64,000 nucleotides of DNA from Pigmentiphaga humi (GTDB lineage Bacteria > Pseudomonadota > Gammaproteobacteria > Burkholderiales > Burkholderiaceae_B): positions 186,001 to 250,000 of the forward strand of contig NZ_UWPJ01000039.1 in assembly GCF_900606115.1 (NCBI RefSeq), given 5' to 3'. The translations under genes and the position numbers were made by a program. Positions 1 through 64,000 of this stretch are shown here, in pieces (position 1 is the stretch's first letter; each line of letters opens with the position of its first letter). The notes beneath the pieces were generated by a model that had not been told where the DNA came from, made no database searches, and saw only the letters and a list, made by a program, of their open reading frames with translations.

Positions 1-1522
1 CTTCCTGGCCCGCCTTGGCCTGTCGCGCAAGCGATGGCAGTCAACGCACGTCGCGCCATCCAGAGAGATTCGGGCTTCCGATACGCACCTGTACGGAGCC
101 GGAACAACCACGGTCGCCTCCTTGCTGGGGTCTGGAAACCGTGGCGCACGGTCGCGCCAGATAATCTACGAGAAGTGGATGCGCATGGAGGGCGACCCGA
201 TCATCAGCAGCGCATTGCAGTTGCTGGTGACTTCGGCGCTGGGCGGCCATGAAACCAGCGGTGACCTGGTGTTCGTTGAAAAAACAGCAGAAGCGAAAAA
301 GGACAAGCGCCTTGCTGCTATCGCCGACGAGGTTTCCGCAAAGCTGTCGCCCCTGTTCAACCGGGTGGCTTTTCAGATGGCCTACACGGGGTCGGCTTAC
401 GGCGACTCCTACGCTCGAATCTATACCGACGCCACCGGCGTTGTGGATCTTCACTCTGACGAAATGGTGCGTCCGCAGTTGGTGCAGCCATTCGAACGTG
501 GGAGCCGTACCATCGGCTTTGCCGTGTCCATTGGTGAACGAAACTTCGAGCGCCTGGACGTGACCCAGCTCGCGCGTCTGAAGATGCCGCGTACCCAGTG
601 GATTCCGCAGTTCGGCGTAGTCGAGAAGTCGCTGAAAGTCGCCCTGAAAGAGAACAATATCGACAACCTGCCTATCATGCCGAGCATGGTGGGCGGCTCG
701 ATGCTCTACAACGCCGAAGAACCCTATGACAACTTGTCGGCATCGCTGCTGGGCCTGGTGGGGCAGCGGTGGATGGATTCGATTGATGAGCAGATGGTGG
801 CCGTCAACCTGGAGTCCATGACGCTGGAGCAGCAAGAGCGGTTCGTGGAGTCGGTAAAGGGCATGCTCATGGCGTCGAAGAAGTATGCCGAGCAGGCAGT
901 GACACGGGGTCGCCCGATCATGGAGCGCATCCGGCACATCATCCCGGTCTTCAATGAGAAGCAACTGACGAATATCGGCCCCGGCAACGGCGGCCAGACA
1001 GGCCGCGCCGCGACGATCAGCATTGAGGACGTGCTGCTGCATGCTCGCTTGCTGTCCGGCGCCCTTGGCGTCGATCTTTCCATGCTGGGCTTTGCCGACC
1101 AGCTTTCCGGTGGCCTGGGCGAAGGCGGCTTCTTCCGTGTGTCCGCGCAGGCGGCGGAGCGCGCGCGGGTCATCCGCGTGGCGCTGTCCGGCTTCTTCCA
1201 TCACGTTATCGACATTCATACTGCCCGCCGTTATGGCGTGGTGTTCCATGAGAGCGAACGTCCTTGGGAAATCAACTTCTTTGGCTCCATATCCGCCCTG
1301 GAGGCAGAGAAACAGCGCACCCGCACCGATTCCATGAACTCCGGCATGCTGCTTGTGCAGTCCATGCAGATGCTCAAAGAAATGGGGGCTTCCAAGGACA
1401 TCATGGCCGAGTTTCTGGCAAAGACCATGCTTCTGGACGAAGACCAGGCCGCGCTCTACGCCACCATCGTGGACGCCAAGCCGCAGGGTAACGACATGGG
1501 CGGGTTCGGCGGGGGGATGTAG
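1..1522 (+). CDS. phage portal protein, 5' end outside window
   Basis: The reading frame is open from base 2, so the N-terminus lies before the window; at least 506 residues are visible. The protein would form the dodecameric portal ring through which DNA enters and leaves the capsid. The segment around the first internal Met (KWMRMEGDPIISSALQLL) and the later FADQLSGGLGEGGFFRVS stretch look like portal proteins of large myovirus-type phages. The C-terminus is Gly-rich (GNDMGGFGGGM). The stop is two bases before the next start, consistent with a late structural operon read left to right. The family call rests on motif resemblance and on its position ahead of tail genes; another head-proximal structural protein cannot be excluded. 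Confidence 0.6.
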   Translation, partial: FLARLGLSRKRWQSTHVAPSREIRASDTHLYGAGTTTVASLLGSGNRGARSRQIIYEKWMRMEGDPIISSALQLLVTSALGGHETSGDLVFVEKTAEAKKDKRLAAIADEVSAKLSPLFNRVAFQMAYTGSAYGDSYARIYTDATGVVDLHSDEMVRPQLVQPFERGSRTIGFAVSIGERNFERLDVTQLARLKMPRTQWIPQFGVVEKSLKVALKENNIDNLPIMPSMVGGSMLYNAEEPYDNLSASLLGLVGQRWMDSIDEQMVAVNLESMTLEQQERFVESVKGMLMASKKYAEQAVTRGRPIMERIRHIIPVFNEKQLTNIGPGNGGQTGRAATISIEDVLLHARLLSGALGVDLSMLGFADQLSGGLGEGGFFRVSAQAAERARVIRVALSGFFHHVIDIHTARRYGVVFHESERPWEINFFGSISALEAEKQRTRTDSMNSGMLLVQSMQMLKEMGASKDIMAEFLAKTMLLDEDQAALYATIVDAKPQGNDMGGFGGGM

Positions 1523-1524
1523 GC

Positions 1525-2442
1525 ATGTCCTTGTATAACAACGTCGCGGAAAGCCTGTCGGGCGGAAGCCTGATTGGTTCGATTCGCACCGGCATGAACG
1601 CTGCCCTGGGTGGAGTTGCTAATTCAGCCGCCCAGGCCATGGGTGGCGGCCAGGTGGCGCAGACGGTCGCCAAGATGGGGCAGAGCGCAGCGGTCAATGC
1701 CGCCGTGAACGTCGTCAACAAGCATGTTCCCATGCAGGCTCAGCGCGCCGTCAATTTGGGAACCGGCGTGGTGGGCGACATCATGCGCGGCGACTGGGAT
1801 GGCGCGGGCATGCGCGTCCTGAACTCCGGCATCCTGAATGAAATGCTGCCAGGGTTTGGCGGCGGCATCATGGCGCAAACCGCCTACTGGGGCGGCGCTA
1901 CGCCGCTGCTGGGCGGCATCAGCCCGAGCGAAGCCAAGCGCATCTACGACGAAGTGCGCGGAGAGCGGCTTTCCAAAAAGAACCTGTGGCTGCTGGAGGT
2001 GACAAGCAGGCTGGGCGGCGGCGGCATGAACATGCCAGACCGTTTCAACCTGTTCGCTACCGAGGTCGAGTATTCGCCCTTCATCATGGCGGGCGACAAG
2101 GTGCGCGTAGGCGGTTCCGTGGTCGATGCAATTCAAGGCACGGAGCCTGTCGAAATGCGTATGACGACGCTTGATGATGAGGCCGGTTCAATCAAGCGGT
2201 GGTTTGCTGCGCACCATGGCGCCGCGTCCGCGCGCGACGGCACCGTTGGCGAGCCGGATTCCTACGCCATCACCGTCAAGGTGGTTCATTCATTTATTAC
2301 GGCTGCAAGCAACCGGGGCGGATACGAGGACATCGGCCTGTTCCGGCCGGTCAACCTGGACGTGGCGCTTTCTCGTAGGGAAGACGGGCTGCAAGAGGTG
2401 CAGATGACGTTCTCGCAGCTCGATACTTTCATGAGGCCGTGA
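1525..2442 (+). CDS. phage tail/baseplate structural protein, family uncertain
   Basis: This 305-residue protein starts with ATG two bases after the portal stop. The first 100 residues are Gly/Ala-rich and probably flexible (GGSLIGSIRTGMNAALGG and similar). The C-terminal 140 residues look like a compact beta-rich domain (LFATEVEYSPFIMAGDKV, then YAITVKVVHSFIT), similar in style to tube or baseplate-cap proteins of contractile tails. There is no signal peptide. Its stop overlaps the ATG of the next gene (TGATG), so the two are translationally coupled. I do not recognise a specific family; the tail assignment comes from position between portal and tape-measure-like genes. Confidence 0.6.
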   Translation: MSLYNNVAESLSGGSLIGSIRTGMNAALGGVANSAAQAMGGGQVAQTVAKMGQSAAVNAAVNVVNKHVPMQAQRAVNLGTGVVGDIMRGDWDGAGMRVLNSGILNEMLPGFGGGIMAQTAYWGGATPLLGGISPSEAKRIYDEVRGERLSKKNLWLLEVTSRLGGGGMNMPDRFNLFATEVEYSPFIMAGDKVRVGGSVVDAIQGTEPVEMRMTTLDDEAGSIKRWFAAHHGAASARDGTVGEPDSYAITVKVVHSFITAASNRGGYEDIGLFRPVNLDVALSRREDGLQEVQMTFSQLDTFMRP

Positions 2443-5400
2443 TGGCATTGAAGCATGACGCCCAAGGGTTCCTGGTTGGCGACCCTATCGACTTGAGCGC
2501 CCTGGTGGCCGAATGGGCTGGCATCCGTGAGGACGTGCGGGCCATTCGCCAAGCGGTGCTTGGGATTGAGCAGGCCATGAGCCGCATAGCGCCGGAGTCC
2601 ACGCCGGTGGCGGTGGCTGTGCCTGGTCGCAGCACCGGCCTTGAGGAAGCCGACCCGGCTGTAAAGGCGCTGTCTGAAGTCGCGCAGCCGGTGATCTCCA
2701 TCCAGCCGGTTGAGAGCGCCAGCGCGCCAGTGCAGCACCAGCAGCCAGAATCTGCCCGCCCTGCGCCATCGGTGGCGTCCGCTCCAGCCGCGTCCAGAGA
2801 CGTGCGGCAGATCCCCGTTTTGTTGCGTACACCGGCCACGCCGCAGGCGAATGCAGCCAGGGGCGGGCGAGAGGGGGCGGCAGATGCCGCCGTAAACCGG
2901 GTGGTCGCCGAGCTGCGCGCCACGCGGGCGGCAACGCTACGCGCGCCGGTGGAGCCGCCGCGCCGGGATGGTCGCGGTAGGTTCGTGAAGGGGCAGGAAG
3001 CCAATCAGTCGAAACCCGGCCAGCGCCCCGATGGATCTTCGCCACGCGAAGAGGAAGAGCAGAATGAAAGCCTGGTTCGGTCGCTGACTGACCGTGTGAC
3101 TGGAGCGGTTCGGGAGGCCAGCACCGGCCTTGAGGAAGCCGACCCGGCTGTAAAGGCGCTGTCTGAAGTCGCGCAGCCGATGGCCCGTGGATTCGAGCTG
3201 ATAACGGGGGGCGGCGACCAGCAGAAAAAGCAGGAACGCTGGCTGCGCCGCATCTTCAACACGCTGACCGGCTCCCGGAAAGAGCAAGGTCTGTTCAACA
3301 AGATTGCGGCCAAACGCCTGAAGGCCATCGAAGAGAAGCCGGTGCCAGACGGCGACAGCATGGGAATGAGCTTCATTGGCGGGCTGCTGGGCTTGCTGGG
3401 CGGCCTGTTCGCAAAGATTCCCGGCATTGGCAAGCTGCTGCCAGGTGTCGCCGGTGCCGCTGGCGCGGCGGGCGCTGCGGCAGGCATGGGGAAGGCCGCC
3501 AAGGGCGGCGGCATTGGCCGCATGCTGCGCCGCGTTCCGATTCTGGGGGCGCTGATTGGCGGTGCTGGCCTTGCCTACGACCTCTACAGTTCCGAAAACG
3601 ACGAGACTTTGACGCGCCGAGATAAAGACCGGCTGGCCGGGCGCGGAACCGGGAGCCTGGCCGGTGCCGTGGGGGGTATGTGGGCTGGCGCAAAGCTGGG
3701 CGCTGCCGTAGGCGCCCTGGGTGGGCCTATTGGCGCTGCGATTGGCGGCGTGGTGGGTGGTGCTGCTGGCCTGTTCTTTGGCGACAAGGCCGGGCAGGTG
3801 GTGGGCGAAACGGTGGGCGGCTGGGTGTCCGACCTTCGGGAAGCCGACATTGGCGGGATGATCGCCCAGAAATGGGATGCGGCTGTCGAGCGTTTCAGCT
3901 CCAAATGGGATGAGGTTTCGGGCTGGTTCAGCTCGAAATGGGATGAAGTTTCGGAGCGGTTTACGTCCAAATGGGATGAAGTGTCCGAACGCTTCAGCTC
4001 CAAGTGGGATGAGCTGACCAAGGGCTTGCAGAGTAAGTGGGATGGGCTGGTTGGCGACCTGAAGGGTCTGTGGGGCGACATCACCAGCGCAGCCGATGAT
4101 GCGTTTGATTGGGTGAAGAGCAAGGGCGACCAAGCCAACGACTACATCAAGTCCGTTACCGGCGTGGACGTGAAGGAAACCGCCAGAACTGCCGTGAACA
4201 GCACCAGAGAGGTGGCTGCTACCGCAATCGCATCAGTCAGGAGCGCAGGCAACGCGGCCAATGAGGTAGTAAAGGACTGGACTGGTGTGGATGTGAAAGC
4301 ATCTGCCGGTCGCGCCGTGACTGCGGCCAAGGATGGCGCTGCCTGGGTGGGTGATAGGGCGACGGCTGCCAAGGATTGGGTGCTCGGCAAAACATCCAAA
4401 CTATTCGAGTCTGGGAGCGGGGGCGCTGGAACGGTGTCTACAGGGCGCGGCGACCACGGCGGCGCATCCTATGGAACCTATCAGCTCGCATCGAATACAG
4501 GAACCCTGAAAAAGTTTCTTGACTCAACCTCTTATGGCGAGCAATTCAAGGGCATGACGCCCGGAACCAGAGAGTTCAATGACAAGTGGAAACAGGTTGC
4601 CAGGGATGACCCGAATTTTGGCGATGCCCAGCATGAGTTCATCAAGCAGACACATTTTGACCCACAGATTGAGAGGCTGAATAAGGCCGGGATTGACCTG
4701 TCTGGTCGTGGTGCCGCCGTAAAGGATTCCGTATGGAGCACGTCAGTCCAGTTTGGTGGAAACAGCAGCCTGATCGAGAAAGCCCTGGCTGGACGCGATG
4801 TTGAGAAAATGTCGGATTCTGAAATCGTGTCCACTATTCAGGACTACAAGATTCAGAATAACGATAGGCTTTTCGCAAGCTCTTCAGATGCAGTGAGAAG
4901 GGGAACGCTTAATCGCGCGCATCAAGAGAAAGAGCGCCTTCTTGAGCTTGCCCAGGCCGATATTCAGGCGCGGCCTGACGAGCGATCTACCCTTGCCGCA
5001 TCGACAGGGGAGGCGCTTTTGGCTGCCGCAACGCCAGCGGAGCACCCTGTTCAAGCTGGGGGTGGAGTTGAGGCCAGTCCGCGAAATGAGGGCGGAGGGC
5101 GCGAGGGTGGAGAGCGGGCGCTAGCAGTGGCGCAGGGCGAGGGTACGACGGGGCCGGTTTCCGCTGGGTCGTCTGCGCCCGCGTCGTCGCCATCGACCAC
5201 TGCTCCAATGGCATCGCCGGAAGTGGCCGCTGTCGCGCCGCCTGCGGCCCCGGCGGCTCCCGTAGTTGCCAGTGCGACCATGCCAGAAGCCATCAGCCTG
5301 GCCGCCCCCGCCGCGCCGGTGGTGGCCGTTGCATCCGTTCCAGCGGTTCCGAGCGCCCCCACCATGCCACCTATCGCTGACGCGCCGCCGGTGTCCGTGC

Positions 5401-5522
5401 CAATGGCGTCCGGCGATACGCGCAAGCCCGTGGCCGTGGTTTCTGCGCCGACCGAGGTGGGCCAAGACTTGCGTGAGCGCGGTATTGCGCACATTGCCAC
5501 CGGCGGGCTGGGCAAGGGCTAA
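2442..5522 (+). CDS. giant tape-measure-like virion protein with putative muralytic domain
   Basis: This 1026-residue protein starts at the ATG overlapping the upstream stop; an in-frame GTG lies one codon earlier. Residues 20-250 are low-complexity Pro/Ala/Arg-rich and contain a 21-residue block encoded twice by an exact 61-bp repeat. Residues about 300-460 are Gly/Ala-rich and hydrophobic (GLLGLLGGLFAKIPGIGKLL), as in tape-measure proteins that cross membranes. Residues about 475-540 carry tandem 11-residue repeats of the type SSKWDEVSERF. Residues about 660-840 begin with STGRGDHGGASYGTYQLAS and resemble the lysozyme/chitosanase-like peptidoglycan hydrolase domains of virion proteins. A Pro/Ala-rich tail ends the protein. 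Likely roles are tail length control and local cell-wall opening during infection; the enzymatic call is inferred from the motif only. Confidence 0.65.
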   Translation: MALKHDAQGFLVGDPIDLSALVAEWAGIREDVRAIRQAVLGIEQAMSRIAPESTPVAVAVPGRSTGLEEADPAVKALSEVAQPVISIQPVESASAPVQHQQPESARPAPSVASAPAASRDVRQIPVLLRTPATPQANAARGGREGAADAAVNRVVAELRATRAATLRAPVEPPRRDGRGRFVKGQEANQSKPGQRPDGSSPREEEEQNESLVRSLTDRVTGAVREASTGLEEADPAVKALSEVAQPMARGFELITGGGDQQKKQERWLRRIFNTLTGSRKEQGLFNKIAAKRLKAIEEKPVPDGDSMGMSFIGGLLGLLGGLFAKIPGIGKLLPGVAGAAGAAGAAAGMGKAAKGGGIGRMLRRVPILGALIGGAGLAYDLYSSENDETLTRRDKDRLAGRGTGSLAGAVGGMWAGAKLGAAVGALGGPIGAAIGGVVGGAAGLFFGDKAGQVVGETVGGWVSDLREADIGGMIAQKWDAAVERFSSKWDEVSGWFSSKWDEVSERFTSKWDEVSERFSSKWDELTKGLQSKWDGLVGDLKGLWGDITSAADDAFDWVKSKGDQANDYIKSVTGVDVKETARTAVNSTREVAATAIASVRSAGNAANEVVKDWTGVDVKASAGRAVTAAKDGAAWVGDRATAAKDWVLGKTSKLFESGSGGAGTVSTGRGDHGGASYGTYQLASNTGTLKKFLDSTSYGEQFKGMTPGTREFNDKWKQVARDDPNFGDAQHEFIKQTHFDPQIERLNKAGIDLSGRGAAVKDSVWSTSVQFGGNSSLIEKALAGRDVEKMSDSEIVSTIQDYKIQNNDRLFASSSDAVRRGTLNRAHQEKERLLELAQADIQARPDERSTLAASTGEALLAAATPAEHPVQAGGGVEASPRNEGGGREGGERALAVAQGEGTTGPVSAGSSAPASSPSTTAPMASPEVAAVAPPAAPAAPVVASATMPEAISLAAPAAPVVAVASVPAVPSAPTMPPIADAPPVSVPMASGDTRKPVAVVSAPTEVGQDLRERGIAHIATGGLGKG
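2630..2690 (+). repeat. exact 61-bp in-frame direct repeat, copy 1
   Basis: This copy is identical over 61 bases to positions 3119-3179, 489 bp downstream (163 codons, same frame). It encodes a block containing STGLEEADPAVKALSEVAQP inside the N-terminal low-complexity part of the tape-measure-like protein. Confidence 0.97.
3119..3179 (+). repeat. exact 61-bp in-frame direct repeat, copy 2
   Basis: Second copy of the repeat at 2630-2690. The flanking bases differ on both sides, so the repeat boundaries are sharp. Synonymous positions are also identical, which points to recent duplication or ongoing gene conversion rather than protein-level selection alone. Confidence 0.97.
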
Positions 5523-5572
5523 ACGGAAAACTGACCGCTTCCTGGTGCTGCCTGAAGTCTACTCTTTCCAGC

Positions 5573-5881
5573 ATGGCAAAGATCAATGGAAACGACGTTC
5601 AGGGGATGGTTCGCCACTGGCTGAATACGCCGGTTGGCGGCTATCTGGGTTCTGACTATGGACAGGACACGAAATCACTTTTGCAGCGCCCGCATGCTGA
5701 TGGCGCTGCTGATTCGTTCCTGGCAAAGATGCGCAGCGACGTTCCGGTGCTGGAGGCTCTGCCTGTCGGTTCGCTGAACCTGTACGGGGTTCCGTCTGCC
5801 CCAGACCGCCTTGACCTGGTGGTGGAGGTCTTCGGCCAGGCCATAGAAATTACCGGAGGGGTCAATGCTAACCAAGGCTGA
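5573..5881 (+). CDS. gp25-like baseplate wedge protein (candidate)
   Basis: This 102-residue protein lies directly before the J-like baseplate gene, which it overlaps by 17 bp. The body (LGSDYGQDTKSLLQRPHADG, then LDLVVEVFGQAIEI) fits the small T4 gp25/P2 W class that plugs the inner baseplate wedge of contractile tails. Length and gene order (gp25/W before gp6/J before protein I) are typical. No lysozyme catalytic residues are evident. The match is by size, position and loose similarity, so the name is provisional. Confidence 0.55.
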   Translation: MAKINGNDVQGMVRHWLNTPVGGYLGSDYGQDTKSLLQRPHADGAADSFLAKMRSDVPVLEALPVGSLNLYGVPSAPDRLDLVVEVFGQAIEITGGVNANQG

Positions 5882-7361
5882 TTTCCAGAAGGCTATCCGC
5901 GACTCGATCAATGCGTATCCGAATGTCGCGCCGCTTTTCCAGGCGGGCGATCCTCGCATCATGCAGCACCTGGACGCCATGGCGACCATGCTTTCCATGT
6001 TGTCGGCCCAGGTGGAGACGGCCCAGGCCGAGCCGTTCGAGAAGGCGCGGGATTCAACCGTTCTGGCAGACGCCGCCATGCGCGGCATTGTGCGCAAGGG
6101 CAAGCCCGCGCGCGTGAGGCTGCGGGCCGTCAATACGGGCAGCGACCCTTTCACCGTGGAGTCCGCGCGGACGCTGCTGGATGCTTCGGGCCTGGCTTGG
6201 CGCGTAGAGACGGCGGCGACGGTCGAGCCTGGCGGTTCGGCGACCTTTGAGGCCAGCCAGATCAGCTCAACCCGTGTGCGGCACATTGTCAGTGGAACGG
6301 AGCCGTTCTACGCCATCCAGGTTCCGGCGCCGGGCGATGACTCGTATTTGTGCGCGATTGCTGTCAGTGATGTTGATGGCGCCTTTGAGCACCGCGACCG
6401 CTACGTGAATACCGATGTTGATGAGCGGGTGTTCCACGTCGAGGCCGACGATCAGCAGCGCGTGTACGTGCGCTTCGGCTTTGATGGTGTCGTGGGGGTG
6501 CAGCCGAAGGATGGCGCGGAAATCGACCTGACCGTGTTCTATACGGCGGGCGAGGTTAGCCCGGCCTACGGCAGTCCGTTCTCTTTCGAGTACCTGGGCG
6601 CGCCCGCCGAGGCCGCCATCACAATGAGCATGGATGCGCTGTTGGTGGCAGGGCAGAACCCCATGCCCATGGCCGTGCTGCGCGACCTGGCCCGCTATCC
6701 GTCCGTCTATGACAACAACGCAGTGTTCCTGGGCGAGTTCGATTTTCTGGTGCGGCGCAAATTCCCGACTTTGAAATTCCTATCCGTCTGGAATGAGTCC
6801 GCAGAGGAACAGGCGCGCGGCCCGAGTTTCGACAACATCAACGCCCTGTTCGTGGCTTGCCTGTCGAGCGACGGCGGTGAGCAGGTGCGCCATGAGGATG
6901 ACCCTGGTACGCCGGTCGCCCCACTGGTGATCGAAGGCGATTCACTGACCGCCACCCAGCAGGAAATAAAGGCTGCCATCCTGGCCGCCGACGACAGCTA
7001 CCGGGTGCATTTCTTCACGCCGGTGCGCTCGAAGATCCGCATGACCATCAATGCCCGTGTGTCCACGTCCTATGTGGCGTCCGACGTAAAGGAGAAGATC
7101 ACCGAGGCGCTGCTGGCGGAGTTCGGCCAGGATTCGGCGGCGGCCCGGCGTGGGCGTCAGCGCCCGCTGTACCAGCGCGTCTACGCGCTGCTGCGCAAGA
7201 AGGTTCAGGCGCTGTCCGATGGTGAGGCGGACTTGACCGTGAACATCGTGGAGCCGGAATCGCTGCTGGCGCGGCCAGAAATGTGGCGCTACCTCGATCA
7301 CGACACGCTGGCCGTGAACGTGGAGACGGTCAACATCGTTACGCCGTCCTGGGGCGGGTAG
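5865..7361 (+). CDS. baseplate J/gp6-like protein
   Basis: This 498-residue protein starts at an ATG preceded by GGAGG about six bases upstream. It opens with a helical N-terminus (DFQKAIRDSINAYPNVAPLF) followed by SMLSAQVETAQAEPFEKARDSTVLADAAM, the usual entry of J-like/gp6 wedge proteins, then a beta-rich middle (residues about 80-240) and a C-terminal alpha/beta part (HFFTPVRSKIRMTINARV) typical of gpJ. It would build the outer ring of the baseplate and pairs with the preceding gp25-like and the following protein I-like genes. I see no truncation. It implies a contractile (myovirus) tail. Confidence 0.75.
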   Translation: MLTKADFQKAIRDSINAYPNVAPLFQAGDPRIMQHLDAMATMLSMLSAQVETAQAEPFEKARDSTVLADAAMRGIVRKGKPARVRLRAVNTGSDPFTVESARTLLDASGLAWRVETAATVEPGGSATFEASQISSTRVRHIVSGTEPFYAIQVPAPGDDSYLCAIAVSDVDGAFEHRDRYVNTDVDERVFHVEADDQQRVYVRFGFDGVVGVQPKDGAEIDLTVFYTAGEVSPAYGSPFSFEYLGAPAEAAITMSMDALLVAGQNPMPMAVLRDLARYPSVYDNNAVFLGEFDFLVRRKFPTLKFLSVWNESAEEQARGPSFDNINALFVACLSSDGGEQVRHEDDPGTPVAPLVIEGDSLTATQQEIKAAILAADDSYRVHFFTPVRSKIRMTINARVSTSYVASDVKEKITEALLAEFGQDSAAARRGRQRPLYQRVYALLRKKVQALSDGEADLTVNIVEPESLLARPEMWRYLDHDTLAVNVETVNIVTPSWGG

Positions 7362-7364
7362 GCC

Positions 7365-8954
7365 ATGGGTTCCTTCGACTTCTCAAATGCCGAGCTGCCG
7401 CGCCTGCTGCCGCTGGAAAACAGCTATGCGGAGAACGGCGTCGAAGCCGACCTCAAGCAGCTATTCCTTGACCTGTTCAACCAGCACCTGGCGGCGGACA
7501 CGTTCGACGTGAACGTGCTGGGTGCCGCGCACCTTGGCAGTTTCGACTTGGTGCGCCGGGCGGTAAACACCGATGGTTTGGTGCTGATGCAGGGCGACCG
7601 TGAAGAGGCGGCTACCCGCTACTTGTACCGGGCCTGGAAGTCGGGCGATGTTCAGGGGCGCGGGCTGCACTTCCTGCGCACGTACCTTCAGATGCTGTTC
7701 CCGAATCTGTGTCAAGTCGATCAGCTTTGGCACGACAAGAACATGCCGTACCCGACCGGGCTGTATTCGTCCAAGCCCCGGTTTTCGTGGTGGCTGCACC
7801 AGCTTGGTGAGCCGGGCCTGAAGCTGGACGGTTCCTGGGGTGTTGGGCGACGCATCCAGGATGCGGACGAAAGTCGCGCCGACCGCGAGGTCGATACCGA
7901 CAATATGTATCTGACCAGCCGCGTGGAAATCGTGCTGGACTTCAGCGTGAACGTGCGTTCGGTGGCAAGCCTGATGCACATTATCCGTTCGGTGATACCG
8001 GCGCGCTTGCTGCCGCTGTTCCGATTCTGGCTGACTTTCGTGCTGCACCTGGAGATCCTTGCATCGTCCAGCCTGTTCATGGAAAAGAACGCCAAGATGC
8101 GTTACCCGTGGTGCGGGCGCGTCATTGGCGAATCCGATGATGTCCGCTGGAAACTGGGCCGCGACGGTGAGATGGTAAAGCTTGGCCTGCCGTTCGGCAC
8201 CTTCCGCCTGGGCGAGATTCGAGGCGGCAAGTCGGTGTGGCGGCTGAAAAGCTGCCGCATCGAAAGCGACCTGCTGATGGAAAGCCACGCCAGCGCGTCC
8301 GCCTACCGGCTGCCCACGATTGGAGAAAAAGACCGGCGACTGGACGGCACCTGGCGGCTGGGTGGGCGGTCGATATACGTGGGCAGCCGTGCGCTCATGC
8401 AGAAGCGCGTCAACATGGATGTTCCCGCTGACCTGCTGACGACATTCCACGAACACCACCAGATCAAGTATCCGGCCAACCCCGCGCGTCTGGGCGCGCG
8501 TGTGCGCCTGTCATCCTGGCGTCGCCTGGATGGCCGCTGGAAAGTGGGCGGCCTTCTGGCTCCGCGTCCGTTCGGCTTCACCCTGGAGCGCGGCGAACCT
8601 TTCCTGATTGAAAGCAGCACGACCATGGCATCCGAGGCTTCTATGTGGGCCTTCCCGGAGCGCCTGACGCGCGCGGCGGCAACGAAGGTGACAGGCACAC
8701 CGCGCCAGCTCAATGGTTCCTGGTACTTGGGCGCAGAGAACAAGCTGGGGCGCTTCCGGCTGAATGGCCGCCGCCTGCGGGCCATGAAGATGACCAAATA
8801 TCCGCGCCTGGGCCACTTCAAGGTGGCCGCCGACATACCGGGCGAAGAACAGTATGTGTCCGGCACCGTCCGACGCCTGCGCCTGGATGGTGGGTGGCAA
8901 ATCGGCAGCCCAGCGGCACCCGAGTTCACTTTTGAGGCGTTCAAGGTGGGTTAA
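7365..8954 (+). CDS. tail protein I-like baseplate/fibre-attachment protein with LDGxW repeats
   Basis: This 529-residue protein starts three bases after the J-like stop. Residues 1-230 resemble the phage tail protein I family that follows J in P2-like baseplates (LPLENSYAENGVEADLKQLF; LRTYLQMLFPNLCQVDQLWH). The rest is unusual: a short motif [K/R/Q]L[D/N]GxWxxG occurs five times, near residues 155, 326, 388, 449 and 507 (for example RLDGTWRLGG and RLDGRWKVGG). This suggests a repeated beta-structure, possibly a fibre-docking or carbohydrate-contact surface. The function of the repeat is inference. Confidence 0.65.
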   Translation: MGSFDFSNAELPRLLPLENSYAENGVEADLKQLFLDLFNQHLAADTFDVNVLGAAHLGSFDLVRRAVNTDGLVLMQGDREEAATRYLYRAWKSGDVQGRGLHFLRTYLQMLFPNLCQVDQLWHDKNMPYPTGLYSSKPRFSWWLHQLGEPGLKLDGSWGVGRRIQDADESRADREVDTDNMYLTSRVEIVLDFSVNVRSVASLMHIIRSVIPARLLPLFRFWLTFVLHLEILASSSLFMEKNAKMRYPWCGRVIGESDDVRWKLGRDGEMVKLGLPFGTFRLGEIRGGKSVWRLKSCRIESDLLMESHASASAYRLPTIGEKDRRLDGTWRLGGRSIYVGSRALMQKRVNMDVPADLLTTFHEHHQIKYPANPARLGARVRLSSWRRLDGRWKVGGLLAPRPFGFTLERGEPFLIESSTTMASEASMWAFPERLTRAAATKVTGTPRQLNGSWYLGAENKLGRFRLNGRRLRAMKMTKYPRLGHFKVAADIPGEEQYVSGTVRRLRLDGGWQIGSPAAPEFTFEAFKVG

Positions 8955-9040
8955 CCCTCTTGGATTCGGAAAATGCCGCCGTTTCGGGCAGTTCCGGGCA
9001 GCAAGAATGGCTGGCATCACGACGTTCTAGGAGGACTGGC

Positions 9041-9421
9041 ATGGCCGAAGCCGTGGTAGCCAATATTTATCGCCGCCGCATCGCCGCTCGCATGGCCGGT
9101 GGCGCAAACATCGCGCCCATTGCCTTTATGGCGTTCGGCGACGGCGGGCATAACGCGGACTTGACGCCGAAAGCGCCGTCCGCCAACGCCACTTCACTGA
9201 ATAACGAGATTCTGCGCAAGCCGCTGGCGGCCATCACGCAAGAAGACCTGTATTCGGTAACGGGCAAGGGGGCGATTGAAGCCAATGAGGTTGTCGGTGC
9301 GGGAATTTCCGAAGCGGCCCTTATTGACGCCAATGGAAACCTCGTCGGCTTGAAGACGTTTGCGCCGAAGTTCAAGGAGAACGACGAGCGTTACGAAATC
9401 AGTATCAAGCTGCGCTTTTAA
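9041..9421 (+). CDS. tail fibre-associated protein, DUF3751-like
   Basis: This 126-residue protein begins at an ATG with a strong AGGAGG at 9030-9035; a longer in-frame opening from 8960 lacks a ribosome site and is not preferred. The N-terminal half (IAPIAFMAFGDGGHN) and the C-terminal strand (LKTFAPKFKENDERYEISIKL) resemble the N-terminal attachment domain of phage tail-collar/fibre proteins. It probably links the fibre to the baseplate. It sits 11 bp before the larger fibre gene. Confidence 0.6.
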   Translation: MAEAVVANIYRRRIAARMAGGANIAPIAFMAFGDGGHNADLTPKAPSANATSLNNEILRKPLAAITQEDLYSVTGKGAIEANEVVGAGISEAALIDANGNLVGLKTFAPKFKENDERYEISIKLRF

Positions 9422-9432
9422 GGAGCCTTCAA

Positions 9433-10350
9433 ATGGCATTGCCCCACCCGAAAATTACCCCGCTTCCCAACAATGAACCCGACGCGGTTCCTTCCCTGTG
9501 GAACACCCGCTATGACGAGATTGATGCGAACTTCGCTGATCTGGATGGCCGTCTTGTCGCTCGTGAAAATGAACTGAACGCGGCGCGCGGCGGGAAAGCG
9601 AATCTTGGCATCCGCCTGAATGAACTGGAATCCAGTGTGTCCGGCCAGTCGGAGGAGGCCGACAACAACAAGATCGCCGTTTTGCTCTTTGCGCTGCAAC
9701 AAGCAGCGCTGGCAAATTCAGGCGTCAACACCCTGAAGACGGTCGCCCAACAGGAAGGCGAAATCGTCATTACGAACCGTGGCCTGATTCGCGGCTGCGC
9801 GGCCAGCAAGTCCACGACCGCCACGCGGAACCTGAATTTCACCGATGGCGCCTGCTTTGCGCAGGGCCGCGCGTTTGCCGTCAGCGGCACCGATAACGCG
9901 GCCAGCGTTCCCAGCAATCCGTCCGGCTCTTCCGTCACGGTGCGCGCGTATCTGTTTCAGGATGCCAACGGCTCGTGGCGGCCCGCAGTGACGCCGGTCG
10001 GCACCGACGTACCGGACGGCGCTATCACGCTCTACCAACTGACCATCCCCGCCGGTAATACCGACGCGACAGACCCCAATTTGAGCGGCGTCACGCTGAC
10101 CAGCGTGCGCCGGTTTGAGCCGCAGTTCCCTCTGCTGCTCGATAGCCCGCCCACTCAGACGGTCGCCATCAACACCCTTGGCGCTTCCGACTACCAGCTT
10201 GCGTTCGATGTGGTGTCCGCTCAAGGCGCGCCCTGCGGCGCTGACGCCGTGGTTGCGCATAGCCGCGCCACCAATGGCTTTTCCATTGAGCTGCACAGCG
10301 CAGCAGATAACGTGCGCCTGCGCTGGAAGCTCTCGCGCTTGAGCAACTAA
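9433..10350 (+). CDS. phage tail fibre protein
   Basis: This 305-residue protein has a good ribosome site (AAGGAG) ahead of its ATG. An N-terminal segment (WNTRYDEIDANFADLDGRL) is typical of fibre attachment regions, followed by a short heptad-like helical stretch and a beta-rich distal part (VTVRAYLFQDANGSW, LYQLTIPAGNTDA). It is probably a trimeric fibre stalk that carries or supports the diversified receptor-binding protein encoded two genes downstream. There is no chaperone-like or enzymatic motif. The fibre call comes from composition and position. Confidence 0.6.
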   Translation: MALPHPKITPLPNNEPDAVPSLWNTRYDEIDANFADLDGRLVARENELNAARGGKANLGIRLNELESSVSGQSEEADNNKIAVLLFALQQAALANSGVNTLKTVAQQEGEIVITNRGLIRGCAASKSTTATRNLNFTDGACFAQGRAFAVSGTDNAASVPSNPSGSSVTVRAYLFQDANGSWRPAVTPVGTDVPDGAITLYQLTIPAGNTDATDPNLSGVTLTSVRRFEPQFPLLLDSPPTQTVAINTLGASDYQLAFDVVSAQGAPCGADAVVAHSRATNGFSIELHSAADNVRLRWKLSRLSN

Positions 10351-10370
10351 CCCCCTCGAAGGAGAAAACA

Positions 10371-10706
10371 ATGGCACGTATTCAATTGAAGCAGCCCGGC
10401 CAGGCCGTGGCTGATTTTGCGGTGGACGGCCACGTCATCACCGTGGCCGGTGTCCTGGTGGACTGCCGCGAATTGCAGCAGGACAGCATGCAAGTCGTTG
10501 AGGTGCGCCAGTCCGGCAGCACCGCCCATATCGGTGGCGATGGCGCGTACCTGGCGCACATCGTCATTCCGGCCCGCGTCTACGAAGAGATTCCGGTCGA
10601 AGGCGGCGAGGAAGACGAGGGCGAAGAGGGTCAAGGCGTCGAGCGCGTGGCCCAGGAGCTTGACCCCAACGCCATCGAAGTAACCCTCTGGCCCCTGGCG
10701 AACTGA
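10371..10706 (+). CDS. hypothetical phage protein, acidic
   Basis: This 111-residue protein has a clear AAGGAG site upstream. It has a beta-rich N-terminus (GHVITVAGVLVDCRELQQD), a strongly acidic run around residues 72-85 (EEDEGEEGQG), and a C-terminus ending VTLWPLAN. It lies between the fibre gene and the DGR target gene, in the same operon. The position suggests a fibre chaperone or connector; I do not recognise the family. Confidence 0.6.
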   Translation: MARIQLKQPGQAVADFAVDGHVITVAGVLVDCRELQQDSMQVVEVRQSGSTAHIGGDGAYLAHIVIPARVYEEIPVEGGEEDEGEEGQGVERVAQELDPNAIEVTLWPLAN

Positions 10707-10739
10707 TCGCCAGGGTAGCCGCAACTATTGGAGAAATTC

Positions 10740-11840
10740 ATGCCCAGCATTTACGTGAAAGACGAGCTACGCGCATCCGTCGAGGCCGCCAGCGGCGGCA
10801 AGCAGACCATCCTGTATACCGCCGGTGGACAGCCGTCCATCATGAACGTCGTGCCGAAGTTCAATCTGGAAGACATTGATGTCAGCCTTGGCACCGGCGT
10901 CCACCCCGCATTCATCGTCGGTGGCGTCGAGAAAAGCGAGCTTTTCATCGGCGCGTATCAGGGAATCATCAAGAACGGTGAGCTGGTTTCGCTGGCCGGT
11001 GTTGACCCCAGCGCCTCCGCCAATCACGACACATTCGTGAATGCAGCGCGGGCAGCCGGGCCTGGCTTTCACCTCACCACGAATGCGGAGTACGCCGCGT
11101 TGGCCTTGTGGTGCCAGAAAAACGGTTTCCAGCCGCGCGGCAACAGCAACTACGGTCGCTCCCACGAAGCCACGCACGAAACTGGCCGCCGTCAGGATGG
11201 TGGCACCCCCGGCGCCATCAGCGGCACCGCCCGCACTTTGACTGGCTCCGGCCCCGCATCGTGGCGTCATGACAATACCCCGAACGGTATTTCCGACCTG
11301 TGCGGGAATATCTGGGAATGGTCGCCTGGCATGCGCTTGATGGACGGTGAAATTCAAGTCATCCCCAACAACGACGCTGCGCTGCATACCACTGACTTGG
11401 CGCGTACTTCCAATGCCTGGCGCGCTATCCGCGCAAGCGACGGCGCCCTGGTGGCTCCCGGCACCGCTGGCACCCTCAAATACGACGCCTCAAGCCCGAC
11501 CGGCGGCAGCATCGTCCTTTCCGACGCCATTACCAACCGTCTGGGCGAGCTGGGCGACGACGCGAACTCCGGTAACTCGGCGTCCGGTGCGCTGAAGAGC
11601 ATGACGGCCAAGGCTGGCATGAATGTTCCTGCCATCGTCAAGGCGCTGGGCCTGTATCCGGCTGTGCCTGAAACGATGAAAAGCGACAGCGCCTATATGC
11701 GCAACTATGGCGAACGTCTTCCGTATCGTGGCGGCAACTGGAGCAGCGGCGCGGTTGCCGGGGTGTTCGCCGTGTACTTGAACAACTCGCGGGGCTACTC
11801 CAGCTCGGGCTTCGGCGGTCGGCCCGCTTTTGTGATCTGA
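10740..11840 (+). CDS. DGR-diversified receptor-binding protein (FGE/C-type lectin fold)
   Basis: This 366-residue protein starts at ATG 10740 with GGAGAA just upstream; a TTG four codons earlier is less likely. Residues about 85-200 show formylglycine-generating-enzyme/C-type-lectin features: AEYAALALWCQKNGF, RHDNTPNGISDLC and GNIWEW at 189-194. The C-terminal residues 326-364 are the DGR variable region, with the fixed frame GGNW...LNNSRG...FGGRP. Nine codons there (335, 336, 339, 346, 353, 355-358) differ from the template repeat. By analogy with Mtd of Bordetella phage BPP-1, this is the tail-tip ligand that contacts the host receptor and is altered by mutagenic retrohoming. Protein size (Mtd is 381 residues) and gene order agree. 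The receptor is unknown. Confidence 0.85.
   Translation: MPSIYVKDELRASVEAASGGKQTILYTAGGQPSIMNVVPKFNLEDIDVSLGTGVHPAFIVGGVEKSELFIGAYQGIIKNGELVSLAGVDPSASANHDTFVNAARAAGPGFHLTTNAEYAALALWCQKNGFQPRGNSNYGRSHEATHETGRRQDGGTPGAISGTARTLTGSGPASWRHDNTPNGISDLCGNIWEWSPGMRLMDGEIQVIPNNDAALHTTDLARTSNAWRAIRASDGALVAPGTAGTLKYDASSPTGGSIVLSDAITNRLGELGDDANSGNSASGALKSMTAKAGMNVPAIVKALGLYPAVPETMKSDSAYMRNYGERLPYRGGNWSSGAVAGVFAVYLNNSRGYSSSGFGGRPAFVI
11714..11832 (+). repeat. DGR variable repeat VR1
   Basis: These 119 bp at the 3' end of the receptor-binding gene align without gaps to TR1 (12601-12719; offset 887). The first 29 bases are identical. The 11 substitutions that follow are all at template A: six A-to-G and five A-to-T. 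After the last one come 17 identical bases (11812-11828), the candidate initiation-of-mutagenic-homing segment, then one C/T mismatch at 11829. The TGA stop lies eight bases beyond the repeat end. Confidence 0.95.
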
Positions 11841-11860
11841 AATCTGTGGTGTGCAATCTG

Positions 11861-11886
11861 ATGGGGTGGGCGGTAGCACGCCCCAT
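11861..11886 (+). promoter_or_regulatory. hairpin just downstream of VR1
   Basis: The arms ATGGGGTG and CGCCCCAT can form an eight-pair stem, one of them a G-U pair, around a ten-base loop. There is no T-run, so it is not a classical terminator. BPP-1 needs a hairpin or cruciform shortly after its VR for efficient retrohoming, and this element is in a comparable place, about 30 bp beyond VR1. The role is inference. Confidence 0.4.
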
Positions 11887-11904
11887 TTAAACAGGAGCTT
11901 TGCA

Positions 11905-12204
11905 ATGAATATCACGCATCTTGAGCATGCGGTCGTCACGCTCATCGTTCAGGCGCTATTTGGCCTTGCGTTCGGGAACTGGTTTATCGGCGGTGTAATG
12001 GCTTGCTGCTGGTGGATGGGCCGCGAACATGCGCAAGCTGAAGATCGCTGGGTTGGCCGGTTCGGCCAAGGCCGCCGCGCGAACATGCCATGGTGGGGCG
12101 GCTTCGACCCGAAGGCGTGGCATATGGACGGCCTGCTGGATTGGGTTATTCCGATTGTCGTGGCCATTGTGCTGTACGTGGTTTCGCTGGTGATCGGAGC
12201 ATAG
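11905..12204 (+). CDS. small two-helix membrane protein, possible holin
   Basis: This 99-residue protein starts at ATG 11905 with AGGAG upstream; an earlier in-frame opening is not preferred. There are two hydrophobic segments: residues about 8-36 (VVTLIVQALFGLAFG...GGVMACCWWMG) and 76-98 (VIPIVVAIVLYVVSLVIGA), with a basic, Trp-rich link between them. Size and topology fit a phage holin or other small inner-membrane protein. It sits between the VR gene and avd1; BPP-1 has no gene there. No lysis enzyme gene is adjacent, so holin is only a possibility. Confidence 0.6.
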   Translation: MNITHLEHAVVTLIVQALFGLAFGNWFIGGVMACCWWMGREHAQAEDRWVGRFGQGRRANMPWWGGFDPKAWHMDGLLDWVIPIVVAIVLYVVSLVIGA

Positions 12205-12208
12205 GCTT

Positions 12209-12595
12209 GTGTCGGAGCAGGTTGAGCAGGTTCAGAAAAACGATCTGTTAATTCGCCAAAAATGCGAAGCGATGATCGCTTATGGATATACGGTGCTGCG
12301 CCACTTCCCGAAGGTCGAGCGCCATGTGCTGGGCGCGGAGATTCGCACGACGATGTGGGCGCTATTGCGGCTGATCGTGGTGTGCAATAAGCGCTATCAC
12401 AAGAAAACGACCCTTCAGGAACTGGACGCAGAGCTTGACCTGCTTCGGTCACAAATCAGAACCGCAAAGAACCTTGGCTATCTGGACTTCGGCAAGTACG
12501 AAAACTGGGCCAAGCTGAACGACGAAATAGGCCGCATGGTAGGCGGCTGGGTCAAATCCATCGCCGGAGACGGCGGCGGTGGGGGTGTGCGTTGA
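12209..12595 (+). CDS. avd: DGR accessory variability determinant, copy 1 (Avd1)
   Basis: This 128-residue protein starts with GTG at 12209, five bases after the preceding stop, and has exactly the length of BPP-1 Avd. It is predicted all-helical: CEAMIAYGYTVLRHFPKVER, then RTTMWALLRLIVVCNKRYHK, then KTTLQELDAELDLLRSQIRT, then NDEIGRMVGGWVKSI. This matches the four-helix-bundle DGR accessory protein whose basic pentamer binds the RT and the template RNA. A Gly-rich tail ends it. TR1 begins five bases after its stop, so one transcript would cover avd1, TR1 and RT1. Avd2 at 13955-14308 is a clear but diverged paralogue, sharing for example NEIGRMVGAW against NDEIGRMVGGW. Confidence 0.9.
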   Translation: MSEQVEQVQKNDLLIRQKCEAMIAYGYTVLRHFPKVERHVLGAEIRTTMWALLRLIVVCNKRYHKKTTLQELDAELDLLRSQIRTAKNLGYLDFGKYENWAKLNDEIGRMVGGWVKSIAGDGGGGGVR

Positions 12596-12600
12596 AAACG

Positions 12601-12719
12601 ACGTCTTCCGTATCGTGGCGGCAACTGGAACAACGGCGCGAATGCCGGGGTGTTCGCCGTGAACTTGAACAACTCGCGGGGCAACTCCAACACGAACATC
12701 GGCGGTCGGCCCGCTCTTG
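12601..12719 (+). ncRNA. DGR template repeat TR1
   Basis: This is a non-coding template lying between avd1 and RT1. It holds 24 adenines in 119 bp, mostly as AAC codons in register with the VR reading frame; 11 of them are changed in VR1. The encoded reference segment would read RGGNWNNGANAG...GGRP. Adenine-specific differences only, plus one C/T at 12716 near the 3' end, are the signature of RT-mediated mutagenesis. The RNA is expected to extend into the downstream hairpin and spacer before RT1. Confidence 0.95.
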
Positions 12720-12733
12720 GGGAAAGTCAGAAG

Positions 12734-12755
12734 CGCCAGGCTCACGGGCCTGGTG
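12734..12755 (+). ncRNA. conserved hairpin in TR1 downstream spacer
   Basis: The stem CGCCAGGC/GCCTGGTG (eight pairs, one G-U) closes a TCACGG loop. It begins 35 bases (core stem 12736) after the GGCGGTCGG segment of TR1. The same loop, at the same distance, follows TR2 (14466-14483), and an AGAAG motif precedes both. In BPP-1 the spacer RNA just after TR is needed for cDNA priming and RT-Avd binding, so this is probably that element. Confidence 0.7.
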
Positions 12756-12893
12756 ACAGCACACCCCTCAAAAGGACGCATATCCCCCGGCAACAGGAAT
12801 CCTGAAGCCGAAAGATTAAACAGGCGGCCCTAGACAGTAGCTTTGTAAGCGACCCCTAGCAGCCGCCGCCCTTCGGGGCTGGTTTGTGGTGTT

Positions 12894-13958
12894 ATGGCTA
12901 AGACGTACAGCAACATTTATCCAGAGATTTACAGCTTCGAGGCTCTTCACGCGGCCTATATCCGCGCCAGGCGCGGCAAGCGTGACAGAAGGGAAGTTCA
13001 GCAATTCGAGCTTGACCTTGAGGGCAACCTGATTCAGCTCCAGAACGAGCTGATCTGGGGCATGTATAAGACGGGACGGTATCGAACCTTCGAGGTGTAT
13101 GAGCCGAAGCAAAGGACGGTGGCCGCGCTGCCGTTCCGCGACAGAGTGGTTCAGCATGCGCTGGTGGCGGCCATTGAGCCGATCTGGGAGCGGCGGTTCA
13201 TCCATGACAGCTTTGCGTGTCGGCCCGGCAAGGGGACGCATCGCGGCGCCGACCGCGCCCAGCAGATGCTGCGCAAGGTGAAGCGGGAGCACGGCCATGT
13301 CTACGTGCTGAAAGCTGACATCGCCAAATACTTTTACTCCATCGACCACGGCATCCTGAAACGCTTGCTGCGCCGTCGCATCCGGTGCAAGCGGACGCTG
13401 ACGCTACTGGATAGCATCATCGACTCGACGGCGGTGCCGGGCGACCCGAATCCGGTTGGGCTGCCCATTGGGAATCTGACATCGCAGCTTTTTGCAAACC
13501 TGTATCTGCATGAGCTGGATGAGTTCGTGAAGCACGGGCTGCGCGAAAAATACTACGTGCGCTACATGGATGATTTCATGATTGCCAGCCACGACAAGGA
13601 GCACCTGCACCGGCTCCGGGCGAAGATCGAGGCGTTTCTGTGGGATACCTTGCGCCTCAAGACGAATGCGAAAACCCAGGTGTTCCCGGTTGGTGAGCGC
13701 CGTGGCCGCGCGCTGGATTTTCTTGGCTACCGGATATGGACGACACACCGGCGTATCAGAAAAAGCTCAATTTCTCGCATGTCGCGGACGCTCAAGTACC
13801 TGCGCAAGCGATACGCAGCGGGCAAGGTTGAGCTGTCGAAAATCCGCGAGTCCGTCGTTTCGTGGATTGCCCACGCCAGCCACGCGGAAACCTTCGGCCT
13901 GCGCAACAAGCTGCTGGCCAGTGTTTCATTTAGCCGCAGCGAGGGTAGGGAGCCGTGA
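12894..13958 (+). CDS. brt: DGR reverse transcriptase, copy 1 (RT1)
   Basis: This 354-residue protein makes the adenine-mutagenised cDNA from TR RNA. It shows RT motifs in order: LKADIAKYFYSID with the first metal-binding Asp at about 142, GLPIGNLTSQ at 189-198 (the SQ ending in motif 4 is characteristic of DGR and related RTs rather than retrovirus-type SP), YMDD at 224-227, and GRALDFLGYRIW. There is no maturase, RNase H or endonuclease domain, as expected for DGRs. The ATG lacks a strong ribosome site. The 174-bp spacer from TR1 to the start codon holds the conserved hairpin. The stop overlaps the GTG of avd2, so both cassettes are translationally coupled. Confidence 0.95.
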   Translation: MAKTYSNIYPEIYSFEALHAAYIRARRGKRDRREVQQFELDLEGNLIQLQNELIWGMYKTGRYRTFEVYEPKQRTVAALPFRDRVVQHALVAAIEPIWERRFIHDSFACRPGKGTHRGADRAQQMLRKVKREHGHVYVLKADIAKYFYSIDHGILKRLLRRRIRCKRTLTLLDSIIDSTAVPGDPNPVGLPIGNLTSQLFANLYLHELDEFVKHGLREKYYVRYMDDFMIASHDKEHLHRLRAKIEAFLWDTLRLKTNAKTQVFPVGERRGRALDFLGYRIWTTHRRIRKSSISRMSRTLKYLRKRYAAGKVELSKIRESVVSWIAHASHAETFGLRNKLLASVSFSRSEGREP

Positions 13959-14308
13959 GCGACGCACACATGAGGCTGATGACCAAGCTGGAAGAGCTGG
14001 ACGCATACACGCATACCGTGCTTCACCAGTTCCCCAGGATAGAGCGCCACCTGTTGAGTGCCGAAATGCGGGGAGCCATGAACAAGGTGATGCGACAAGT
14101 GGTTGTGGCCTGGAAGCGCAAGCAGAAGTCAGCCGCGCTTTTCGATCTGGACGTGGAGGTAGAGGTGTTTCGCGGCCTCATCAGAAAGGCCCACCGGCTT
14201 GGCTATATCAACACCGAGCGTCTTGAGGTGTGGATGCGCCATACGAATGAAATAGGGCGGATGGTCGGTGCCTGGATAAAGAACGAGGGAGGGAAGGCCA
14301 TGCAATAG
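13955..14308 (+). CDS. avd: DGR accessory variability determinant, copy 2 (Avd2)
   Basis: This 117-residue protein starts with GTG overlapping the RT1 stop (GTGA). It is an all-helical paralogue of Avd1 with the same order of blocks: VLHQFPRIERHLLSAEMRGAM, VVVAWKRKQKSAALFDLDVEV, then HTNEIGRMVGAWIKN. Lys/Arg-rich faces suit RNA binding. It lies in the same position relative to TR2 and RT2 as Avd1 does to TR1 and RT1. Strong divergence from Avd1 suggests an old duplication, or a second element acquired separately, with matched partners rather than a redundant copy. Confidence 0.88.
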   Translation: MSDAHMRLMTKLEELDAYTHTVLHQFPRIERHLLSAEMRGAMNKVMRQVVVAWKRKQKSAALFDLDVEVEVFRGLIRKAHRLGYINTERLEVWMRHTNEIGRMVGAWIKNEGGKAMQ

Positions 14309-14330
14309 CGCCTGCACCGTCAAAGAAATG

Positions 14331-14447
14331 GGCATGGGCTTATTCCGGCGGCAATTGGGGCAACGGCGGCAACGCTGGCCTCTTCCATCTCAACGTCAAC
14401 AACGGCGCGGAGATCTCCAACCCGATCATCGGTGGTCGTCTCGCAAA
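14331..14447 (+). ncRNA. second DGR template repeat TR2 (no target seen in window)
   Basis: This segment lies between avd2 and RT2 and aligns to TR1 without gaps (offset 1730). In the lectin frame it reads GGNWGNGGNAG...IIGGR, homologous to the VR protein segment, with AAC/AAT codons at exposed positions (GN, GGN, LNVNN, SN). That frame has no start codon after the last upstream stop and runs out shortly downstream, so it is a template rather than a gene. The exact 5' and 3' limits are uncertain because its VR is not in the window. Confidence 0.85.
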
Positions 14448-14465
14448 CGATTCAGCCAGAAGGCG

Positions 14466-14483
14466 GGCAGCTCACGGGCTGCC
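14466..14483 (+). ncRNA. conserved hairpin in TR2 downstream spacer
   Basis: The stem GGCAGC/GCTGCC closes a TCACGG loop identical to the TR1 spacer hairpin. It starts 35 bases after the GGTGGTCGT segment of TR2, exactly matching TR1. The stem sequences differ but pairing is kept, which is covariation supporting an RNA structure. Confidence 0.7.
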
Positions 14484-14608
14484 GTCCAGCGCTTTTCCTT
14501 TGGGGCCTGTGTCCTGACCATGTTGTCAAAGATGAACAGGACGCCACGGCCAGTATCCGGCAAGCCGGAGAACGTGGTGGCGTCTGCACCCACCCCAACA
14601 GGATTCTC

Positions 14609-15691
14609 ATGCCGAAGACCATCACCGGCCTATGGCCGCACGTCACTCAATTCGATAACCTTCACCGCTCCTACCTTGAGGCCCGCCGCAGCAAGCGATA
14701 CCGGCCAGACGTTTTGCAGTTCACCGAGAGCCTGGAAGCCAACCTGTTCGATATTCAGGATGCGCTGATCGACAAAACCTGGGCGCCCGGCCCGCAGCGC
14801 GAATTTGTTGTGCGGGAGCCGAAGCTGCGCGCCATCCAAGCGCCGCCGTTCGCTGATCGCGTGGTGCATCACGCCCTGGTGGGCGTCGTCGGCCCGCATT
14901 TTGAGCGCCGGTTCATTTCCGATTCATACGCCTGCCGCCAAGGGAAGGGAACCCAGCGCGCGGTCGCGCGTGTGCAGCACTTCCTGCGGGTAGCCAAGCG
15001 CAACCATGGCGACGGGATCTACGTCATGCAGGCCGACATCAGCAGGTATTTCGCCAGCATCCGGCATGACGTGCTCATGCGTGAGGCCGCGCGCGTCATT
15101 TCCGACCCGGACGTGCTCTGGCTGTGGCGGCGCATCGTGGCGGGCTACGGTCACGAGAACGGCGTGGGCTTGCCGGTGGGTGCGCTGACCAGTCAGCTCG
15201 GCGCGAACATCGTTCTGAACAGGCTCGATCACGTCGCCAAAGATGATATGGGCCTGCGGCACTACGTCCGTTACATGGACGACTTTATTGCCGTTTTGCC
15301 TACCAAGCATGCAGCCCAAGAGGTTATGCAGGTGATGGAGGCGGTGGTAGGTGATCTGGGCTTGCATCTGAATCCGAAGACGGCTGTTCATCCGTGGCAG
15401 CGTGGCGTGGACTTCTGCGGATACAGAATCTGGCCGACGCATATCCTGCCGCGCAAGAGAAACATCAAGCGGGCGCGCGCAGACTTCCGGGATCTGGCAA
15501 GCCAGTTCTATCACGGAGAGGTGGAGCTGGAGCACGTTCGCCAGAGGGTGGCGTCGTTCTTGGCGTATGCGAAACACTGCAACGCGCAGCGCACAGTGGA
15601 GGGCGTTCTGGGCGACTTGGTGCTTGTGCCTGGCTTACGTGGTATTGTTGCCGCAAATGCAGGAAATAACAGGCAATTTGTATCAAGATAA
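14609..15691 (+). CDS. brt: DGR reverse transcriptase, copy 2 (RT2)
   Basis: This 360-residue protein starts at ATG 14609, where homology to the RT1 N-terminus begins; the frame is open further upstream, but that part overlaps TR2. Motifs are VMQADISRYFASI (first metal Asp about 143), GLPVGALTSQ at 187-196 with the DGR-type SQ, YMDD at 222-225, and GVDFCGYRIW. The N-terminal block LHRSYLEARRSKRYRPDVLQF aligns with RT1. All catalytic residues are present, so it appears functional. It is the last gene of the phage-side operon. A nearly empty region of about 400 bp with inverted repeats follows before the integrase remnant. Confidence 0.93.
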   Translation: MPKTITGLWPHVTQFDNLHRSYLEARRSKRYRPDVLQFTESLEANLFDIQDALIDKTWAPGPQREFVVREPKLRAIQAPPFADRVVHHALVGVVGPHFERRFISDSYACRQGKGTQRAVARVQHFLRVAKRNHGDGIYVMQADISRYFASIRHDVLMREAARVISDPDVLWLWRRIVAGYGHENGVGLPVGALTSQLGANIVLNRLDHVAKDDMGLRHYVRYMDDFIAVLPTKHAAQEVMQVMEAVVGDLGLHLNPKTAVHPWQRGVDFCGYRIWPTHILPRKRNIKRARADFRDLASQFYHGEVELEHVRQRVASFLAYAKHCNAQRTVEGVLGDLVLVPGLRGIVAANAGNNRQFVSR

Positions 15692-15827
15692 TATGATGGT
15701 ACGTGTGCTGGTACGAATCCCGCAGAGAGCAATAAAACCTTTACAAATCAAGCCACTACAAAGCATGAAACAATAGAGTGGGAGTGAATTTAGGTCCTTT
15801 GAGGACTATCGCCAGCTATCGGAAAAA

Positions 15828-15869
15828 CTGCCGTAACGTGTTGATTTAGAACGAAATACGTTACGGCAG
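15828..15869. repeat. perfect 12-bp inverted repeat
   Basis: The arms CTGCCGTAACGT (15828-15839) and ACGTTACGGCAG (15858-15869) are exact reverse complements around 18 bases. There is no T-run, so a terminator is unlikely; a recombinase or regulator site is more plausible. Confidence 0.85.
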
Positions 15870-15903
15870 CTTCGGAGGCTATCGCCGACCAGCAAAAACG
15901 GTT

Positions 15904-15922
15904 GACGGTAGAGCTGACGGTA
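15904..15922 (+). repeat. GACGGTA pair, left edge of island
   Basis: Two GACGGTA heptamers start 12 bp apart (15904 and 15916). The same pair with the same 12-bp spacing occurs at 25801-25819. They may be arm-type integrase sites or parts of the left end of the element. Confidence 0.6.
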
Positions 15923-15965
15923 AGAATTGAGGCGGAATTAAGACACTCTCGTTCACTATTCAGAC

Positions 15966-15990
15966 TTTTTACCGTCTTTGACGGTAAAAA
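15966..15990. repeat. 11-bp inverted repeat containing GACGGTA
   Basis: Arms TTTTTACCGTC (15966-15976) and GACGGTAAAAA (15980-15990) flank a TTT loop. It can act as a hairpin or operator about 100 bp ahead of the integrase start. As RNA it has short U or A runs on either side, so it could also terminate transcription leaving the DGR operon. Confidence 0.7.
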
Positions 15991-16088
15991 TCTCCTCAGG
16001 AAAGCTTATTTCATGCGGCTTTCCGGGCATCAGCGGGTCTCCTGGTCCCTGACAGTAAAAGCCGTCAAAAAAGCAGGAGAAAACCTCG

Positions 16089-16785
16089 ATGCTGACCGAC
16101 ACTGCGCTGCGCAACCTGAAGCCTAAGTCTTTGACTTATAAGGTTTCTGACCGGGATGGGATGTACGTGACGGTATCGCCCTCCGGTACCGTCACCTTCC
16201 GCTACGACTACCGTCTCAACGGCCGCCGCGAGACCCTGACCATCGGCCGCTATGAGCCAAGTGGCATTTCGCTGGCGATGACGCGCGAACTGCTCTTGGA
16301 GGCGCGCAAGACCGTTCTCCAGGGCATATCGCCCGCGCTGGAGAAGCAACGCGACAAGCGCCGGGTTCGCGCCATCAAGACCTTTGGCGCGGCGATGGAG
16401 ACGTACCTCACCCATACAAGATGGGCCGACAGCACCCGCGCCGTGCGCAAGCACATCATCGACCGGGACATCCTGCCGGTCTTCCAGAATCGCCTGCTGA
16501 CCGAAATCCAGGCCGAAGACCTCCGGATCTTGTGCAACAAGGTCAAGGAACGAGGCGCACCGGCCACCGCGGTTCAGATCCGGAACATCGTGAAGCAGGT
16601 CTATGTCTATGCCACCGCCCACGGTGAAAAGGTAGCCAACCCCGCCGACAGCGTGGGGGCGGCCTCGATCGCCACCTTCGTACCGAAGGGCCGCTCCCTG
16701 TCGCCGCTGGAAATCCGGCTGACGGTGCAGCAATTGGAGTCCGTGGCGACCTATCCGGCCATCAAACTGGCGCTGCGCTTGGACG
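16089..16785 (+). pseudogene. int: tyrosine integrase, truncated before catalytic domain
   Basis: The ATG at 16089 has an AGGAG site. The N-terminus (LTDTALRNLKPKSLTYKVSD, then RYDYRLNGRRETLTIGRYEP) is the DUF4102 arm-binding domain of P4-type integrases. Residues about 95-200 form the core-binding domain (TFGAAMETYLTHTRWADSTR). Homology stops near PAIKLALRL, where the catalytic domain should begin; the frame continues for about 24 unrelated residues to 16856. The R-H-R-Y catalytic set is missing, so the protein cannot recombine DNA by itself. The break coincides with the start of an AbiEi remnant in another frame, which indicates an internal deletion. Confidence 0.85.
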
Positions 16786-17205
16786 GCAGGGCGTTTGCCG
16801 GATTGGTTTACCGAACGTTTCCCGGCCGAGTACCACCGCAAGCGGCTGTTCGATGAGCAGCCGGATGCCTTGCTCCACGCCGGCCCATTCGAGAAGCGCA
16901 ACGGGGCGCCGCAGGTATCGGCGCCAGAGCGCGCATTATTGGAACTGTTGAGCGAGGTTGGGGTGCGTCAGCCCTTGCAGGAAGCACGCGAACTCGTTGA
17001 GGGTGCGTACAGCTTACGCGCCGACGTGTTGGGCGAGTTGTTGCAGCACTGCACGAACGTCAAGACCGTGCGGCTGTGCCTGCAACTCGGGCGCGAGGCG
17101 TCATTGCCTTGGGCGGCCAAGCTCGACCCGGCCACGCTGCCGACGGGCAGCGATAGGCCTTGGGTGTCTCGCTCGGCCGATGGCCTTTTGGTGCTCAAGC
17201 CTTGA
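16786..17205 (+). pseudogene. AbiEi-like antitoxin, 5'-truncated
   Basis: This is an open segment of about 137 residues with PDWFTERFPAEYHRKRLFDE, then SAPERALLELLSEVGVRQPL, then YSLRADVLGELLQHCTNVK and a final WVSRSADGLLVLKP. This matches the C-terminal domain of type IV antitoxin AbiEi proteins, which are transcriptional repressors of abiE operons. The N-terminal winged-helix DNA-binding domain is absent; the frame starts at the integrase junction. No intact AbiEii nucleotidyltransferase follows. Confidence 0.65.
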
Positions 17206-17498
17206 ATCAGACCGATGCGAGGAAGCTCGCTGAGCAAGGAGAACGGCTGGCTGCTCAGTTGCCGGAGAACGCGGAGGTGCCTGTGTTGTAGTCAACGGGC
17301 GAGGGGCGAAGGTGCCCTTGTTTTCTGCCTCTTGGGCGTTTCAAGGGCTTGGAGAATGCTCCAAATTGGCTCAAAATTATATTTGAGCAATATTGTTGTT
17401 TTTTAATCGTTTTGAAGCGCCTGTAATCCCTAGTGGAGGGACTATGGGCGTTCATCATCATTTTTGAGCAGGCAGAAGCCGTTTTCAGGAGATGCCTC
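17206..17498. other. gap between AbiEi remnant and fic, with possible toxin scrap
   Basis: A short frame at about 17203-17292 (LNQTDARKLAEQGERLAAQL, ending VPVL) could be the last 30 residues of a deleted AbiEii partner; this is weak. The remaining 200 bp are AT-rich (for example around 17370-17410) and probably hold the fic promoter. The ribosome site CAGGAGA is at 17486-17492. Confidence 0.4.
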
Positions 17499-19112
17499 AT
17501 GATTGATATACCTTCAGAGCCGATCGGCGCCGCTTGGCTAGCGCACGCCTATGACGTGCGGCCCCTGGGCCGCCCCCCTGTGACAAGCCAGGTGGGAGGC
17601 CGGCGCGCCACGCGGGTGGACGAGGGGTTCCGTCTGGAAACCTATACGGAGGCGATGCGGCCGGCCGCCGATCCAGCCGCACATCTACAGTTCCATTTGC
17701 GGCATGAGGTTCCTCATCTGGAGTTCCTGGCCCGCCTCTTTGAGCGGACCGGGCCGGACTTCGTCCAAGCCTGGGTCACGGCCGAACCCACTGGCCAATA
17801 TGCCCGCCGGGCGGCATTCCTGTACGAGTGGCTGACGGGACAGACACTGGAGGTGCCGGAGCGCCTGGGCGGCAACTACGTCGATGCCATTGATAGTGCC
17901 AAGCTGGTCGCGGCTGCTGCCGATCGGGCCATCAAGGTGCAGCGCTGGCGGGTGAACGACAACCTGCCTGGCACTCGGCACTTTTGCCCCATGGTGGTCA
18001 AGACTGACGTCGTGACTCGTGCCTCTGGGCTGGACGTGCCGCACCTGTTCCGAGCATTGAAGGCCGAGTTTGGCGAAGACCTTCTGATGCGGGCGGCGGT
18101 GTGGATGACCCTGCGGGAGAGCAAGGCCAGCTTCGCCATCGAAGGCGAGGCCGATCGGGTGGGGCGCGTGCAGCGTTTTGCGGACGTGATGGCACGGCGT
18201 ACCGGGCAGGGCGAGTTGCCGCTGAGCGATGCGGTGTTGGCCGAGCTGCAGCGGGACATCCTGGGTGACCGGACAACGATCACACGCTTCGGTGTACGCC
18301 AGTCGCCCGTGTTCGTTGGCGAGACAGTGCGGTACCACGAGGTCGTGCACTATGTGGCGCCTCCGGCCGAGGACGTCGCCGCGATGCTGGATGGGCTACG
18401 AGTGTTCCTGGAGAGAACACAAGGCCAGTCGTCCGCGATGCGCAGCGCGGTAGCGGCCTTCGGCTTCGTCTACATCCACCCCCTGGCCGATGGCAATGGC
18501 CGCGTGCATCGGTTCCTGGTCAATGATGTCCTTCGCAGAGACGGAGTGACCCCGGACCCCGTGATACTGCCCATATCGGCCGTGATCACAGACGACGTAG
18601 GTGAGCGGCGAGGCTACGACCAAGTACTGGATCGGGTGTCCAAGCCCTTGGTGCAGGCTGTTCGTGATCAGATTGCCTTCGAGCCGCTGCAAACTACGTA
18701 CCCGGACGGCGTGGTGTCGAACTTCGCTTTTTCTGCCACGGAACGGGCCAGACCGCTGTGGCGCTATCCCGATCTGGGGCCTCACGTGGTGTTTCTGGCC
18801 AACATCATCGGCCGGACTTTGACCGAGCAGATGCGTGAGGAGTCGCGCTACCTGCGCAGCCATGCACGGGCACGTGTGGCGCTAAAGGAAGTGGTCGAGA
18901 TGCCCGACCCGCAGGCGGATAGGGTGCTGCGGTCGCTGGAGCAGAATCGTGGCGAGCTCAGCAATGTGCTTGCCAAGGAAATGCCGGTGTTGCTGCAGCC
19001 CGGGGTGTGGGCGGAGATTGTCGAAGCCGTTTCGCGGGTTTATCAGGAGGGTGGCGCTGCGGACGGTGCGGTGGTCGAGCGCTATCGTCCAGAAAAACCA
19101 GTGGGGCGCTGA
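17499..19112 (+). CDS. Fic family protein (AMP-transferase)
   Basis: This 537-residue protein starts at ATG 17499 after CAGGAGA; an earlier in-frame Met has no ribosome site. The Fic motif is complete: HPLADGNGRVHR from His327, giving the catalytic His and the phosphate-binding GNGR loop. Upstream, SFAIEGE at about 211-217 fits the inhibitory helix motif [S/T]xxxE[G/N], placing it among Fic proteins with an intramolecular N-terminal inhibitor. The C-terminal 200 residues include a helical, wHTH-like region. Such proteins AMPylate target proteins, and several act as toxins or in phage-related stress. No separate FicA-like antitoxin is adjacent. The target is unknown. Confidence 0.85.
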   Translation: MIDIPSEPIGAAWLAHAYDVRPLGRPPVTSQVGGRRATRVDEGFRLETYTEAMRPAADPAAHLQFHLRHEVPHLEFLARLFERTGPDFVQAWVTAEPTGQYARRAAFLYEWLTGQTLEVPERLGGNYVDAIDSAKLVAAAADRAIKVQRWRVNDNLPGTRHFCPMVVKTDVVTRASGLDVPHLFRALKAEFGEDLLMRAAVWMTLRESKASFAIEGEADRVGRVQRFADVMARRTGQGELPLSDAVLAELQRDILGDRTTITRFGVRQSPVFVGETVRYHEVVHYVAPPAEDVAAMLDGLRVFLERTQGQSSAMRSAVAAFGFVYIHPLADGNGRVHRFLVNDVLRRDGVTPDPVILPISAVITDDVGERRGYDQVLDRVSKPLVQAVRDQIAFEPLQTTYPDGVVSNFAFSATERARPLWRYPDLGPHVVFLANIIGRTLTEQMREESRYLRSHARARVALKEVVEMPDPQADRVLRSLEQNRGELSNVLAKEMPVLLQPGVWAEIVEAVSRVYQEGGAADGAVVERYRPEKPVGR

Positions 19113-19531
19113 AGGTGGGTCTATAGCTTTGCGCCACTGCACGGCAAAAGGCTGGCCAATCCGGAGGACGACGTGAAGGTGAGCTCAGTCGCGCCCCTCC
19201 TGCCCAAGGATTGGGTGTTATCGCTCGCCGTGATCCGGCTGGGATACCGCGGTCGAAGATCATCCTCGGCCCAACTGGCGCCTCGCCACTGACCGCTGCT
19301 TCATCCTCTGGACTGGCGGTATCGACTCGTTGCGGCTATGGGGGCCATCGTAATCGGCGCCATATTGCTGATATCCCAGAGCACGGGGGCGGAGTGCTCC
19401 CGAGTACGCAGCCTAGCCCGCTCACATCAAAATTGCACTTCTTCCCAAATGCGAGTAAAGAGGTAGGGTGTTTCTGGTTACCGTGCACAATATTCGTAAC
19501 GGATGTTTGCGGCGGTAGGAGGGTGCAAAGC
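19113..19531. other. 419-bp gap upstream of terB-like gene
   Basis: No convincing gene is present. The frame of the next protein is open back to about 19211, but this part has no ribosome site or domain-like content. A candidate promoter lies at 19434-19462. Confidence 0.5.
19434..19462 (+). promoter_or_regulatory. candidate sigma-70 promoter of the TerB-ATPase-helicase operon
   Basis: TTGCAC (19434-19439) is separated by 17 bp from TAAAGA (19457-19462), about 70 bp before the start codon at 19532. It was found by eye only. Confidence 0.35.
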
Positions 19532-21940
19532 ATGGCGAGACGAAAGAAATCAGGAGCGGGTGGGGGCATTGGTGCAGTCGTCGTGGGACTGCTGGTGGGA
19601 CTGCTGGTGCTGTTGGCTGCCATTCCGCGCGAGATCTGGATCGGTGTCGGCGTGCTCGCCGCCATCGGTGTCGGCATCTATCTCTACCTCAAGTCCAAAG
19701 GCGGTGCGAAGGAGGTACCTCAGGAGGTTGCTCGTCCTGCTCGCGCTGTTGTTCGTCCCGAGAGGCGTGCGCCGGTTGCGCCGAGCCCGGCGGTCAGTTC
19801 CCGCGCGGCCAGCCGACTCCATGAGGATGAGCAGCCTGTATCGGTTGTGGCCAGCCCAGCACCCGCCACACCGTCGTTTCGCATTCCGGCCGCGCCCAAG
19901 CGCTTCGGCCCCGGAGCCTGGATTTCTGCCGGAGAGGCGGTTGAGGTCGGAGGCGTCTCGATTCCCGGTGGCCTCATCTATGTCGGCACGTCGCTGCCCA
20001 CTCCCTCGGGTGGCAACGATCCATGCCTCATCGATCCGTCGAAATCTGTCGCATCCAATGGCGATTACACAGAGCGGCGGATGGGCTACTGGCCGAGCTA
20101 CTCGGAGATTTCATCTTCCGCCCGGCGCGCCTATCTGAACTGGCTGGCAGGCGGCAGGCAGGATCCCGAGGCCGATGTTGGGTACGTCTTCATCTTCTTC
20201 TACGGTTTGGAGCGCCGCGCCATTCTGGATGCCTCGAAGGACGATGCGGCCAAGGCCGACTGGCCCGTGATTGCAGCGGAACTGCGCCGGTTGCTGGACA
20301 TCTACGGCGACAAGTCGGGCTCATTCCGAAGCTACGCGGGCTCGCTGCTGGATTGGGTCTCTCTGGCCGAGCACCCCGAAAAGGCCTATCTCAAGCCTAT
20401 TCCGAGTTTTCCCAAGACCTACGAACTGCCGCTCTACATCCGTGTCGCCCTTGGCCAGGCGGCAGTCGATGGCGTGCCGGTGCCGGCGCAACTGGCACTG
20501 GCCTGGGCCAAGCTGGATCCGACCAACTACCTGCGAACGCCTGCAACGCGTTGCCCCGAAGAGTTCGACAAGCTGTTCGTGTCGAAGTACCACGAGATAT
20601 TCGAGCAGGGCTTGGCCCTTCCGAGAAACAAAACCAAGATCAAGCTGGTTCATCGCCCCGCCTCTGCCGGATTTCGCGGATACACGGATCTGACCCTGTC
20701 CTTTGGCAATACGCCCGACGTCACCGTGCTGACCGCGCCCATCAACAAGTTGCGCCAGGTTGTCGAGGCAGCTACGAAGGAACTGGAGCCGTTCAGCCGC
20801 TATGTGGGGCGGAATCCAGATGGCAGGCATGCGCTGGAGGGGCTGCTGCAATTGCCTGCCACGCTGTGGCCCGAAGGTGCCCAGAAGGCCTTGCATGACC
20901 TGAAGGCGCGCATGGGCGAGGGGATGATCGCCATGTCGTTCCAGGAACTGCTTGGCAGCCTGGATGCGAAGACGACGCTGACGCGGGACCGGACGCTGGC
21001 GTTGGCGCGAGCGCTCGAATCCTTGAACATCGGTATCGAGCCCGATGTCCTGGGTGGAGCCAAGCTGCCCAAGCCGGACGAGAAGGTTGTGCTGTTCGCC
21101 GTTCCGCCGGGCGAGGCGGCCAGCCGCTCGACGCCGTCTTACCAGGCCGCTGTATTGACCTTGGACCTGGCATCGGCCGTCGCTGCGGCCGATGGCGAAT
21201 TCAGTGTCCAGGAAATGGCACATCTCCGGGCACAGGTGCAGTCCTGGGCGCACCTCACGCCGAACCATGTCCGCCGGCTTCTTGCGCACCTGCGCCTGCT
21301 GATGACGACGCCGGTATCACTGACCGCGCTCAGAAAGAAGCTGGAACCGCTGGATGCTGCTTCCAAGGAGACCATTGCCGCATTCATGGCCACGGTTGCG
21401 CAGTCCGATGGAGATGTTTCGCCAACGGAAGTGAAGATGCTGGAGAAGGTCTATAAAGCCCTCGGCGTCGAGCCCAAAAAGGTGTTTTCCGACGTGCATG
21501 CCGTGGCGGCAGGGGCAAAGTCAACGGCGACGACCGTCGCGAAAGTCGAGGAGACCGGGTTCAAGCTCGATCCCGCACGTATTGCCGCCCTCCAGAAGGA
21601 TACCGAAGCCGTGTCGGCGCTGTTGTCGGGAATCTTCAAGGAAGAAAATTCGCCCGAGCCGGTGCTCGTCGAACCCGAGCCTGAAGGTGATACCGAGGCG
21701 ACATCACCTGGACTGCTTGGCCTGGACGAGGCGCACAGCGCGCTCGCGCGCCTGCTGCTGTCGCGGCCGGAATGGACAAAGGACGAGCTCGGCGATGCCG
21801 CCGCCGACCTGGACCTGATGGTCGATGGAGCCATCGAAGCCCTCAACGAGGCGGCCTTCGACCTGCACGACATACCGTTCACCGAGGGCGAGGATGTCGT
21901 GACCGTGAACCCTGAACTCCTGGAGAAGCTGGAAGCATGA
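19532..21940 (+). CDS. TerB-N/TerB-C domain membrane protein
   Basis: This 802-residue protein starts at ATG 19532 behind a strong AGGAGG. Two adjacent transmembrane helices lie at residues 14-52 (IGAVVVGLLVGLLVLLAAI; IWIGVGVLAAIGVGIYLYL), then a Pro/Ala/Arg linker, then a TerB-N domain from about 130 (GAWISAGEAVEVGG; CLIDPSKSV; RAYLNWLAGGRQDPEADVGY). A TerB-like helical core follows at about 535-640 (LDLASAVAAADGEFSVQEMA; TVAQSDGDVSPTEVKMLEKV, both with acidic metal-site residues), and a TerB-C-type tail. TerB modules have been proposed to sense metals or act as membrane scaffolds in tellurite-resistance/phage-defence complexes. The stop overlaps the ATPase start (ATGA), so all three downstream genes form one operon. 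Confidence 0.8.
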   Translation: MARRKKSGAGGGIGAVVVGLLVGLLVLLAAIPREIWIGVGVLAAIGVGIYLYLKSKGGAKEVPQEVARPARAVVRPERRAPVAPSPAVSSRAASRLHEDEQPVSVVASPAPATPSFRIPAAPKRFGPGAWISAGEAVEVGGVSIPGGLIYVGTSLPTPSGGNDPCLIDPSKSVASNGDYTERRMGYWPSYSEISSSARRAYLNWLAGGRQDPEADVGYVFIFFYGLERRAILDASKDDAAKADWPVIAAELRRLLDIYGDKSGSFRSYAGSLLDWVSLAEHPEKAYLKPIPSFPKTYELPLYIRVALGQAAVDGVPVPAQLALAWAKLDPTNYLRTPATRCPEEFDKLFVSKYHEIFEQGLALPRNKTKIKLVHRPASAGFRGYTDLTLSFGNTPDVTVLTAPINKLRQVVEAATKELEPFSRYVGRNPDGRHALEGLLQLPATLWPEGAQKALHDLKARMGEGMIAMSFQELLGSLDAKTTLTRDRTLALARALESLNIGIEPDVLGGAKLPKPDEKVVLFAVPPGEAASRSTPSYQAAVLTLDLASAVAAADGEFSVQEMAHLRAQVQSWAHLTPNHVRRLLAHLRLLMTTPVSLTALRKKLEPLDAASKETIAAFMATVAQSDGDVSPTEVKMLEKVYKALGVEPKKVFSDVHAVAAGAKSTATTVAKVEETGFKLDPARIAALQKDTEAVSALLSGIFKEENSPEPVLVEPEPEGDTEATSPGLLGLDEAHSALARLLLSRPEWTKDELGDAAADLDLMVDGAIEALNEAAFDLHDIPFTEGEDVVTVNPELLEKLEA

Positions 21941-23241
21941 ACGCACCGATCCGTCCCCGAGACCGCGATGCGGTCATCCAGTCGTTGCGCGCGGGTGTCG
22001 TGCCCCGCAGCGGCCAGCACCTGATCCAGGTCGGCCGTGCCCGGGAAATTGAGACGCTGGTAGCCGACATCGCCCGCATCGCCGATGGGGGCTCGGCATT
22101 CCGTGTCGTCATCGGCGAGTACGGCGCCGGCAAGACCTTCTTCCTGAACCTGGTGCGCGCCGTGGCACTGGAGAAGAAGCTCGTGGTGGCCACGGCCGAC
22201 CTGAACCCGGACCGGCGTCTTCACGCCAGTGGTGGACAGGCTCGCTCGCTTTACGCCGAACTCATGCGCAACCTGTCGACCCGAACGAAACCGGATGGGG
22301 GTGCACTTGCGGGCATCGTCGAGAAGTTCATCGCCACGGCCAAGACGGAGGCCAAGGCATCCAGCCAATCGACCGAGGCGGTCTTGCGCCAGAAGCTCGA
22401 CCAACTGACCGAACTGGTGAACGGCTACGACTTCGCGGACGTCATTGCTGCCTACTGTCGTGGCTATGAGGAGGGCAGCGAGAAGCTCAAGTCCGATGCC
22501 ATCCGCTGGCTGCGGGGGGAATTCGCAACCAAGACCGATGCCAGGCAGGCTCTCGGCGTACGGAGCATCGTCGATGATTCTGAGGTCTATGACCAACTCA
22601 AGCTCATGGCGCGCTTCGTGCGCTTGGCTGGCTTCTCGGGCCTGCTAGTTGGCCTGGATGAACTGGTCAATCTCTACAAGCTGGCCAACACGCAGGCCCG
22701 CAATGCGAACTACGAACAGATCCTGCGCATCCTCAACGACTCGCTGCAAGGCACAGCCGTGGGCCTCGGGTTCGTGCTCGGCGGGACGCCGGAGTTTCTG
22801 CTGGACACCCGGCGTGGACTCTACAGTTATCCCGCGTTGCAGAGTCGTCTCGCGCAGAACACCTTCGCCTCGGATGGCCTGGTCGACTTCAGCGGACCAG
22901 TGGTCCGGCTGTCGAGTCTCACGCCCGAGGACTTCTACGTCCTGCTGCAGAAAATTCGGTCCGTCTACGCCTTCGGCGACGCCGACAAGTTTCTCGTTCC
23001 GGACCAAGGCATCTTCAGCTTCATGGAGCACTGCTCCAAACGCATCGGGGACACCTACTTCCGAACGCCGCGTACGACCATCACGGCCTTCATCAACATG
23101 CTCGCCGTATTGGATCAGAACCCGGGTACAGCGTGGCAGGGCTTGCTGGGCGGCATAGAGATCACGGTGGACACGGGTGGCGCGGCTGATCAGCAGGTTG
23201 ACGCGGACGAGGGCGATGAGTTCGCCTCGTTCAAGATGTGA
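21937..23241 (+). CDS. P-loop ATPase of DUF2791/BrxD type
   Basis: This 434-residue protein has Walker A GEYGAGKT (about 59-66), Walker B GLLVGLDEL (about 234-242) and a sensor-like segment GLGFVLGGTPEFLLDTRRG. This is the pattern of the DUF2791 family, which includes BrxD of type 2 BREX systems. It shares a 4-bp overlap with the TerB gene and is 18 bp from the helicase gene, a fixed trio. It probably couples ATP use to DNA loading of the helicase, tethered to the membrane by the TerB partner. No BREX core genes (pglX, pglZ, brxC) are visible nearby. Confidence 0.8.
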   Translation: MNAPIRPRDRDAVIQSLRAGVVPRSGQHLIQVGRAREIETLVADIARIADGGSAFRVVIGEYGAGKTFFLNLVRAVALEKKLVVATADLNPDRRLHASGGQARSLYAELMRNLSTRTKPDGGALAGIVEKFIATAKTEAKASSQSTEAVLRQKLDQLTELVNGYDFADVIAAYCRGYEEGSEKLKSDAIRWLRGEFATKTDARQALGVRSIVDDSEVYDQLKLMARFVRLAGFSGLLVGLDELVNLYKLANTQARNANYEQILRILNDSLQGTAVGLGFVLGGTPEFLLDTRRGLYSYPALQSRLAQNTFASDGLVDFSGPVVRLSSLTPEDFYVLLQKIRSVYAFGDADKFLVPDQGIFSFMEHCSKRIGDTYFRTPRTTITAFINMLAVLDQNPGTAWQGLLGGIEITVDTGGAADQQVDADEGDEFASFKM

Positions 23242-23259
23242 CGGGCTTGGCCTGAACGC

Positions 23260-25512
23260 ATGTCTGGCGACAGCGCATCCTTCTTTCTTCTCGATGAGCG
23301 CATTCAGCGCTTCATATGGGCTGAAGGCTGGGAGTCGCTGAGAGACGCCCAGGAGGCGGCCATCTCACTGATCGTCAACGCGGATCGAGACGTCATCGTG
23401 GCAGCCGCCACGGCCGCAGGCAAAACAGAGGCCGCTTTCCTACCGGCACTGACGCATCTGCTTCAGACGGAGCCGCTGGGGCTCATCGTCTATATCAGTC
23501 CACTCAAGGCGCTCATCAATGATCAGTTCGGTCGCCTCGACCGACTGTGTGAGCAACTGGAGATTCCGGTCTGGCCTTGGCATGGTGACATCTCTTCCTC
23601 GGCCAAGGCGCGCTTCCTGGCGAAGCGGCAAGGGGTGTTGCTCATCACGCCGGAGTCTCTTGAGGCGATGTTGTGCCATCGAGGCACGTCGATCGGTGCG
23701 GTGTTCGACCGGTTGGCATTCTTCGTCGTTGACGAGCTTCACGCCTTCATCGGATCGGAACGCGGCAAACAGCTTCAATCCCTGATGCATCGCATCGAGC
23801 GGGTCATCGGTCGACAGGTGCCGCGTGTCGGCCTTTCCGCGACCTTGGGTGACATGCGCCTGGCTGCCGATTTCCTGCGCCCGGGGCAAGGAGGCTCGGT
23901 CGCATTGGTGGAGTCGAAGTCCTCCCACAGTGAACTGAGAATCCTGGTCAAAGGCTACGAGGAGCCTCTGGCCGTGCGCAATGAGGATGGCGACGAGGAG
24001 CCGGAGTCTGTCACCCCGGCCAAGATTGCCCTGCATCTGTTCCAGGGCTTGCGCGGCACGAACAATCTGGTCTTCCCGAACTCGCGCCGTGAGGTCGAAC
24101 GCTACACCCACCTCCTCAACAAACTTTGCGCGCAAGAGAAGGTGCCCAATGAGTTCTGGCCGCACCACGGCAGTTTGTCCAAGGAGATCCGCTCGGAGAC
24201 CGAGGCGGCCCTGAAGCAGAAGGAATTCCCCGCGACGGCCATCTGTACCAACACGCTGGAGTTGGGCATCGACATTGGCGCCGTCAAGAGCGTGGCACAG
24301 ATCGGCCCGCCACCGTCGGTAGCCAGCTTGCGACAGCGCCTGGGGCGGTCGGGTCGCCGCAAGGGAGAGCCGGCCATTTTGCGAGGCTACAGCGTGGAGA
24401 ACGCGCTTGGCGGGAAGCCGTCGCTCGCCGACGAACTTCGGCTGGAGACGGTGAAGGTGACGGCGATGATCTCGCTGCTCCTGGAGGGCTGGTTCGAACC
24501 ACCCATGGCGCATGGCGTTCACCTGTCGACGCTGATTCAGCAGATGCTGTCCTATGTGGCACAGAACGGCGGAGCATCCATCGCACAACTCCACGCGATG
24601 TTCTGTGCCTACGGAGCCCCTTTCACGGGGCTGGACAAAGGTGAGTTTGTGGAACTCGTTCGCCATCTCGGCCAGAAGGAGCTGCTGATGCAGGAGTCCA
24701 GCGGTCTCCTGCTGCATGGCCGTGTCGGCGAGAAGTTCGTCAACCACTACACCTTCTATGCCGCGTTTGCCGCTGACGAGGAGTTCCGCATTGTCTGCGG
24801 CGGTAAAACGCTCGGCACCTTGCCGGTATCGCAGATGCTCAGTGTGGGCCAGCGCATTCTGTTTGCTGGCAGGACCTGGCTGGTGGAAGATGTCGACGAG
24901 GAGCAAAAAACCATATTCGTCGTCCGCTCTGGTGGCGGGGCGCCGCCGTTGTTTTCGGGCGGAGCAGGGCGCACGCACACGCGCGTTCACCAGCGAATGC
25001 GCCAATTGTTCGAGTCCTCCGAGGTGCCGCCGTTTTTGGATGAAGTGGCCAGGCGGTTCCTGGCCGAGGGCAGGGCGAACTACGCCGAGCGAAATCTGGC
25101 GAACGGATGCGTGGTGGACCAAGGGCGGGAAGTGGTGCTTCTGACCTGGCTTGGGGATGCTGCCAACGAAGCGCTGGCTTGCCTGCTCCGCCGGCGAGGC
25201 TATTCGGCCAATGCGGCCGGCCCGGGCATCGAAGTCGTCAAGGGGGCTTCGGGTATCGAGAGCATCGTCGATGCCCTTATCGATGCGGCGGTGGATGAGC
25301 CTCCGCCGCTCGACATGCTTCTGGCCGACGTCCGCAACCTGCAGCGCGAGAAGTGGGATTGGGCTTTGCCCGATGGACTCCTACGCAAGGCGTATGCAAG
25401 TCTGTACCTGAACCTTGAAGAGGCTCTCTCCTGGGCAAGGGCACTTCCTGGTGATCACGCATTACCTAGCAGTGAGTCACCGTTGAATCGGGTGGATGAG
25501 GATGGAGGCTAG
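23260..25512 (+). CDS. Lhr/BrxH-like DEAD/DEAH helicase
   Basis: This is a 750-residue superfamily 2 helicase. Motif I is AAATAAGKTEAAF (about 48-60), motif II DELHAF (about 157), motif III GLSATLGD. The C-terminal helicase lobe has LELGIDIGAVKSV and LRQRLGRSGRR. The variant box DELH and the RLGRSGRR block are typical of the Lhr group, which includes BrxHI. Residues about 420-740 form a long C-terminal extension with no recognised catalytic motif. It is the last gene of the trio and probably unwinds or translocates on invading DNA. The product is full length with no frameshift. Confidence 0.85.
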   Translation: MSGDSASFFLLDERIQRFIWAEGWESLRDAQEAAISLIVNADRDVIVAAATAAGKTEAAFLPALTHLLQTEPLGLIVYISPLKALINDQFGRLDRLCEQLEIPVWPWHGDISSSAKARFLAKRQGVLLITPESLEAMLCHRGTSIGAVFDRLAFFVVDELHAFIGSERGKQLQSLMHRIERVIGRQVPRVGLSATLGDMRLAADFLRPGQGGSVALVESKSSHSELRILVKGYEEPLAVRNEDGDEEPESVTPAKIALHLFQGLRGTNNLVFPNSRREVERYTHLLNKLCAQEKVPNEFWPHHGSLSKEIRSETEAALKQKEFPATAICTNTLELGIDIGAVKSVAQIGPPPSVASLRQRLGRSGRRKGEPAILRGYSVENALGGKPSLADELRLETVKVTAMISLLLEGWFEPPMAHGVHLSTLIQQMLSYVAQNGGASIAQLHAMFCAYGAPFTGLDKGEFVELVRHLGQKELLMQESSGLLLHGRVGEKFVNHYTFYAAFAADEEFRIVCGGKTLGTLPVSQMLSVGQRILFAGRTWLVEDVDEEQKTIFVVRSGGGAPPLFSGGAGRTHTRVHQRMRQLFESSEVPPFLDEVARRFLAEGRANYAERNLANGCVVDQGREVVLLTWLGDAANEALACLLRRRGYSANAAGPGIEVVKGASGIESIVDALIDAAVDEPPPLDMLLADVRNLQREKWDWALPDGLLRKAYASLYLNLEEALSWARALPGDHALPSSESPLNRVDEDGG

Positions 25513-25977
25513 TGCAGCGTAGCGGTCGTTTAGTTGTAATTCAGATATTTTGCGTTTACCTGAATTCCGAGTAGCGACTATGACGCAAGATTTCTGACCG
25601 CGTGCCGTTGATGCCGTCATGGGCGGGTCGAGCAGGCAGCAAAGGAACTCGGTGGGATGGTGCCGTAAGCGAGAGAAAACTCGATCGTTCCAAGGCTGGA
25701 TAAGCGCGCTAAGATGTATTGTGATTGACAATCGGGGCGAAAAGTGTCATTGCACGCCAATCGGGCCATCTCCCGCGCCAGCAAAAGGTGTCCGATGCAG
25801 ACGGTAAAAGCGACGGTAAGGCTCCATTTCGATCACCGCAAATCCCTTTAACCATGCGGACTTGCGAGTCTCATTGATGACCGAGTGGGGGGAAAGAGTT
25901 CCTTGCCGTACGCCAGCGGCCATTGCCGAAGCGCAAGCCGACTTGCCGACCGATGACTTCCAGAGGGTGAGTCTCTC
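25513..25977. other. 465-bp gap spanning the right edge of the island
   Basis: No gene is supported. It contains a 7-bp inverted repeat (AATTCAG 25538-25544, CTGAATT 25560-25566), a CCAGCAAAA segment also seen near 15890, and the GACGGTA pair at 25801. Chromosomal-looking sequence resumes before the LysR gene. Confidence 0.5.
25801..25819 (+). repeat. GACGGTA pair, right edge of island
   Basis: Two GACGGTA heptamers begin at 25801 and 25813, 12 bp apart, matching the pair at 15904/15916 in orientation and spacing (GACGGTA-N5-GACGGTA-A). CCAGCAAAA lies shortly before both pairs. It probably marks the other end of the 9.9-kb element. Confidence 0.6.
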
Positions 25978-26883
25978 ATGCGCATCCCTGTCCCATTGAA
26001 TGCTCTGCGCGCCTTCGAGGCGGCGGCGCGTCATCTTTCGATCAAGGACGCTGCCCTCGAACTCGCGGTCACGCCGTCCGCGGTGAGCCATCAGTTGCGC
26101 ACGCTGGAGGCCATGCTCGGTGTCGAGTTGCTGCGCCGCATCGGCACGCGGCTGGAGTTGACCGACGCCGGTTGCCGGTTGGCGCCCAGCCTCAACCAGG
26201 GCTTCGCGCTGATTGCCGAGGGTGTCGGCGCCTTGCGCGAGGCGCGGCGGGATGGTCCGCTGCGCGTGAACATATTGCCGGCGTTCGCGACCCACTGGCT
26301 GGCGCCGCGGCTGAACCTGTATCCGTTCGAGCAGCGCGGCTTTTCGCTGCAGATTTCCACCACGCAGGACAATGTGGATCTTGCCGCGGGCGTGGCCGAC
26401 GCCGGCATCTGGTACGGCGATGGGCAGTGGCCGGGCCTGCAGGCGGATCTGTTGTTCGAGGCCACTATCGATCTGTATTCGCGCCCGGGTTTTGCCGTTG
26501 GCACACGCTGGGAGCGAATCGAGCAGCTTTCCCGGGCCAACCTGTTCGTATCGCGCCATTGCCTGAGCTGGCGCCGCTGGATGGACAGTCTGCCGGGCGG
26601 GCCGATCGAGCCTGCTGTCATTACCCGTGTCGATTCGAGTGGCCTGACGGTGCAGGCGGCCGCCGATGGCGGCGGTGTGTCGATCGCCGTGTGCGAACTG
26701 GCCGAGAGTGTCGTGCGGGAGGGGCGCCTGGAGTCGGTATTCGGTCATCCCGTGAGCGCGGGTCTCGGTTTCTGGCTGGTCTATCCCGACGCGCTGCGCG
26801 AGGACCGGCGCCTGGACAATCTGCGTGGCTGGTTGCGAAGTCGGATCAGGGAGCAACTCGCGCAGAAGGCGGCGGCCGCATAG
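25978..26883 (+). CDS. LysR-type transcriptional regulator, GcvA-like
   Basis: This is a 301-residue protein. The N-terminal winged helix (LNALRAFEAAARHLSIKDAA, VTPSAVSHQLRTLEAMLGV) is characteristic of GcvA/AmpR-type LysR regulators, followed by an effector-binding domain (LRVNILPAFATHWLAPRL). Start ATG 25978 has a weak upstream GAGGGTGAG. It is convergent with the SDR gene on the other strand (10-bp gap), so its target is not obvious from divergence. It is the first clearly chromosomal gene right of the island. Confidence 0.85.
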   Translation: MRIPVPLNALRAFEAAARHLSIKDAALELAVTPSAVSHQLRTLEAMLGVELLRRIGTRLELTDAGCRLAPSLNQGFALIAEGVGALREARRDGPLRVNILPAFATHWLAPRLNLYPFEQRGFSLQISTTQDNVDLAAGVADAGIWYGDGQWPGLQADLLFEATIDLYSRPGFAVGTRWERIEQLSRANLFVSRHCLSWRRWMDSLPGGPIEPAVITRVDSSGLTVQAAADGGGVSIAVCELAESVVREGRLESVFGHPVSAGLGFWLVYPDALREDRRLDNLRGWLRSRIREQLAQKAAAA

Positions 26884-26892
26884 CGCTCGCGT

Positions 26893-27642
26893 TCATAGCC
26901 CTCCGGCGACCCGCAGGACGGTGCCCGTCACGTAGGATGCCCGGCTCGATACAAGCCAGGCAATCGCCTCTGCGATTTCCTTGGGCTCTCCGGCCCTGCC
27001 CATAGGTATCTTGGACGATACTCTGGCCGGCCGGTCCGCGTCTCCTGCCGCAGCGTGGATGTCCGTCAGGCTGGTTCCCGGCGAAACGCAACTGACTCGG
27101 ATGACCTTGGGGGCGAGTTCCTTTCCGAGACCGATCGTGAAGGCTTCAATGGCGGCTTTCGACGCTGCGTAGTGCACATATTCGCCGGGGGAGCCGAGCG
27201 TCGCCGCGATGGAGGAGACATTCACAACGACACCTTGCCGCGCCTCCGCCAGCCATTTGGCGACTACTTTCTGCGTCAAGGCGAATACCGCCAGCACGTT
27301 GACCTCGAAGACGCGTTTCATGGTGGCCAAGTCCGCTTCAACGAATGAGCCGAGTCGGCCGGTGATTCCGGCGTTGTTCACCAACCCTGCCAAGGGCGCC
27401 GCTTCCTTCGGGATCCGGGAAAGAATCGATGCCGCCGATTCGGGGAGACCCAAGTCAGCCTGGATCGCCCAGGCAAGGCCGCCGAGTTGCCGCACTCGGC
27501 TCACGACTTCCTCGGCCGCCGTGGCTTGTTCCAGGTAGGTGAAGCAGACGTCATAACCTTCCCGGGCGAGAAGGAGCACCACTTCCGCTCCAATTCCGCG
27601 ACTGCCGCCGGTCACGAGAACGGTGCCATGCCTCTTATTCAT
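26893..27642 (-). CDS. SDR family oxidoreductase
   Basis: This 249-residue classical short-chain dehydrogenase starts at 27642 (MNKRHGTVLVTGG). Motifs are TGGSRGIG (NAD(P)-binding), NNAG, and the catalytic Ser in NVSS with YAASK. It overlaps the upstream alpha/beta hydrolase gene by 4 bp, so the two are co-translated. The C-terminus (ASYVTGTVLRVAGGL) is typical of 3-oxoacyl-ACP reductase-like SDRs. Substrate is unknown; the hydrolase pairing suggests turnover of an ester or lipid-like compound. Confidence 0.85.
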   Translation of the reverse strand: MNKRHGTVLVTGGSRGIGAEVVLLLAREGYDVCFTYLEQATAAEEVVSRVRQLGGLAWAIQADLGLPESAASILSRIPKEAAPLAGLVNNAGITGRLGSFVEADLATMKRVFEVNVLAVFALTQKVVAKWLAEARQGVVVNVSSIAATLGSPGEYVHYAASKAAIEAFTIGLGKELAPKVIRVSCVSPGTSLTDIHAAAGDADRPARVSSKIPMGRAGEPKEIAEAIAWLVSSRASYVTGTVLRVAGGL

Positions 27643-28700
27643 TGCATTTCCTCTGACAAGTTTTCCACGGGCCGATACGTCAGTGTGCCTGGCGGTGTGG
27701 CGGGCGGTTCGCCGGTACGCAACCAGTTCAGCGCGAGCGGCCAGAGCGTATCGCGGAAGCGTTCGTGGAAAAAGGCGAAATGGCCGATCTCGGGCTTTCC
27801 GATGGCTGCCGGCGCAAGCCGCAGATGATGGCGCTCGCTGCGGGTGTAGTAGTCCAGCAGGCGGTCCAGCGCCTGCACCGTACCGAAGGGGTCGTCCTCG
27901 ATGCCCAACGCCAGGATGGGGGCGCGCACCTGGCTGAAGCGCCGGGCCAGCATCTCGGCCTCTGGCTTGCCTTCCGGGGTTTTTCTGCCGCGTCGCACTG
28001 TGCCTTCGAAGCGAGGTCCCATTCTTCCCCAGTCCAGCGCCACGCCCTTGGGGGTGTCCTCCATCCAGCCCAGGCGCTTGGCCGGCACATAGCCGAACAG
28101 CCGGGCGAGCAGCGGCATCGCCACGTGCCAGCGCAGGAGCATGGCCTTGCGAGCCTGGGGTGCATAGTCGCGCCAGTAGGCGTACTGCGCCCCCATGGTG
28201 AAGATGCGCCGTATCCGGTGCGCGGATTCCGCCAGGCCGATCACGAAGCCGCCGGCGGAGTGGCCGACCACGTCGATCGGCTGGTTGGGGAAACGCCGCG
28301 TGACATACTGCAGAACGCCTTCGAAGTCGTGCTGTCCCCAGTCGATCCAGTCGGCCTCGAGCCCGCGCAGCGAGCCATGGCGGGATTCGCCTATGCCGCG
28401 GTAATCGAAGCTCACCACATCCCATCCCTGTTCATGCAGCCAATCGGCGAAGCGTGCGTAGTACCGGCAGCGCACCGAGGTGGCCGCGTTGATGATCGCA
28501 ACGGGATGGAGGCGCGGCGGATCGCTGGGCCGGTGCCAGACGTATCCACCCAGGGCATGGCCGTCAGCGGCCCGAATGTCGACGGGTTCAGCCATTTGAA
28601 GGGAAGCTCCGGACAAACGGCACCATAGCGTTACGGCGATTCCAGGCCACGGTCCATGCTCGAGCATGGGCAGGCGCGGATTGGTGGCGAGTGTCGTCAT
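27639..28700 (-). CDS. alpha/beta hydrolase
   Basis: This protein has up to 353 residues; translation may instead begin at the in-frame Met at 28595 (MAEPVDIRAADGH), giving 318. The nucleophile elbow GHSAGG, the oxyanion-type FDYRGIGESRHG and a C-terminal GHFAFF with the catalytic His fit the serine alpha/beta hydrolase fold; a GIEDDP acid candidate precedes it. No signal peptide is evident. It is arranged with the downstream SDR and upstream lysE-like gene on the same strand. Substrate is unknown. Confidence 0.8.
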   Translation of the reverse strand: MTTLATNPRLPMLEHGPWPGIAVTLWCRLSGASLQMAEPVDIRAADGHALGGYVWHRPSDPPRLHPVAIINAATSVRCRYYARFADWLHEQGWDVVSFDYRGIGESRHGSLRGLEADWIDWGQHDFEGVLQYVTRRFPNQPIDVVGHSAGGFVIGLAESAHRIRRIFTMGAQYAYWRDYAPQARKAMLLRWHVAMPLLARLFGYVPAKRLGWMEDTPKGVALDWGRMGPRFEGTVRRGRKTPEGKPEAEMLARRFSQVRAPILALGIEDDPFGTVQALDRLLDYYTRSERHHLRLAPAAIGKPEIGHFAFFHERFRDTLWPLALNWLRTGEPPATPPGTLTYRPVENLSEEMQ

Positions 28701-28704
28701 GGCC

Positions 28705-29298
28705 TCACATCCAGAAGAGAAGAACGGTCAAGGCGGCGAGAAGGGCCATGGCGCGGTTGATGCGGCGTGCGATGGTCCGATCTCGCAGCCATGGCCGCAG
28801 GCCGGCGCCGAAGGCGGCCCACACCACGATGCAGGGCAGGCCGACAGCGGCGAAGACCAGACTGACCGTCAGCAGGCGGAGCGCGTAGCCGTCGCCGGGC
28901 GGGAGGAAGGTGGAGGCTACCGTTACCGACATCAGCCAAGCCTTTGGGTTGACGAACTGGAAGGCCAGCGCCTGCGTGAAGCCGATGGGGCGGCCGGCAT
29001 GGGATTCCTCCAGTTCCGCCGCGCGCCACAGCCGTGTCGCCAGGCCGAGCAGGTAGAGGCTGCCTACGATCTTCAACGCGACCTGCAGACGAGGTTCGAG
29101 GGCGAATAGCGCGCCGAGCCCTGCGCCGGTGCTCCAGATCTGCAGAAGGACGCCTGCGAGGATGCCCAGCAAATGCGGCCAGGTGCGTCTCAGGCCGAAG
29201 ATCAGGCCGGAGGACATCAGCATCACGTTGTTGGGGCCAGGCGTAATCGACATGACGAAGGCGTAGACGATCAGCGCCGCGAAGGCGGTTTGTTGCAT
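28705..29298 (-). CDS. LysE/RhtB family amino-acid exporter
   Basis: This 197-residue inner-membrane protein has about six hydrophobic segments. The N-terminal signature (YAFVMSITPGPNNVMLMSSG) is diagnostic of the LysE/RhtB translocator family, and QFVNPKAWLMS is the second conserved block. It probably exports an amino acid or derivative. It ends only a few bases before the hydrolase frame, so it may be the first gene of a three-gene unit (exporter, hydrolase, SDR). Confidence 0.88.
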   Translation of the reverse strand: MQQTAFAALIVYAFVMSITPGPNNVMLMSSGLIFGLRRTWPHLLGILAGVLLQIWSTGAGLGALFALEPRLQVALKIVGSLYLLGLATRLWRAAELEESHAGRPIGFTQALAFQFVNPKAWLMSVTVASTFLPPGDGYALRLLTVSLVFAAVGLPCIVVWAAFGAGLRPWLRDRTIARRINRAMALLAALTVLLFWM

Positions 29299-29529
29299 CG
29301 GCGTCAGCGGGGATGAGGCAGTGGTGCGGCGTTCGTGGATGAGAAAAAATCGTCCGCGAATCGATTCTGGCCTAGGGCTCGCGCCAGCGCCAGCGAGAAA
29401 TATTCACCCGCACCTGAGATATTCGCGCTTGGGCAGGAACACCAGCGTACAGCAGACTTCGAGGGTATTGCCCGGCGCTGCTGCGGCAATGACTGCTGCG
29501 TTCGCTTTTGCCCACCAAGGAGAGCACCC

Positions 29530-30126
29530 ATGACTACGTCCATTCCTCAGGGATTTGGCGCAGAAACTTCCGAGCGTCTGCCTTTGCCGCTTCCCGACAG
29601 CATGAACGATGCCCAGCGCGCTGCTGGCGAAGCACTCATCGCCGGGCCTAGACAGGGTGTCAAAGGGCCTTTCATCCCATTGATGCGCAGCCCGGTGCTG
29701 CTTGAGCGCCTGGCCGGTGTCGGAGAGTATTTGCGCTTTGAGTCGACGCTGCCCGCGAACATCAACGAGTTTGTCATGACGGTCGTTGCCCGTGAAATGG
29801 GCAATCAATTCGAATGGGCGACCCATTATCCATTGGCGATTCGAGCCGGGGTTTCAGAGGAGACCTTGAAAGATCTCGCGCAGGGCGCGCGCCCGCGCGC
29901 CATGTCTGACGAAGAGGCCGATGCCTGGGCGTTCACGTTCGAGCTATTGCATAGACATGGCGTGAGCGACCTGACGTACGATGCGGCGCTTGGACGATGG
30001 GGCGAATGCGGCGTAGTCGAGATGGGGGCGCTCGTTGGTTATTTCGCCTGTGTGTGCTGGATCATGAACATCGCTCGGACGCCGGCACCTAGCGGCGCGA
30101 CGGCTTTGACGGGGTTCCCGGCTTGA
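29530..30126 (+). CDS. carboxymuconolactone decarboxylase family-like protein
   Basis: This 198-residue protein starts at ATG 29530 behind AAGGAGAG; earlier in-frame codons lack a ribosome site. The central helical block (LPANINEFVMTVVAREMGNQFEW, then HYPLAIRAGVSEETL) matches CMD/AhpD-like folds, where a Cys-x-x-Cys or Glu-Cys-His set is often present; here the usual EC..H set appears replaced by E..QFEW..H, so peroxidase activity is doubtful. It is likely an enzyme of aromatic or lactone metabolism. It is divergent from the lysE-like gene; the 231-bp gap between holds no other gene. Confidence 0.75.
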   Translation: MTTSIPQGFGAETSERLPLPLPDSMNDAQRAAGEALIAGPRQGVKGPFIPLMRSPVLLERLAGVGEYLRFESTLPANINEFVMTVVAREMGNQFEWATHYPLAIRAGVSEETLKDLAQGARPRAMSDEEADAWAFTFELLHRHGVSDLTYDAALGRWGECGVVEMGALVGYFACVCWIMNIARTPAPSGATALTGFPA

Positions 30127-30282
30127 GACATCTATGTCGGCTCCATGACTGAGAAAAAACTTTCGTGTGGGACGAGGAGCTCTGCGAACGGGCTTCGGCG
30201 AAAAAAAACGAGAAAAATCCATCATCCGATCGAAAATCTCGTCTAATAGCAAGCTTCGCTCAGCCCACCCCTGGAAGACGAC

Positions 30283-31263
30283 ATGATTTTGCCGACAGTG
30301 CTCGCACTCCTCGCCGCATTCACATTCGCCGCGAACAACGCCACGCTTCGCCGCGGCGTCGTCGGCGGCACGCTGTCCCAAGCCATGGTCGTCACGCTGC
30401 TGCTCGGCGCGGTGCTGGTCTGGATCGTGGCGTTGGCGGTCGGCGGGGCGGGCCAGCTGCGGGAGTTTCCGCTGCGCTCGACGCTGTTCTTCTGCGGCGC
30501 GGGCCTGTTGCACTTCGGCTTTGGCCGCTATTGCAACTACCGCGCGACGCAGGCCATGGGCACTGTGTTGGTCGGACCCGTGCAGCAGACCAGTGTTCTG
30601 ATCACGCTGGTGCTGGCCATTCTTCTCCTCGGCGAGCGCCTCACCATGCTGCACATCGCGGGCATCGCGCTGATCATGGTGGCGCCGATGCTGGCCGCCC
30701 GGGCTCATACCCCATCGACCTTCCGCTGGCTCAAGCGCACGCCTGGGGCCGAGCCGGCCAAGCCCAAGCCGAAGCCCGCAGCCAACAGTTTCCAGCCCAA
30801 GCTGGGCGAAGGCTATCTGTTCGCCGTTCTTTCCGCGCTGGCGTACGGTTCGAGCCCCATCCTGGTCCGCGAAGGCATGGTGGAGGGCAGCGGGATGGCC
30901 GGCGGCCTTACCGGCGCCGCCGTGGCCTATTCCGCCGCGACTCTGGCCGTGATCGCCATCGTCATCTGCCAGGGCGGCCTGGCCCGCTCGCTGACCATGT
31001 CGCGTCCGACGCTCGGCTGGTATTCCACGGCGGGCGTGACGGCCGCGGCATCGCAGGTTTTCGTCTACATGGCCCTTTCCATCGCCCCGGCGTCGGTCGT
31101 GATACCGATACAGCGCACGTCGCTGGTGATGCGGGTGTGGTTCGCGCGCCTGCTCAATCCGGAGTTCGAGTCATTCGATGGCCCGGTACTGCTCGCGACC
31201 GCCCTGTCGCTGGTCGGCGCGGTCGCGCTGGCGGCGGATCCCGCCTGGTTCGGGATGAAGTAG
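30283..31263 (+). CDS. EamA/DMT family transporter
   Basis: This 326-residue protein has about ten hydrophobic helices in two EamA repeats (LALLAAFTFAANNATLRR in the first; YLFAVLSALAYGSSPILVRE in the second), separated by a Lys/Pro-rich cytoplasmic loop (EPAKPKPKPAANSFQPKLGE). It is a putative metabolite exporter of the drug/metabolite superfamily. It stands alone, with 156 bp upstream containing no gene. A weak imperfect hairpin (GCCGGA 31295, TCCGGC 31313) lies after the stop. Confidence 0.85.
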   Translation: MILPTVLALLAAFTFAANNATLRRGVVGGTLSQAMVVTLLLGAVLVWIVALAVGGAGQLREFPLRSTLFFCGAGLLHFGFGRYCNYRATQAMGTVLVGPVQQTSVLITLVLAILLLGERLTMLHIAGIALIMVAPMLAARAHTPSTFRWLKRTPGAEPAKPKPKPAANSFQPKLGEGYLFAVLSALAYGSSPILVREGMVEGSGMAGGLTGAAVAYSAATLAVIAIVICQGGLARSLTMSRPTLGWYSTAGVTAAASQVFVYMALSIAPASVVIPIQRTSLVMRVWFARLLNPEFESFDGPVLLATALSLVGAVALAADPAWFGMK

Positions 31264-31364
31264 GGGGGCTTCGTCGGACGGCGGCGAACACGCTGCCGGA
31301 TCGTTATATCGGTCCGGCTCTTACAGCCATCGGGGACGCTGAGAACGCTTCGTCAGCGGAGAAA

Positions 31365-33782
31365 TCAACTCTCTTTTTCAAGCACAATCAGCATCTCTGC
31401 CATGATCGAAAAACTTTCATCTTCCGGGCCTTGCTCAATCACGATAGGCTCATAGCCGGCTTGCATCGAATCCGGTCTTAACACGATGCGCTCATGTCGC
31501 CAGCTACCGTCTTCGGCGGCGATTTTCTCGCTCGAATAGACTTTGATCGTGTATCTTCCCCCTGTTTCCGGGTCGTCAATGCTGCGGTGCTGGGCGATTA
31601 CGACCTTTCCTTGACGGGTTCCGCCCGGATTGGCTCGGAACAGGCACCATGACCCATTGGGAATGCGGCGGCTCATGGATTCGCCGATTACTTGCGCAAT
31701 GAACAATCCAGGCTGAGGATTTATCCAATCGGGAAGCTCAAACCACTGCTCCGCTGAGCTTTCAAGGGTTTGTACATCGGAGAACGTTCCCGCTGCGATC
31801 CGAATGTCGATAAGTGGGACAGCTGCGACACCGCGTTTCCGTTCTTCGTCCGTAATCAGCCGAAGAGGGACGAGATTCCCGAGTTCCGCGGGTTGTTCAT
31901 TGGCATTCTCCGGTTCGAGCAATGCCCTCACTTTGCTGCGGAAGTATTCGGCCAAAGGTTTGTCCGTGCAGTACACATAGCAACCCTTCATCCCCCGTGT
32001 CATGAGCGTCCGATAGGTATTCTTGACGATAAGATCGGCAAGCGCCTGCGCCCGCAGCGGATCTTCTCGCATCATCTTCTTCAGCCCACGTATGGATTGA
32101 TCCGACGATGCGCGCTGGGCTGCATCGGTAACGATCTGACCGTTTCGATAGACAAGGTCGTCACCGATGATCACGCCCACATAGTCCAGCTCCAGCCCCT
32201 GGCATGTATGTATGCACCCGACTTGCTCCACGGTTCCCGGCTTCACGATCCAAAGGCTGCCGTCTTCACTAAGGTTCCAGCGCCGGCGGTAGTCGAATTC
32301 GGGAAGCTGGATGTCCCAGGCATCGGGGTTGCGCTTGCTTGGCCAGGGCCAGCAGTACCCGGCCACGACGCGCGACCGGTTGTTAGCGCGATTCTTCTGC
32401 TCGATCAGGGCGTGCATCTCGGCAGGGTCGTCGAATACACGGAAATCGTATTCGGCTTGGTCGAGTGTGGGATTGGCTGTCGGGCGGATCTCCAAGGTAT
32501 TGTCCAGCCACGCAAGGTAGCCTTCGGAGCCATTGCAGCGAAACTGCGACGTCAATTCCAGCTCTGTGATCTCGGCACCCAGCGCTGTGGCGTGGCGTTT
32601 CAACTCATCGGTATGGCCGATGTCGAATACCGTCACGCGTTGATCGTCGTCGGTGAAAAATACCGTGCATCGGGAGGATCGGATGATTTCCAGAATCTGG
32701 TTTTCGCCCTGATTGCGGAAGATGCCGCTTTTCTCGTTGAGCCGATGCGCTTCATCGACGATCAGGACGTCATAGGTGTTCTCTTCGTCTTTGGTGAAGG
32801 AGCCGGATCCGCTGAAGAGATTGCCGATGCGGGTCTTGGTAAAGGTGCCGGTCAGTTTGGCCTGGAAGACCGCGCGTGGCGCGCTGTTTTTGGATACGTA
32901 GCGAGCATTGCGCTGGCGGTTGATCAGTTCGGCAAGCAGGTTGATGGCAAGTACCGATTTACCGGTGCCCGGGCCTCCCTGGACGATCAGTACTTGCTTT
33001 TTTTCCTCAGTCCGCGTTTCTACCTGCAGAATGGTTTCGTAGACGACCTTCTGGTCGTCGATGAGTATGAACTCATGCTTGCCTTGCATGAGGCTGGCCA
33101 CATGGTCGATCAAGCTCTTGGAAGGCTGGATGCGGCCGTTCTCAATCGCATAGAGCGCTTTCAGGCGATCGCCGCGGCGTACATGGGCGCTGATGAAGCG
33201 ACTGAGTTTTTCCTTGTCGTTCTTGAGAAACAGCGGGGCCCGCTCGATATGCGTTTTGTAGTGGGGATGGTCGATTTCGCCGTCGCTTGGATGATTGTGC
33301 AGGTAGGCGCAGGGTTGCAGGCGCATGCCGCCTTCGTGCACAGCGGCATTGAGGTCCTCCAGGCGGGCGGCATAAGACCAGGCCTGGTAGGACGGGTGGG
33401 GGCCTTCTACCTCACCTGTATGGCCGCCGCGTCGAGCCCATATGACACCGTCCTTGCCGCTATAGCGAGAGCTTGACCACTGCTTCAGTTCGACGATGAC
33501 TACCTTGGGTTGTCCTTTCGCGTCTTCGCCGGTAATCATGAAGTCGATGCGCAGGGAACTACTGGGCAACTGATACTCGATGGCGACCCCGGCATCGTCG
33601 GGGATTTCTTCGTCCTGCAAGACCTTGGCCATTTCGAACAAGGAGTTCTTCCAGGACCGGACCTCGCCTGGCCCGCCGCCTTTGGCCCCGGCATGACGTA
33701 CATGACGAAGCAGGATGTCTTCGATATCTTCCCGCAACGCATGTTGCAGGAATTCAGTCTTGCTGGCCTGGTAGATGATCAC
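31365..33782 (-). CDS. nuclease-fold / DUF2075 helicase / S24 peptidase fusion protein
   Basis: This is an 805-residue protein, start GTG at 33782. Residues about 60-110 have a PD-(D/E)XK-like core (IEYQLPSSSLRIDFMITG, then VVIVELKQW). Residues about 260-620 form a DUF2075 helicase: Walker A QGGPGTGKS (about 268), Walker B DVLIVDEAHRL, TDDDQRVT and a QGLELDYVGVI helicase-C motif. Residues about 680-800 resemble LexA-type S24 peptidases: VIGESMSRRIPNGS with the nucleophile Ser and a Lys in YTIKVYSSEK. The order nuclease-helicase-protease in one chain suggests a DNA-damage- or phage-triggered factor. It follows a MazG-like gene by 21 bp on the same strand. Activity of each part is inferred. Confidence 0.8.
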   Translation of the reverse strand: MIIYQASKTEFLQHALREDIEDILLRHVRHAGAKGGGPGEVRSWKNSLFEMAKVLQDEEIPDDAGVAIEYQLPSSSLRIDFMITGEDAKGQPKVVIVELKQWSSSRYSGKDGVIWARRGGHTGEVEGPHPSYQAWSYAARLEDLNAAVHEGGMRLQPCAYLHNHPSDGEIDHPHYKTHIERAPLFLKNDKEKLSRFISAHVRRGDRLKALYAIENGRIQPSKSLIDHVASLMQGKHEFILIDDQKVVYETILQVETRTEEKKQVLIVQGGPGTGKSVLAINLLAELINRQRNARYVSKNSAPRAVFQAKLTGTFTKTRIGNLFSGSGSFTKDEENTYDVLIVDEAHRLNEKSGIFRNQGENQILEIIRSSRCTVFFTDDDQRVTVFDIGHTDELKRHATALGAEITELELTSQFRCNGSEGYLAWLDNTLEIRPTANPTLDQAEYDFRVFDDPAEMHALIEQKNRANNRSRVVAGYCWPWPSKRNPDAWDIQLPEFDYRRRWNLSEDGSLWIVKPGTVEQVGCIHTCQGLELDYVGVIIGDDLVYRNGQIVTDAAQRASSDQSIRGLKKMMREDPLRAQALADLIVKNTYRTLMTRGMKGCYVYCTDKPLAEYFRSKVRALLEPENANEQPAELGNLVPLRLITDEERKRGVAAVPLIDIRIAAGTFSDVQTLESSAEQWFELPDWINPQPGLFIAQVIGESMSRRIPNGSWCLFRANPGGTRQGKVVIAQHRSIDDPETGGRYTIKVYSSEKIAAEDGSWRHERIVLRPDSMQAGYEPIVIEQGPEDESFSIMAEMLIVLEKES

Positions 33783-33803
33783 GTCCGTACCTGTCTCGCT
33801 CGA

Positions 33804-34154
33804 TCAAAGCTGGTCGTATTTCTTATTGGTCCCCTTGGCTCGGTCAATGGGGTATTTTCGGGCATTTAGCTTGATCTTGACCTGCGCGGCTTCAACGGGG
33901 TCGATGCCCAGCACATTACTCAATTGGACAAGATAGAGCAGAACGTCAGCGATCTCCGCGCCTACTGCTTCGAGTTTCTCCGGAGCAAGCGCACGGCTTT
34001 CCGCCTCGGTCATCCACTGGAAATGTTCGAGCAGTTCCCCCGCTTCAACGATCAGCGCCGAGGCAAGATTCTTGGGCGAGTGAAACTGTTCCCAGTCCCG
34101 TTCTTGGGCGAACTGAAACTGTTGCTGCGAAAGGTCGTGGAGCGTATCGGTCAT
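33804..34154 (-). CDS. MazG-like nucleotide pyrophosphohydrolase
   Basis: This 116-residue protein carries the MazG/dCTPase fold signature: EAGELLEHFQW for the first helix and EIADVLLYLVQL for the second, supplying the ExxE and ExxD metal ligands. Such enzymes hydrolyse NTPs or dNTPs to monophosphates and pyrophosphate; they clear damaged nucleotides or act in stress responses. It probably forms an operon with the following nuclease-helicase-peptidase gene, a pairing seen elsewhere in accessory regions. Confidence 0.85.
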   Translation of the reverse strand: MTDTLHDLSQQQFQFAQERDWEQFHSPKNLASALIVEAGELLEHFQWMTEAESRALAPEKLEAVGAEIADVLLYLVQLSNVLGIDPVEAAQVKIKLNARKYPIDRAKGTNKKYDQL

Positions 34155-34203
34155 CGCGATTAATCCGGAAAGAAAGGCCCGCTACGGCCTACATTGCTTT
34201 TGT

Positions 34204-34590
34204 TCATGCCGGCCAGTGACTTTTCAAATCAAACGACAACTGCCGGTGATGACGAATCGAAAGCAGATACACCGTTTCCCTGATCTGCGCATACAGCAGC
34301 AGATAGTGCGTCATGACGTACTCGCGCAATTCGCTGCCTTCGGCAATGGTGTCGAGTTGTCGGGTCAGGCGAGCAATGCCGTTGCTTGCCTCTACCGAGC
34401 GGGCAGGCCGCGCAAGGAACGAGCGCCCCATGTCGGGAAAGCGCTCCAGATTGGGAATGACGGTATCCGTCAATTCACTCAGCAGCGCATCGAACGATTG
34501 CGCAGCGTCGGTTTCCTGAAGAAATATTTCGACTTCTTCAAGGTTGTGCTCGAAGTTGGCGGTAAGTTTGACGGTATGGCGAGTTGTCAC
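34204..34590 (-). CDS. RelE/ParE-type toxin
   Basis: This 128-residue protein starts with GTG 34590, following the antitoxin gene by 16 bp. The N-terminus (VKLTANFEHNLEEVEIFLQE) and the C-terminal strand block (LLLYAQIRETVYLLSIRHHRQ) are characteristic of the RelE/ParE superfamily. Length is slightly above the usual 90-110. ParE-type members poison gyrase and RelE-type cleave mRNA; the sequence alone does not decide. It is paired with the Phd-type antitoxin just upstream. Confidence 0.85.
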   Translation of the reverse strand: MTTRHTVKLTANFEHNLEEVEIFLQETDAAQSFDALLSELTDTVIPNLERFPDMGRSFLARPARSVEASNGIARLTRQLDTIAEGSELREYVMTHYLLLYAQIRETVYLLSIRHHRQLSFDLKSHWPA

Positions 34591-34606
34591 GGGGCGAATC
34601 AGCCAG

Positions 34607-34909
34607 TCAACCGGTTGTTCTGGGGGCTCGGCGGCGCTTGATGGCGGAAAGGGTGCTGCGAGCGTCTTTGATCTTGCCCGCAGCGACGTCGGCCAAGCCC
34701 TTGCTGGCGTCTTCTACCAGCAATAAGTGGATGCGCTCGCGCTCGAGCTGATGGTAGTAGTCCAGCCGCTGGGCATCGATGATGGCAACGTAGCTTTCGC
34801 CGTTTTTCGTGACGATTTTTTCTGCCCCGGCTTTCACCTGGTCGGCCAGTTCGGACAGATTGGCCCGAGCTTGGGAGAGCGGGATCACATCGCTGGCTGT
34901 GATGGGCAT
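34607..34909 (-). CDS. Phd/YefM-type antitoxin
   Basis: This 100-residue protein starts at ATG 34909 with GGAG upstream. The N-terminus (VIPLSQARANLSELADQVK) is the DNA-binding, dimerising Phd/YefM domain; the C-terminal part is basic and probably wraps the toxin. It sits first in the operon, as usual for type II antitoxins. A palindrome at 34930-34947 is its likely autoregulatory operator. Confidence 0.88.
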   Translation of the reverse strand: MPITASDVIPLSQARANLSELADQVKAGAEKIVTKNGESYVAIIDAQRLDYYHQLERERIHLLLVEDASKGLADVAAGKIKDARSTLSAIKRRRAPRTTG

Positions 34910-34929
34910 GGCTCACTCCGCTTCATGTT

Positions 34930-34947
34930 TGTACAAAATAGTGTACA
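34930..34947 (-). promoter_or_regulatory. operator palindrome of the toxin-antitoxin operon
   Basis: TGTACA-N6-TGTACA (18 bp) lies 21 bp before the antitoxin start, inside the likely promoter. Both halves are themselves palindromic. This is the expected place for Phd-type autorepression. Confidence 0.6.
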
Positions 34948-34970
34948 TGATGCGGTGCGGCTCTGCGACG

Positions 34971-36359
34971 TCAGAACTCTTCCAGAAACCGCATCCGAAA
35001 CCGGCGCCCCTTGATGTTGCTGTTGGATATCCGCGAGAACGCCTGTTTGGCAACCTGACGGTCCAGCGCCACATAAGAACTGAATTCGGCGACATTGATC
35101 TTCCCGACCTGCTCGAAAGTCAGCCCGCCATCCCCAGTCAGCGCGCCCAGCAGGTCTCCCGGCCGCAGCTTGTCCTTCTTGCCCCCTTGTATGCACAAGG
35201 TGATCATGCGCGCCCGCAGGGGACGGTCGGCCTTGGCGCGCAGCGATTTGAGATCGCCCCATTTCAGCGGTGAGCCCTGGTATTGCTCGATCAGGTTGGC
35301 CCAGCGCATTTCTTCCGGCGAACACAGGCTGAGCGCCAGCCCCTTCTGGTCGCCGCGGCCGCAGCGGCCGATGCGGTGCACGTGGACCTCGGTGTCCTTG
35401 GTCACGTCTACATTGATGACGGCGTTCAGGTTCTGTATGTCCAGGCCGCGGGCGGCGACGTCGGTGGCGACGAGGACGGCGCAGCTCTGGTTGGCGAACT
35501 GGATCAGGATTTCGTCGCGTTCCCGCTGTTCCAGATCGCCGTTGAGCGCGTGGGCGCTGATGCCTTCGGAGCGCAGGCGTTCCACCAGATCGTGGCTGCG
35601 AAGCTTGGTGTTGCAGAACGCCAGCGTCGATACCGGGCGGAAGTGGGCCAGCAGCGCGACCACGGCGTCCAGTCTTTCGCTTTCGTCGATCTCGTAGAAG
35701 ATTTGTTCGATGCGGCTGGCGTCGTGCTGGGCCTCGACCTTGACTTCGGCCGGGTTGCGCAGGAAGCGGGCGCTGAGCTTGCGGATGTTGTCGGGGTAGG
35801 TGGCCGAGAACAGCAGGGTCTGGCGCTTGGCCGGGCAGTGCGAGGCGATGGCGACGATGTCGTCGTAGAAACCCATGTCCACCATGCGGTCGGCCTCGTC
35901 CAGCACCAGCGTGTTCAGGCCGGACAGGTCCAGGCTGCCGCGCTCGAGGTGGTCCTGGATGCGTCCGGGCGTTCCCACCACGAGATGGGCGCCGCGGGCG
36001 AGCGATTCGGTCTGGGGGCGCGCGGCGGCGCCGCCGCACAGCGTCAATACTTTGACGTTGGGGATCAGTCGGGCCAGCCGGCGCATTTCCTGGGCGACCT
36101 GGTCGGCCAGTTCGCGGGTGGGACAGACTACCAGGGCCTGCGGAACGAGGCGGTTGACGTCCAGCGTCTGCAGCACGCCCAGGCCGAACGCCGCGGTCTT
36201 GCCGCTGCCGGTCTTGGCCTGCGCGATCAGGTCGCGGCCTTCCAGGATGAGCGGCAGGCTTTGCGCCTGGATGGGCGTCATCTGTTCGAAACCCAGGCCT
36301 TGCAGGTTGTCCAGCAAGGCGGGGAGGAGGGGCAGGGAGGAGAAGGGCGTAGTGGTCAC
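34971..36359 (-). CDS. dbpA: ATP-dependent RNA helicase DbpA
   Basis: This 462-residue DEAD-box helicase starts with GTG 36359. Motifs in order: Q motif region (GFEQMTPIQAQSLPLILEG), AKTGSGKT, PTRELADQV, DEAD, SAT, ATDVAARGLD and HRIGRCGR. The C-terminal 75 residues (IQGGKKDKLRPGDLLGALTG, INVAEFSSYVALDRQVAKQA) form the DbpA RNA-recognition domain that binds hairpin 92 of 23S rRNA during 50S assembly. This domain separates it from RhlE and SrmB. It is a chromosomal core gene; the accessory toxin-antitoxin block begins right after its stop. Confidence 0.92.
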   Translation of the reverse strand: MTTTPFSSLPLLPALLDNLQGLGFEQMTPIQAQSLPLILEGRDLIAQAKTGSGKTAAFGLGVLQTLDVNRLVPQALVVCPTRELADQVAQEMRRLARLIPNVKVLTLCGGAAARPQTESLARGAHLVVGTPGRIQDHLERGSLDLSGLNTLVLDEADRMVDMGFYDDIVAIASHCPAKRQTLLFSATYPDNIRKLSARFLRNPAEVKVEAQHDASRIEQIFYEIDESERLDAVVALLAHFRPVSTLAFCNTKLRSHDLVERLRSEGISAHALNGDLEQRERDEILIQFANQSCAVLVATDVAARGLDIQNLNAVINVDVTKDTEVHVHRIGRCGRGDQKGLALSLCSPEEMRWANLIEQYQGSPLKWGDLKSLRAKADRPLRARMITLCIQGGKKDKLRPGDLLGALTGDGGLTFEQVGKINVAEFSSYVALDRQVAKQAFSRISNSNIKGRRFRMRFLEEF

Positions 36360-36420
36360 GATGGCACGGATCGGAGGAACCGCGAAAGCTGGATCGACCG
36401 ACAGTGTATGCCCTCCGGTG

Positions 36421-36933
36421 TCAAGCCGGCTCCGCGCCCTCGTAGCGGACCATGATCAGCCAATCCGCGTGCACCGACGGCCGCTGCGCGCCCTCGACCT
36501 CGACCTCGACGGTGATGCTCCAGGTGCAGCGCGCCTCGCCGGGCCGGATTTCCTTCACCTCGGCCAGTGCGAACCTGGCCGATACACGCGCCCCGGAAGG
36601 CACGGGGGCCGTGAAGCGGATCTTGTCGAAACCGTAGTTCAACACCATGGCCGCGCCGGGAAAAGCGACGCAGCTCGCCTGCCAGTACGTCAGCAGGGAC
36701 AGCACGAGAAAGCCATGGGCGATGGTCCGGCCGTACGGGGATTCGGCCTGTGCGCGCGCCGGATCCACATGGATCCACTGGTTGTCGCGCGTGACCTGGC
36801 CGAACCGGTCGATCGTCTCTTGGTCTACGGCAACGGTGTCGGAAACGATGGCCGGCTGCCCGACGAAATCCACGAGCGCCTGCACGGAGTCGAACTGCCG
36901 GATTGCGGAAGAGAGCGGTGGATGGCTTGCCAT
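36421..36933 (-). CDS. MaoC-like enoyl-CoA hydratase (hot-dog fold)
   Basis: This 170-residue protein starts at ATG 36933, two bases after the thiolase stop; the longer open frame further upstream is antisense-type shadow of the thiolase. The motif TRDNQWIHVDPARAQ, with Asp and His of the (R)-hydratase active site, and YGRTIAHGFLVLSLL identify the MaoC/NodN family. It hydrates trans-2-enoyl-CoA to (R)-3-hydroxyacyl-CoA. It is the last gene of the Bug-CaiB-SDR-thiolase-MaoC operon, supplying the hydration step of a beta-oxidation-like route. Confidence 0.88.
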   Translation of the reverse strand: MASHPPLSSAIRQFDSVQALVDFVGQPAIVSDTVAVDQETIDRFGQVTRDNQWIHVDPARAQAESPYGRTIAHGFLVLSLLTYWQASCVAFPGAAMVLNYGFDKIRFTAPVPSGARVSARFALAEVKEIRPGEARCTWSITVEVEVEGAQRPSVHADWLIMVRYEGAEPA

Positions 36934-36935
36934 GG

Positions 36936-38123
36936 TCAGATCCGTTCGAAGATGGCGGCGATGCCCTGTCCGCCGCCTATGCACATGGTGACCAGCGCAT
37001 ACCGGCCGCCGATGCGGTGGAGTTCGTGCAAGGCCTTGACGGTGATGATGGCGCCGGTCGCGCCCACCGGATGGCCCAAGGCGATGCCCGATCCGTTGGG
37101 ATTCACCTTGCCGGGGTCGAACCCGAGCTCGCGGGCGACCGCGCAGGCCTGGGCCGCGAAGGCTTCGTTGGCTTCGATGACGTCGATATCGTCCACGCGC
37201 AGGCCGGCCTTGTCCAGCACGGTGCGCGTGGCGGGGACGGGACCGATGCCCATGTAGCGCGGATCCACGCCTGCGTGGGCATAGGCCACCAGCCGGGCCA
37301 GCGGCCGGGCGCCGCATGCCTGCGCGCGGGAGCGCTCCATCAGCACGAGCGCGGCCGCGCCATCGTTGATGCCCGATGCGTTGCCCGCCGTGACGGTGCC
37401 GTCGTCAGGCGCGAACGCGGGTCTGAGGCCGGCGAGATCCTGCAGGCTGATGTCGCTGCGCAGGTGCTCGTCCTGGGCGAACACGGTGCTGCCCTTGCGT
37501 CCCGGCACGGTAATCGGGACGAGCTGCGAGGCGAAGCGGCCTTCGGCGACCGCCCGTGCCGCCCGCTGATGGCTTTCGACGGCGAGCGCATCCTGCTCGC
37601 CGCGCGTAATGCCGTATTTCCTGGCGACGTTTTCCGCCGTCATGCCCATGTGGATGCGGTGGAAAGGGTCGTGCAGCGCGCCGAGCAGGGTGTCCACCAT
37701 GGCGGTGTCGCCCATGCGCGCGCCCACGCGCATGGCCTGGCTGGCGTAGGGAGCGCGCGACATGCTTTCGGCCCCGCCGGCGACCGCCGTGGCGCAGTCG
37801 CCGAGCAGGATGGATTGCGCGGCGGAAACGATGGCCTGCAGGCCCGACCCGCACAAGCGGTTGACGTTGAAGGCCGGCGTGTGCTCGCCGCAGCCTCCTT
37901 CGATGGCCGCGACGCGCGATAGATACAGGTCGCGGGGTTCGGTATTGATGACCTGGCCGAAGCAGACGTGCTCTACTTGGCTTGGGTCGATCTCCGCGCG
38001 CGCTACGGCGGCGCGGAGGACCTCGGTGGCGAGCGCGACGGGCGGAACGTCCTTGAGGCCCTTGCCGAAGCTCCCGATGGGGGTGCGGACGCCGGATAGG
38101 ACGACGACTTCTCTAGTTGCCAT
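36936..38123 (-). CDS. acetyl-CoA C-acyltransferase (thiolase)
   Basis: This 395-residue protein starts at ATG 38123; a GTG three codons earlier is possible. Thiolase signatures are NRLCGSGLQAI (nucleophile Cys about 88), the GGAESMSRAPY block, NPNGSGIALGHPVGATGA and CIGGGQGIAAIFE with the second active-site Cys. It cleaves or condenses 3-oxoacyl-CoA with CoA. It lies within the CoA-dependent operon between the SDR and MaoC genes. Confidence 0.93.
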   Translation of the reverse strand: MATREVVVLSGVRTPIGSFGKGLKDVPPVALATEVLRAAVARAEIDPSQVEHVCFGQVINTEPRDLYLSRVAAIEGGCGEHTPAFNVNRLCGSGLQAIVSAAQSILLGDCATAVAGGAESMSRAPYASQAMRVGARMGDTAMVDTLLGALHDPFHRIHMGMTAENVARKYGITRGEQDALAVESHQRAARAVAEGRFASQLVPITVPGRKGSTVFAQDEHLRSDISLQDLAGLRPAFAPDDGTVTAGNASGINDGAAALVLMERSRAQACGARPLARLVAYAHAGVDPRYMGIGPVPATRTVLDKAGLRVDDIDVIEANEAFAAQACAVARELGFDPGKVNPNGSGIALGHPVGATGAIITVKALHELHRIGGRYALVTMCIGGGQGIAAIFERI

Positions 38124-38138
38124 GGTGTGCACTCAGGG

Positions 38139-39044
38139 CTAAGCGGGGCTGGGTTGGCGGCGAGCCTGGGCCTTGGCGATCTCGTGGCGCAACTGGTCGA
38201 AGCCGGTGGCGGGGACGATTTCCCCCCGGCGATCGGCCACCTGGTCCAGCCGGTCGATCAGGGCGTTGGCCGACAATTCCGCCTGGTCCAGGCAGATGCC
38301 CTGGGTCATGGTGATGTTCGCCTGCTCGAAACTTCCCGCGCCGGCCAGCAGGATGGTGCGGTTCGGGGCGTTTTCCGCAACCAGGGCGACCACGGCGGGG
38401 CTGACCGACTCGGGCGCGAGCATGTCGAGCGCTTCCCGTTCGAGCAGGCCTTCGGTCATGGCGGTGGCGGCCGTGGGCGCGAGGCAGTTCACGTGCACGC
38501 CGTATTTTTCGCCTTCGAGAGCCAGGGTCTGCATCAGGCCGACCAGCGCCATCTTTGCCGCGGCGTAGTTGGCCTGGCCGAAGTTGCCGTAGAGGCCGGA
38601 GGAGGACGTCGTCATTACGATGCGCCCATAGTTCTGTTCGCGCATGGCGTTCCACACCGCGTGGGTGCAGTGCACCGAACCCATCAGGTGCACCTCCATC
38701 ACGAGCCGGAAATCCTCCAGGCTCATCTTGGCGAAAGTCTTGTCGCGCAGGATGCCCGCGTTGTTCACCAGAATGTCGACGCGGCCCCACTGGGCGACCG
38801 CGTGTTCCACCATCGCCTGGACCTGCCGGGGATCGGTCACGTCGGCGCCGTGTGCGAAAGCATCGCCGCCGGCCGCGCGAATCGCGCCTACGACGGCTTG
38901 CGCTGCGGAGTCCGGCCGGTCGGCCCCCATGTCGTTGACCAGCACCTTGGCGCCATGGCGCGCGAGTTCGAGCGCATGGGAACGACCCAGGCCGCGGCCG
39001 GCCCCCGTCACGATGGCGATGCGGCCTTGCAGAAGTTGTGTCAT
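38139..39044 (-). CDS. SDR oxidoreductase, MFE-2 dehydrogenase-like
   Basis: This 301-residue protein has TGAGRGLG and NNAG motifs, and YAAAK as the catalytic Tyr/Lys. The opening LLQGRIAIVTGAGRGLGRSH and LVNDMGADRPDS resemble the dehydrogenase domain of peroxisomal-type multifunctional enzyme 2, which acts on (R)-3-hydroxyacyl-CoA. With the (R)-specific MaoC hydratase and the thiolase it would complete one oxidation cycle. The C-terminal 50 residues are an extension beyond the usual 250. Confidence 0.87.
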   Translation of the reverse strand: MTQLLQGRIAIVTGAGRGLGRSHALELARHGAKVLVNDMGADRPDSAAQAVVGAIRAAGGDAFAHGADVTDPRQVQAMVEHAVAQWGRVDILVNNAGILRDKTFAKMSLEDFRLVMEVHLMGSVHCTHAVWNAMREQNYGRIVMTTSSSGLYGNFGQANYAAAKMALVGLMQTLALEGEKYGVHVNCLAPTAATAMTEGLLEREALDMLAPESVSPAVVALVAENAPNRTILLAGAGSFEQANITMTQGICLDQAELSANALIDRLDQVADRRGEIVPATGFDQLRHEIAKAQARRQPSPA

Positions 39045-39068
39045 AGGTTCTCTAGGTTGTCGAAATGC

Positions 39069-40325
39069 TCAGGGTGCCAAAGGGGTGGGGGCCTCGTCGC
39101 ATGTCCGGATGACCCCGGCACGCTCGAGTTCGGCGAGGGCTTCGTCATCCAGGCCGGTTTCCGCCAGCACGGCGCGGGTGTCCTGGCCCAGCGCAGGCGC
39201 GCCGGCCCGGCTGGGGCCGCCGTCCTGGTCCACATTAAAACCGATCCCCCGGGTCCTGACTTCGGCGTCGCCCTGGCGGAAGCGGTAGTCGGGCAAGTTC
39301 ACGCAGCCGGTGGCATCGGCCTCTTGGAGGAATTCCTCGAGTTTCCTCACCCTGGCTGCAGGCACGCCCGCATGGCTCAGGAGTTCCTCCAGCCGTGCCG
39401 CGCCGCGGGCCGCGAAGGCCTGGCGCAAGCGTTGCGCGACGTAGTCACGATCGTTCGGCACCACGAATCCGTTGGGGGCATTGAACGCCGCGAGGTCGAG
39501 CGCCCGGGCGTCGCCGCACAGTTCCTCGATGCCGAGGATGGCGGCGAGCTTGCGGAACTGGGCCGGCGTGTTCGCGGCGACCGCCAGCCAGCCGTCCGCG
39601 CATGGGTAGGTGTCGGCCGCCGGGCTGCCCGTATAGCCGCGGTTGCCGACCCGGCGCGTCGGCGCGCCGTCGGTCAGGAATGCGCAGGCGTTGGTGTACA
39701 TGAGCATCAGGGAAGCCTGGACCATGGAGGCGTCGATGTACTGGCCGGTTCCATCGCGGGACCTGCGGTGCAGCGACGCGACGATGGACAGCGCGCCCAG
39801 CATGCCGACCGCCACGTCGATGACGGGGAAGCCGACCTTGAGCGGTGGCGCGTCGTCTCCCTCGCCGGACATCATCATCATGCCGGTCAGTGCCTGCACG
39901 ACGTGGTCGTAGGCGCCGCGCCCGGACCAGTCTCCCTGCTGGCCGAAGCCCGAGATGGAGCAGTAGACGATGTCCGGCCGGACTGCCTTGATCGATGCGT
40001 AGTCGAGCCCGTAGCGCGCGACCACGCCGGGCCGGAAGTTCTCGATGAATACGTCGGCGGATGCGGCAAGCGTCCGCAGCAGTTCGGCGCCTTGCGGGGT
40101 GCGGATGTCCAGCGCCAGCGACTGCTTGCCGGCGTTGAGGGCGGCGAATCCGGTGGGTGTATCGGTGTCCGCCCCGTTCTTCATCGAGCGCAGGACTTCG
40201 CCCGCCAGCGGCGGTTCCACCTTGATGACTTCGGCGCCCAATTGGGCCAGATAGAACGAGGTCAGGGGCCCGGCGATCACGTGCGACAGATCCAGCACGC
40301 GCACGCCTTCGAGTGGCTTGGCCAT
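39069..40325 (-). CDS. CaiB/BaiF family CoA-transferase
   Basis: This 418-residue protein starts at ATG 40325; the longer frame upstream has no ribosome site. The N-terminus (LEGVRVLDLSHVIAGPLTSF, LAQLGAEVIKVEPP) is the class III CoA-transferase signature, and FIENFRPGVVARYGLDYASI, YCSISGFGQQGDW follow. It transfers CoA between an acyl-CoA donor and a carboxylic acid. Placed directly after the Bug gene, it probably activates the acid bound and imported from outside. Confidence 0.92.
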   Translation of the reverse strand: MAKPLEGVRVLDLSHVIAGPLTSFYLAQLGAEVIKVEPPLAGEVLRSMKNGADTDTPTGFAALNAGKQSLALDIRTPQGAELLRTLAASADVFIENFRPGVVARYGLDYASIKAVRPDIVYCSISGFGQQGDWSGRGAYDHVVQALTGMMMMSGEGDDAPPLKVGFPVIDVAVGMLGALSIVASLHRRSRDGTGQYIDASMVQASLMLMYTNACAFLTDGAPTRRVGNRGYTGSPAADTYPCADGWLAVAANTPAQFRKLAAILGIEELCGDARALDLAAFNAPNGFVVPNDRDYVAQRLRQAFAARGAARLEELLSHAGVPAARVRKLEEFLQEADATGCVNLPDYRFRQGDAEVRTRGIGFNVDQDGGPSRAGAPALGQDTRAVLAETGLDDEALAELERAGVIRTCDEAPTPLAP

Positions 40326-40338
40326 GAATGCTTCCCGG

Positions 40339-41316
40339 TCAGCCGGCGGTGATGCCGGTGAGTTTGACGATGTCGGCCCACTTGCGGTATTCGCTGCGCA
40401 CGAACGCTGCATCGGCCTGCGGGCTGTCGCTCCGGATCACGCGGTTTCCGGTCGCTTCGAACAGGCTCTTGACCGAGGCGTCCTGAAGCGCCGCCGTCGT
40501 CGCTTCGAATAGCTTGGCGACCGTTTCAGCGGGCGATTTCCGGGGCAGCCAGAGGCCGAACCAGAATTCCTGGACCGCCAGTTCGCTGTGCAGGATGTCG
40601 TACAGCGGCGGAATGCCGGGAAGCTCGGGCAGGGGCTCGCGGCTGGTCACGGCCAGGGCGCGCAGCTTGCCGCTCTTGACCTGCGGAATGGCGGTTCCCG
40701 CGATGGTGAAGGAGAAGTCCGTGTCGCCGCGCTGGAGAGAAATGGGGATTTCCACCGAGCCCTTGAACGGAATGTGCACCGCATCGGCCTTTAGCAGCGA
40801 CACGAACGTGGCGCCGCCCAGATGCGCGCCCGACCCGATGCCGCCCGACGCGTAGTTCAGCTTCCTGGACTGAGTGCGCAACGCGGCAACGAGGTCCTGC
40901 ACCGTGCGGTAGGGCGAGTCGGCGGCCACGACCAGCACGGTAGGGGAGGTGGCGATGACGGTGACCGGCACGAAATCGTTCACCGGATCGAACATCAGGC
41001 TGGGCTGCAAGGCCTTCTGGATCAGATGCGAATTCGAACCCAGCAGCACGGTGTAGCCGTCTGCCGGCGCCTGGGCGGCGTGCTGGGCGGCGAGCACCCC
41101 GCCCGCGCCGACCTTGTTGTCGACCACGATGGGCTGGCCCAGCGCCGCGCCCAGAACAGGACCGAACTGCCGCACCATGATGTCGGGTCCGCCGCCGGCG
41201 GCGTACGGGACGACGATGCGCACCGCTTTCGCGGGGTAGGGTTGAGCGGCCCGCGCCGCGGCGTGGAGCGTCAGGCCGGCGCCCAAGGCGCCCAGGCAGA
41301 ATGTGCGGCGTTGCAT
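40339..41316 (-). CDS. Bug/TctC-type periplasmic solute-binding protein
   Basis: This 325-residue protein starts at ATG 41316 with AGGAGA upstream. A signal peptide (MQRRTFCLGALGAGLTLHAA, cleavage near ARAAQP; the RR is compatible with Tat export) precedes the Bug-fold sequence YPAKAVRIVVPYAAGGGPDI. IVDNKVGAGGVLAA and YTVLLGSNSHL are other family blocks. Bug proteins bind carboxylates, aromatic or amide compounds; the receptor here probably delivers the substrate of the CoA operon. It is the first gene after the divergent LysR promoter. No TctA/TctB membrane genes are nearby. Confidence 0.93.
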   Translation of the reverse strand: MQRRTFCLGALGAGLTLHAAARAAQPYPAKAVRIVVPYAAGGGPDIMVRQFGPVLGAALGQPIVVDNKVGAGGVLAAQHAAQAPADGYTVLLGSNSHLIQKALQPSLMFDPVNDFVPVTVIATSPTVLVVAADSPYRTVQDLVAALRTQSRKLNYASGGIGSGAHLGGATFVSLLKADAVHIPFKGSVEIPISLQRGDTDFSFTIAGTAIPQVKSGKLRALAVTSREPLPELPGIPPLYDILHSELAVQEFWFGLWLPRKSPAETVAKLFEATTAALQDASVKSLFEATGNRVIRSDSPQADAAFVRSEYRKWADIVKLTGITAG

Positions 41317-41352
41317 GGTGTCTCCTTGTATTGCCTGCAGCATAGCGAACGG

Positions 41353-41388
41353 CACCATCTATAAAAAGTAATATATTTTCATATGGTG
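41353..41388. promoter_or_regulatory. dyad between divergent Bug and LysR genes
   Basis: CACCAT (41353-41358) and ATGGTG (41383-41388) form an inverted pair with 24 bp of AT-rich sequence between them, in the 104-bp divergent intergenic region. It is a candidate LysR-type operator controlling both directions. Confidence 0.45.
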
Positions 41389-41420
41389 ATAGCTTTATTT
41401 TTGATCTCTTGGGAGGAGTA

Positions 41421-42353
41421 GTGATCGCACCTGATCATCTGGTCGCCAAGCTGCGCTTTCGCCATCTGCGCCTGTTGAAGGAAGTACAGGCCACGGGCAG
41501 TCTCCGGGCAGCGGGCCAGGCGCTCAACCTGACGCAACCGGCCATCAGCAAGGCGCTGACCGAGATCGAGAACGCGTTCGGCTTCGCTCTGTTCGTGCGT
41601 ACGGCGCGCGGCCTGACGCCGACCGAGCAGGGGAAGGTGGTGCTGCGCGGCGCTACCTTGCTGCTGGAAGAACTCGACCATCTCCGCTCGGAGGCCGTTG
41701 CCGTCGATCGTTTCGCGGCCCAGATCCGGATCGGCGCGCCCCCGTTCCTGGCGCAGACCTACTTGCCCGGCGTGATTGCGAGATTGGTGAACCAGGCATT
41801 GCCCGTACGGGTGCAACTGCTGGAAGACCGGGTTCCCCCGCTGATCGATGCGCTGCGCCGAGGCGAGCTCGATGCGCTGATCACGACCTTCCCGCTGCAG
41901 ATGCTGGAGTCCGATGCCGCGGCGTTCGAATACGTCAAGCTGTTCGAGGTTCAGTTCGCCGTCGTCGCGCCGCCCGGGCATCCGCTCGTGCGCGCGCGGC
42001 GCGTGGATTGGGCGCGTCTGTCGCGGGAGCCATGGGTGATGCCGACCGAAGGATCGATGGGCCGCAAGCTCATCGAGGACTGCTTCACGCATGCCGGGCT
42101 GCCCATGCCTTTGCCCGCGATCGAATCGACCAGTCCGACGACCAGCGTCCAACTGGTGGGCGCGGGCCTGGGCATAGGCATCATCCCCGACGTGGAGCTG
42201 CTGCACCACAGCGCATTGCGGGCGGGCACGGTCAAGCAGATACGCGTCGCGCCCGAGCCGCCGGCCAGCGTGGTGGCCTTGATCGTCCGCAAAGGGCCGG
42301 TCAATTCCCGGGTGGTTTTGTTGAAGGAAGCGTTGGAGCTTCAGTTAACCTAA
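41421..42353 (+). CDS. LysR-type regulator divergent from the CoA operon
   Basis: This 310-residue protein; a GTG start at 41421 is favoured by GGAGGAG four bases before it. The helix-turn-helix is in LRFRHLRLLKEVQATGSLRA, LTQPAISKALTEIENAFGF; a substrate-binding domain follows (AQIRIGAPPFLAQTYLPGV). The GbpR/PcaQ-like opening is typical of regulators of aromatic or sugar-acid uptake. It is expected to autoregulate and switch on the divergent Bug-CaiB-SDR-thiolase-MaoC genes when the substrate is present. Confidence 0.9.
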   Translation: MIAPDHLVAKLRFRHLRLLKEVQATGSLRAAGQALNLTQPAISKALTEIENAFGFALFVRTARGLTPTEQGKVVLRGATLLLEELDHLRSEAVAVDRFAAQIRIGAPPFLAQTYLPGVIARLVNQALPVRVQLLEDRVPPLIDALRRGELDALITTFPLQMLESDAAAFEYVKLFEVQFAVVAPPGHPLVRARRVDWARLSREPWVMPTEGSMGRKLIEDCFTHAGLPMPLPAIESTSPTTSVQLVGAGLGIGIIPDVELLHHSALRAGTVKQIRVAPEPPASVVALIVRKGPVNSRVVLLKEALELQLT

Positions 42354-42380
42354 CCGTTTCCCGGCAATGTTGCGTATTCC

Positions 42381-45300
42381 ATGGCGACGATTCAAGAGAT
42401 GTCCCGAATCCTCGATTACTGGCACAGCGTCGAATTTTTCAACAGCTACAGTCTCGATGATCAACTCGAGGAGGCCAGAGAGTCGAACCGGAAAACGGTT
42501 TGCATCCGGACGGCGGCTGCGGGCTCGAGCCATGGCTGGGATGAAGTGTCCGGGCATGCGGGAGAACTGTACCTTGTTCCGTTCGATGTGGCGCAGGCGG
42601 CGTCTGTGGTCGAGCAGCACGTCGCGGCAAGATCGAAAGCACGATCCGCGATCGAGCAGATTCGCGACGATGAAATGGCCCCGGAGGGTTTGACGTGCTT
42701 TGCGAAAATGAAGCTGGGGCAAGGCGGCAGGGTGAATGCCGACAGCCTGAGCGTGTCGGCTTTGCCTTGGGCTTTGGGTCGCCTGAAAAGTGGCGAGTTG
42801 GAGGGGCTTTGCGCCGACTCGTTCGAGTCGAGTCTGACAGGGCTCAGAGATGACCTGGCGGCGCTTGCAGCCGAAGACAAACCCTTCGATGCAACGCAGC
42901 TGATGGCGATGGTGCAGCGGCTTCATGAGTGGGCGCGCTACGAACCCGCCAGCGATGGCCTTGCTTGGATAGTGATATCGCCTGCCCGAGTGCAGCCGAT
43001 GGAACAGGCCCGCCGTTCGAACGAGGACTCCGGGGCAAAACGCTCAGCGTGCGCCGCAAGCGAAGACCAACACGAGGCTGAGGAGGAGCGGGACTTGCCG
43101 ATCCTGAACAGTTTCTACGTTCATGATCTGCTCCAGGCGCAGCGTGAGCTGGGTGGGCCGCACGCACCGCGGGCGCTGAAGGCCTATCTCTCCTTGTGCG
43201 ACGCATCGAAGCTCGATCTGGATGCTCCCGCCGGCCAGCGGGCCATTCTCGAAACGCTGCGGCCCCGCAACGGAATCGACGGGCGCTGGCCCTCGTCCGC
43301 CGGCCATTTCCAGGCTTTGATGCAGCAATACGCGCTGAACCGGATGAAGACGCTCGGAGACGGCGAAATCCTTGCAGTGAACGGGCCGCCGGGTACAGGA
43401 AAGACCACGCTGCTGCGGGATCTTATCGCGCATCTCGTGGTTGAGCGGGCGAAGGTATTGGCATCGCTCGACAGCGCCAAGGACGGCCTGTCCGGCGCCA
43501 TGGTCGAGGCTGTCCTCCCGGGCGGCAAGTCCCATACCTTGCCTGTCCTGTCACCGGCGCTGACGGGATTCGAAATGGTGGTGGCCTCGAGCAACAACGG
43601 AGCGGTAGAGAACCTGTCGCTCGAATTGCCGCAGATGCGGCATCTGGATCCCGCGCAGCGCGATACGCTGGGCTACTTTCAGCCTGTGGCAACCCGCTAT
43701 GCCGGCAGCCATGCGACGAAGCCATGGACGGCTCCCAAGGAGCCCGTGTGGGGACTGGTTTCCGCTGCGCTGGGTAAGCGCGCCAACCGCATCCGGTTCG
43801 TCGACGTGTTTTCGAACCGCGCCGCAAAACCGGACGAGCGGCCGGGCGACCGGTTTCTTTCGAACGGCGAGGTTGATTTCCCGAGCTGGGACGCGGTGGG
43901 CGCACAGACCTACTGGCGATATCGCGAACAGACGCGTGGCACGCGACGCAGTTTCCGCACTTCGCAAGACCGCTTCAAGGCGGCGCATGCAGTCTGGCAG
44001 GCGGAGTCCAGGCGTCTCGAAGCGCTCGATGCCGCATTGACCGAGCTGGAGGGCAGGTGGGCAGCGGTGGCGCGGCGGTGCCCCGATCTTCCTCATGCGG
44101 ATACGAGCGACGGGACGCTGGATCGACTGAGCGGAATGGTGCGCGAACTGGATACGGAAACGGAACTGACCGGGCAACGCCTGGGGCCGCCGTTCATCCG
44201 CTGGCTGTCCAGATGGTTTCGCCCCGATTCGTATCGACGCTGGCGCGAGACGGCGGAAGCCGCCTTTACCCTTCGCGTCGTGTGCGACAGGTTGCGGACG
44301 GCGAGATCATTGCTTGCGCAGACGGGTGTGACCGTCTGGGAAGGCGCCGGGCTTGCAGAGGACGCCTGCCAGACCCGGGCCTTTTGGCAGAGCGAGAAAC
44401 TGAACGGCCTGCGCAATGAACTTTTTGCAGCGGCCATGACGCTGCATGAAGCATTCTTTCAAGAGGTTCAGACGAGGGATCTGGTCTTCGCGCTGTCGAA
44501 CATGCTTACGCGAGGTTCGATCGGCGAGGCGCGAAAGGTGCTCTGGCAATGGTTTTTCATGCTGGTGCCGGTGGTCTCGAGCACCTTTGCATCGTTTCGG
44601 CGGCAGTTCGCCGGGGTTGGGCCGGAGGGACTGGGCTGGCTGATCGTCGATGAAGCTGGACAGGCGGTGCCTCAGGCGGCTGTCGGAGCGATGATGCGTG
44701 CGCGGCGCGTCGTCGTGGTGGGGGACCCTCTCCAGATCGAGCCGGTCGTCACGCAGTCGACCCGACTATTGATGCGCCTTGGCGAGTACTGGCTACAGGA
44801 GGCGCGGCCACGTTATGCGGTGGATGCGCAGTCTGTCCAGACTCTGGCCGACCGGTGCTATCCATACGGAGTGCGGCATCCGCTCGAACGGGAACGGTTC
44901 ATCGGTATTCCGCTTGTCGTGCACAGGCGGTGCGCAAGCCCGATGTTCGAGATCGCCAACACGATTGCGTACGATGGGCGGATGAAACATGCGAAGAAGG
45001 GCATGCCTTCCCCGCATCGGGTGCTCGGGCATAGCGCATGGTGGCACGTGACCGGCAACGGCAGCGACGGAACTAAGTACATCGCCGAACAGGGGCGGTG
45101 CGTATTCGAGGCGCTAGTCAAGATGTACGTCGAGGAGCCGGACCTGACCGATCCGAAGCGGCCGCAACTTCCCGATGTGTTCGTCATCACGCCGTTCCGC
45201 CAGGTCAAACGGGGCTTGAGTGCGCTTCTGGGCGATCACGACGCGTGGCGCAGCGCACTGTTCGGAACCGGACGGGGAATGCCGGCCAAGCTGGCGGAGT

Positions 45301-45590
45301 GGATAAAGACGCGGGTCGGGACGGCCCACACGTTCCAGGGCAAGGAAAGCGAAACCGTCTTTTTCGTTCTAGGTTGCGATGCGGAGCAGACCGGAGCGAT
45401 AGCGTGGGCGGCTGCGGCTCCGAACCTGCTCAACGTCGCCGTCACACGTGCGAAAAGCCATCTGTATCTCGTTGGCGACCGCGACCTGTGGGGCGGACGG
45501 CAATATTTCGATACCGCGCTCGCGATGCTGGGCGCATGGGCGGGCCAACATGCGGGCCGGGCTGCCGCAGCAGATTCTCGCGAAGAATGA
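42381..45590 (+). CDS. large SF1 helicase of UPF1/DNA2 type
   Basis: This is a 1069-residue protein. Walker A NGPPGTGKTTLLRD (about 334-347) follows a 330-residue N-terminal region of unknown fold. DEAG (about 756, IVDEAGQAVPQ) is motif II, VVVVGDPLQIEPVV motif III, and the C-terminal lobe has TAHTFQGKESETVFFV and NVAVTRAKSHLYLV. Insert sequences between motifs I and II are long and helical. Such DNA2/Smubp-2-like proteins occur alone in mobile and defence regions, acting on RNA or DNA. It stands between two LysR genes and shows no signs of being part of either catabolic operon. The function is not known. Confidence 0.8.
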   Translation: MATIQEMSRILDYWHSVEFFNSYSLDDQLEEARESNRKTVCIRTAAAGSSHGWDEVSGHAGELYLVPFDVAQAASVVEQHVAARSKARSAIEQIRDDEMAPEGLTCFAKMKLGQGGRVNADSLSVSALPWALGRLKSGELEGLCADSFESSLTGLRDDLAALAAEDKPFDATQLMAMVQRLHEWARYEPASDGLAWIVISPARVQPMEQARRSNEDSGAKRSACAASEDQHEAEEERDLPILNSFYVHDLLQAQRELGGPHAPRALKAYLSLCDASKLDLDAPAGQRAILETLRPRNGIDGRWPSSAGHFQALMQQYALNRMKTLGDGEILAVNGPPGTGKTTLLRDLIAHLVVERAKVLASLDSAKDGLSGAMVEAVLPGGKSHTLPVLSPALTGFEMVVASSNNGAVENLSLELPQMRHLDPAQRDTLGYFQPVATRYAGSHATKPWTAPKEPVWGLVSAALGKRANRIRFVDVFSNRAAKPDERPGDRFLSNGEVDFPSWDAVGAQTYWRYREQTRGTRRSFRTSQDRFKAAHAVWQAESRRLEALDAALTELEGRWAAVARRCPDLPHADTSDGTLDRLSGMVRELDTETELTGQRLGPPFIRWLSRWFRPDSYRRWRETAEAAFTLRVVCDRLRTARSLLAQTGVTVWEGAGLAEDACQTRAFWQSEKLNGLRNELFAAAMTLHEAFFQEVQTRDLVFALSNMLTRGSIGEARKVLWQWFFMLVPVVSSTFASFRRQFAGVGPEGLGWLIVDEAGQAVPQAAVGAMMRARRVVVVGDPLQIEPVVTQSTRLLMRLGEYWLQEARPRYAVDAQSVQTLADRCYPYGVRHPLERERFIGIPLVVHRRCASPMFEIANTIAYDGRMKHAKKGMPSPHRVLGHSAWWHVTGNGSDGTKYIAEQGRCVFEALVKMYVEEPDLTDPKRPQLPDVFVITPFRQVKRGLSALLGDHDAWRSALFGTGRGMPAKLAEWIKTRVGTAHTFQGKESETVFFVLGCDAEQTGAIAWAAAAPNLLNVAVTRAKSHLYLVGDRDLWGGRQYFDTALAMLGAWAGQHAGRAAAADSREE

Positions 45591-45606
45591 GAGGCGCGCG
45601 GCAGCC

Positions 45607-46500
45607 TCATTTCAGCTTGGGCTTGTCCCTCACCAGCCGATCCCACAGGCCCTGCGCGGCCGGCGACAGGCTGCGGTGACGGCGCTTGATGATGAATATG
45701 GGGCGCACCGCATGGCGGTCGGTGATCGGCACTGCCGCCAATCCCTGTCTGCGGCATAGCTGCAGCGCGAACTGCGCCACGATGCTGATGCCGAAGCCAT
45801 GGGCGATCAGCCCGGCCATCGTGCCCAGCTCCCAGACCTCGAACCCGCTGTCGTGAATTTCCGCGACGCCAAGCATCGGCTGCAGATGCTGCCACACGCT
45901 GCCCGTGCGTATCGTGTGGATGAAGTCGCGGCCGCGCAGGTCGCGTAGCCGGACGCTGCCCTTTCCGGCCAAGGGATCGGTATCGCGGCAGATGAGGAAC
46001 AGGGGCTCGTTGAACAGCAGGTAAGCCTCGAATTCCTGCTTGTTGCCGCTGCGGGCGTTCAGGCCGAAATCGACCATTCCCGAGGAGATCATGGCCAGGC
46101 AGCGGTCGGATACCACGTCGTGCAACTGCAGCGCGATGCCCGGATGCTCGTTGCGGAAGGCGGCCAGCATCCCCGGCAGCCATTCCGCGCAAAGGGAAGG
46201 GGGCGCGGCAAGCGAGATGCGGCCGGTGTTGAGCAGGCTGCGATCTTTCAACTCGGCCATCGCCGACGCCATCTCGACGGAGACGCGCTGGGCGCCCCGC
46301 GCGAACACCTCGCCTTCGGGCGTGAGGAAGACATTGCGCGTATCGCGGTCGAACAGGCGCGCGCCAACCTGTTCCTCCAGCCGGCGGATCATCTGGCTGA
46401 ACGCGGAAGGTGAGACATGACAGCGTTCAGCCGCCGTGGCGAACCGCCGGGTCTCCGCGAGCGCCAGGAAGGCATCCAGCAGGCGGCCTGAAATATTCAT
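45607..46500 (-). CDS. LysR-type regulator divergent from the cupin/SDR operon
   Basis: This 297-residue protein starts at ATG 46500 (MNISGRLLDAFLALAETRRF); an earlier open frame has no support. The N-terminal HTH (SPSAFSQMIRRLEEQVGARL) and a CysB-like effector domain (GRISLAAPPSLCAEWLPGML) are clear. It ends 16 bp from the SF1 helicase stop, convergent. It is divergent from the cupin gene across a 120-bp region holding a perfect ATGCA-N7-TGCAT dyad. Confidence 0.9.
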   Translation of the reverse strand: MNISGRLLDAFLALAETRRFATAAERCHVSPSAFSQMIRRLEEQVGARLFDRDTRNVFLTPEGEVFARGAQRVSVEMASAMAELKDRSLLNTGRISLAAPPSLCAEWLPGMLAAFRNEHPGIALQLHDVVSDRCLAMISSGMVDFGLNARSGNKQEFEAYLLFNEPLFLICRDTDPLAGKGSVRLRDLRGRDFIHTIRTGSVWQHLQPMLGVAEIHDSGFEVWELGTMAGLIAHGFGISIVAQFALQLCRRQGLAAVPITDRHAVRPIFIIKRRHRSLSPAAQGLWDRLVRDKPKLK

Positions 46501-46528
46501 TAGGGAATCGACATAATCGTGCAGATAA

Positions 46529-46545
46529 ATGCAATATACATGCAT
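46529..46545. promoter_or_regulatory. ATGCA-N7-TGCAT dyad, candidate LysR operator
   Basis: This perfect inverted repeat lies in the divergent region between the LysR gene (46500) and the cupin gene (46621). It fits the general LysR target type (T-Nx-A dyad). Confidence 0.5.
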
Positions 46546-46620
46546 ATTCCCGGGTGGCACACTCAGTACATGTCAAGGAAACGTGCCGTGAAATCCGCGA
46601 TGTCACAAGGAGCGAAGTAG

Positions 46621-47118
46621 ATGGAGAAGGAGAAATCATCCCGGTTGGTCGCCGAGGCCGAATTCGACCCCGAACAATCGCAGCACCTGTTGAGCGGCTG
46701 GCCCGAGCAGGCCTTCCACGTCAGTCATCTGCGCGAGGAAGACTTCACCAATGATGGCTTCCGTTCCTATACCCTGACGCGCGATCTGGGCTTCGCCAAA
46801 GCCACGGGCGGCATGGTGCAGGCGCACGTCAACCGGCGCGCCCGGCCGTACAACGCCGCCGAGGTCTCGCACCCGCACTTTCACAACACGCAGTTCCAGA
46901 TGGTCTATGTGCTCAAGGGCTGGGTCAAAAGCGAGTTCGAAGGTCAGGGCGTGCTGGAGATGCGCCAGGGCAGCTGTTGGATCCAGCCGCCGATGATCAA
47001 GCACAACGTGCTCGACTATTCGGACGACCTGGAGATTCTGGAGGTCATCATCCCGGCGCGCTACGACACCGTCAACGTGGAAGGCGTGCCGCAGCCCGAT
47101 GAAGCTTCGGCTTCCTGA
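46621..47118 (+). CDS. cupin domain protein
   Basis: This 165-residue protein starts at ATG 46621 with AAGGAG upstream. The cupin motif 1 is SHPHFHNTQFQMVYVLKG, giving the metal-binding His pair and the Glu/Gln position; motif 2 is represented by GSCWIQPPMIKHNVLDYS with a His. It is a small single-domain metal enzyme or sensor, first gene of the plus-strand operon. In such clusters cupins often act as lyases, dioxygenases or isomerases on acids. The substrate is unknown. Confidence 0.85.
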   Translation: MEKEKSSRLVAEAEFDPEQSQHLLSGWPEQAFHVSHLREEDFTNDGFRSYTLTRDLGFAKATGGMVQAHVNRRARPYNAAEVSHPHFHNTQFQMVYVLKGWVKSEFEGQGVLEMRQGSCWIQPPMIKHNVLDYSDDLEILEVIIPARYDTVNVEGVPQPDEASAS

Positions 47119-47129
47119 AGGAGGTCGAT

Positions 47130-47855
47130 ATGGCGGGCATATTGAAGGGGCGCTCGGTCCTGGTGACTGGAGCCAGCGCCGGCATCGGCCGTGCCACCGC
47201 GCTTGCGCTGGCGCGGGCGGGTGCCGACGTGCTTGTCACGGGGCGCAGGCAGGCCGAACTGGACGAAGTCGCCGCCTTGTGCGCGCGAGCGGGCGGCGCC
47301 GGCCGTGCGCTGCGAGGCGACCTCACCGACAAGGGTTTCGTGCGCGAGCTCGGCCAGGCGGCCAACGGCGTCGACGTCCTGGTCAACAACGCCGGCATTC
47401 TTACCTATGCGCCGATACGCGACGCTTCGGTAGAGGACTGCGAGGCAATGTTCCGCTCCAATGTGGTGGCGGCGTTCGCGGTGGCCCAGGAGATCGCGCT
47501 CGGCATGATGAAGCGTCGGCATGGACACCTGGTGTTCGTGACCTCGCTGTCGGCGCGCAACGTCAATTCCATGGCCGCTTCCTACGCAGCGACCAAGCAC
47601 GCGCTCTCGGCCTACGCCAAGGGTTTCCGGGTCGAAATGAAATCGTTCGGCATCAAGGTGACCGAAGTGGCGCCGGGCATGGTCGATACCCACATCCGCG
47701 ACGACAGCACCCATCCCGAGGTGCTCAAGTCCATCGCCGCGCGCAAGTTCGCGCCGTTGATGCCGGAGGACGTGGCCGACGCGATCGTGTATGCGGTTTC
47801 GACGCGCGAGGGCTGCTGTCCGGACCTGATCGAACTGCGTCCCACGGACAACTGA
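47130..47855 (+). CDS. SDR family oxidoreductase
   Basis: This 241-residue protein starts at ATG 47130 with AAGGAGG. Motifs are TGASAGIG, NNAG and, for the active site, SLSARN with YAATK. It ends one base before the next SDR gene. The C-terminus (YAVSTREGCCPDLIELRPTD) lacks the usual extension for fatty-acid reductases. It belongs to the classical SDR type with NADP-type first loop (GRRQAEL after the glycine motif). Confidence 0.88.
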   Translation: MAGILKGRSVLVTGASAGIGRATALALARAGADVLVTGRRQAELDEVAALCARAGGAGRALRGDLTDKGFVRELGQAANGVDVLVNNAGILTYAPIRDASVEDCEAMFRSNVVAAFAVAQEIALGMMKRRHGHLVFVTSLSARNVNSMAASYAATKHALSAYAKGFRVEMKSFGIKVTEVAPGMVDTHIRDDSTHPEVLKSIAARKFAPLMPEDVADAIVYAVSTREGCCPDLIELRPTDN

Positions 47856-47856
47856 C

Positions 47857-48672
47857 ATGGACATGCTGCTACAGGGCAGGCGGGCGCTGGTGACCGGGGC
47901 TTCCCAGGGCATAGGGCGAGCCGTCGCCGAGGCGCTGGCTGGCGAGGGCTGCGCGCTGCGGCTGGTGGCGCGCGATGCGGAGAAGCTGCGTGCGGTGGCC
48001 GAGGAGATCGAAGGGCGGCACGGAGTGGCGGTGAGCGTCCATGCCGCCGATCTGTCCCGGCGCGGCGCGGCCGCGGAGATCGCCGCGCAGTATGCCGAGG
48101 CCGATATCGTCGTCAACAATGCCGGCAATACGCCGCGCGGCGACATTCTCGCAGTGGACGAAGAAACCTGGCGGCAAGGCTGGGAACTCAAGGTGTTCGG
48201 CTACATCAACCTGACCCGCGAGTTCTACCGCCACATGCAGGCGCGCGGCGCCGGCGTCATCGTCAACGTCATCGGCATAGGCGCCGAGAAGTACGAGTAT
48301 GCGTACGCCGCCGGCGGCACGGGCAACGCCGCACTGGCCGCGATGACGCGCATCGTCGGCAGCGCCAGCCTGGACTACGGCGTGCGCGTGCTGGGGGTGC
48401 ATCCGGGCTGGGTCGAGACCGCCAAGGCCCGGCGCTCGCTGATGGGGCGCGCGGCGGCGGAGCTGGGCGACGAGCAGCGCTGGCCCGAACTCGTGCGCGA
48501 CTGGCCGCGCGGCCGTCTGATCCAGCCGCAGGAAGTGGCCGATGTGGTGACGTTCCTGGCCTCGCCGCGCGCGAGCGCCATGTCCGGGACGATCGTGACT
48601 GTCGATGCCGGTTTCGTCTCCCGCGGATATCCCCACATGGCCGAACGGCCGCAGCAGGAGCTGCCGGAATGA
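47857..48672 (+). CDS. SDR-like protein with atypical active site
   Basis: This 271-residue protein has TGASQGIG and VNNAGN intact, but the usual YxxxK is absent: the corresponding segment is YAYAAGGTGNAALAAMTRI, with Gly/Thr where the Lys should be. A similar Gly/Asn-rich pattern (SGNAAL-type) occurs in some SDR subfamilies, so it may keep activity with another base. The end overlaps the HpcH aldolase start by 4 bp (ATGA). It may form a heteromer with the neighbouring canonical SDR. Confidence 0.85.
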   Translation: MDMLLQGRRALVTGASQGIGRAVAEALAGEGCALRLVARDAEKLRAVAEEIEGRHGVAVSVHAADLSRRGAAAEIAAQYAEADIVVNNAGNTPRGDILAVDEETWRQGWELKVFGYINLTREFYRHMQARGAGVIVNVIGIGAEKYEYAYAAGGTGNAALAAMTRIVGSASLDYGVRVLGVHPGWVETAKARRSLMGRAAAELGDEQRWPELVRDWPRGRLIQPQEVADVVTFLASPRASAMSGTIVTVDAGFVSRGYPHMAERPQQELPE

Positions 48673-49442
48673 TCGATCCGATGCTCATCGTCAATCATTT
48701 CCAGCGCAAGCTCGAAGCGGACGAGCGCGTGTTGCTGATGTCGCTGCGCCAGCTGCGCGGGCCGGACGCCGCCATGATCGTGCACGCATGCGGCTTCGAC
48801 GGCTTCTATGCGGACTGCGAGCACGGCATGTTCACCTGGGAGCAGGCCTCCGCGCTGTGCGCCAGCGCGCTGATGGCGGGGCTGTTGCCGGCGCTGCGGG
48901 TACGGCAGAACACGCCCGCCGACATCGGCGCGGCGCTCGATGCCGGGGCCCAGTGCGTGATCGTGCCGCACGTCTCCAGCGCCGCCGAGGCCGAGGCGGC
49001 GGTGCGGGCGGCCAAATATCCGCCTTGGGGCGAACGGTCGTTGGCAGCCCTTGGCCCGGCGACGCGCTATCGGTCCTTGCCGGCAGGCGAAATCGTGCGG
49101 TTGATGAACGATCAGTCCATGATGGTTGCCATGCTGGAAACCGCTGATGGCGTGGCGGCAGCGGACGAGATCGCCGCGGTCAGGGGCGTGGACGCGCTGA
49201 TGATCGGTCCGATCGACCTGTCGGCGGAGATGGGCGCGCCGGGCCAGCTCGATCATCCGGCCATCCGCTCGGCCTACCTCGCGGCGTGCGAGGCGGCGAG
49301 AAAGCATGGCAAGCAGTTCGTGGCGAGCGGCGAAATCGCGGCAGAGCTGGCGCAACACGGCGCGCGCATCTTTCTGGGCGGCACCGACGTCGGCTATCTC
49401 ATCTCCGCCGCCCGCAAGGCGGCGGACGTGCTTCGAGGATGA
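48669..49442 (+). CDS. HpcH/HpaI family aldolase
   Basis: This 257-residue protein carries the class II aldolase motif set: DCEHGMFTWEQ with the substrate-contact His, VPHVSSAAEAEAAVRAAKYP, MLETADGV (metal Glu) and IGPIDLSAEMG (metal Asp). Family members cleave 2-keto-3-deoxy or 4-hydroxy-2-oxo acids to pyruvate and an aldehyde. It shares a 4-bp overlap with the SDR before it and is followed after 50 bp by a Bug gene. This makes the operon a probable acid or sugar-acid degradation pathway. Confidence 0.92.
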   Translation: MIDPMLIVNHFQRKLEADERVLLMSLRQLRGPDAAMIVHACGFDGFYADCEHGMFTWEQASALCASALMAGLLPALRVRQNTPADIGAALDAGAQCVIVPHVSSAAEAEAAVRAAKYPPWGERSLAALGPATRYRSLPAGEIVRLMNDQSMMVAMLETADGVAAADEIAAVRGVDALMIGPIDLSAEMGAPGQLDHPAIRSAYLAACEAARKHGKQFVASGEIAAELAQHGARIFLGGTDVGYLISAARKAADVLRG

Positions 49443-49492
49443 AAGAGAGACGGCACCACCATTCGATCCTATAAAAAGTGAGGAGACACATC

Positions 49493-50464
49493 ATGAGGCA
49501 CAACGCGCCCGGAATCCTGGCTGTCTTGATCTGCACTGCCGCGTGTGCGGCGCCGGCGATGGCAGCCGACACCTACCCGTCCAAGCCGATCCGCATGATC
49601 GTGGCCTGGCCGCCCGGCAGCGGCGTCGACGTATTCATGCGCACGATCAACGACGCGCTGAGCAAGGAGCTCGGGCAGACGATCGTCGTGGACAACCGCG
49701 CCGGCGCGGCTGGCGTGATCGGCGCGCAGTTCGTGGCGGAGGCGCAGCCCGATGGCTATACCCTGCTGTTCAGCTCGGCCGCCATGAACATGGTGGCCGC
49801 GATGCAGACCAAGACCTCGTACAAGATGCCGGATTCCTTCACGCCTGTCGTGAATGTCTTCTTCTCGCCGCTCGCGCTGGTCGCCAATCCTGCACTGGGA
49901 CTAAAGAGTCCCCAGGACCTGATCGCTCTCGCCAAGAAAGAGAAACTCTTCTATTCGACCTCGGGCATCGGCGCGCCATCGCATTTCGTGGGCGAGCTGT
50001 TCGCCAATCGGACCGGCATCCAGGCGACTGCGGTGCCCACGCAAGGTTCGCCGCAGGCGATGATGGAGCAGATCGCCGGCCGCGTGACCTATCACTTCGC
50101 CGTTACCTCTACCGCGCTGCCGCCGGCGAAAGACGGCAAGGTGCAGATCCTGGCCGTCGCCAGCAAGCAGCGCGTAGCCATCGCGCCCGACATTCCCACG
50201 CTCGACGAACTCGGCATCCAGGACGTCGACGGCGCCTATTGGAACGGCATCCTGGCGCCCAAGGGGCTGCCCGATCCGATCGCGAAGAAGATCGCCGCCG
50301 CGGTGAACAAGGTCCTGGCCCAGGAGGACATCCGCAAGCGCATCGCACCGACCGGCAACGAGCTCGACGGGCAGAGCGATCCCGCCAGTTTCGCCAGGCT
50401 GCTCAAGACCGACTACGAGCTTTGGAAAGGCGTGGCCGACGCAGCGTCGATCCGGGCGCAGTAG
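49493..50464 (+). CDS. Bug/TctC-type periplasmic solute-binding protein
   Basis: This 323-residue protein starts at ATG 49493 with GAGGAG upstream. A signal peptide (ILAVLICTAACAAPAMA, cleavage after MAA) is followed by YPSKPIRMIVAWPPGSGVDV and TIVVDNRAGAAGVIG, the Bug-fold signature blocks. It probably captures the substrate of this operon in the periplasm. Like the other Bug gene in the window, it has no TctA/TctB membrane genes nearby and may use a TctAB transporter encoded elsewhere. Confidence 0.92.
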   Translation: MRHNAPGILAVLICTAACAAPAMAADTYPSKPIRMIVAWPPGSGVDVFMRTINDALSKELGQTIVVDNRAGAAGVIGAQFVAEAQPDGYTLLFSSAAMNMVAAMQTKTSYKMPDSFTPVVNVFFSPLALVANPALGLKSPQDLIALAKKEKLFYSTSGIGAPSHFVGELFANRTGIQATAVPTQGSPQAMMEQIAGRVTYHFAVTSTALPPAKDGKVQILAVASKQRVAIAPDIPTLDELGIQDVDGAYWNGILAPKGLPDPIAKKIAAAVNKVLAQEDIRKRIAPTGNELDGQSDPASFARLLKTDYELWKGVADAASIRAQ

Positions 50465-50493
50465 ACCGGCTCACGTCCAAGGGAACGTCCTTC

Positions 50494-51234
50494 ATGTCGA
50501 TTCAGAATAAAGTAGCTCTCGTGACAGGCGCGGCCTCAGGCATCGGCCGTGCCGCGGCCTTCCTGCTTGCGCGGGAAGGCGCCGACGTGCTGATCGCCGA
50601 TAGCGATGCCGCCGGCGCCCAGAATGTTTGCGATGCCATCGTGGCGCAGGGCGGCCGGGCCGGCTGGGCGGTATGCGACCTGGGAGAGGCGGACCAGATT
50701 CGCTCCCTGGTCGGGCGCGCGCTGGCGCAGTACGAACGCATCGACGTGCTGGTCCATGCCGCGGGCATCTGCCGCGCCGCGCCACTGCTCGACCTGAGCG
50801 ACGAGCAGTGGCGAGAGACCTTGCGGATCAACCTGGACGGCACTTTTTTCCTGACCCGCGACGTCGGCCGCGCGATGGCGGCGCGGGGCTCGGGCACGAT
50901 GATCCTGCTGACCTCGGACCGTGGCGTCTACGGCTCGATCGACTATGCCCATTACGCCGCGTCCAAGGGCGGCATGATCGCCTTGACCAGGAGCCTGGCG
51001 CTGGCGCTGGGCAAGCACGGCGTCACGGTCAACGGCCTGAACCCGGGAATGACCGACACGCCGCTGGCGCGCGGCGCCAATCCGCTAAGCTGGGATGCCA
51101 AGGTCGCGGCCGACGTGCTGGGCAAGGCCAGCCTGCCGGAGGAGATCGCGCAGACCATCCTGTTCCTGGCGGGCACGGGCGGCGCCTATACCACCGGGCA
51201 AATACTGGGCACGCGCATCCGCCACGGCCAATGA
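50494..51234 (+). CDS. SDR family oxidoreductase
   Basis: This 246-residue protein starts at ATG 50494; the frame is open far upstream but antiparallel to no known domain. Motifs are TGAASGIG, the NNAG position replaced by HAAG (VLVHAAGICRAAP), and YAASK with the Ser in LLTS. It is one of four SDRs in this operon and is probably an alcohol or hydroxyacid dehydrogenase. Confidence 0.88.
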   Translation: MSIQNKVALVTGAASGIGRAAAFLLAREGADVLIADSDAAGAQNVCDAIVAQGGRAGWAVCDLGEADQIRSLVGRALAQYERIDVLVHAAGICRAAPLLDLSDEQWRETLRINLDGTFFLTRDVGRAMAARGSGTMILLTSDRGVYGSIDYAHYAASKGGMIALTRSLALALGKHGVTVNGLNPGMTDTPLARGANPLSWDAKVAADVLGKASLPEEIAQTILFLAGTGGAYTTGQILGTRIRHGQ

Positions 51235-51271
51235 CGGTGCGGCCAATCATCGAGAAACTAGGGGAACCGAC

Positions 51272-52054
51272 GTGTTGAAAGGAAAGGGCGCTATCGTGAC
51301 CGGATCGCTGGACGGCATCGGCTATGCCATCGCCACGTCGCTCGCGCGGCAGGGGTGCGCGGTCATGCTAAATGGGTTCGGCCCGGACGAGCTGATCCGC
51401 GAACGCGTCGCCGCGCTGCGCGAATTGGGGGTGGACGCCGACTATCACGGCGCCGACATCTCCGACGCCGGGCAGATCGAGGATCTCGTATCCACGGCGA
51501 ACCGGCGCTTCGGCCGGGTGGACATTCTGGTCAACAACGCGGTGACCCGCTGCGACGCCCTCATCGAGGATCTTCCGCCGGAGAAATGGTCCTACGCATT
51601 GGCGGTCAACCTGACGGCGGCCTATCATCTGATCCGGCTCACGCTACCCGGCATGAAGCAGCGCAACTGGGGCAGGATCATCAGCCTGGCTTCGATCTTC
51701 GGCGTCGAGGGCACGCCCAGACGTACGGATTACGTAGTCACCAAGCACGGGTTGGTCGGGATGACCAAGGTAGTGGCGCTCGAATGCGCCGGTTTCGACA
51801 TTACCTGCAACGCGCTCTGTCCGGGGCTGGTGGACACGCCGCACATCCGCAGGATGATCGCCGACCGCATGGCTTCCACCGGCCAGACGGAAGCGCAGGC
51901 CACGGCGGCTTTCCTGGAGCCGCGCCAGCCGTCCCGGCGCTTCGTCACGCCGGAGCGGGTGGGGGCGTTGGCGGCTTTCTTGTGCAGCGACGAGGCCTGC
52001 GATATCACCGGAACGCCGATTCCGATCGATGGGGGATGGCAGGCCCGGGCGTGA
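51272..52054 (+). CDS. SDR oxidoreductase, 3-hydroxybutyrate dehydrogenase-like
   Basis: This 260-residue protein starts with GTG 51272, after a GGGGA-type ribosome site. Motifs are TGSLDGIG, NNAV (replacing NNAG) and YVVTK. ITCNALCPGLVDTPHIRRM and the C-terminal GTPIPIDGGWQAR follow the 3-hydroxybutyrate dehydrogenase pattern. It is the last gene of the plus-strand operon; the next gene lies on the other strand, with no obvious terminator between. Confidence 0.88.
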   Translation: MLKGKGAIVTGSLDGIGYAIATSLARQGCAVMLNGFGPDELIRERVAALRELGVDADYHGADISDAGQIEDLVSTANRRFGRVDILVNNAVTRCDALIEDLPPEKWSYALAVNLTAAYHLIRLTLPGMKQRNWGRIISLASIFGVEGTPRRTDYVVTKHGLVGMTKVVALECAGFDITCNALCPGLVDTPHIRRMIADRMASTGQTEAQATAAFLEPRQPSRRFVTPERVGALAAFLCSDEACDITGTPIPIDGGWQARA

Positions 52055-52096
52055 TAGCGTTGGCGGTCGCGCGAGGGGCGGCGTGTCGGAGGATGG

Positions 52097-53110
52097 TTAC
52101 GCCGGGCGGGTCAGTACCATGAGGACATCTGCGTACCAGGCGCAGTTCAAGCCGAGCGACTCGTCTTGCGCCAAGTCGCGTGTACGCATGTCCATGCGAG
52201 TCGAATGCACCCCGAGCAACTGCCATGGCAGCAAGGAGTCGCGGCTCTGGACGCCGCTCCTGCGCCGTAGTACTGGAGAGCCGCTGCTGCCGCGGTGCGT
52301 CCTGGCGTCGGTCAGGAAATAGCCCTGCTGTTGGAAGCGCACGCCATACGCCGATGCGATCGAGGCGCTGCGGGCGACGGCGAGATGGTGGACCGTGTCG
52401 TGGAACCCTAGCGGGAAGCCGATCACCGTCAAGTTGTCTCCAATGACCACGTCCTCGCCCTGGGGGGCGAGATGCGACGTGTCGAACGCCTGCAGCATCG
52501 TGCGTTCGGGCAAGCGGTCGCTTTGGATCTCGATGGCGGCGATGTCGACTGACCCGGCGGTGTCCGTGGCTTGGCGCCACAGCGCGATCCCGTTGCCGTA
52601 CAGCGGGATCGAGAAGGTCGCGTACTGCGTCAGGTCGCTTGTATCGGTGTGCAGCTCGATCTCGACGCGGTCCGGAAAGTGGCCGCTTGGCTCGTCGGCG
52701 AAGACATGCAGGTTCGTCACCAGGAATAAACGATCGTCGCGGCGAAAGAAAAAACCGCTTGCGCTGGTCGAGAGCTGCGATCCGGCATAGGTGCGAATGT
52801 GCGTCGTGGCCAGCAGCACCGGCTCGATCGCATGGCGTGGCTCCAGGGGGGCCTGCGTCGGCGCTGGCTCGGCAAGCACCGCGCGCATTCTGGCAACGTC
52901 GCGCTCGAACGCGGCGAGCGCGGAGTCCGAAACGGCGGTGTTCAGCATGACGGTTCGAGCCGCGTCGGTATGCATTTCGAACGAACGTGCCAGGGTATCG
53001 CGGGTAGCGGGCAGCCACGCTTCAAGGAACGCGGAAAACAAGGCGTCCGATGCGATCAGACTTCCTTGGAGCTCGCAGATGCGCTCGGTGGCCTCTTGCA
53101 GATTTTTCAT
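52097..53110 (-). CDS. trypsin-like serine protease domain protein
   Basis: This 337-residue protein has a helical N-terminal region (about 1-95) and a chymotrypsin-fold domain. The triad appears complete: His in VTNLHVF (about 134), Asp in GSVDIAAIEI (about 187) and Ser in RGSSGSPV (about 275). There is no signal peptide and no PDZ domain, unlike DegP/DegQ, so it is probably cytoplasmic. It is a single gene, 42 bp from the last SDR gene, on the opposite strand. Confidence 0.75.
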   Translation of the reverse strand: MKNLQEATERICELQGSLIASDALFSAFLEAWLPATRDTLARSFEMHTDAARTVMLNTAVSDSALAAFERDVARMRAVLAEPAPTQAPLEPRHAIEPVLLATTHIRTYAGSQLSTSASGFFFRRDDRLFLVTNLHVFADEPSGHFPDRVEIELHTDTSDLTQYATFSIPLYGNGIALWRQATDTAGSVDIAAIEIQSDRLPERTMLQAFDTSHLAPQGEDVVIGDNLTVIGFPLGFHDTVHHLAVARSASIASAYGVRFQQQGYFLTDARTHRGSSGSPVLRRRSGVQSRDSLLPWQLLGVHSTRMDMRTRDLAQDESLGLNCAWYADVLMVLTRPA

Positions 53111-53135
53111 TGCAACGATGCCTTCCTGAAAAGAG

Positions 53136-53160
53136 AAAGCGCGGACGAACCGCGCTTTTT
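53136..53160. terminator. strong hairpin with T-run, upstream of the protease gene
   Basis: AAAGCGCGG and CCGCGCTTT close a 5-base loop, followed by a T-run (53156-53160 on the plus strand). It can terminate in both directions. It lies 26 bp before the protease start on the minus strand, so it either ends transcripts from the right or forms an attenuator-type leader. Confidence 0.65.
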
Positions 53161-53656
53161 GGGAGGGCAGGCCAAAGCGGATGGCCTATCTGGCCTGGCA
53201 CACCATCGTACATGTTTTGCACCCTCCATGCGGATTCTCTGCAGAGATGTGTCTCAGATTGTCAAGCACGTCGTGCCGCGCGGACAGGCGGCCCAATTGG
53301 GTGTAGTCTGTCGCAACGCACTCCAGTGTGCTTGGGCAGGCGGTTGAGCGAACATTCCCGCGGCCAAGCATGTCCACCCGATGCCGCCTTTCACATCGCC
53401 CGGCTCCCGATGGGCGAGGGCCGGTCACCGCGACGGCGGCCGAAAGCGACTCGACCTCTCCACTGGATCTTTCTCCATCGAAGCAAGCCTTTACGCGAGA
53501 CCTCGCAATCCGCGAGGTTCCGCGTCTGGATCGACACGCTTCGCATACCTGGCCGCCGTACCGGCACTGCCTGTGTCGGGCTTCGACCCGAATGCTGCAC
53601 CGGCGGGCACCTATGCGAACTCACCCGTTGCGCAAGAACAGCCGCACTGGATATCT
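53161..53656. other. 496-bp region between the terminator hairpin and ndvB-like gene
   Basis: No second gene is supported. The plus-strand frame of the glucan synthase is open through 53381-53656 but has poor codon quality and no ribosome site. No tRNA cloverleaf was recognised. Confidence 0.5.
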
Positions 53657-56600
53657 ATGAAATTTTTTTGGCCGCCGGGGCGTCCCAAGGCAAAAAGCGC
53701 CTCCTCGCAACGGCATTTTCTATTTTGCATTCCCGGCTCGTGCAGGGCGCCTTCCTTCTGGGCCGACAAGGCTCCTGTCCGGGAGGAGCTATTCGGACCC
53801 GAGCGTCTCGAACAGCATGCCAAGAGCCTGGCCTCGGCCCAATCCGTCACGACGAAGCCTTCGCGTGTCCCTTCATTGCGGCGGCGCCTGGATGCGAATG
53901 CCCGCCTGCTGTTGCGTAGCTACCGCGCCAGCGCCGCCGAACTGGAGACTGGCCGGCGGATCGTACCGGCCGCCGAATGGCTGCTCGACAATTATCATCT
54001 GGTCGAGAAGCAGATCAGCGAGATTCGCGCCGACCTGCCGGCGAACTACTACCGGCAACTGCCCAAGTTGGCCTCGGGCCCGTTCGCCGGCTATCCACGT
54101 GTCTTCGGGCTGGCCTGGGCCTTCATTGCGCATACCGATAGCCATCTCGACATAGGCATCCTGCGGCGTTTCATCGCTGCCTACCAGCAGGTCCAGCCGC
54201 TGACCATCGGCGAATTATGGGCGGTTGCGATCACGCTGCGCATCGTGCTGATAGAGAACTTGCGCCGCCTCGACGACCAGATCACGGCAGGCCGTACCGC
54301 GCGCGCGGACGCGGACCAGCTTGCGAACCGCCTGATCGTATCCGGCGGCGCGCGCGCGTCGCTCGAAGAAGACATCGCTTCGCGTTCGCCGCTGCCGCTG
54401 TCGGAACTGTTCGCCGCGCAGTTGGCTAAGCGGCTGAGGGACCGCGATCCGCTGGCGATGCCGGCGCTGGGATGGCTGGAAGAGCGGCTGGCGCGGCAGG
54501 GAGCCACCATCGACGACGCCGTGGCGCATGCACAGCAACGCCAGGGCGCTTCCAACGTCACGGTGCGCAATGTGATCACCAGCCTGAGGCTGATGGCGGA
54601 CATCGACTGGCAGGAATGGTTCGAGAGCGTCAGCCTGGTGGATGCGCGACTGCGCGCGGGCAGCGGATTCGCGGCCATGGACTTCCCGACGCGCGACCGC
54701 TATCGCAGCGCAATCGAGCAGTTGGCACGCGGCTCGCCTTGTTCGGAGCTTGAGATCGCCGAGCGGGCTCTGGCGGCGGGGCGCGCCGCGGGGGCGTCAC
54801 GCGTCGATGCGCGCGAGCGGGCACGGGTCCGGGATCCGGGTTATCACTTGATTGCCGAAGGCCGCGCCGCCTTGGCGCAATCGGTCGGTTTCAAGCCATC
54901 GCTGCGCGTGCGCCTCCGGAGCAGGCAGGGCGTTCAGAGTATCGCGGCCTACGTCGGTGCGATCGTGGGCGTCACGGCCATTTTGCTCGGCGCGGCATGG
55001 GCGCTGGCATCAGGTAACGGGCATGCCGCCGGCCATTCCGGCATCCTGGCGCTATGGCTCGCGGCCTTGCTGCTGCCGGCATCGGAACTGGCATCGGCGC
55101 TCGTCAACCGGCTGGCGGCCTGGCGCTTCGGCGCTGTGGCGTTGCCGGGGCTGGAACTCGCGGACGGCGTGCCGGGATCGTTGCGCACCCTGGTGGCCGT
55201 GCCGACGCTGTTGACCGGAAAGGCCGATCTGCTGGAGCAGATCGAGCGGCTGGAGGTCCACTATCTGGCCAGTGGCGGCGGCGACATCGTATTGGCTTTG
55301 CTGACCGACGGCATGGATGCCGACAGCGAATTTCCGGCCTCGGACCAGGACCTGCTGGCCGTCGGCGCCGACGGCATCGCAGCGCTGAATCGGCGCCATG
55401 GTCCGGCGCCCGCCGGCCCGCGTTTCATGCTGCTGCACCGGCGCCGGATCTTCAATGCGGCCGAAGGCGTGTGGATGGGCTGGGAGCGCAAGCGGGGCAA
55501 ACTGCACGAGCTCAACCGGCTGCTGCGTGGCGCCGCCGACACCAGTTTCATGGCGGCTGGCGGCGGCTCGCCGGAGGTCCCGGATGGCGTGCGCTATGTG
55601 CTCACGCTCGACGCCGACACGCGGCTTCCGCGCGATGCGGTTTCCAGGCTGGTCGGGAAGATGGCCCACGCGCTGAATCTGCCGCGGTTCGATGCCGCGT
55701 CGAAGCGTATCGTGGGCGGCCATGCCATTCTCCAGCCGCGCATCACCCCGGCGCTGCCCATGGGGCGGGAAGGGTCGGTATACCAGCGGATATCGTCCAG
55801 CCCGGCCGGGATGGATCCTTACGCGATGGCGGTGTCGGACGTCTATCAGGACCTTTTCGGCGAGGGTTCCTATACCGGCAAGGGCATCTACGACATCGAC
55901 GCCTTCGAGGCGGCGATGCGGGGCCGGGTGCCCGACAACACCCTGTTGAGCCACGACTTGTTCGAAGGCGTATTCGCGCGCGCCGGGCTGGCCACCGACG
56001 TCGAGCTGGTCGAGCAGGCGCCAGCGCGATACGACGTCGCGGCCGCGCGCCAGCATCGCTGGACCCGGGGCGATTGGCAGCTTCTGCCGTGGATGTTCGG
56101 GCGGCAGGACGGCGTGCATGCGATTCCCGCCGTCGGCCGCTGGAAGATGTTCGACAACCTGCGACGCTCGCTGCTGGCGCCGTCCATGCTGCTGGCCCTG
56201 GTCTGCGCCTGGCTGCTGCCCGCGGGGGCCGCGCCCGTCGCCGTGCTGCTGGTGTTGGCTTGCGCCGTCTTTCCGGCGCTGCTGCCGTTGCTGTCCGGCT
56301 GGCCGCGCCGCCCCGGGTCCCGCCTGCGCCGCCACGACGGCGCGTTGACGGCCGACCTGAGGCTGGCCGCCCTCCAGGCGGGGTTGAGCCTGGCCTTCCT
56401 GGCGGATCAGGCATGGCGCATGGGCGACGCCGTCGGACGTACGTTGGTGCGCCTGCTGGTTACGCGGCGGCACTTGCTGGAGTGGACGAGCACGGCTCAG
56501 TCGGGCAAGCGCGATCATCCCGATCTGGCGGGCTTTTACCGCTACATGGCCCCAGGCGCGGCGGCAGGTCTGGTGCTGGCAACCGGCGCGCTGGTCTTCG

Positions 56601-59600
56601 CGCCGGTGGGCGCGGCAATGCTTGTCTGGCCGTTCGCGCTGCTGTGGCTGGCGGCGCCCGCACTGGCCTTGTGGTCCAGCAAGCCCCCCGCGATTGCGCG
56701 GCGGCACGAGCTTCGGCCAGAGGATGTACGCGCCCTCCGCGCGACGGCTCGGCGCACCTGGCGCTACTTCGAAACCTACGTGACCCCGGCGGATCACATG
56801 CTGCCGCCGGACAATTTCCAGGAAGACCCGAAGCCCGCCCTGGCGCGGCGCACTTCTCCGACCAACATCGGACTCTACCTGCTGTCCGCCGTGGCGGCGC
56901 GCGATTTCGGCTGGACCGGCACGCTGGACACGGTCGAACGCCTGGAGGCCACATTGGCCACCTTGCGCGAGCTGCCGCGGCACAAGGGCCATTTCTTCAA
57001 CTGGTACGGCACCGCGGACCTGCGCGTGCTCGACCCGCCCTATGTCTCGTCCGTGGACAGCGGCAACCTGGCGGGTCATTTGCTGACGCTGGCCAATGCC
57101 TGCGAGGAGTGGCGGGATGGCGTTCCCTCGGCAGCGGCCAGGGCCGGCATGGACGATGCGCTGCAACTCGCCCTGCAGGCCTTGGCGGCTCTGACCGGGC
57201 AGCCGGGCGCGCCGTCGGCGCGCCTGACCATGTTGATGGACGACATGGCGGCGCAGTTGCAGGGACCTCGGAGCGTGGAGGCCATCGCGCCGGTGCTGGA
57301 GCGTCTGGCGGAGAAAGCCGCTGACGCCGCGCACGAGCTGTGGCCGGCGCGACAGGACGAAGCGGGAGACCTGGCGTTCTGGCTCAACGCCTTGGCTCGA
57401 TCCGCCGCTTCGCATGCGCGCGATCGGCGGCCGGAACAGACGCCCGAGGCGCTGGCGGGCAGGCTGCAGTCCCTCGCCGATACGGCGCGCGAGATCGCGC
57501 TCGCCATGGACTTCGCATTTCTCCTGGATCCCGAGCGCCGTCTGCTGTCCATCGGCTATTCGCTGGCCGAGCAGCGGCTGGACCCCAGTTGCTATGACTT
57601 GCTGGCGTCTGAGGCCCGCCTGGCCAGCCTGTTCGCCATCGCCAAGGGCGATGCGCCGACGCGGCATTGGTTCCGGCTCGGCCGCGCCGCCGTACCGATT
57701 GGAGGAAGGGCGGCGCTGATTTCCTGGTCCGGATCCATGTTCGAGTACCTGATGCCCTCGCTGGTGATGCGCGCCCCGGCCGGCAGCCTGCTCGAACAGA
57801 CCAATCGCCTCGTCGTGCAGCGGCAGGTGGCCTATGGCCGTTCCCTGGGCATTCCGTGGGGGATGTCGGAGTCGGCGTACAACGCCCGCGATTTGGAGTT
57901 CACCTACCAGTACGCCAATTTCGGCGTGCCCGGCCTCGGGCTCAAGCGCGGACTGGCCGACGACAGGGTGATCGCTCCGTACGCGACCGGCTTGGCGGCA
58001 ATGGTGGATCCAGCGGCAGCGTGCATCAACTACGCTCATCTTGCCGCGCTGGGCGGGCTCGGCCGGCACGGCTTTTATGAAGCGTTCGACTTCACGCCGG
58101 CGCGCGTCCCGGAGGGCAGGGTGGTGGCGGTCGTGCGCAGCTACATGGCCCATCATCAGGGCATGACCATCGTGGCGCTGGCCAACGTGCTGCTGGACGG
58201 CGGCATGCGTGCGCGCTTTCACCGCGAACCGATGATCCACGCCAGCGAACTTCTGCTGCAGGAGCGCATGCCGCGCGATGTCGTGGCCGAGCACCCGCGC
58301 GCTGAGGAAGTGAGGGCTTCCCATGAGGACAGCCATACGCCGACGCCGACAGTGCGACGCATGTCCTCGGTGCAGCCGGGCCCGGCGCCGGTTACGCATC
58401 TGCTCTCCAACGGGCGCTACAGCGTGATGCTGACGGCGGCCGGCGGCGGCTATAGCCGCTGGCGGGGCCTGGCCGTGACGCGTTGGCGCGAGGACGCGAC
58501 CCGGGACCCCTGGGGAAGCTTCGTCTATCTGCGCGACGTGCGCAGCAGTCAGACCTGGTCCGCCAGCCCGCAACCGATGGCGGACGCCGCACGGCCAGGC
58601 GAAGTCCTGTTCGGAGAGGACAGGGCCAGCTTTGTCCGCCGCGACGGGAGCCTGGCCACGACGCTGGACGTGCTCGTTTCAGGGGAGGACGATTGCGAAG
58701 TGCGCCGCCTGGCGTTGGCCAATAGCGGCTGGCGCGCGAGGGAGGTGGATGTCACGTCGTATGCCGAACTGGCCCTGGCCGCGCCGTCGGCCGACGAAGC
58801 CCACCCCGCGTTCTCCAAGCTCTTCGTGTTGACGGAATACCTGCCGGAATTCGGCGCGCTGATCGCCAGCCGCCGCCCCCGCGCGCCCGACGAGCCGCCG
58901 GTCTGGGCCGCGCATTTCGCGGTCGTGGAGGGCGAGATCACGGCCGAGCCGCAATACGAGTCCGATCGGGCCCGCTTTCTGGGCCGAGGCCGGGATGCGG
59001 CGTCGGCTTCCGCCATCCAGGATGGCCTGCCGCTGTCGAACACCGCGGGTTGTGTGCTCGATCCGGTGTTCTCGCTGCGCCAGCGTGTGCTGATCCCGCC
59101 GGGCGGGGCGGCAAGCGTTGCGTTCTGGACAGTCATCGCGCCGAGCCGCCCGGAACTGCTGGAATTGATCGATCGGCATCATGACCGCAGCGCGTTCGAC
59201 CGGGCCGCCACCTTGGCGTGGACGCAGGCCCAGGTCCAGTTGCGCCATCTGGGCATGGACTCGGACGAAGCGGCCGATTTCCAGCGCCTGGCGGCGCCGA
59301 TCATCTACGCCGACCGGCGCATGCGCGCTTTGCCGGAGCTTGTCCGGCAAGGCGCCGCGGCGCAGTCCGGCCTCTGGGCCTATGCGGTCTCCGGCGACCT
59401 GCCCATCGTCCTGCTGCGAATCGGCGACATCGAGGACATGGGCCAGGTGCACCAGCTGCTGCGGGCACATGAGTACTGGCGCATGAAGCAGCTCGCCGTC
59501 GATCTGGTGATCCTCAACGAACGCGCTTCTTCCTATGTGCAGGACTTGCAGATCGCGATCGAGACGGCGGTGCGCAGCAGCCAGTCGGGTCCCCGCTTCG

Positions 59601-62251
59601 AGGCGGGGCTGGCGCAGGGGGCGATCCACGCGCTGCGTGCGGACCTGATCGGGTTCGAGGCGCGCGGCTTGCTGCAGTCGGCCGCGCGGGTCGAACTCAT
59701 CGCCAGCCAGGGAACCATCGCCGATCGGCTGGCGCGTTTGGCGCCCACGGAGGCGGGAAGCGCGGTCGGACCGGTGTTGCCCGCGCTGCAACGGGCGCCG
59801 CGGGACGCCGCTCCTCGGCCGACGCAGCCGCCGCCATCCGAAGACTTGGAGTTTTTCAATGGCCTGGGGGGCTTTGCGACGGATGGCCGAGAATACGTGG
59901 TGCGCCTTTCGGCCGGACAGACGACGCCGCAACCTTGGATCAACGTGGTCGCCAATCCCGGCTTCGGCTTTCAGGTCTCGGCGGAAGGCAGCGCCAGCAC
60001 GTGGTGCGAGAACAGCCGCGAGAACCAGCTCACCCCTTGGTCGAACGACCCGGTGACCGATCCGTCCGGCGAAGCCTTCTTCGTGAAGGATCTTGAAAGC
60101 GAGGTGCTGTGGTCGCCCACGGCGCAGCCCAGGCGTGGCGCTGGCGACTACGAGGCGCGGCACGGTTGGGGCTACAGCCGCTTCGCGCATGAAGCGAACG
60201 GCATCGCACTGGAGCTGCTGCAATACGTGCCGCTGGAGGATCCGGTGAAGATTTCGCGCCTGACCCTGCGCAATCTATCGGGCCGGACGCGCCGCCTTTC
60301 GGTGACGTCCTACGCGGAATGGGTGCTGGGAACATCCAGGGGGGCATCGGCGCCCTTCATCGTGACCGCCATCGACACCGCCAGCGGCGCGATGCTGGCC
60401 CGCAGGCCCTGGGGGGTGGCCTTCCCGGGCCGAGTCGCCTTCGCCGACCTGAGAGGCCGGCAAACGGCCTGGACCGGGGACCGCACCGAGTTCCTGGGAC
60501 GCCATGGCGGTCCGGGAGCGCCTGCGGCCTTGCTGGGGCGCCAGCCGCTTTCCGGCGCCACGGGAGCGGGGCTGGATCCGTGCGCGGCTTTGCAATGCGT
60601 CGTGGAACTGGCCGCCGGCGAGTCGGTCGAGGTGGTCGCCCTGTTGGGCGAAAGCGCGTCCGAGGAGGCCGCGAGGGCCTTGGTCGGCCGCTACCGCGCG
60701 GCGGACCTCGATGCCGTGCTGGCGGACGTCGCCGCCTATTGGGAGCAGACACTTGGCGCCGTTCGGGTCAAGACGCCGGACCGCGCCATGGACATCATGC
60801 TCAATGGCTGGCTGCTGTACCAGACCATCGTCTGCAGGCTGTGGGCACGCTCGGCCTTCTACCAGGCCAGCGGCGCCTATGGGTTCCGGGACCAGTTGCA
60901 GGACGGCATGGCCCTGACCTTTGCGCAGCCAGAGGAGACCCGGCGCCACTTGCTGCGCGCGGCGGGGCGGCAGTTCGTCGAAGGCGATGTGCAGCACTGG
61001 TGGCTGCCCCACTCGGGGCAGGGGGTGCGCACCCGCATCTCGGACGACCGCGTCTGGCTGGCCCTTGCCGCCGCGACCTATGTCAACGCCACGGGCGATG
61101 CCGCGGTGCTCGACGAGGCGGCCGGGTTCCTGGACGGCCCGGCGCTGCGGCCGGGCGAGCACGACGCCTTCTTCCAGCCCGCTGCCGCGGGACAATCCGC
61201 CTCGTTGTTCGAGCACTGCGCGCGCGGTCTCGATCAGTGCATCGCGCTGACTGGCCCCCATGGCCTGCCTCTAATAGGCACCGGCGACTGGAACGATGGA
61301 ATGAACCGGGTAGGCGCCGGTGGCCAGGGCGAGAGCGTATGGCTTGGTTGGCTATTGGTGCGCACGATTGCGCTCTTGGCGCCGCTGGCGCCGGAGCGGG
61401 ACCAGGCGCGCGCAAGCCGCTGGCGGGCGCATTCGGAAACAGTGCGGGTGGCCATCGAGCGCGAGGCCTGGGACGGCGCCTGGTATCGCCGCGCGACCTT
61501 CGACGACGGAACCTGGCTGGGGACCAGCGGCAACGACGAGTGCCGCATCGATGCCATCGCCCAGGCGTGGGCCGTGCTCTCCGGGGCTGCCGACGCAGGA
61601 CGCGCGGCCATGGCAATGGATTCGCTGGCGCGGCATCTCATTCGTCCCGGCGAGCAACTGGCGCTGCTGCTGGCGCCGCCATTCGACAAGACCGCGCAGG
61701 ACCCCGGCTACATCAAAGGCTACCCGCCCGGCCTGCGCGAGAACGGCGGCCAGTACAGCCATGCGGCCATGTGGGCCATTCTTGCCTTTGCCGGGCTGGG
61801 CGACGGCGATCGCGCCGCGGCGCTGTTCGATCTCGTCAATCCCATCAACCATGCGCGCACGCCGGAGGCGGTCGCGCGCTACCGGGTCGAACCTTACGTG
61901 GTCGCCGCCGACGTCTACGCCGTGGCGCCCCATGTGGGGCGGGGCGGATGGACCTGGTACACGGGCTCGGCCGGATGGATGTACCGCGCGGGCGTGGAAG
62001 GGATTCTGGGCCTGCGGCGCGAAGGGGACTGGCTTCGCGTCAGCCCTTGCATTCCTTCGGCGTGGCCGGGTTTCGAGGCCAGGCTGCAGGTGGGCTCGAC
62101 CGACTGCTCGATTCAGGTGCAGCGTGCTTCTTTGGCGCAGGATCGCACAGCCCTGCAAGCGATGCTGGATGGTCGGGCGGTTCGATGCGAGTCGGGGAGC
62201 GTGAGCGTTCCGCTCGATGGCGGGACGCACTGCTTGGTGTTGACCGTCTAG
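53657..62251 (+). CDS. ndvB: cyclic beta-1,2-glucan synthase, NdvB/Cgs type
   Basis: This 2864-residue inner-membrane enzyme makes periplasmic cyclic beta-1,2-glucans from UDP-glucose. ATG 53657 is an assumed start. In order: N-terminal region, membrane helices near 430-480, the GT84 domain (VLTLDADTRLPRDA, near 650-660, with DxD; GKGIYDIDAFEAAM; HRWTRGDWQLLPW, near 800), further helices (about 840-1000), a glucoamylase-like domain (about 1290-1540, GIPWGMSESAYN, RSYMAHHQGM), and two carbohydrate-binding plus GH94 phosphorylase modules to the C-terminus (FRDQLQDGM; GTGDWNDGMNRVG). All modules of known NdvB/Cgs proteins are present, and length is as expected (2800-2900). It serves osmoadaptation and host interaction. 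Confidence 0.95.
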   Translation: MKFFWPPGRPKAKSASSQRHFLFCIPGSCRAPSFWADKAPVREELFGPERLEQHAKSLASAQSVTTKPSRVPSLRRRLDANARLLLRSYRASAAELETGRRIVPAAEWLLDNYHLVEKQISEIRADLPANYYRQLPKLASGPFAGYPRVFGLAWAFIAHTDSHLDIGILRRFIAAYQQVQPLTIGELWAVAITLRIVLIENLRRLDDQITAGRTARADADQLANRLIVSGGARASLEEDIASRSPLPLSELFAAQLAKRLRDRDPLAMPALGWLEERLARQGATIDDAVAHAQQRQGASNVTVRNVITSLRLMADIDWQEWFESVSLVDARLRAGSGFAAMDFPTRDRYRSAIEQLARGSPCSELEIAERALAAGRAAGASRVDARERARVRDPGYHLIAEGRAALAQSVGFKPSLRVRLRSRQGVQSIAAYVGAIVGVTAILLGAAWALASGNGHAAGHSGILALWLAALLLPASELASALVNRLAAWRFGAVALPGLELADGVPGSLRTLVAVPTLLTGKADLLEQIERLEVHYLASGGGDIVLALLTDGMDADSEFPASDQDLLAVGADGIAALNRRHGPAPAGPRFMLLHRRRIFNAAEGVWMGWERKRGKLHELNRLLRGAADTSFMAAGGGSPEVPDGVRYVLTLDADTRLPRDAVSRLVGKMAHALNLPRFDAASKRIVGGHAILQPRITPALPMGREGSVYQRISSSPAGMDPYAMAVSDVYQDLFGEGSYTGKGIYDIDAFEAAMRGRVPDNTLLSHDLFEGVFARAGLATDVELVEQAPARYDVAAARQHRWTRGDWQLLPWMFGRQDGVHAIPAVGRWKMFDNLRRSLLAPSMLLALVCAWLLPAGAAPVAVLLVLACAVFPALLPLLSGWPRRPGSRLRRHDGALTADLRLAALQAGLSLAFLADQAWRMGDAVGRTLVRLLVTRRHLLEWTSTAQSGKRDHPDLAGFYRYMAPGAAAGLVLATGALVFAPVGAAMLVWPFALLWLAAPALALWSSKPPAIARRHELRPEDVRALRATARRTWRYFETYVTPADHMLPPDNFQEDPKPALARRTSPTNIGLYLLSAVAARDFGWTGTLDTVERLEATLATLRELPRHKGHFFNWYGTADLRVLDPPYVSSVDSGNLAGHLLTLANACEEWRDGVPSAAARAGMDDALQLALQALAALTGQPGAPSARLTMLMDDMAAQLQGPRSVEAIAPVLERLAEKAADAAHELWPARQDEAGDLAFWLNALARSAASHARDRRPEQTPEALAGRLQSLADTAREIALAMDFAFLLDPERRLLSIGYSLAEQRLDPSCYDLLASEARLASLFAIAKGDAPTRHWFRLGRAAVPIGGRAALISWSGSMFEYLMPSLVMRAPAGSLLEQTNRLVVQRQVAYGRSLGIPWGMSESAYNARDLEFTYQYANFGVPGLGLKRGLADDRVIAPYATGLAAMVDPAAACINYAHLAALGGLGRHGFYEAFDFTPARVPEGRVVAVVRSYMAHHQGMTIVALANVLLDGGMRARFHREPMIHASELLLQERMPRDVVAEHPRAEEVRASHEDSHTPTPTVRRMSSVQPGPAPVTHLLSNGRYSVMLTAAGGGYSRWRGLAVTRWREDATRDPWGSFVYLRDVRSSQTWSASPQPMADAARPGEVLFGEDRASFVRRDGSLATTLDVLVSGEDDCEVRRLALANSGWRAREVDVTSYAELALAAPSADEAHPAFSKLFVLTEYLPEFGALIASRRPRAPDEPPVWAAHFAVVEGEITAEPQYESDRARFLGRGRDAASASAIQDGLPLSNTAGCVLDPVFSLRQRVLIPPGGAASVAFWTVIAPSRPELLELIDRHHDRSAFDRAATLAWTQAQVQLRHLGMDSDEAADFQRLAAPIIYADRRMRALPELVRQGAAAQSGLWAYAVSGDLPIVLLRIGDIEDMGQVHQLLRAHEYWRMKQLAVDLVILNERASSYVQDLQIAIETAVRSSQSGPRFEAGLAQGAIHALRADLIGFEARGLLQSAARVELIASQGTIADRLARLAPTEAGSAVGPVLPALQRAPRDAAPRPTQPPPSEDLEFFNGLGGFATDGREYVVRLSAGQTTPQPWINVVANPGFGFQVSAEGSASTWCENSRENQLTPWSNDPVTDPSGEAFFVKDLESEVLWSPTAQPRRGAGDYEARHGWGYSRFAHEANGIALELLQYVPLEDPVKISRLTLRNLSGRTRRLSVTSYAEWVLGTSRGASAPFIVTAIDTASGAMLARRPWGVAFPGRVAFADLRGRQTAWTGDRTEFLGRHGGPGAPAALLGRQPLSGATGAGLDPCAALQCVVELAAGESVEVVALLGESASEEAARALVGRYRAADLDAVLADVAAYWEQTLGAVRVKTPDRAMDIMLNGWLLYQTIVCRLWARSAFYQASGAYGFRDQLQDGMALTFAQPEETRRHLLRAAGRQFVEGDVQHWWLPHSGQGVRTRISDDRVWLALAAATYVNATGDAAVLDEAAGFLDGPALRPGEHDAFFQPAAAGQSASLFEHCARGLDQCIALTGPHGLPLIGTGDWNDGMNRVGAGGQGESVWLGWLLVRTIALLAPLAPERDQARASRWRAHSETVRVAIEREAWDGAWYRRATFDDGTWLGTSGNDECRIDAIAQAWAVLSGAADAGRAAMAMDSLARHLIRPGEQLALLLAPPFDKTAQDPGYIKGYPPGLRENGGQYSHAAMWAILAFAGLGDGDRAAALFDLVNPINHARTPEAVARYRVEPYVVAADVYAVAPHVGRGGWTWYTGSAGWMYRAGVEGILGLRREGDWLRVSPCIPSAWPGFEARLQVGSTDCSIQVQRASLAQDRTALQAMLDGRAVRCESGSVSVPLDGGTHCLVLTV

Positions 62252-62640
62252 ATGAAAACTCCATCCCCTGGCCGCTGGCGGCCATCCTGATGCGCCTGAA
62301 TCGGGAGTAGGCCGGCCGGGTGGGCCTTGACCTTGCCGCCCAGCGCCAGCGACGCCCGCAGGGTGTCGTTGATACGGGTCTGCCAGCCGTCGCCGCTGGC
62401 GCGCAGCGCGGCCAGCACGTCGGCGTCCAGGCGCAGCTTCACCGCTTCCTTCGTCACGGCCTGGGTGCTGCCCACGGGGCGCCCCCGGCGCTTGGCGATC
62501 TGCTCCGGCGTATGCCCCTGGGCGAACTTGCCCGCCTTGGCCTCGGCCAGCGATTCGCGCAGCCCAGGCAGCGCCTGGCCAGCGTCGGCTTCGATGGCCT
62601 TAGCCACCTTGTCCACGTCCAGTTTCTTCAGGGTCTTCAT
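62248..62640 (-). CDS. BrnA-like antitoxin
   Basis: This 130-residue protein starts at ATG 62640. The motif KRRGRPVGSTQ followed by KEAVKLRLDADVLAALRASG and TRINDTLRASLAL is characteristic of BrnA-type ribbon-helix-helix antitoxins. About 27 residues at the C-terminus (KAHPAGLLPIQAHQDG...) look like read-through and overlap the glucan synthase end by 4 bp. Its partner just upstream on the same strand is broken, so this antitoxin may be an orphan. Confidence 0.75.
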   Translation of the reverse strand: MKTLKKLDVDKVAKAIEADAGQALPGLRESLAEAKAGKFAQGHTPEQIAKRRGRPVGSTQAVTKEAVKLRLDADVLAALRASGDGWQTRINDTLRASLALGGKVKAHPAGLLPIQAHQDGRQRPGDGVFI

Positions 62641-62642
62641 GG

Positions 62643-62860
62643 TCAGCTCCGCTTGATGTCCTTGGCTTTCACGTTGGCGCGCTCGGCCTTGGCGTACACC
62701 ATCACCAGCAGCACGATTTCATCGTCCACCAAGTGGAAGTCGATCACCCGAGCGTCGCCGCGCTTGCCCATGCCTGGGCGCGACCAGCGCACCTTGGGCG
62801 CCGTCGGCGCCGGGGATCACGTTGCCAGCGTCTGGGTTCTCGGCATAGGTCGTGAACGAT
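62643..62860 (-). pseudogene. RelE/HigB-like toxin, frameshifted and 5'-truncated
   Basis: The C-terminal part reads KVRWSRPGMGKRGDARVIDF, DEIVLLVMVYAKAERANV, ending IKRS, typical of RelE/HigB-like toxins, in one frame. The preceding part (TTYAENPDAGNVIPGADGA) is in a different frame. One base gained or lost around 62800 would restore continuity (DGA to KVRW). The 5' end merges with IS-flanking sequence. It is followed by the BrnA-like antitoxin after 2 bp. Confidence 0.65.
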
Positions 62861-62920
62861 GCCGACCTATTGACCTGCCGGGTTTCCTCGGACCACTGAA
62901 TACTTGGAGAACGGCCTCGG

Positions 62921-63490
62921 TTAAGCGGCGCTCAGGCCGCACTGTGATCCAAATGCGTAGGGGGTTAGGTTTTTCAGACTGGAATGCGGCCTGACCTCGT
63001 TGTAATGTCGTCGCCAGGTTTCGATGACGACCTTGGCTTCAATGCGGTTGCGGAACCACTCCATCGCCAGACATTCATCCCTAAATTTTCCGTTGAAACT
63101 CTCCGCTGTTCCGTTCTGCCAGGGTTTGCCGGGATCGATTAATGCCATGCCCAGGTCTTGCTGGGTAGCCGAGTGCAGTAGTGCGCGTGAGACGAATTCC
63201 GGGCCATTGTCGGACCGAAGAACGCGCGGCGCACCCCGCACACTTATCAACTGGCTGAGGACCTCGATGACCCGATTCGAACGGATCGAACCCGCGACAT
63301 CGATAGCCAAGGATTCCCGGGGTGTACTCGTCCACGACGGTCAGACATTTCAATTGCTGACCGTTGGCGCAGGCATCGAATACGAAGTCGTATGTCCATA
63401 CCTGATTGACCGCTTCGGGCGTGGCAGGTCGCAGTCGACTTCCCGCAATCCGGCGCCGTGGCCGCTTGCGCGGCCCTCGAACACGCCTGA
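62921..63490 (-). pseudogene. IS3-family transposase OrfB, frameshifted fragment
   Basis: The integrase-core sequence is continuous in two frames. The first part is KRPRRRIAGSRLRPATPEAV, WTYDFVFDACANGQQLKCLT, VVDEYT; the second is IDVAGSIRSNRVIEVLSQLI, LRSDNGPEFVSRALL, DPGKPWQNGTAESFNGKF, EVRPHSSLKNLTPYAF. One extra C in a C-run near 63316-63322 separates them; deleting it joins EYT with RESLAIDVAG. DDE residues are spread over both parts. Upstream OrfA and N-terminal OrfB are missing. This is a dead fragment. Confidence 0.85.
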
Positions 63491-63538
63491 GCACACGAAA
63501 ATGGTGATATTTAGTGTTGAATGATCCCTTCTGAAATG

Positions 63539-63560
63539 AAAAAAGCCCGTAAATACGGGC
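63539..63560 (-). terminator. rho-independent terminator of yicC
   Basis: On the minus strand GCCCGTA-TT-TACGGGC is followed by TTTTTT. It lies 42 bp after the yicC stop, oriented correctly for that gene. Confidence 0.85.
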
Positions 63561-63601
63561 ATCTCTGGGGTATGTGGGACGTTGTGAAACGTCGTGATCC
63601 A

Positions 63602-64000
63602 CTATTCGATGTTCTGCGCCTGCTCCCGCATCTGCTCGATCAACAGCTTCAGATCCATCGCCGCCCGCGTCACCTCCAGCCCCCCCGCCTTGGACCCCAG
63701 GGTATTCGCCTCGCGGTTCATTTCCTGGAACAGGAAATCCAGCCGCTTGCCCGCGCTGCCGCTTTTCTCGGCCTTCTTGCCGCCCTTGCCGATCAATTGC
63801 CGCAGTTCGGCCAGGTGGGAGTGCAGGCGCGAGAGTTCTTCGGCGACGTCGATGCGCAGGCCGAACAGGGTGGCTTCGTGGGCGAGGCGTTCGGAGAGTT
63901 CTTCGCCGCGGATGTTCTGGAAACCGCCGGGGAAGGCGGCTTCGACGGTGTCGCGCAGTTTGCGTGCGAGTTTGTCGCGGTATTCCTGGACGAGCTGGGG
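63602..64000 (-). CDS. yicC: YicC family protein, 3' end (start outside window)
   Basis: The last 132 residues are visible; the gene continues beyond the window. The segments ELSRLHSHLAELRQLIGKGG and AGKRLDFLFQEMNREANTLG, and the end DLKLLIEQMREQAQNIE, are diagnostic for YicC/YloC (DUF1732), a broadly conserved endoribonuclease family of stationary-phase and RNA metabolism. It is usually near gmk and rph in proteobacteria. The terminator follows the stop. Confidence 0.9.
   Translation of the reverse strand, partial: PQLVQEYRDKLARKLRDTVEAAFPGGFQNIRGEELSERLAHEATLFGLRIDVAEELSRLHSHLAELRQLIGKGGKKAEKSGSAGKRLDFLFQEMNREANTLGSKAGGLEVTRAAMDLKLLIEQMREQAQNIE

Follow-up and report, generated by a model that had tools for sequence, protein, structure and literature searches.

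Phage DGRs are usually read as single cassettes tuning a tail protein. The prophage locus described here, from Pigmentiphaga humi, raises the question of what one phage might do with two of them. The DNA analyzed (the window) is a stretch of 64,000 nucleotides (contig NZ_UWPJ01000039.1, positions 186,001 to 250,000). At positions 12209-15691 it carries two complete DGR cassettes in the same direction, head to tail, each with an accessory protein gene (avd), a template repeat (TR), and a reverse transcriptase (RT), in the order avd1-TR1-RT1 and avd2-TR2-RT2. From sequence comparison, we judge it likely that these are two DGRs of different ancestry, each with its own adenine-diversified target, VT1 for cassette 1 and the remote VT2 for cassette 2; the separateness of the two RTs is inferred.

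Cassettes and targets

The features of the locus are listed in Table 1. The prophage that holds both cassettes and both targets is 70.5 kb long, with att at the 3′ end of guaA. Between C43:132,811 and 201,787 its sequence runs collinear with an IMG/VR phage of 78.9 kb, and the att core is present at both ends.

Table 1. Features of the tandem DGR locus and its remote target (window positions unless prefixed with C43)
Feature	Position	Strand	Remarks
Fibre-like protein, 305 aa	9433..10350	+	
111-aa protein, function unknown	10371..10706	+	phrog_8734
VT1, target protein 1, predicted TaqVP-kind variable protein	10740..11840	+	phrog_2889
VR1, variable repeat 1	11714..11828	+	at VT1 3′ end
99-aa protein, function unknown	11905..12204	+	phrog_1443
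avd1, cassette 1 accessory protein	12209..12595	+	PF22296 bAvd, 2.5e-32; phrog_3206
TR1, template repeat 1	12601..12715	+	
Sp1, TR1-RT1 spacer, conserved RNA structure	12716..12893	+	covariation
RT1, DGR reverse transcriptase, 354 aa	12894..13958	+	
avd2, cassette 2 accessory protein	13955..14308	+	PF22296 bAvd, 9.6e-23
TR2, template repeat 2	14346..14447	+	VR outside window
Sp2, TR2-RT2 spacer, conserved RNA structure	14448..14608	+	covariation
RT2, DGR reverse transcriptase, 360 aa	14609..15691	+	from start common to relatives
attR core GAGTGGGAGTGA, prophage right end	15776..15787	+	matches attL core
attL core, last four codons of guaA	C43:131235-131246		guaA called by Pfam GMP_synt_C
VT2 gene, 321 aa	C43:144296-145261		
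VR2	C43:144303-144404	minus	whole-genome search with TR2; at end of VT2 gene

An earlier note on this DNA had described two tandem cassettes of identical order, and all their parts are present and open; the span it gave began at 11714, which is VR1, inside the VT1 gene. Both RTs have the YMDD and LTSQ motifs that it reported, match PHROG 1423 "Reverse transcriptase" (E values of 6.7e-147 for RT1 and 2e-121 for RT2), and are free of stops and of the frameshifts that would have refuted it. Its two distinct Avd-like proteins both exceed the Pfam bAvd cut-off of 40 bits (112 bits for Avd1 and 81.2 for Avd2), with PHROG matches named "Avd protein of DGR," and avd2 does overlap the end of RT1, its GTG start sharing 13955-13958, the last 4 bases of RT1, with the TGA stop. 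A longer RT2 open reading frame, from 14432, runs through the spacer; the RT2 of relatives starts at 14609. Covarying both-side changes were found in 15 of 31 pairs of Sp1 (11 sequences) and 14 of 36 pairs of Sp2 (19 sequences), with 0 of 500 shuffles for either, and a function of the spacers is inferred at most. A promoter scan of the cassette region found 0, versus 2.1 expected, a point against the interpretation proposed here.

TR1 and VR1 differ at 11 positions of a 115-nt core, all of them TR1 adenines; over 127 nt, 14 of 18 mismatches fall at TR1 adenines (Fisher, 2.5e-8). Residues 5-366 of VT1 match PDB 5VF4 (TaqVP; E, 1.1e-113). By this homology, VT1 is predicted to be a C-type-lectin protein of the TaqVP type; its gene closes the tail module and adjoins cassette 1. 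For TR2, no VR was found within the window, where its best other place is TR1, and VR2 was located elsewhere in the genome. Over 102 nt, 15 of 15 TR2/VR2 mismatches are at TR2 adenines (Fisher, 4.9e-13), with 0 non-A mismatches in 80 sites. Searches of the whole genome for further copies of either repeat gave no significant place beyond the reported TR/VR sites. VT2 lies 55 kb upstream of the cassettes in the same prophage; in the circular form of the phage the distance, measured over the joined att ends, is ∼13 kb. Each cassette has hallmarks of a DGR, namely, an RT with its motifs, an Avd, an adenine-specific TR/VR pair in a target gene (remote for cassette 2), and a structured spacer.

The remote target

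The earlier note had proposed either two diversified receptor-binding proteins or targets elsewhere. A second, remote target exists; that VT2 is a receptor-binding protein has not been shown. VT2, a free-standing protein, is homologous to a tail-fibre tip, matching the last ∼310 aa of fibres and phrog_5302 "tail protein," as expected if it were a second virion adhesin and the phage varied two receptor-binding proteins. That remains possible but doubtful: VT2 is too short to include the fibre's N-terminal anchor, and it sits in the early region, outside the tail module. Among the 14 distinct phages in which VT2 was found, one of them Mu-type, ssb, Erf, RecE-type exonuclease, or CII homologues surround it in 12 (within the stretch read, and including G104, which rests on a 66-aa stretch only); in G107 its neighbors are a Mu-type transposase and an AAA gene, and in G106 a gene resembling a primase. 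G008 and G103 have the same coordinates and G107 and G115 the same identities, and each pair was counted once. An AlphaFold model of a VT2 relative (mean pLDDT, 52) was too poor to use. We put forward, tentatively, that VT2 is a non-virion early or lysogeny protein and that cassette 2 is kept to diversify a non-structural function, independently of the tail-protein DGR. If so, VT2 diversity could serve, for example, the exclusion of competing phages or the binding of a variable host factor, and the question arises of what besides its tail a phage must vary.

Three possible regularities around VT2 were rejected. A 157-aa membrane protein (phrog_11227) is not its fixed partner, since of 13 other phages only G112 has a match to it next to VT2. 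VT2 is not always on the strand opposite RT2: it is so in 9 of the 11 readable phages, and the two share a strand, 29 to 39 kb apart, in G106 and G107 (in G101 to G103 the genes are on different contigs and relative strand is unreadable). A terminator after VT2 is not general, since no hairpin is present in 7 of 14 phages; a clear one follows VT2 in 6 (the window phage, G110, G101, G102, G103, and G112) and a weaker one in G109.

Separateness, activity, and ancestry

In the window phage and in L013, L014, and L015 (4/4), both TR/VR pairs match over 102 to 119 nt with 0 to 1 non-A mismatches, and the cross pairs match over 15 to 26 nt only. This agrees with the private partners suggested previously, VR1 being the sole partner of the window's TR1 and the remote VR2 that of TR2, while exclusivity of the RTs is inferred. 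In all 11 RT1-only loci tested, pairing is with the VT1 of the same locus, with 6 to 16 A mismatches and 0 to 4 non-A mismatches (4 each in L184 and L186, a point against this reading). In RT2-only phages, one TR2 pairs adenine specifically with both VT2 and a large fibre (8/8 with both targets read). Each RT-Avd pair would copy its own TR-spacer RNA with adenine errors, and the cDNA would replace its own VR, selected by private repeat ends; restriction of each RT to its own TR is inferred from the single-cassette relatives. It is unlikely that one RT-Avd pair serves both TRs and leaves the other redundant. The TR-spacer RNAs of the two cassettes are alike in layout, and multi-TR DGRs are on record (PMC6642488), but covarying stems are kept within the spacer RNA proper to each lineage, dN is well below dS in both RTs, and RT1-only loci have a TR/VR pair of their own, as do RT2-only loci.

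L013, L014, and L015 come from three host genera and are 95.9 to 97.5% identical around the cassettes (L044, the same DNA as L014 at 100%, was counted once). Their TR1 sequences are identical, and VR1 differences number 12, 14, and 17 among 23 A sites and 0 to 1 among 89 other sites; for VR2 the figures are 14 to 15 of 26 A sites and 2 to 4 of 86 others. Where computable in near pairs, dN/dS is 0.00 to 0.27 for RT1, RT2, Avd1, Avd2, VT1, and VT2 outside VR, so that the RTs, Avds, and target scaffolds look to be under purifying selection. From these adenine-biased VR differences and selected parts, both cassettes have probably been active recently, in keeping with the earlier view that both sets may be functional; the evidence is indirect, and ongoing mutagenic retrohoming is inferred at most. 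Were cassette 2 instead a decaying passenger, with cassette 1 alone working and VR2 keeping old changes, losses such as those in L071 (TR2 gone, avd2 and RT2 partly so) would be expected. The near relative L043 (RT1 99% and RT2 98% identical) has 11 non-A TR2/VR2 mismatches in 80 sites, and its VT2 allele is thus not fresh from that TR2. This reading is nonetheless unlikely, given the lack of any non-A TR2/VR2 mismatch in the window phage, the adenine differences in VR2 of L013 to L015 against only 1 to 4 nonsynonymous changes in the rest of VT2, and the low dN/dS of avd2 and RT2.

In an RT tree (quick method; long branches flagged), a 60-row clade (SH-aLRT, 100) holds RT2 and a 15-row clade (99) holds RT1. 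RT2 is placed among DGR RTs; a grouping with non-DGR RTs and no TR activity had been named as grounds for refutation. RT1 and RT2 are, on this phylogeny, of different DGR lineages, and the cassettes are therefore no tandem duplication. An origin from two copies of one DGR that diverged within this phage, which the identical gene order of both halves and the tandem doubling of avd and its repeat elsewhere (L249) might suggest, is rejected as contradicted by the tree, in which the clades are separate and each has single-cassette relatives, and by an RT1/RT2 identity of 42% versus 80% for RT1 with L186 and 76% for RT2 with L045.

How two DGRs of different ancestry came together is a matter of inference. 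Tandem phages carry VT1 and cassette 1 in place of the large fibre of RT2-only phages. Only the first ∼70 aa of the 305-aa protein match the N terminus of those ∼855-aa diversified fibres (56 to 61% identity, residues 1-69 to 1-73; 4 of the 5 fibres compared); among the 11 RT1-bearing loci examined, 9 have the protein at full or near-full length (partial in L184, no match in L189). The ancestor may have been an RT2-type phage whose single TR served fibre tip and VT2, and a tail module arriving with a DGR of its own would have displaced the large fibre, the older cassette 2 being retained because VT2 still uses it. The direction of this swap is likewise an inference, and many of the RT1 records are fragmentary. 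None of the 9 RT1-only virus records, each a possible fragment, has a full-length VT2, and L184, with only 165 bases beyond RT1, cannot show absence of RT2. The apparent two RTs of L042 are overlapping pieces of one RT in two frames and were not counted.

The data suggest that two independent programmes of targeted mutation can operate in one virus simultaneously. With two DGR lineages and two targets, this phage group offers a natural test of recognition among RT, Avd, and TR-spacer RNA, and the choice of VR within the same cell is testable in it.

Comparison with known DGRs

We take bbp7 in AY029185 to be the avd gene of BPP-1. The DGR of Bordetella phage BPP-1 (mtd-avd-TR-brt; AY029185, L236) has the order seen here, target, avd, TR, and RT, the last two likewise separated by a gap. 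It has one cassette and one adjacent target, whereas the window phage has two lineages and one remote target. VT1 is homologous over its whole length to TaqVP of a Thermus aquaticus prophage DGR, and VT2 over ∼80 residues only. The fold of TaqVP is of the C-type-lectin class, and its VR is C-terminal (PMC6328139).

No phage with two tandem DGR RTs was found in the DGR literature searched; a 2018 NAR survey of DGR architectures might describe one. By its own account, a 2021 survey that looks beside the RT misses remote targets (PMC8144416), and searches confined to RT neighborhoods overlook targets like VT2. Trichodesmium erythraeum and Thiohalocapsa PB-PSB1 have more than one DGR per genome, with targets away from the RT (PMC8867640, PMC10907252), but these lie scattered over bacterial chromosomes, whereas ours form a head-to-tail pair with different targets. 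Four distinct cassettes occur in one small nanoarchaeotal genome (PMC4372165); they are archaeal and at separate positions, unlike the fused phage array. Stenotrophomonas SKA14 has two TRs and six VRs and may be related; its RT number is not stated in the section that describes it (PMC6642488). Phage DGRs with two target genes are known (PMC10743442) and resemble the RT2-only relatives, whereas the two targets of the window phage go with two TRs and two RTs.

Two cassettes, one with a remote target

The source genome is a 5.1-Mb draft of 56 contigs, and the window spans C43:186001-250000. On the plus strand of the window, VT1, the target gene of cassette 1, is followed by a 99-aa ORF, avd1, TR1, RT1, avd2, TR2, RT2, and the attR core. 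The two accessory (Avd) proteins and two reverse transcriptases (RTs) read from the sequence in the earlier note were recovered by family-model matches, YMDD and LTSQ are kept in both RTs, and the TR1/VR1 pair was borne out by direct comparison. In a whole-genome search, TR1 matched itself and VR1 and nothing else. No partner of TR2 was found in the window, but the whole-genome search gave one further strong match (E value, 4.5e-27; next, 0.19). Correctly oriented, this match spans 102 nt with 15 mismatches, 15/15 of them at TR2 adenines (Fisher, 4.9e-13), and makes up the 3′ terminal part of a gene of 321 aa, named VT2; the proposal that one set could act on a target elsewhere is supported. 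One phage carries two complete diversity-generating cassettes (DGRs), each with its own target; that each RT serves only its own TR is an inference.

Features of the prophage and its surroundings (plain coordinates, window; C43, window's contig)
Feature	Coordinates	Strand	Remark
VT1	10740-11840	+	VR1 at its end
attR core	15776-15787	+	3′ of RT2; GAGTGGGAGTGA
Tyrosine-recombinase ORF	16089-16856		255 aa; just past attR
12-base core in guaA	C43:131235-131246		last four codons; GAGTGGGAGTGA
Integrase gene	C43:131506-132795		left prophage end
TR2 partner in VT2	C43:144303-144404	−	
Membrane-type protein	C43:145287-145760 (L009:11287-11760)	−	157 aa; beside VT2
Repressor-like gene	C43:147415-148143		start of leftward block holding VT2
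Further reverse transcriptase	G000:C26:76627-77358		same genome; 30% to RT2

Collinearity with a 78.9-kb IMG/VR phage extends, with gaps, over C43:132811-201787. The 12-base core at the end of guaA (assigned by Pfam GMP_synt_C) recurs where this collinearity stops; by our estimate, about 0.1 such matches are expected by chance in the compared stretches. The prophage is about 70.5 kb long, with VT2 inside. VT2 and RT2 lie 55.3 kb apart in the prophage and about 13 kb apart over the att junction in the circular form; the distance is 50 to 63 kb in 5/5 related phage records measured and 29 to 39 kb in two further genomes, G106 and G107. In the recombinase ORF on the far side of attR, the arm and central domains are matched and the catalytic domain is not; its presence suggests that another element sits at the 3′ end of guaA.

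Variation at the repeats and the setting of VT2

Three tandem loci, from Burkholderia (L013), Pseudothauera (L014), and Pigmentiphaga (L015), share 95.9 to 97.5% identity around the cassettes. Their TR1 sequences are identical, while VR1 differences number 12, 14, and 17 across 23 adenines and 0 to 1 across the 89 remaining sites. For TR2 the count is 0 to 1, and VR2 differs at 14 to 15 of 26 adenines and 2 to 4 of 86 other sites. Outside VR2, VT2 shows 11 to 15 synonymous versus 1 to 4 nonsynonymous differences. dN is well below dS for RT1, RT2, Avd1, and Avd2, although avd1 compared between the window and viral locus L043 (0 synonymous, 2 nonsynonymous) yields no ratio. Consensus RNA structures of the TR1-RT1 and TR2-RT2 spacers have compensatory changes in 15/31 and 14/36 pairs, respectively; for both, 0/500 shuffles reach the observed values, and slid structures score far lower. 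These controls are optimistic because the sequences are related and the structures derive from the same alignments.

VT1 is homologous to the Thermus aquaticus DGR protein TaqVP (PDB 5VF4; E value, 1.1e-113), which has a C-type-lectin fold (PMC6328139). VT2 matches 5VF4 weakly; it also matches phrog_5302, “tail protein” (9.6e-35), and nothing in Pfam; an AlphaFold model of a relative was too poor for use.

In the window phage, VT2 lies in a leftward block, between the repressor-like gene and genes for an Erf-like annealing protein, a RecE-like exonuclease, and ssb. Homologues of ssb, Erf, exonuclease, or CII occur in the stretches read around VT2 in 12/14 distinct phages, the window's included; one, G104, rests on a 66-aa stretch alone. 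In a Mu-type prophage of Gulbenkiania mobilis (G107; L335, G107:C5:126001-142000, 7604-12785), VT2 shares its strand with the neighbouring Mu-type transposase and AAA genes, and in G106 VT2 has bacterial two-component genes next to it and a primase-like gene about 5 kb away. Together these neighbours indicate an early-side position kept across different phage kinds. VT2 and RT2 are usually, not always, on opposite strands (9/11 readable phages). By consensus matching only, VT2 of the window phage is preceded by a hairpin resembling a terminator and by a TTGACA-17-TATAGT site (11/12 to consensus; 3 promoter-like sites found versus 1.4 expected), and a terminator is predicted 54 nt past it; this downstream terminator is clear in 6/14 phages. 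The membrane-type protein beside VT2 has a below-cut-off match to a TRADD-N-system transmembrane domain (E value, 6.6e-4) and matches phrog_11227, “protease.”

Ancestry of the cassettes

The earlier note had suggested a phylogeny of RT1 against RT2. A tree of 125 rows (quick method, long branches flagged) placed RT2 within a clade of 60 rows (SH-aLRT, 100) and RT1 within one of 15 rows (99); both clades contain single-cassette relatives. RT1 of tandem locus L071 groups with L193 and L194 (100), where no RT2 follows RT1 in the 1.0 and 2.2 kb available, and its RT2 groups with RT2-only rows (100), outside the window's group. These placements are most simply explained by two or more separate joinings of the cassettes, although repeated loss could also account for them. 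In L071 itself, a deletion (9766-10867) took TR2 and left avd2 fused to RT2 near residue 60, with cassette 1 intact. L043, with RT1 and RT2 99% and 98% identical to the window's, has 11 non-adenine mismatches between VR2 and its own TR2 and a VT2 only 64% identical, seemingly of other origin. Some lineages can thus do without cassette 2. Tandem duplication of one DGR is rejected on the separate clades of this tree. An avd gene and adjoining repeat are duplicated in tandem in a DGR from another genome of the order (L249, G194:C3, 174-1372), with avd copies 547 bp apart and three repeats of ~105 nt, perhaps by VR-TR recombination.

Eight RT2-only phages (L016, L018, L019, L021, L045, L047, L048, and L050) each use a single TR2 for two targets, an adjacent fibre and remote VT2. 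All 16/16 TR2/VR pairs are adenine specific, with 0 to 2 non-adenine mismatches, and the two VRs of a phage differ at 10 to 16 adenines and 0 to 3 other sites. In L020, L054, and L058, where only the fibre pair was compared, non-adenine mismatches were 0 to 2. The last ~310 aa of the fibres of RT2-only phages (852 to 868 aa in 17/18 measured; L061, 955 from an upstream start) are homologous to almost all of VT2. No large fibre was found in tandem phages; a 305-aa protein retains just the fibre's first ~70 aa, followed by VT1 and cassette 1. The tail module of these phages is also present in RT1-only L186, with about 77% DNA identity. Every RT1-only locus tested (11/11) carries an adenine-specific TR/VR pair of its own, with the VR in VT1 (0 non-adenine mismatches in 6, 1 to 2 in 3, and 4 in 2), and full-length VT2 was found in 0/9 RT1-only records, possibly fragments, with weak partial matches or none. 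From these sequence comparisons, we infer that the tail module would have come in with its own DGR, cassette 1, and that the older cassette 2 would have been retained for VT2.

Rarity and relation to known DGRs

Loci were sampled by searching with RT1, with RT2, and with an RT alignment (for the alignment, the best 80 of 583). Viral contigs gave at least 186 distinct RT loci, 75 with 1.8 kb on both sides, and 3 had two RTs (L043, L044, and L071), L044 being the same DNA as L014; genome contigs gave at least 30, with 3 true tandems (L013 to L015). These counts are not prevalence, because samples were drawn around this RT family and many of the loci are truncated. A second RT2-match place was found in 0/158 phage records with an RT2 match. 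Both RTs occur together only in the window's genome and G008 among 101 related genomes; G008 matches share coordinates with G103 (Pigmentiphaga sp. NML080357 record). A match at E 1e-40 or better was seen in 10 of 399 genomes of the order, with two such matches in the window's own genome alone. The literature searched, which did not include a 2018 survey of DGR architectures, described no phage with head-to-tail DGRs of separate lineages in which one cassette is linked to a gene of the early region. DGR biology, remote DGR targets, and several DGRs per genome are already known.
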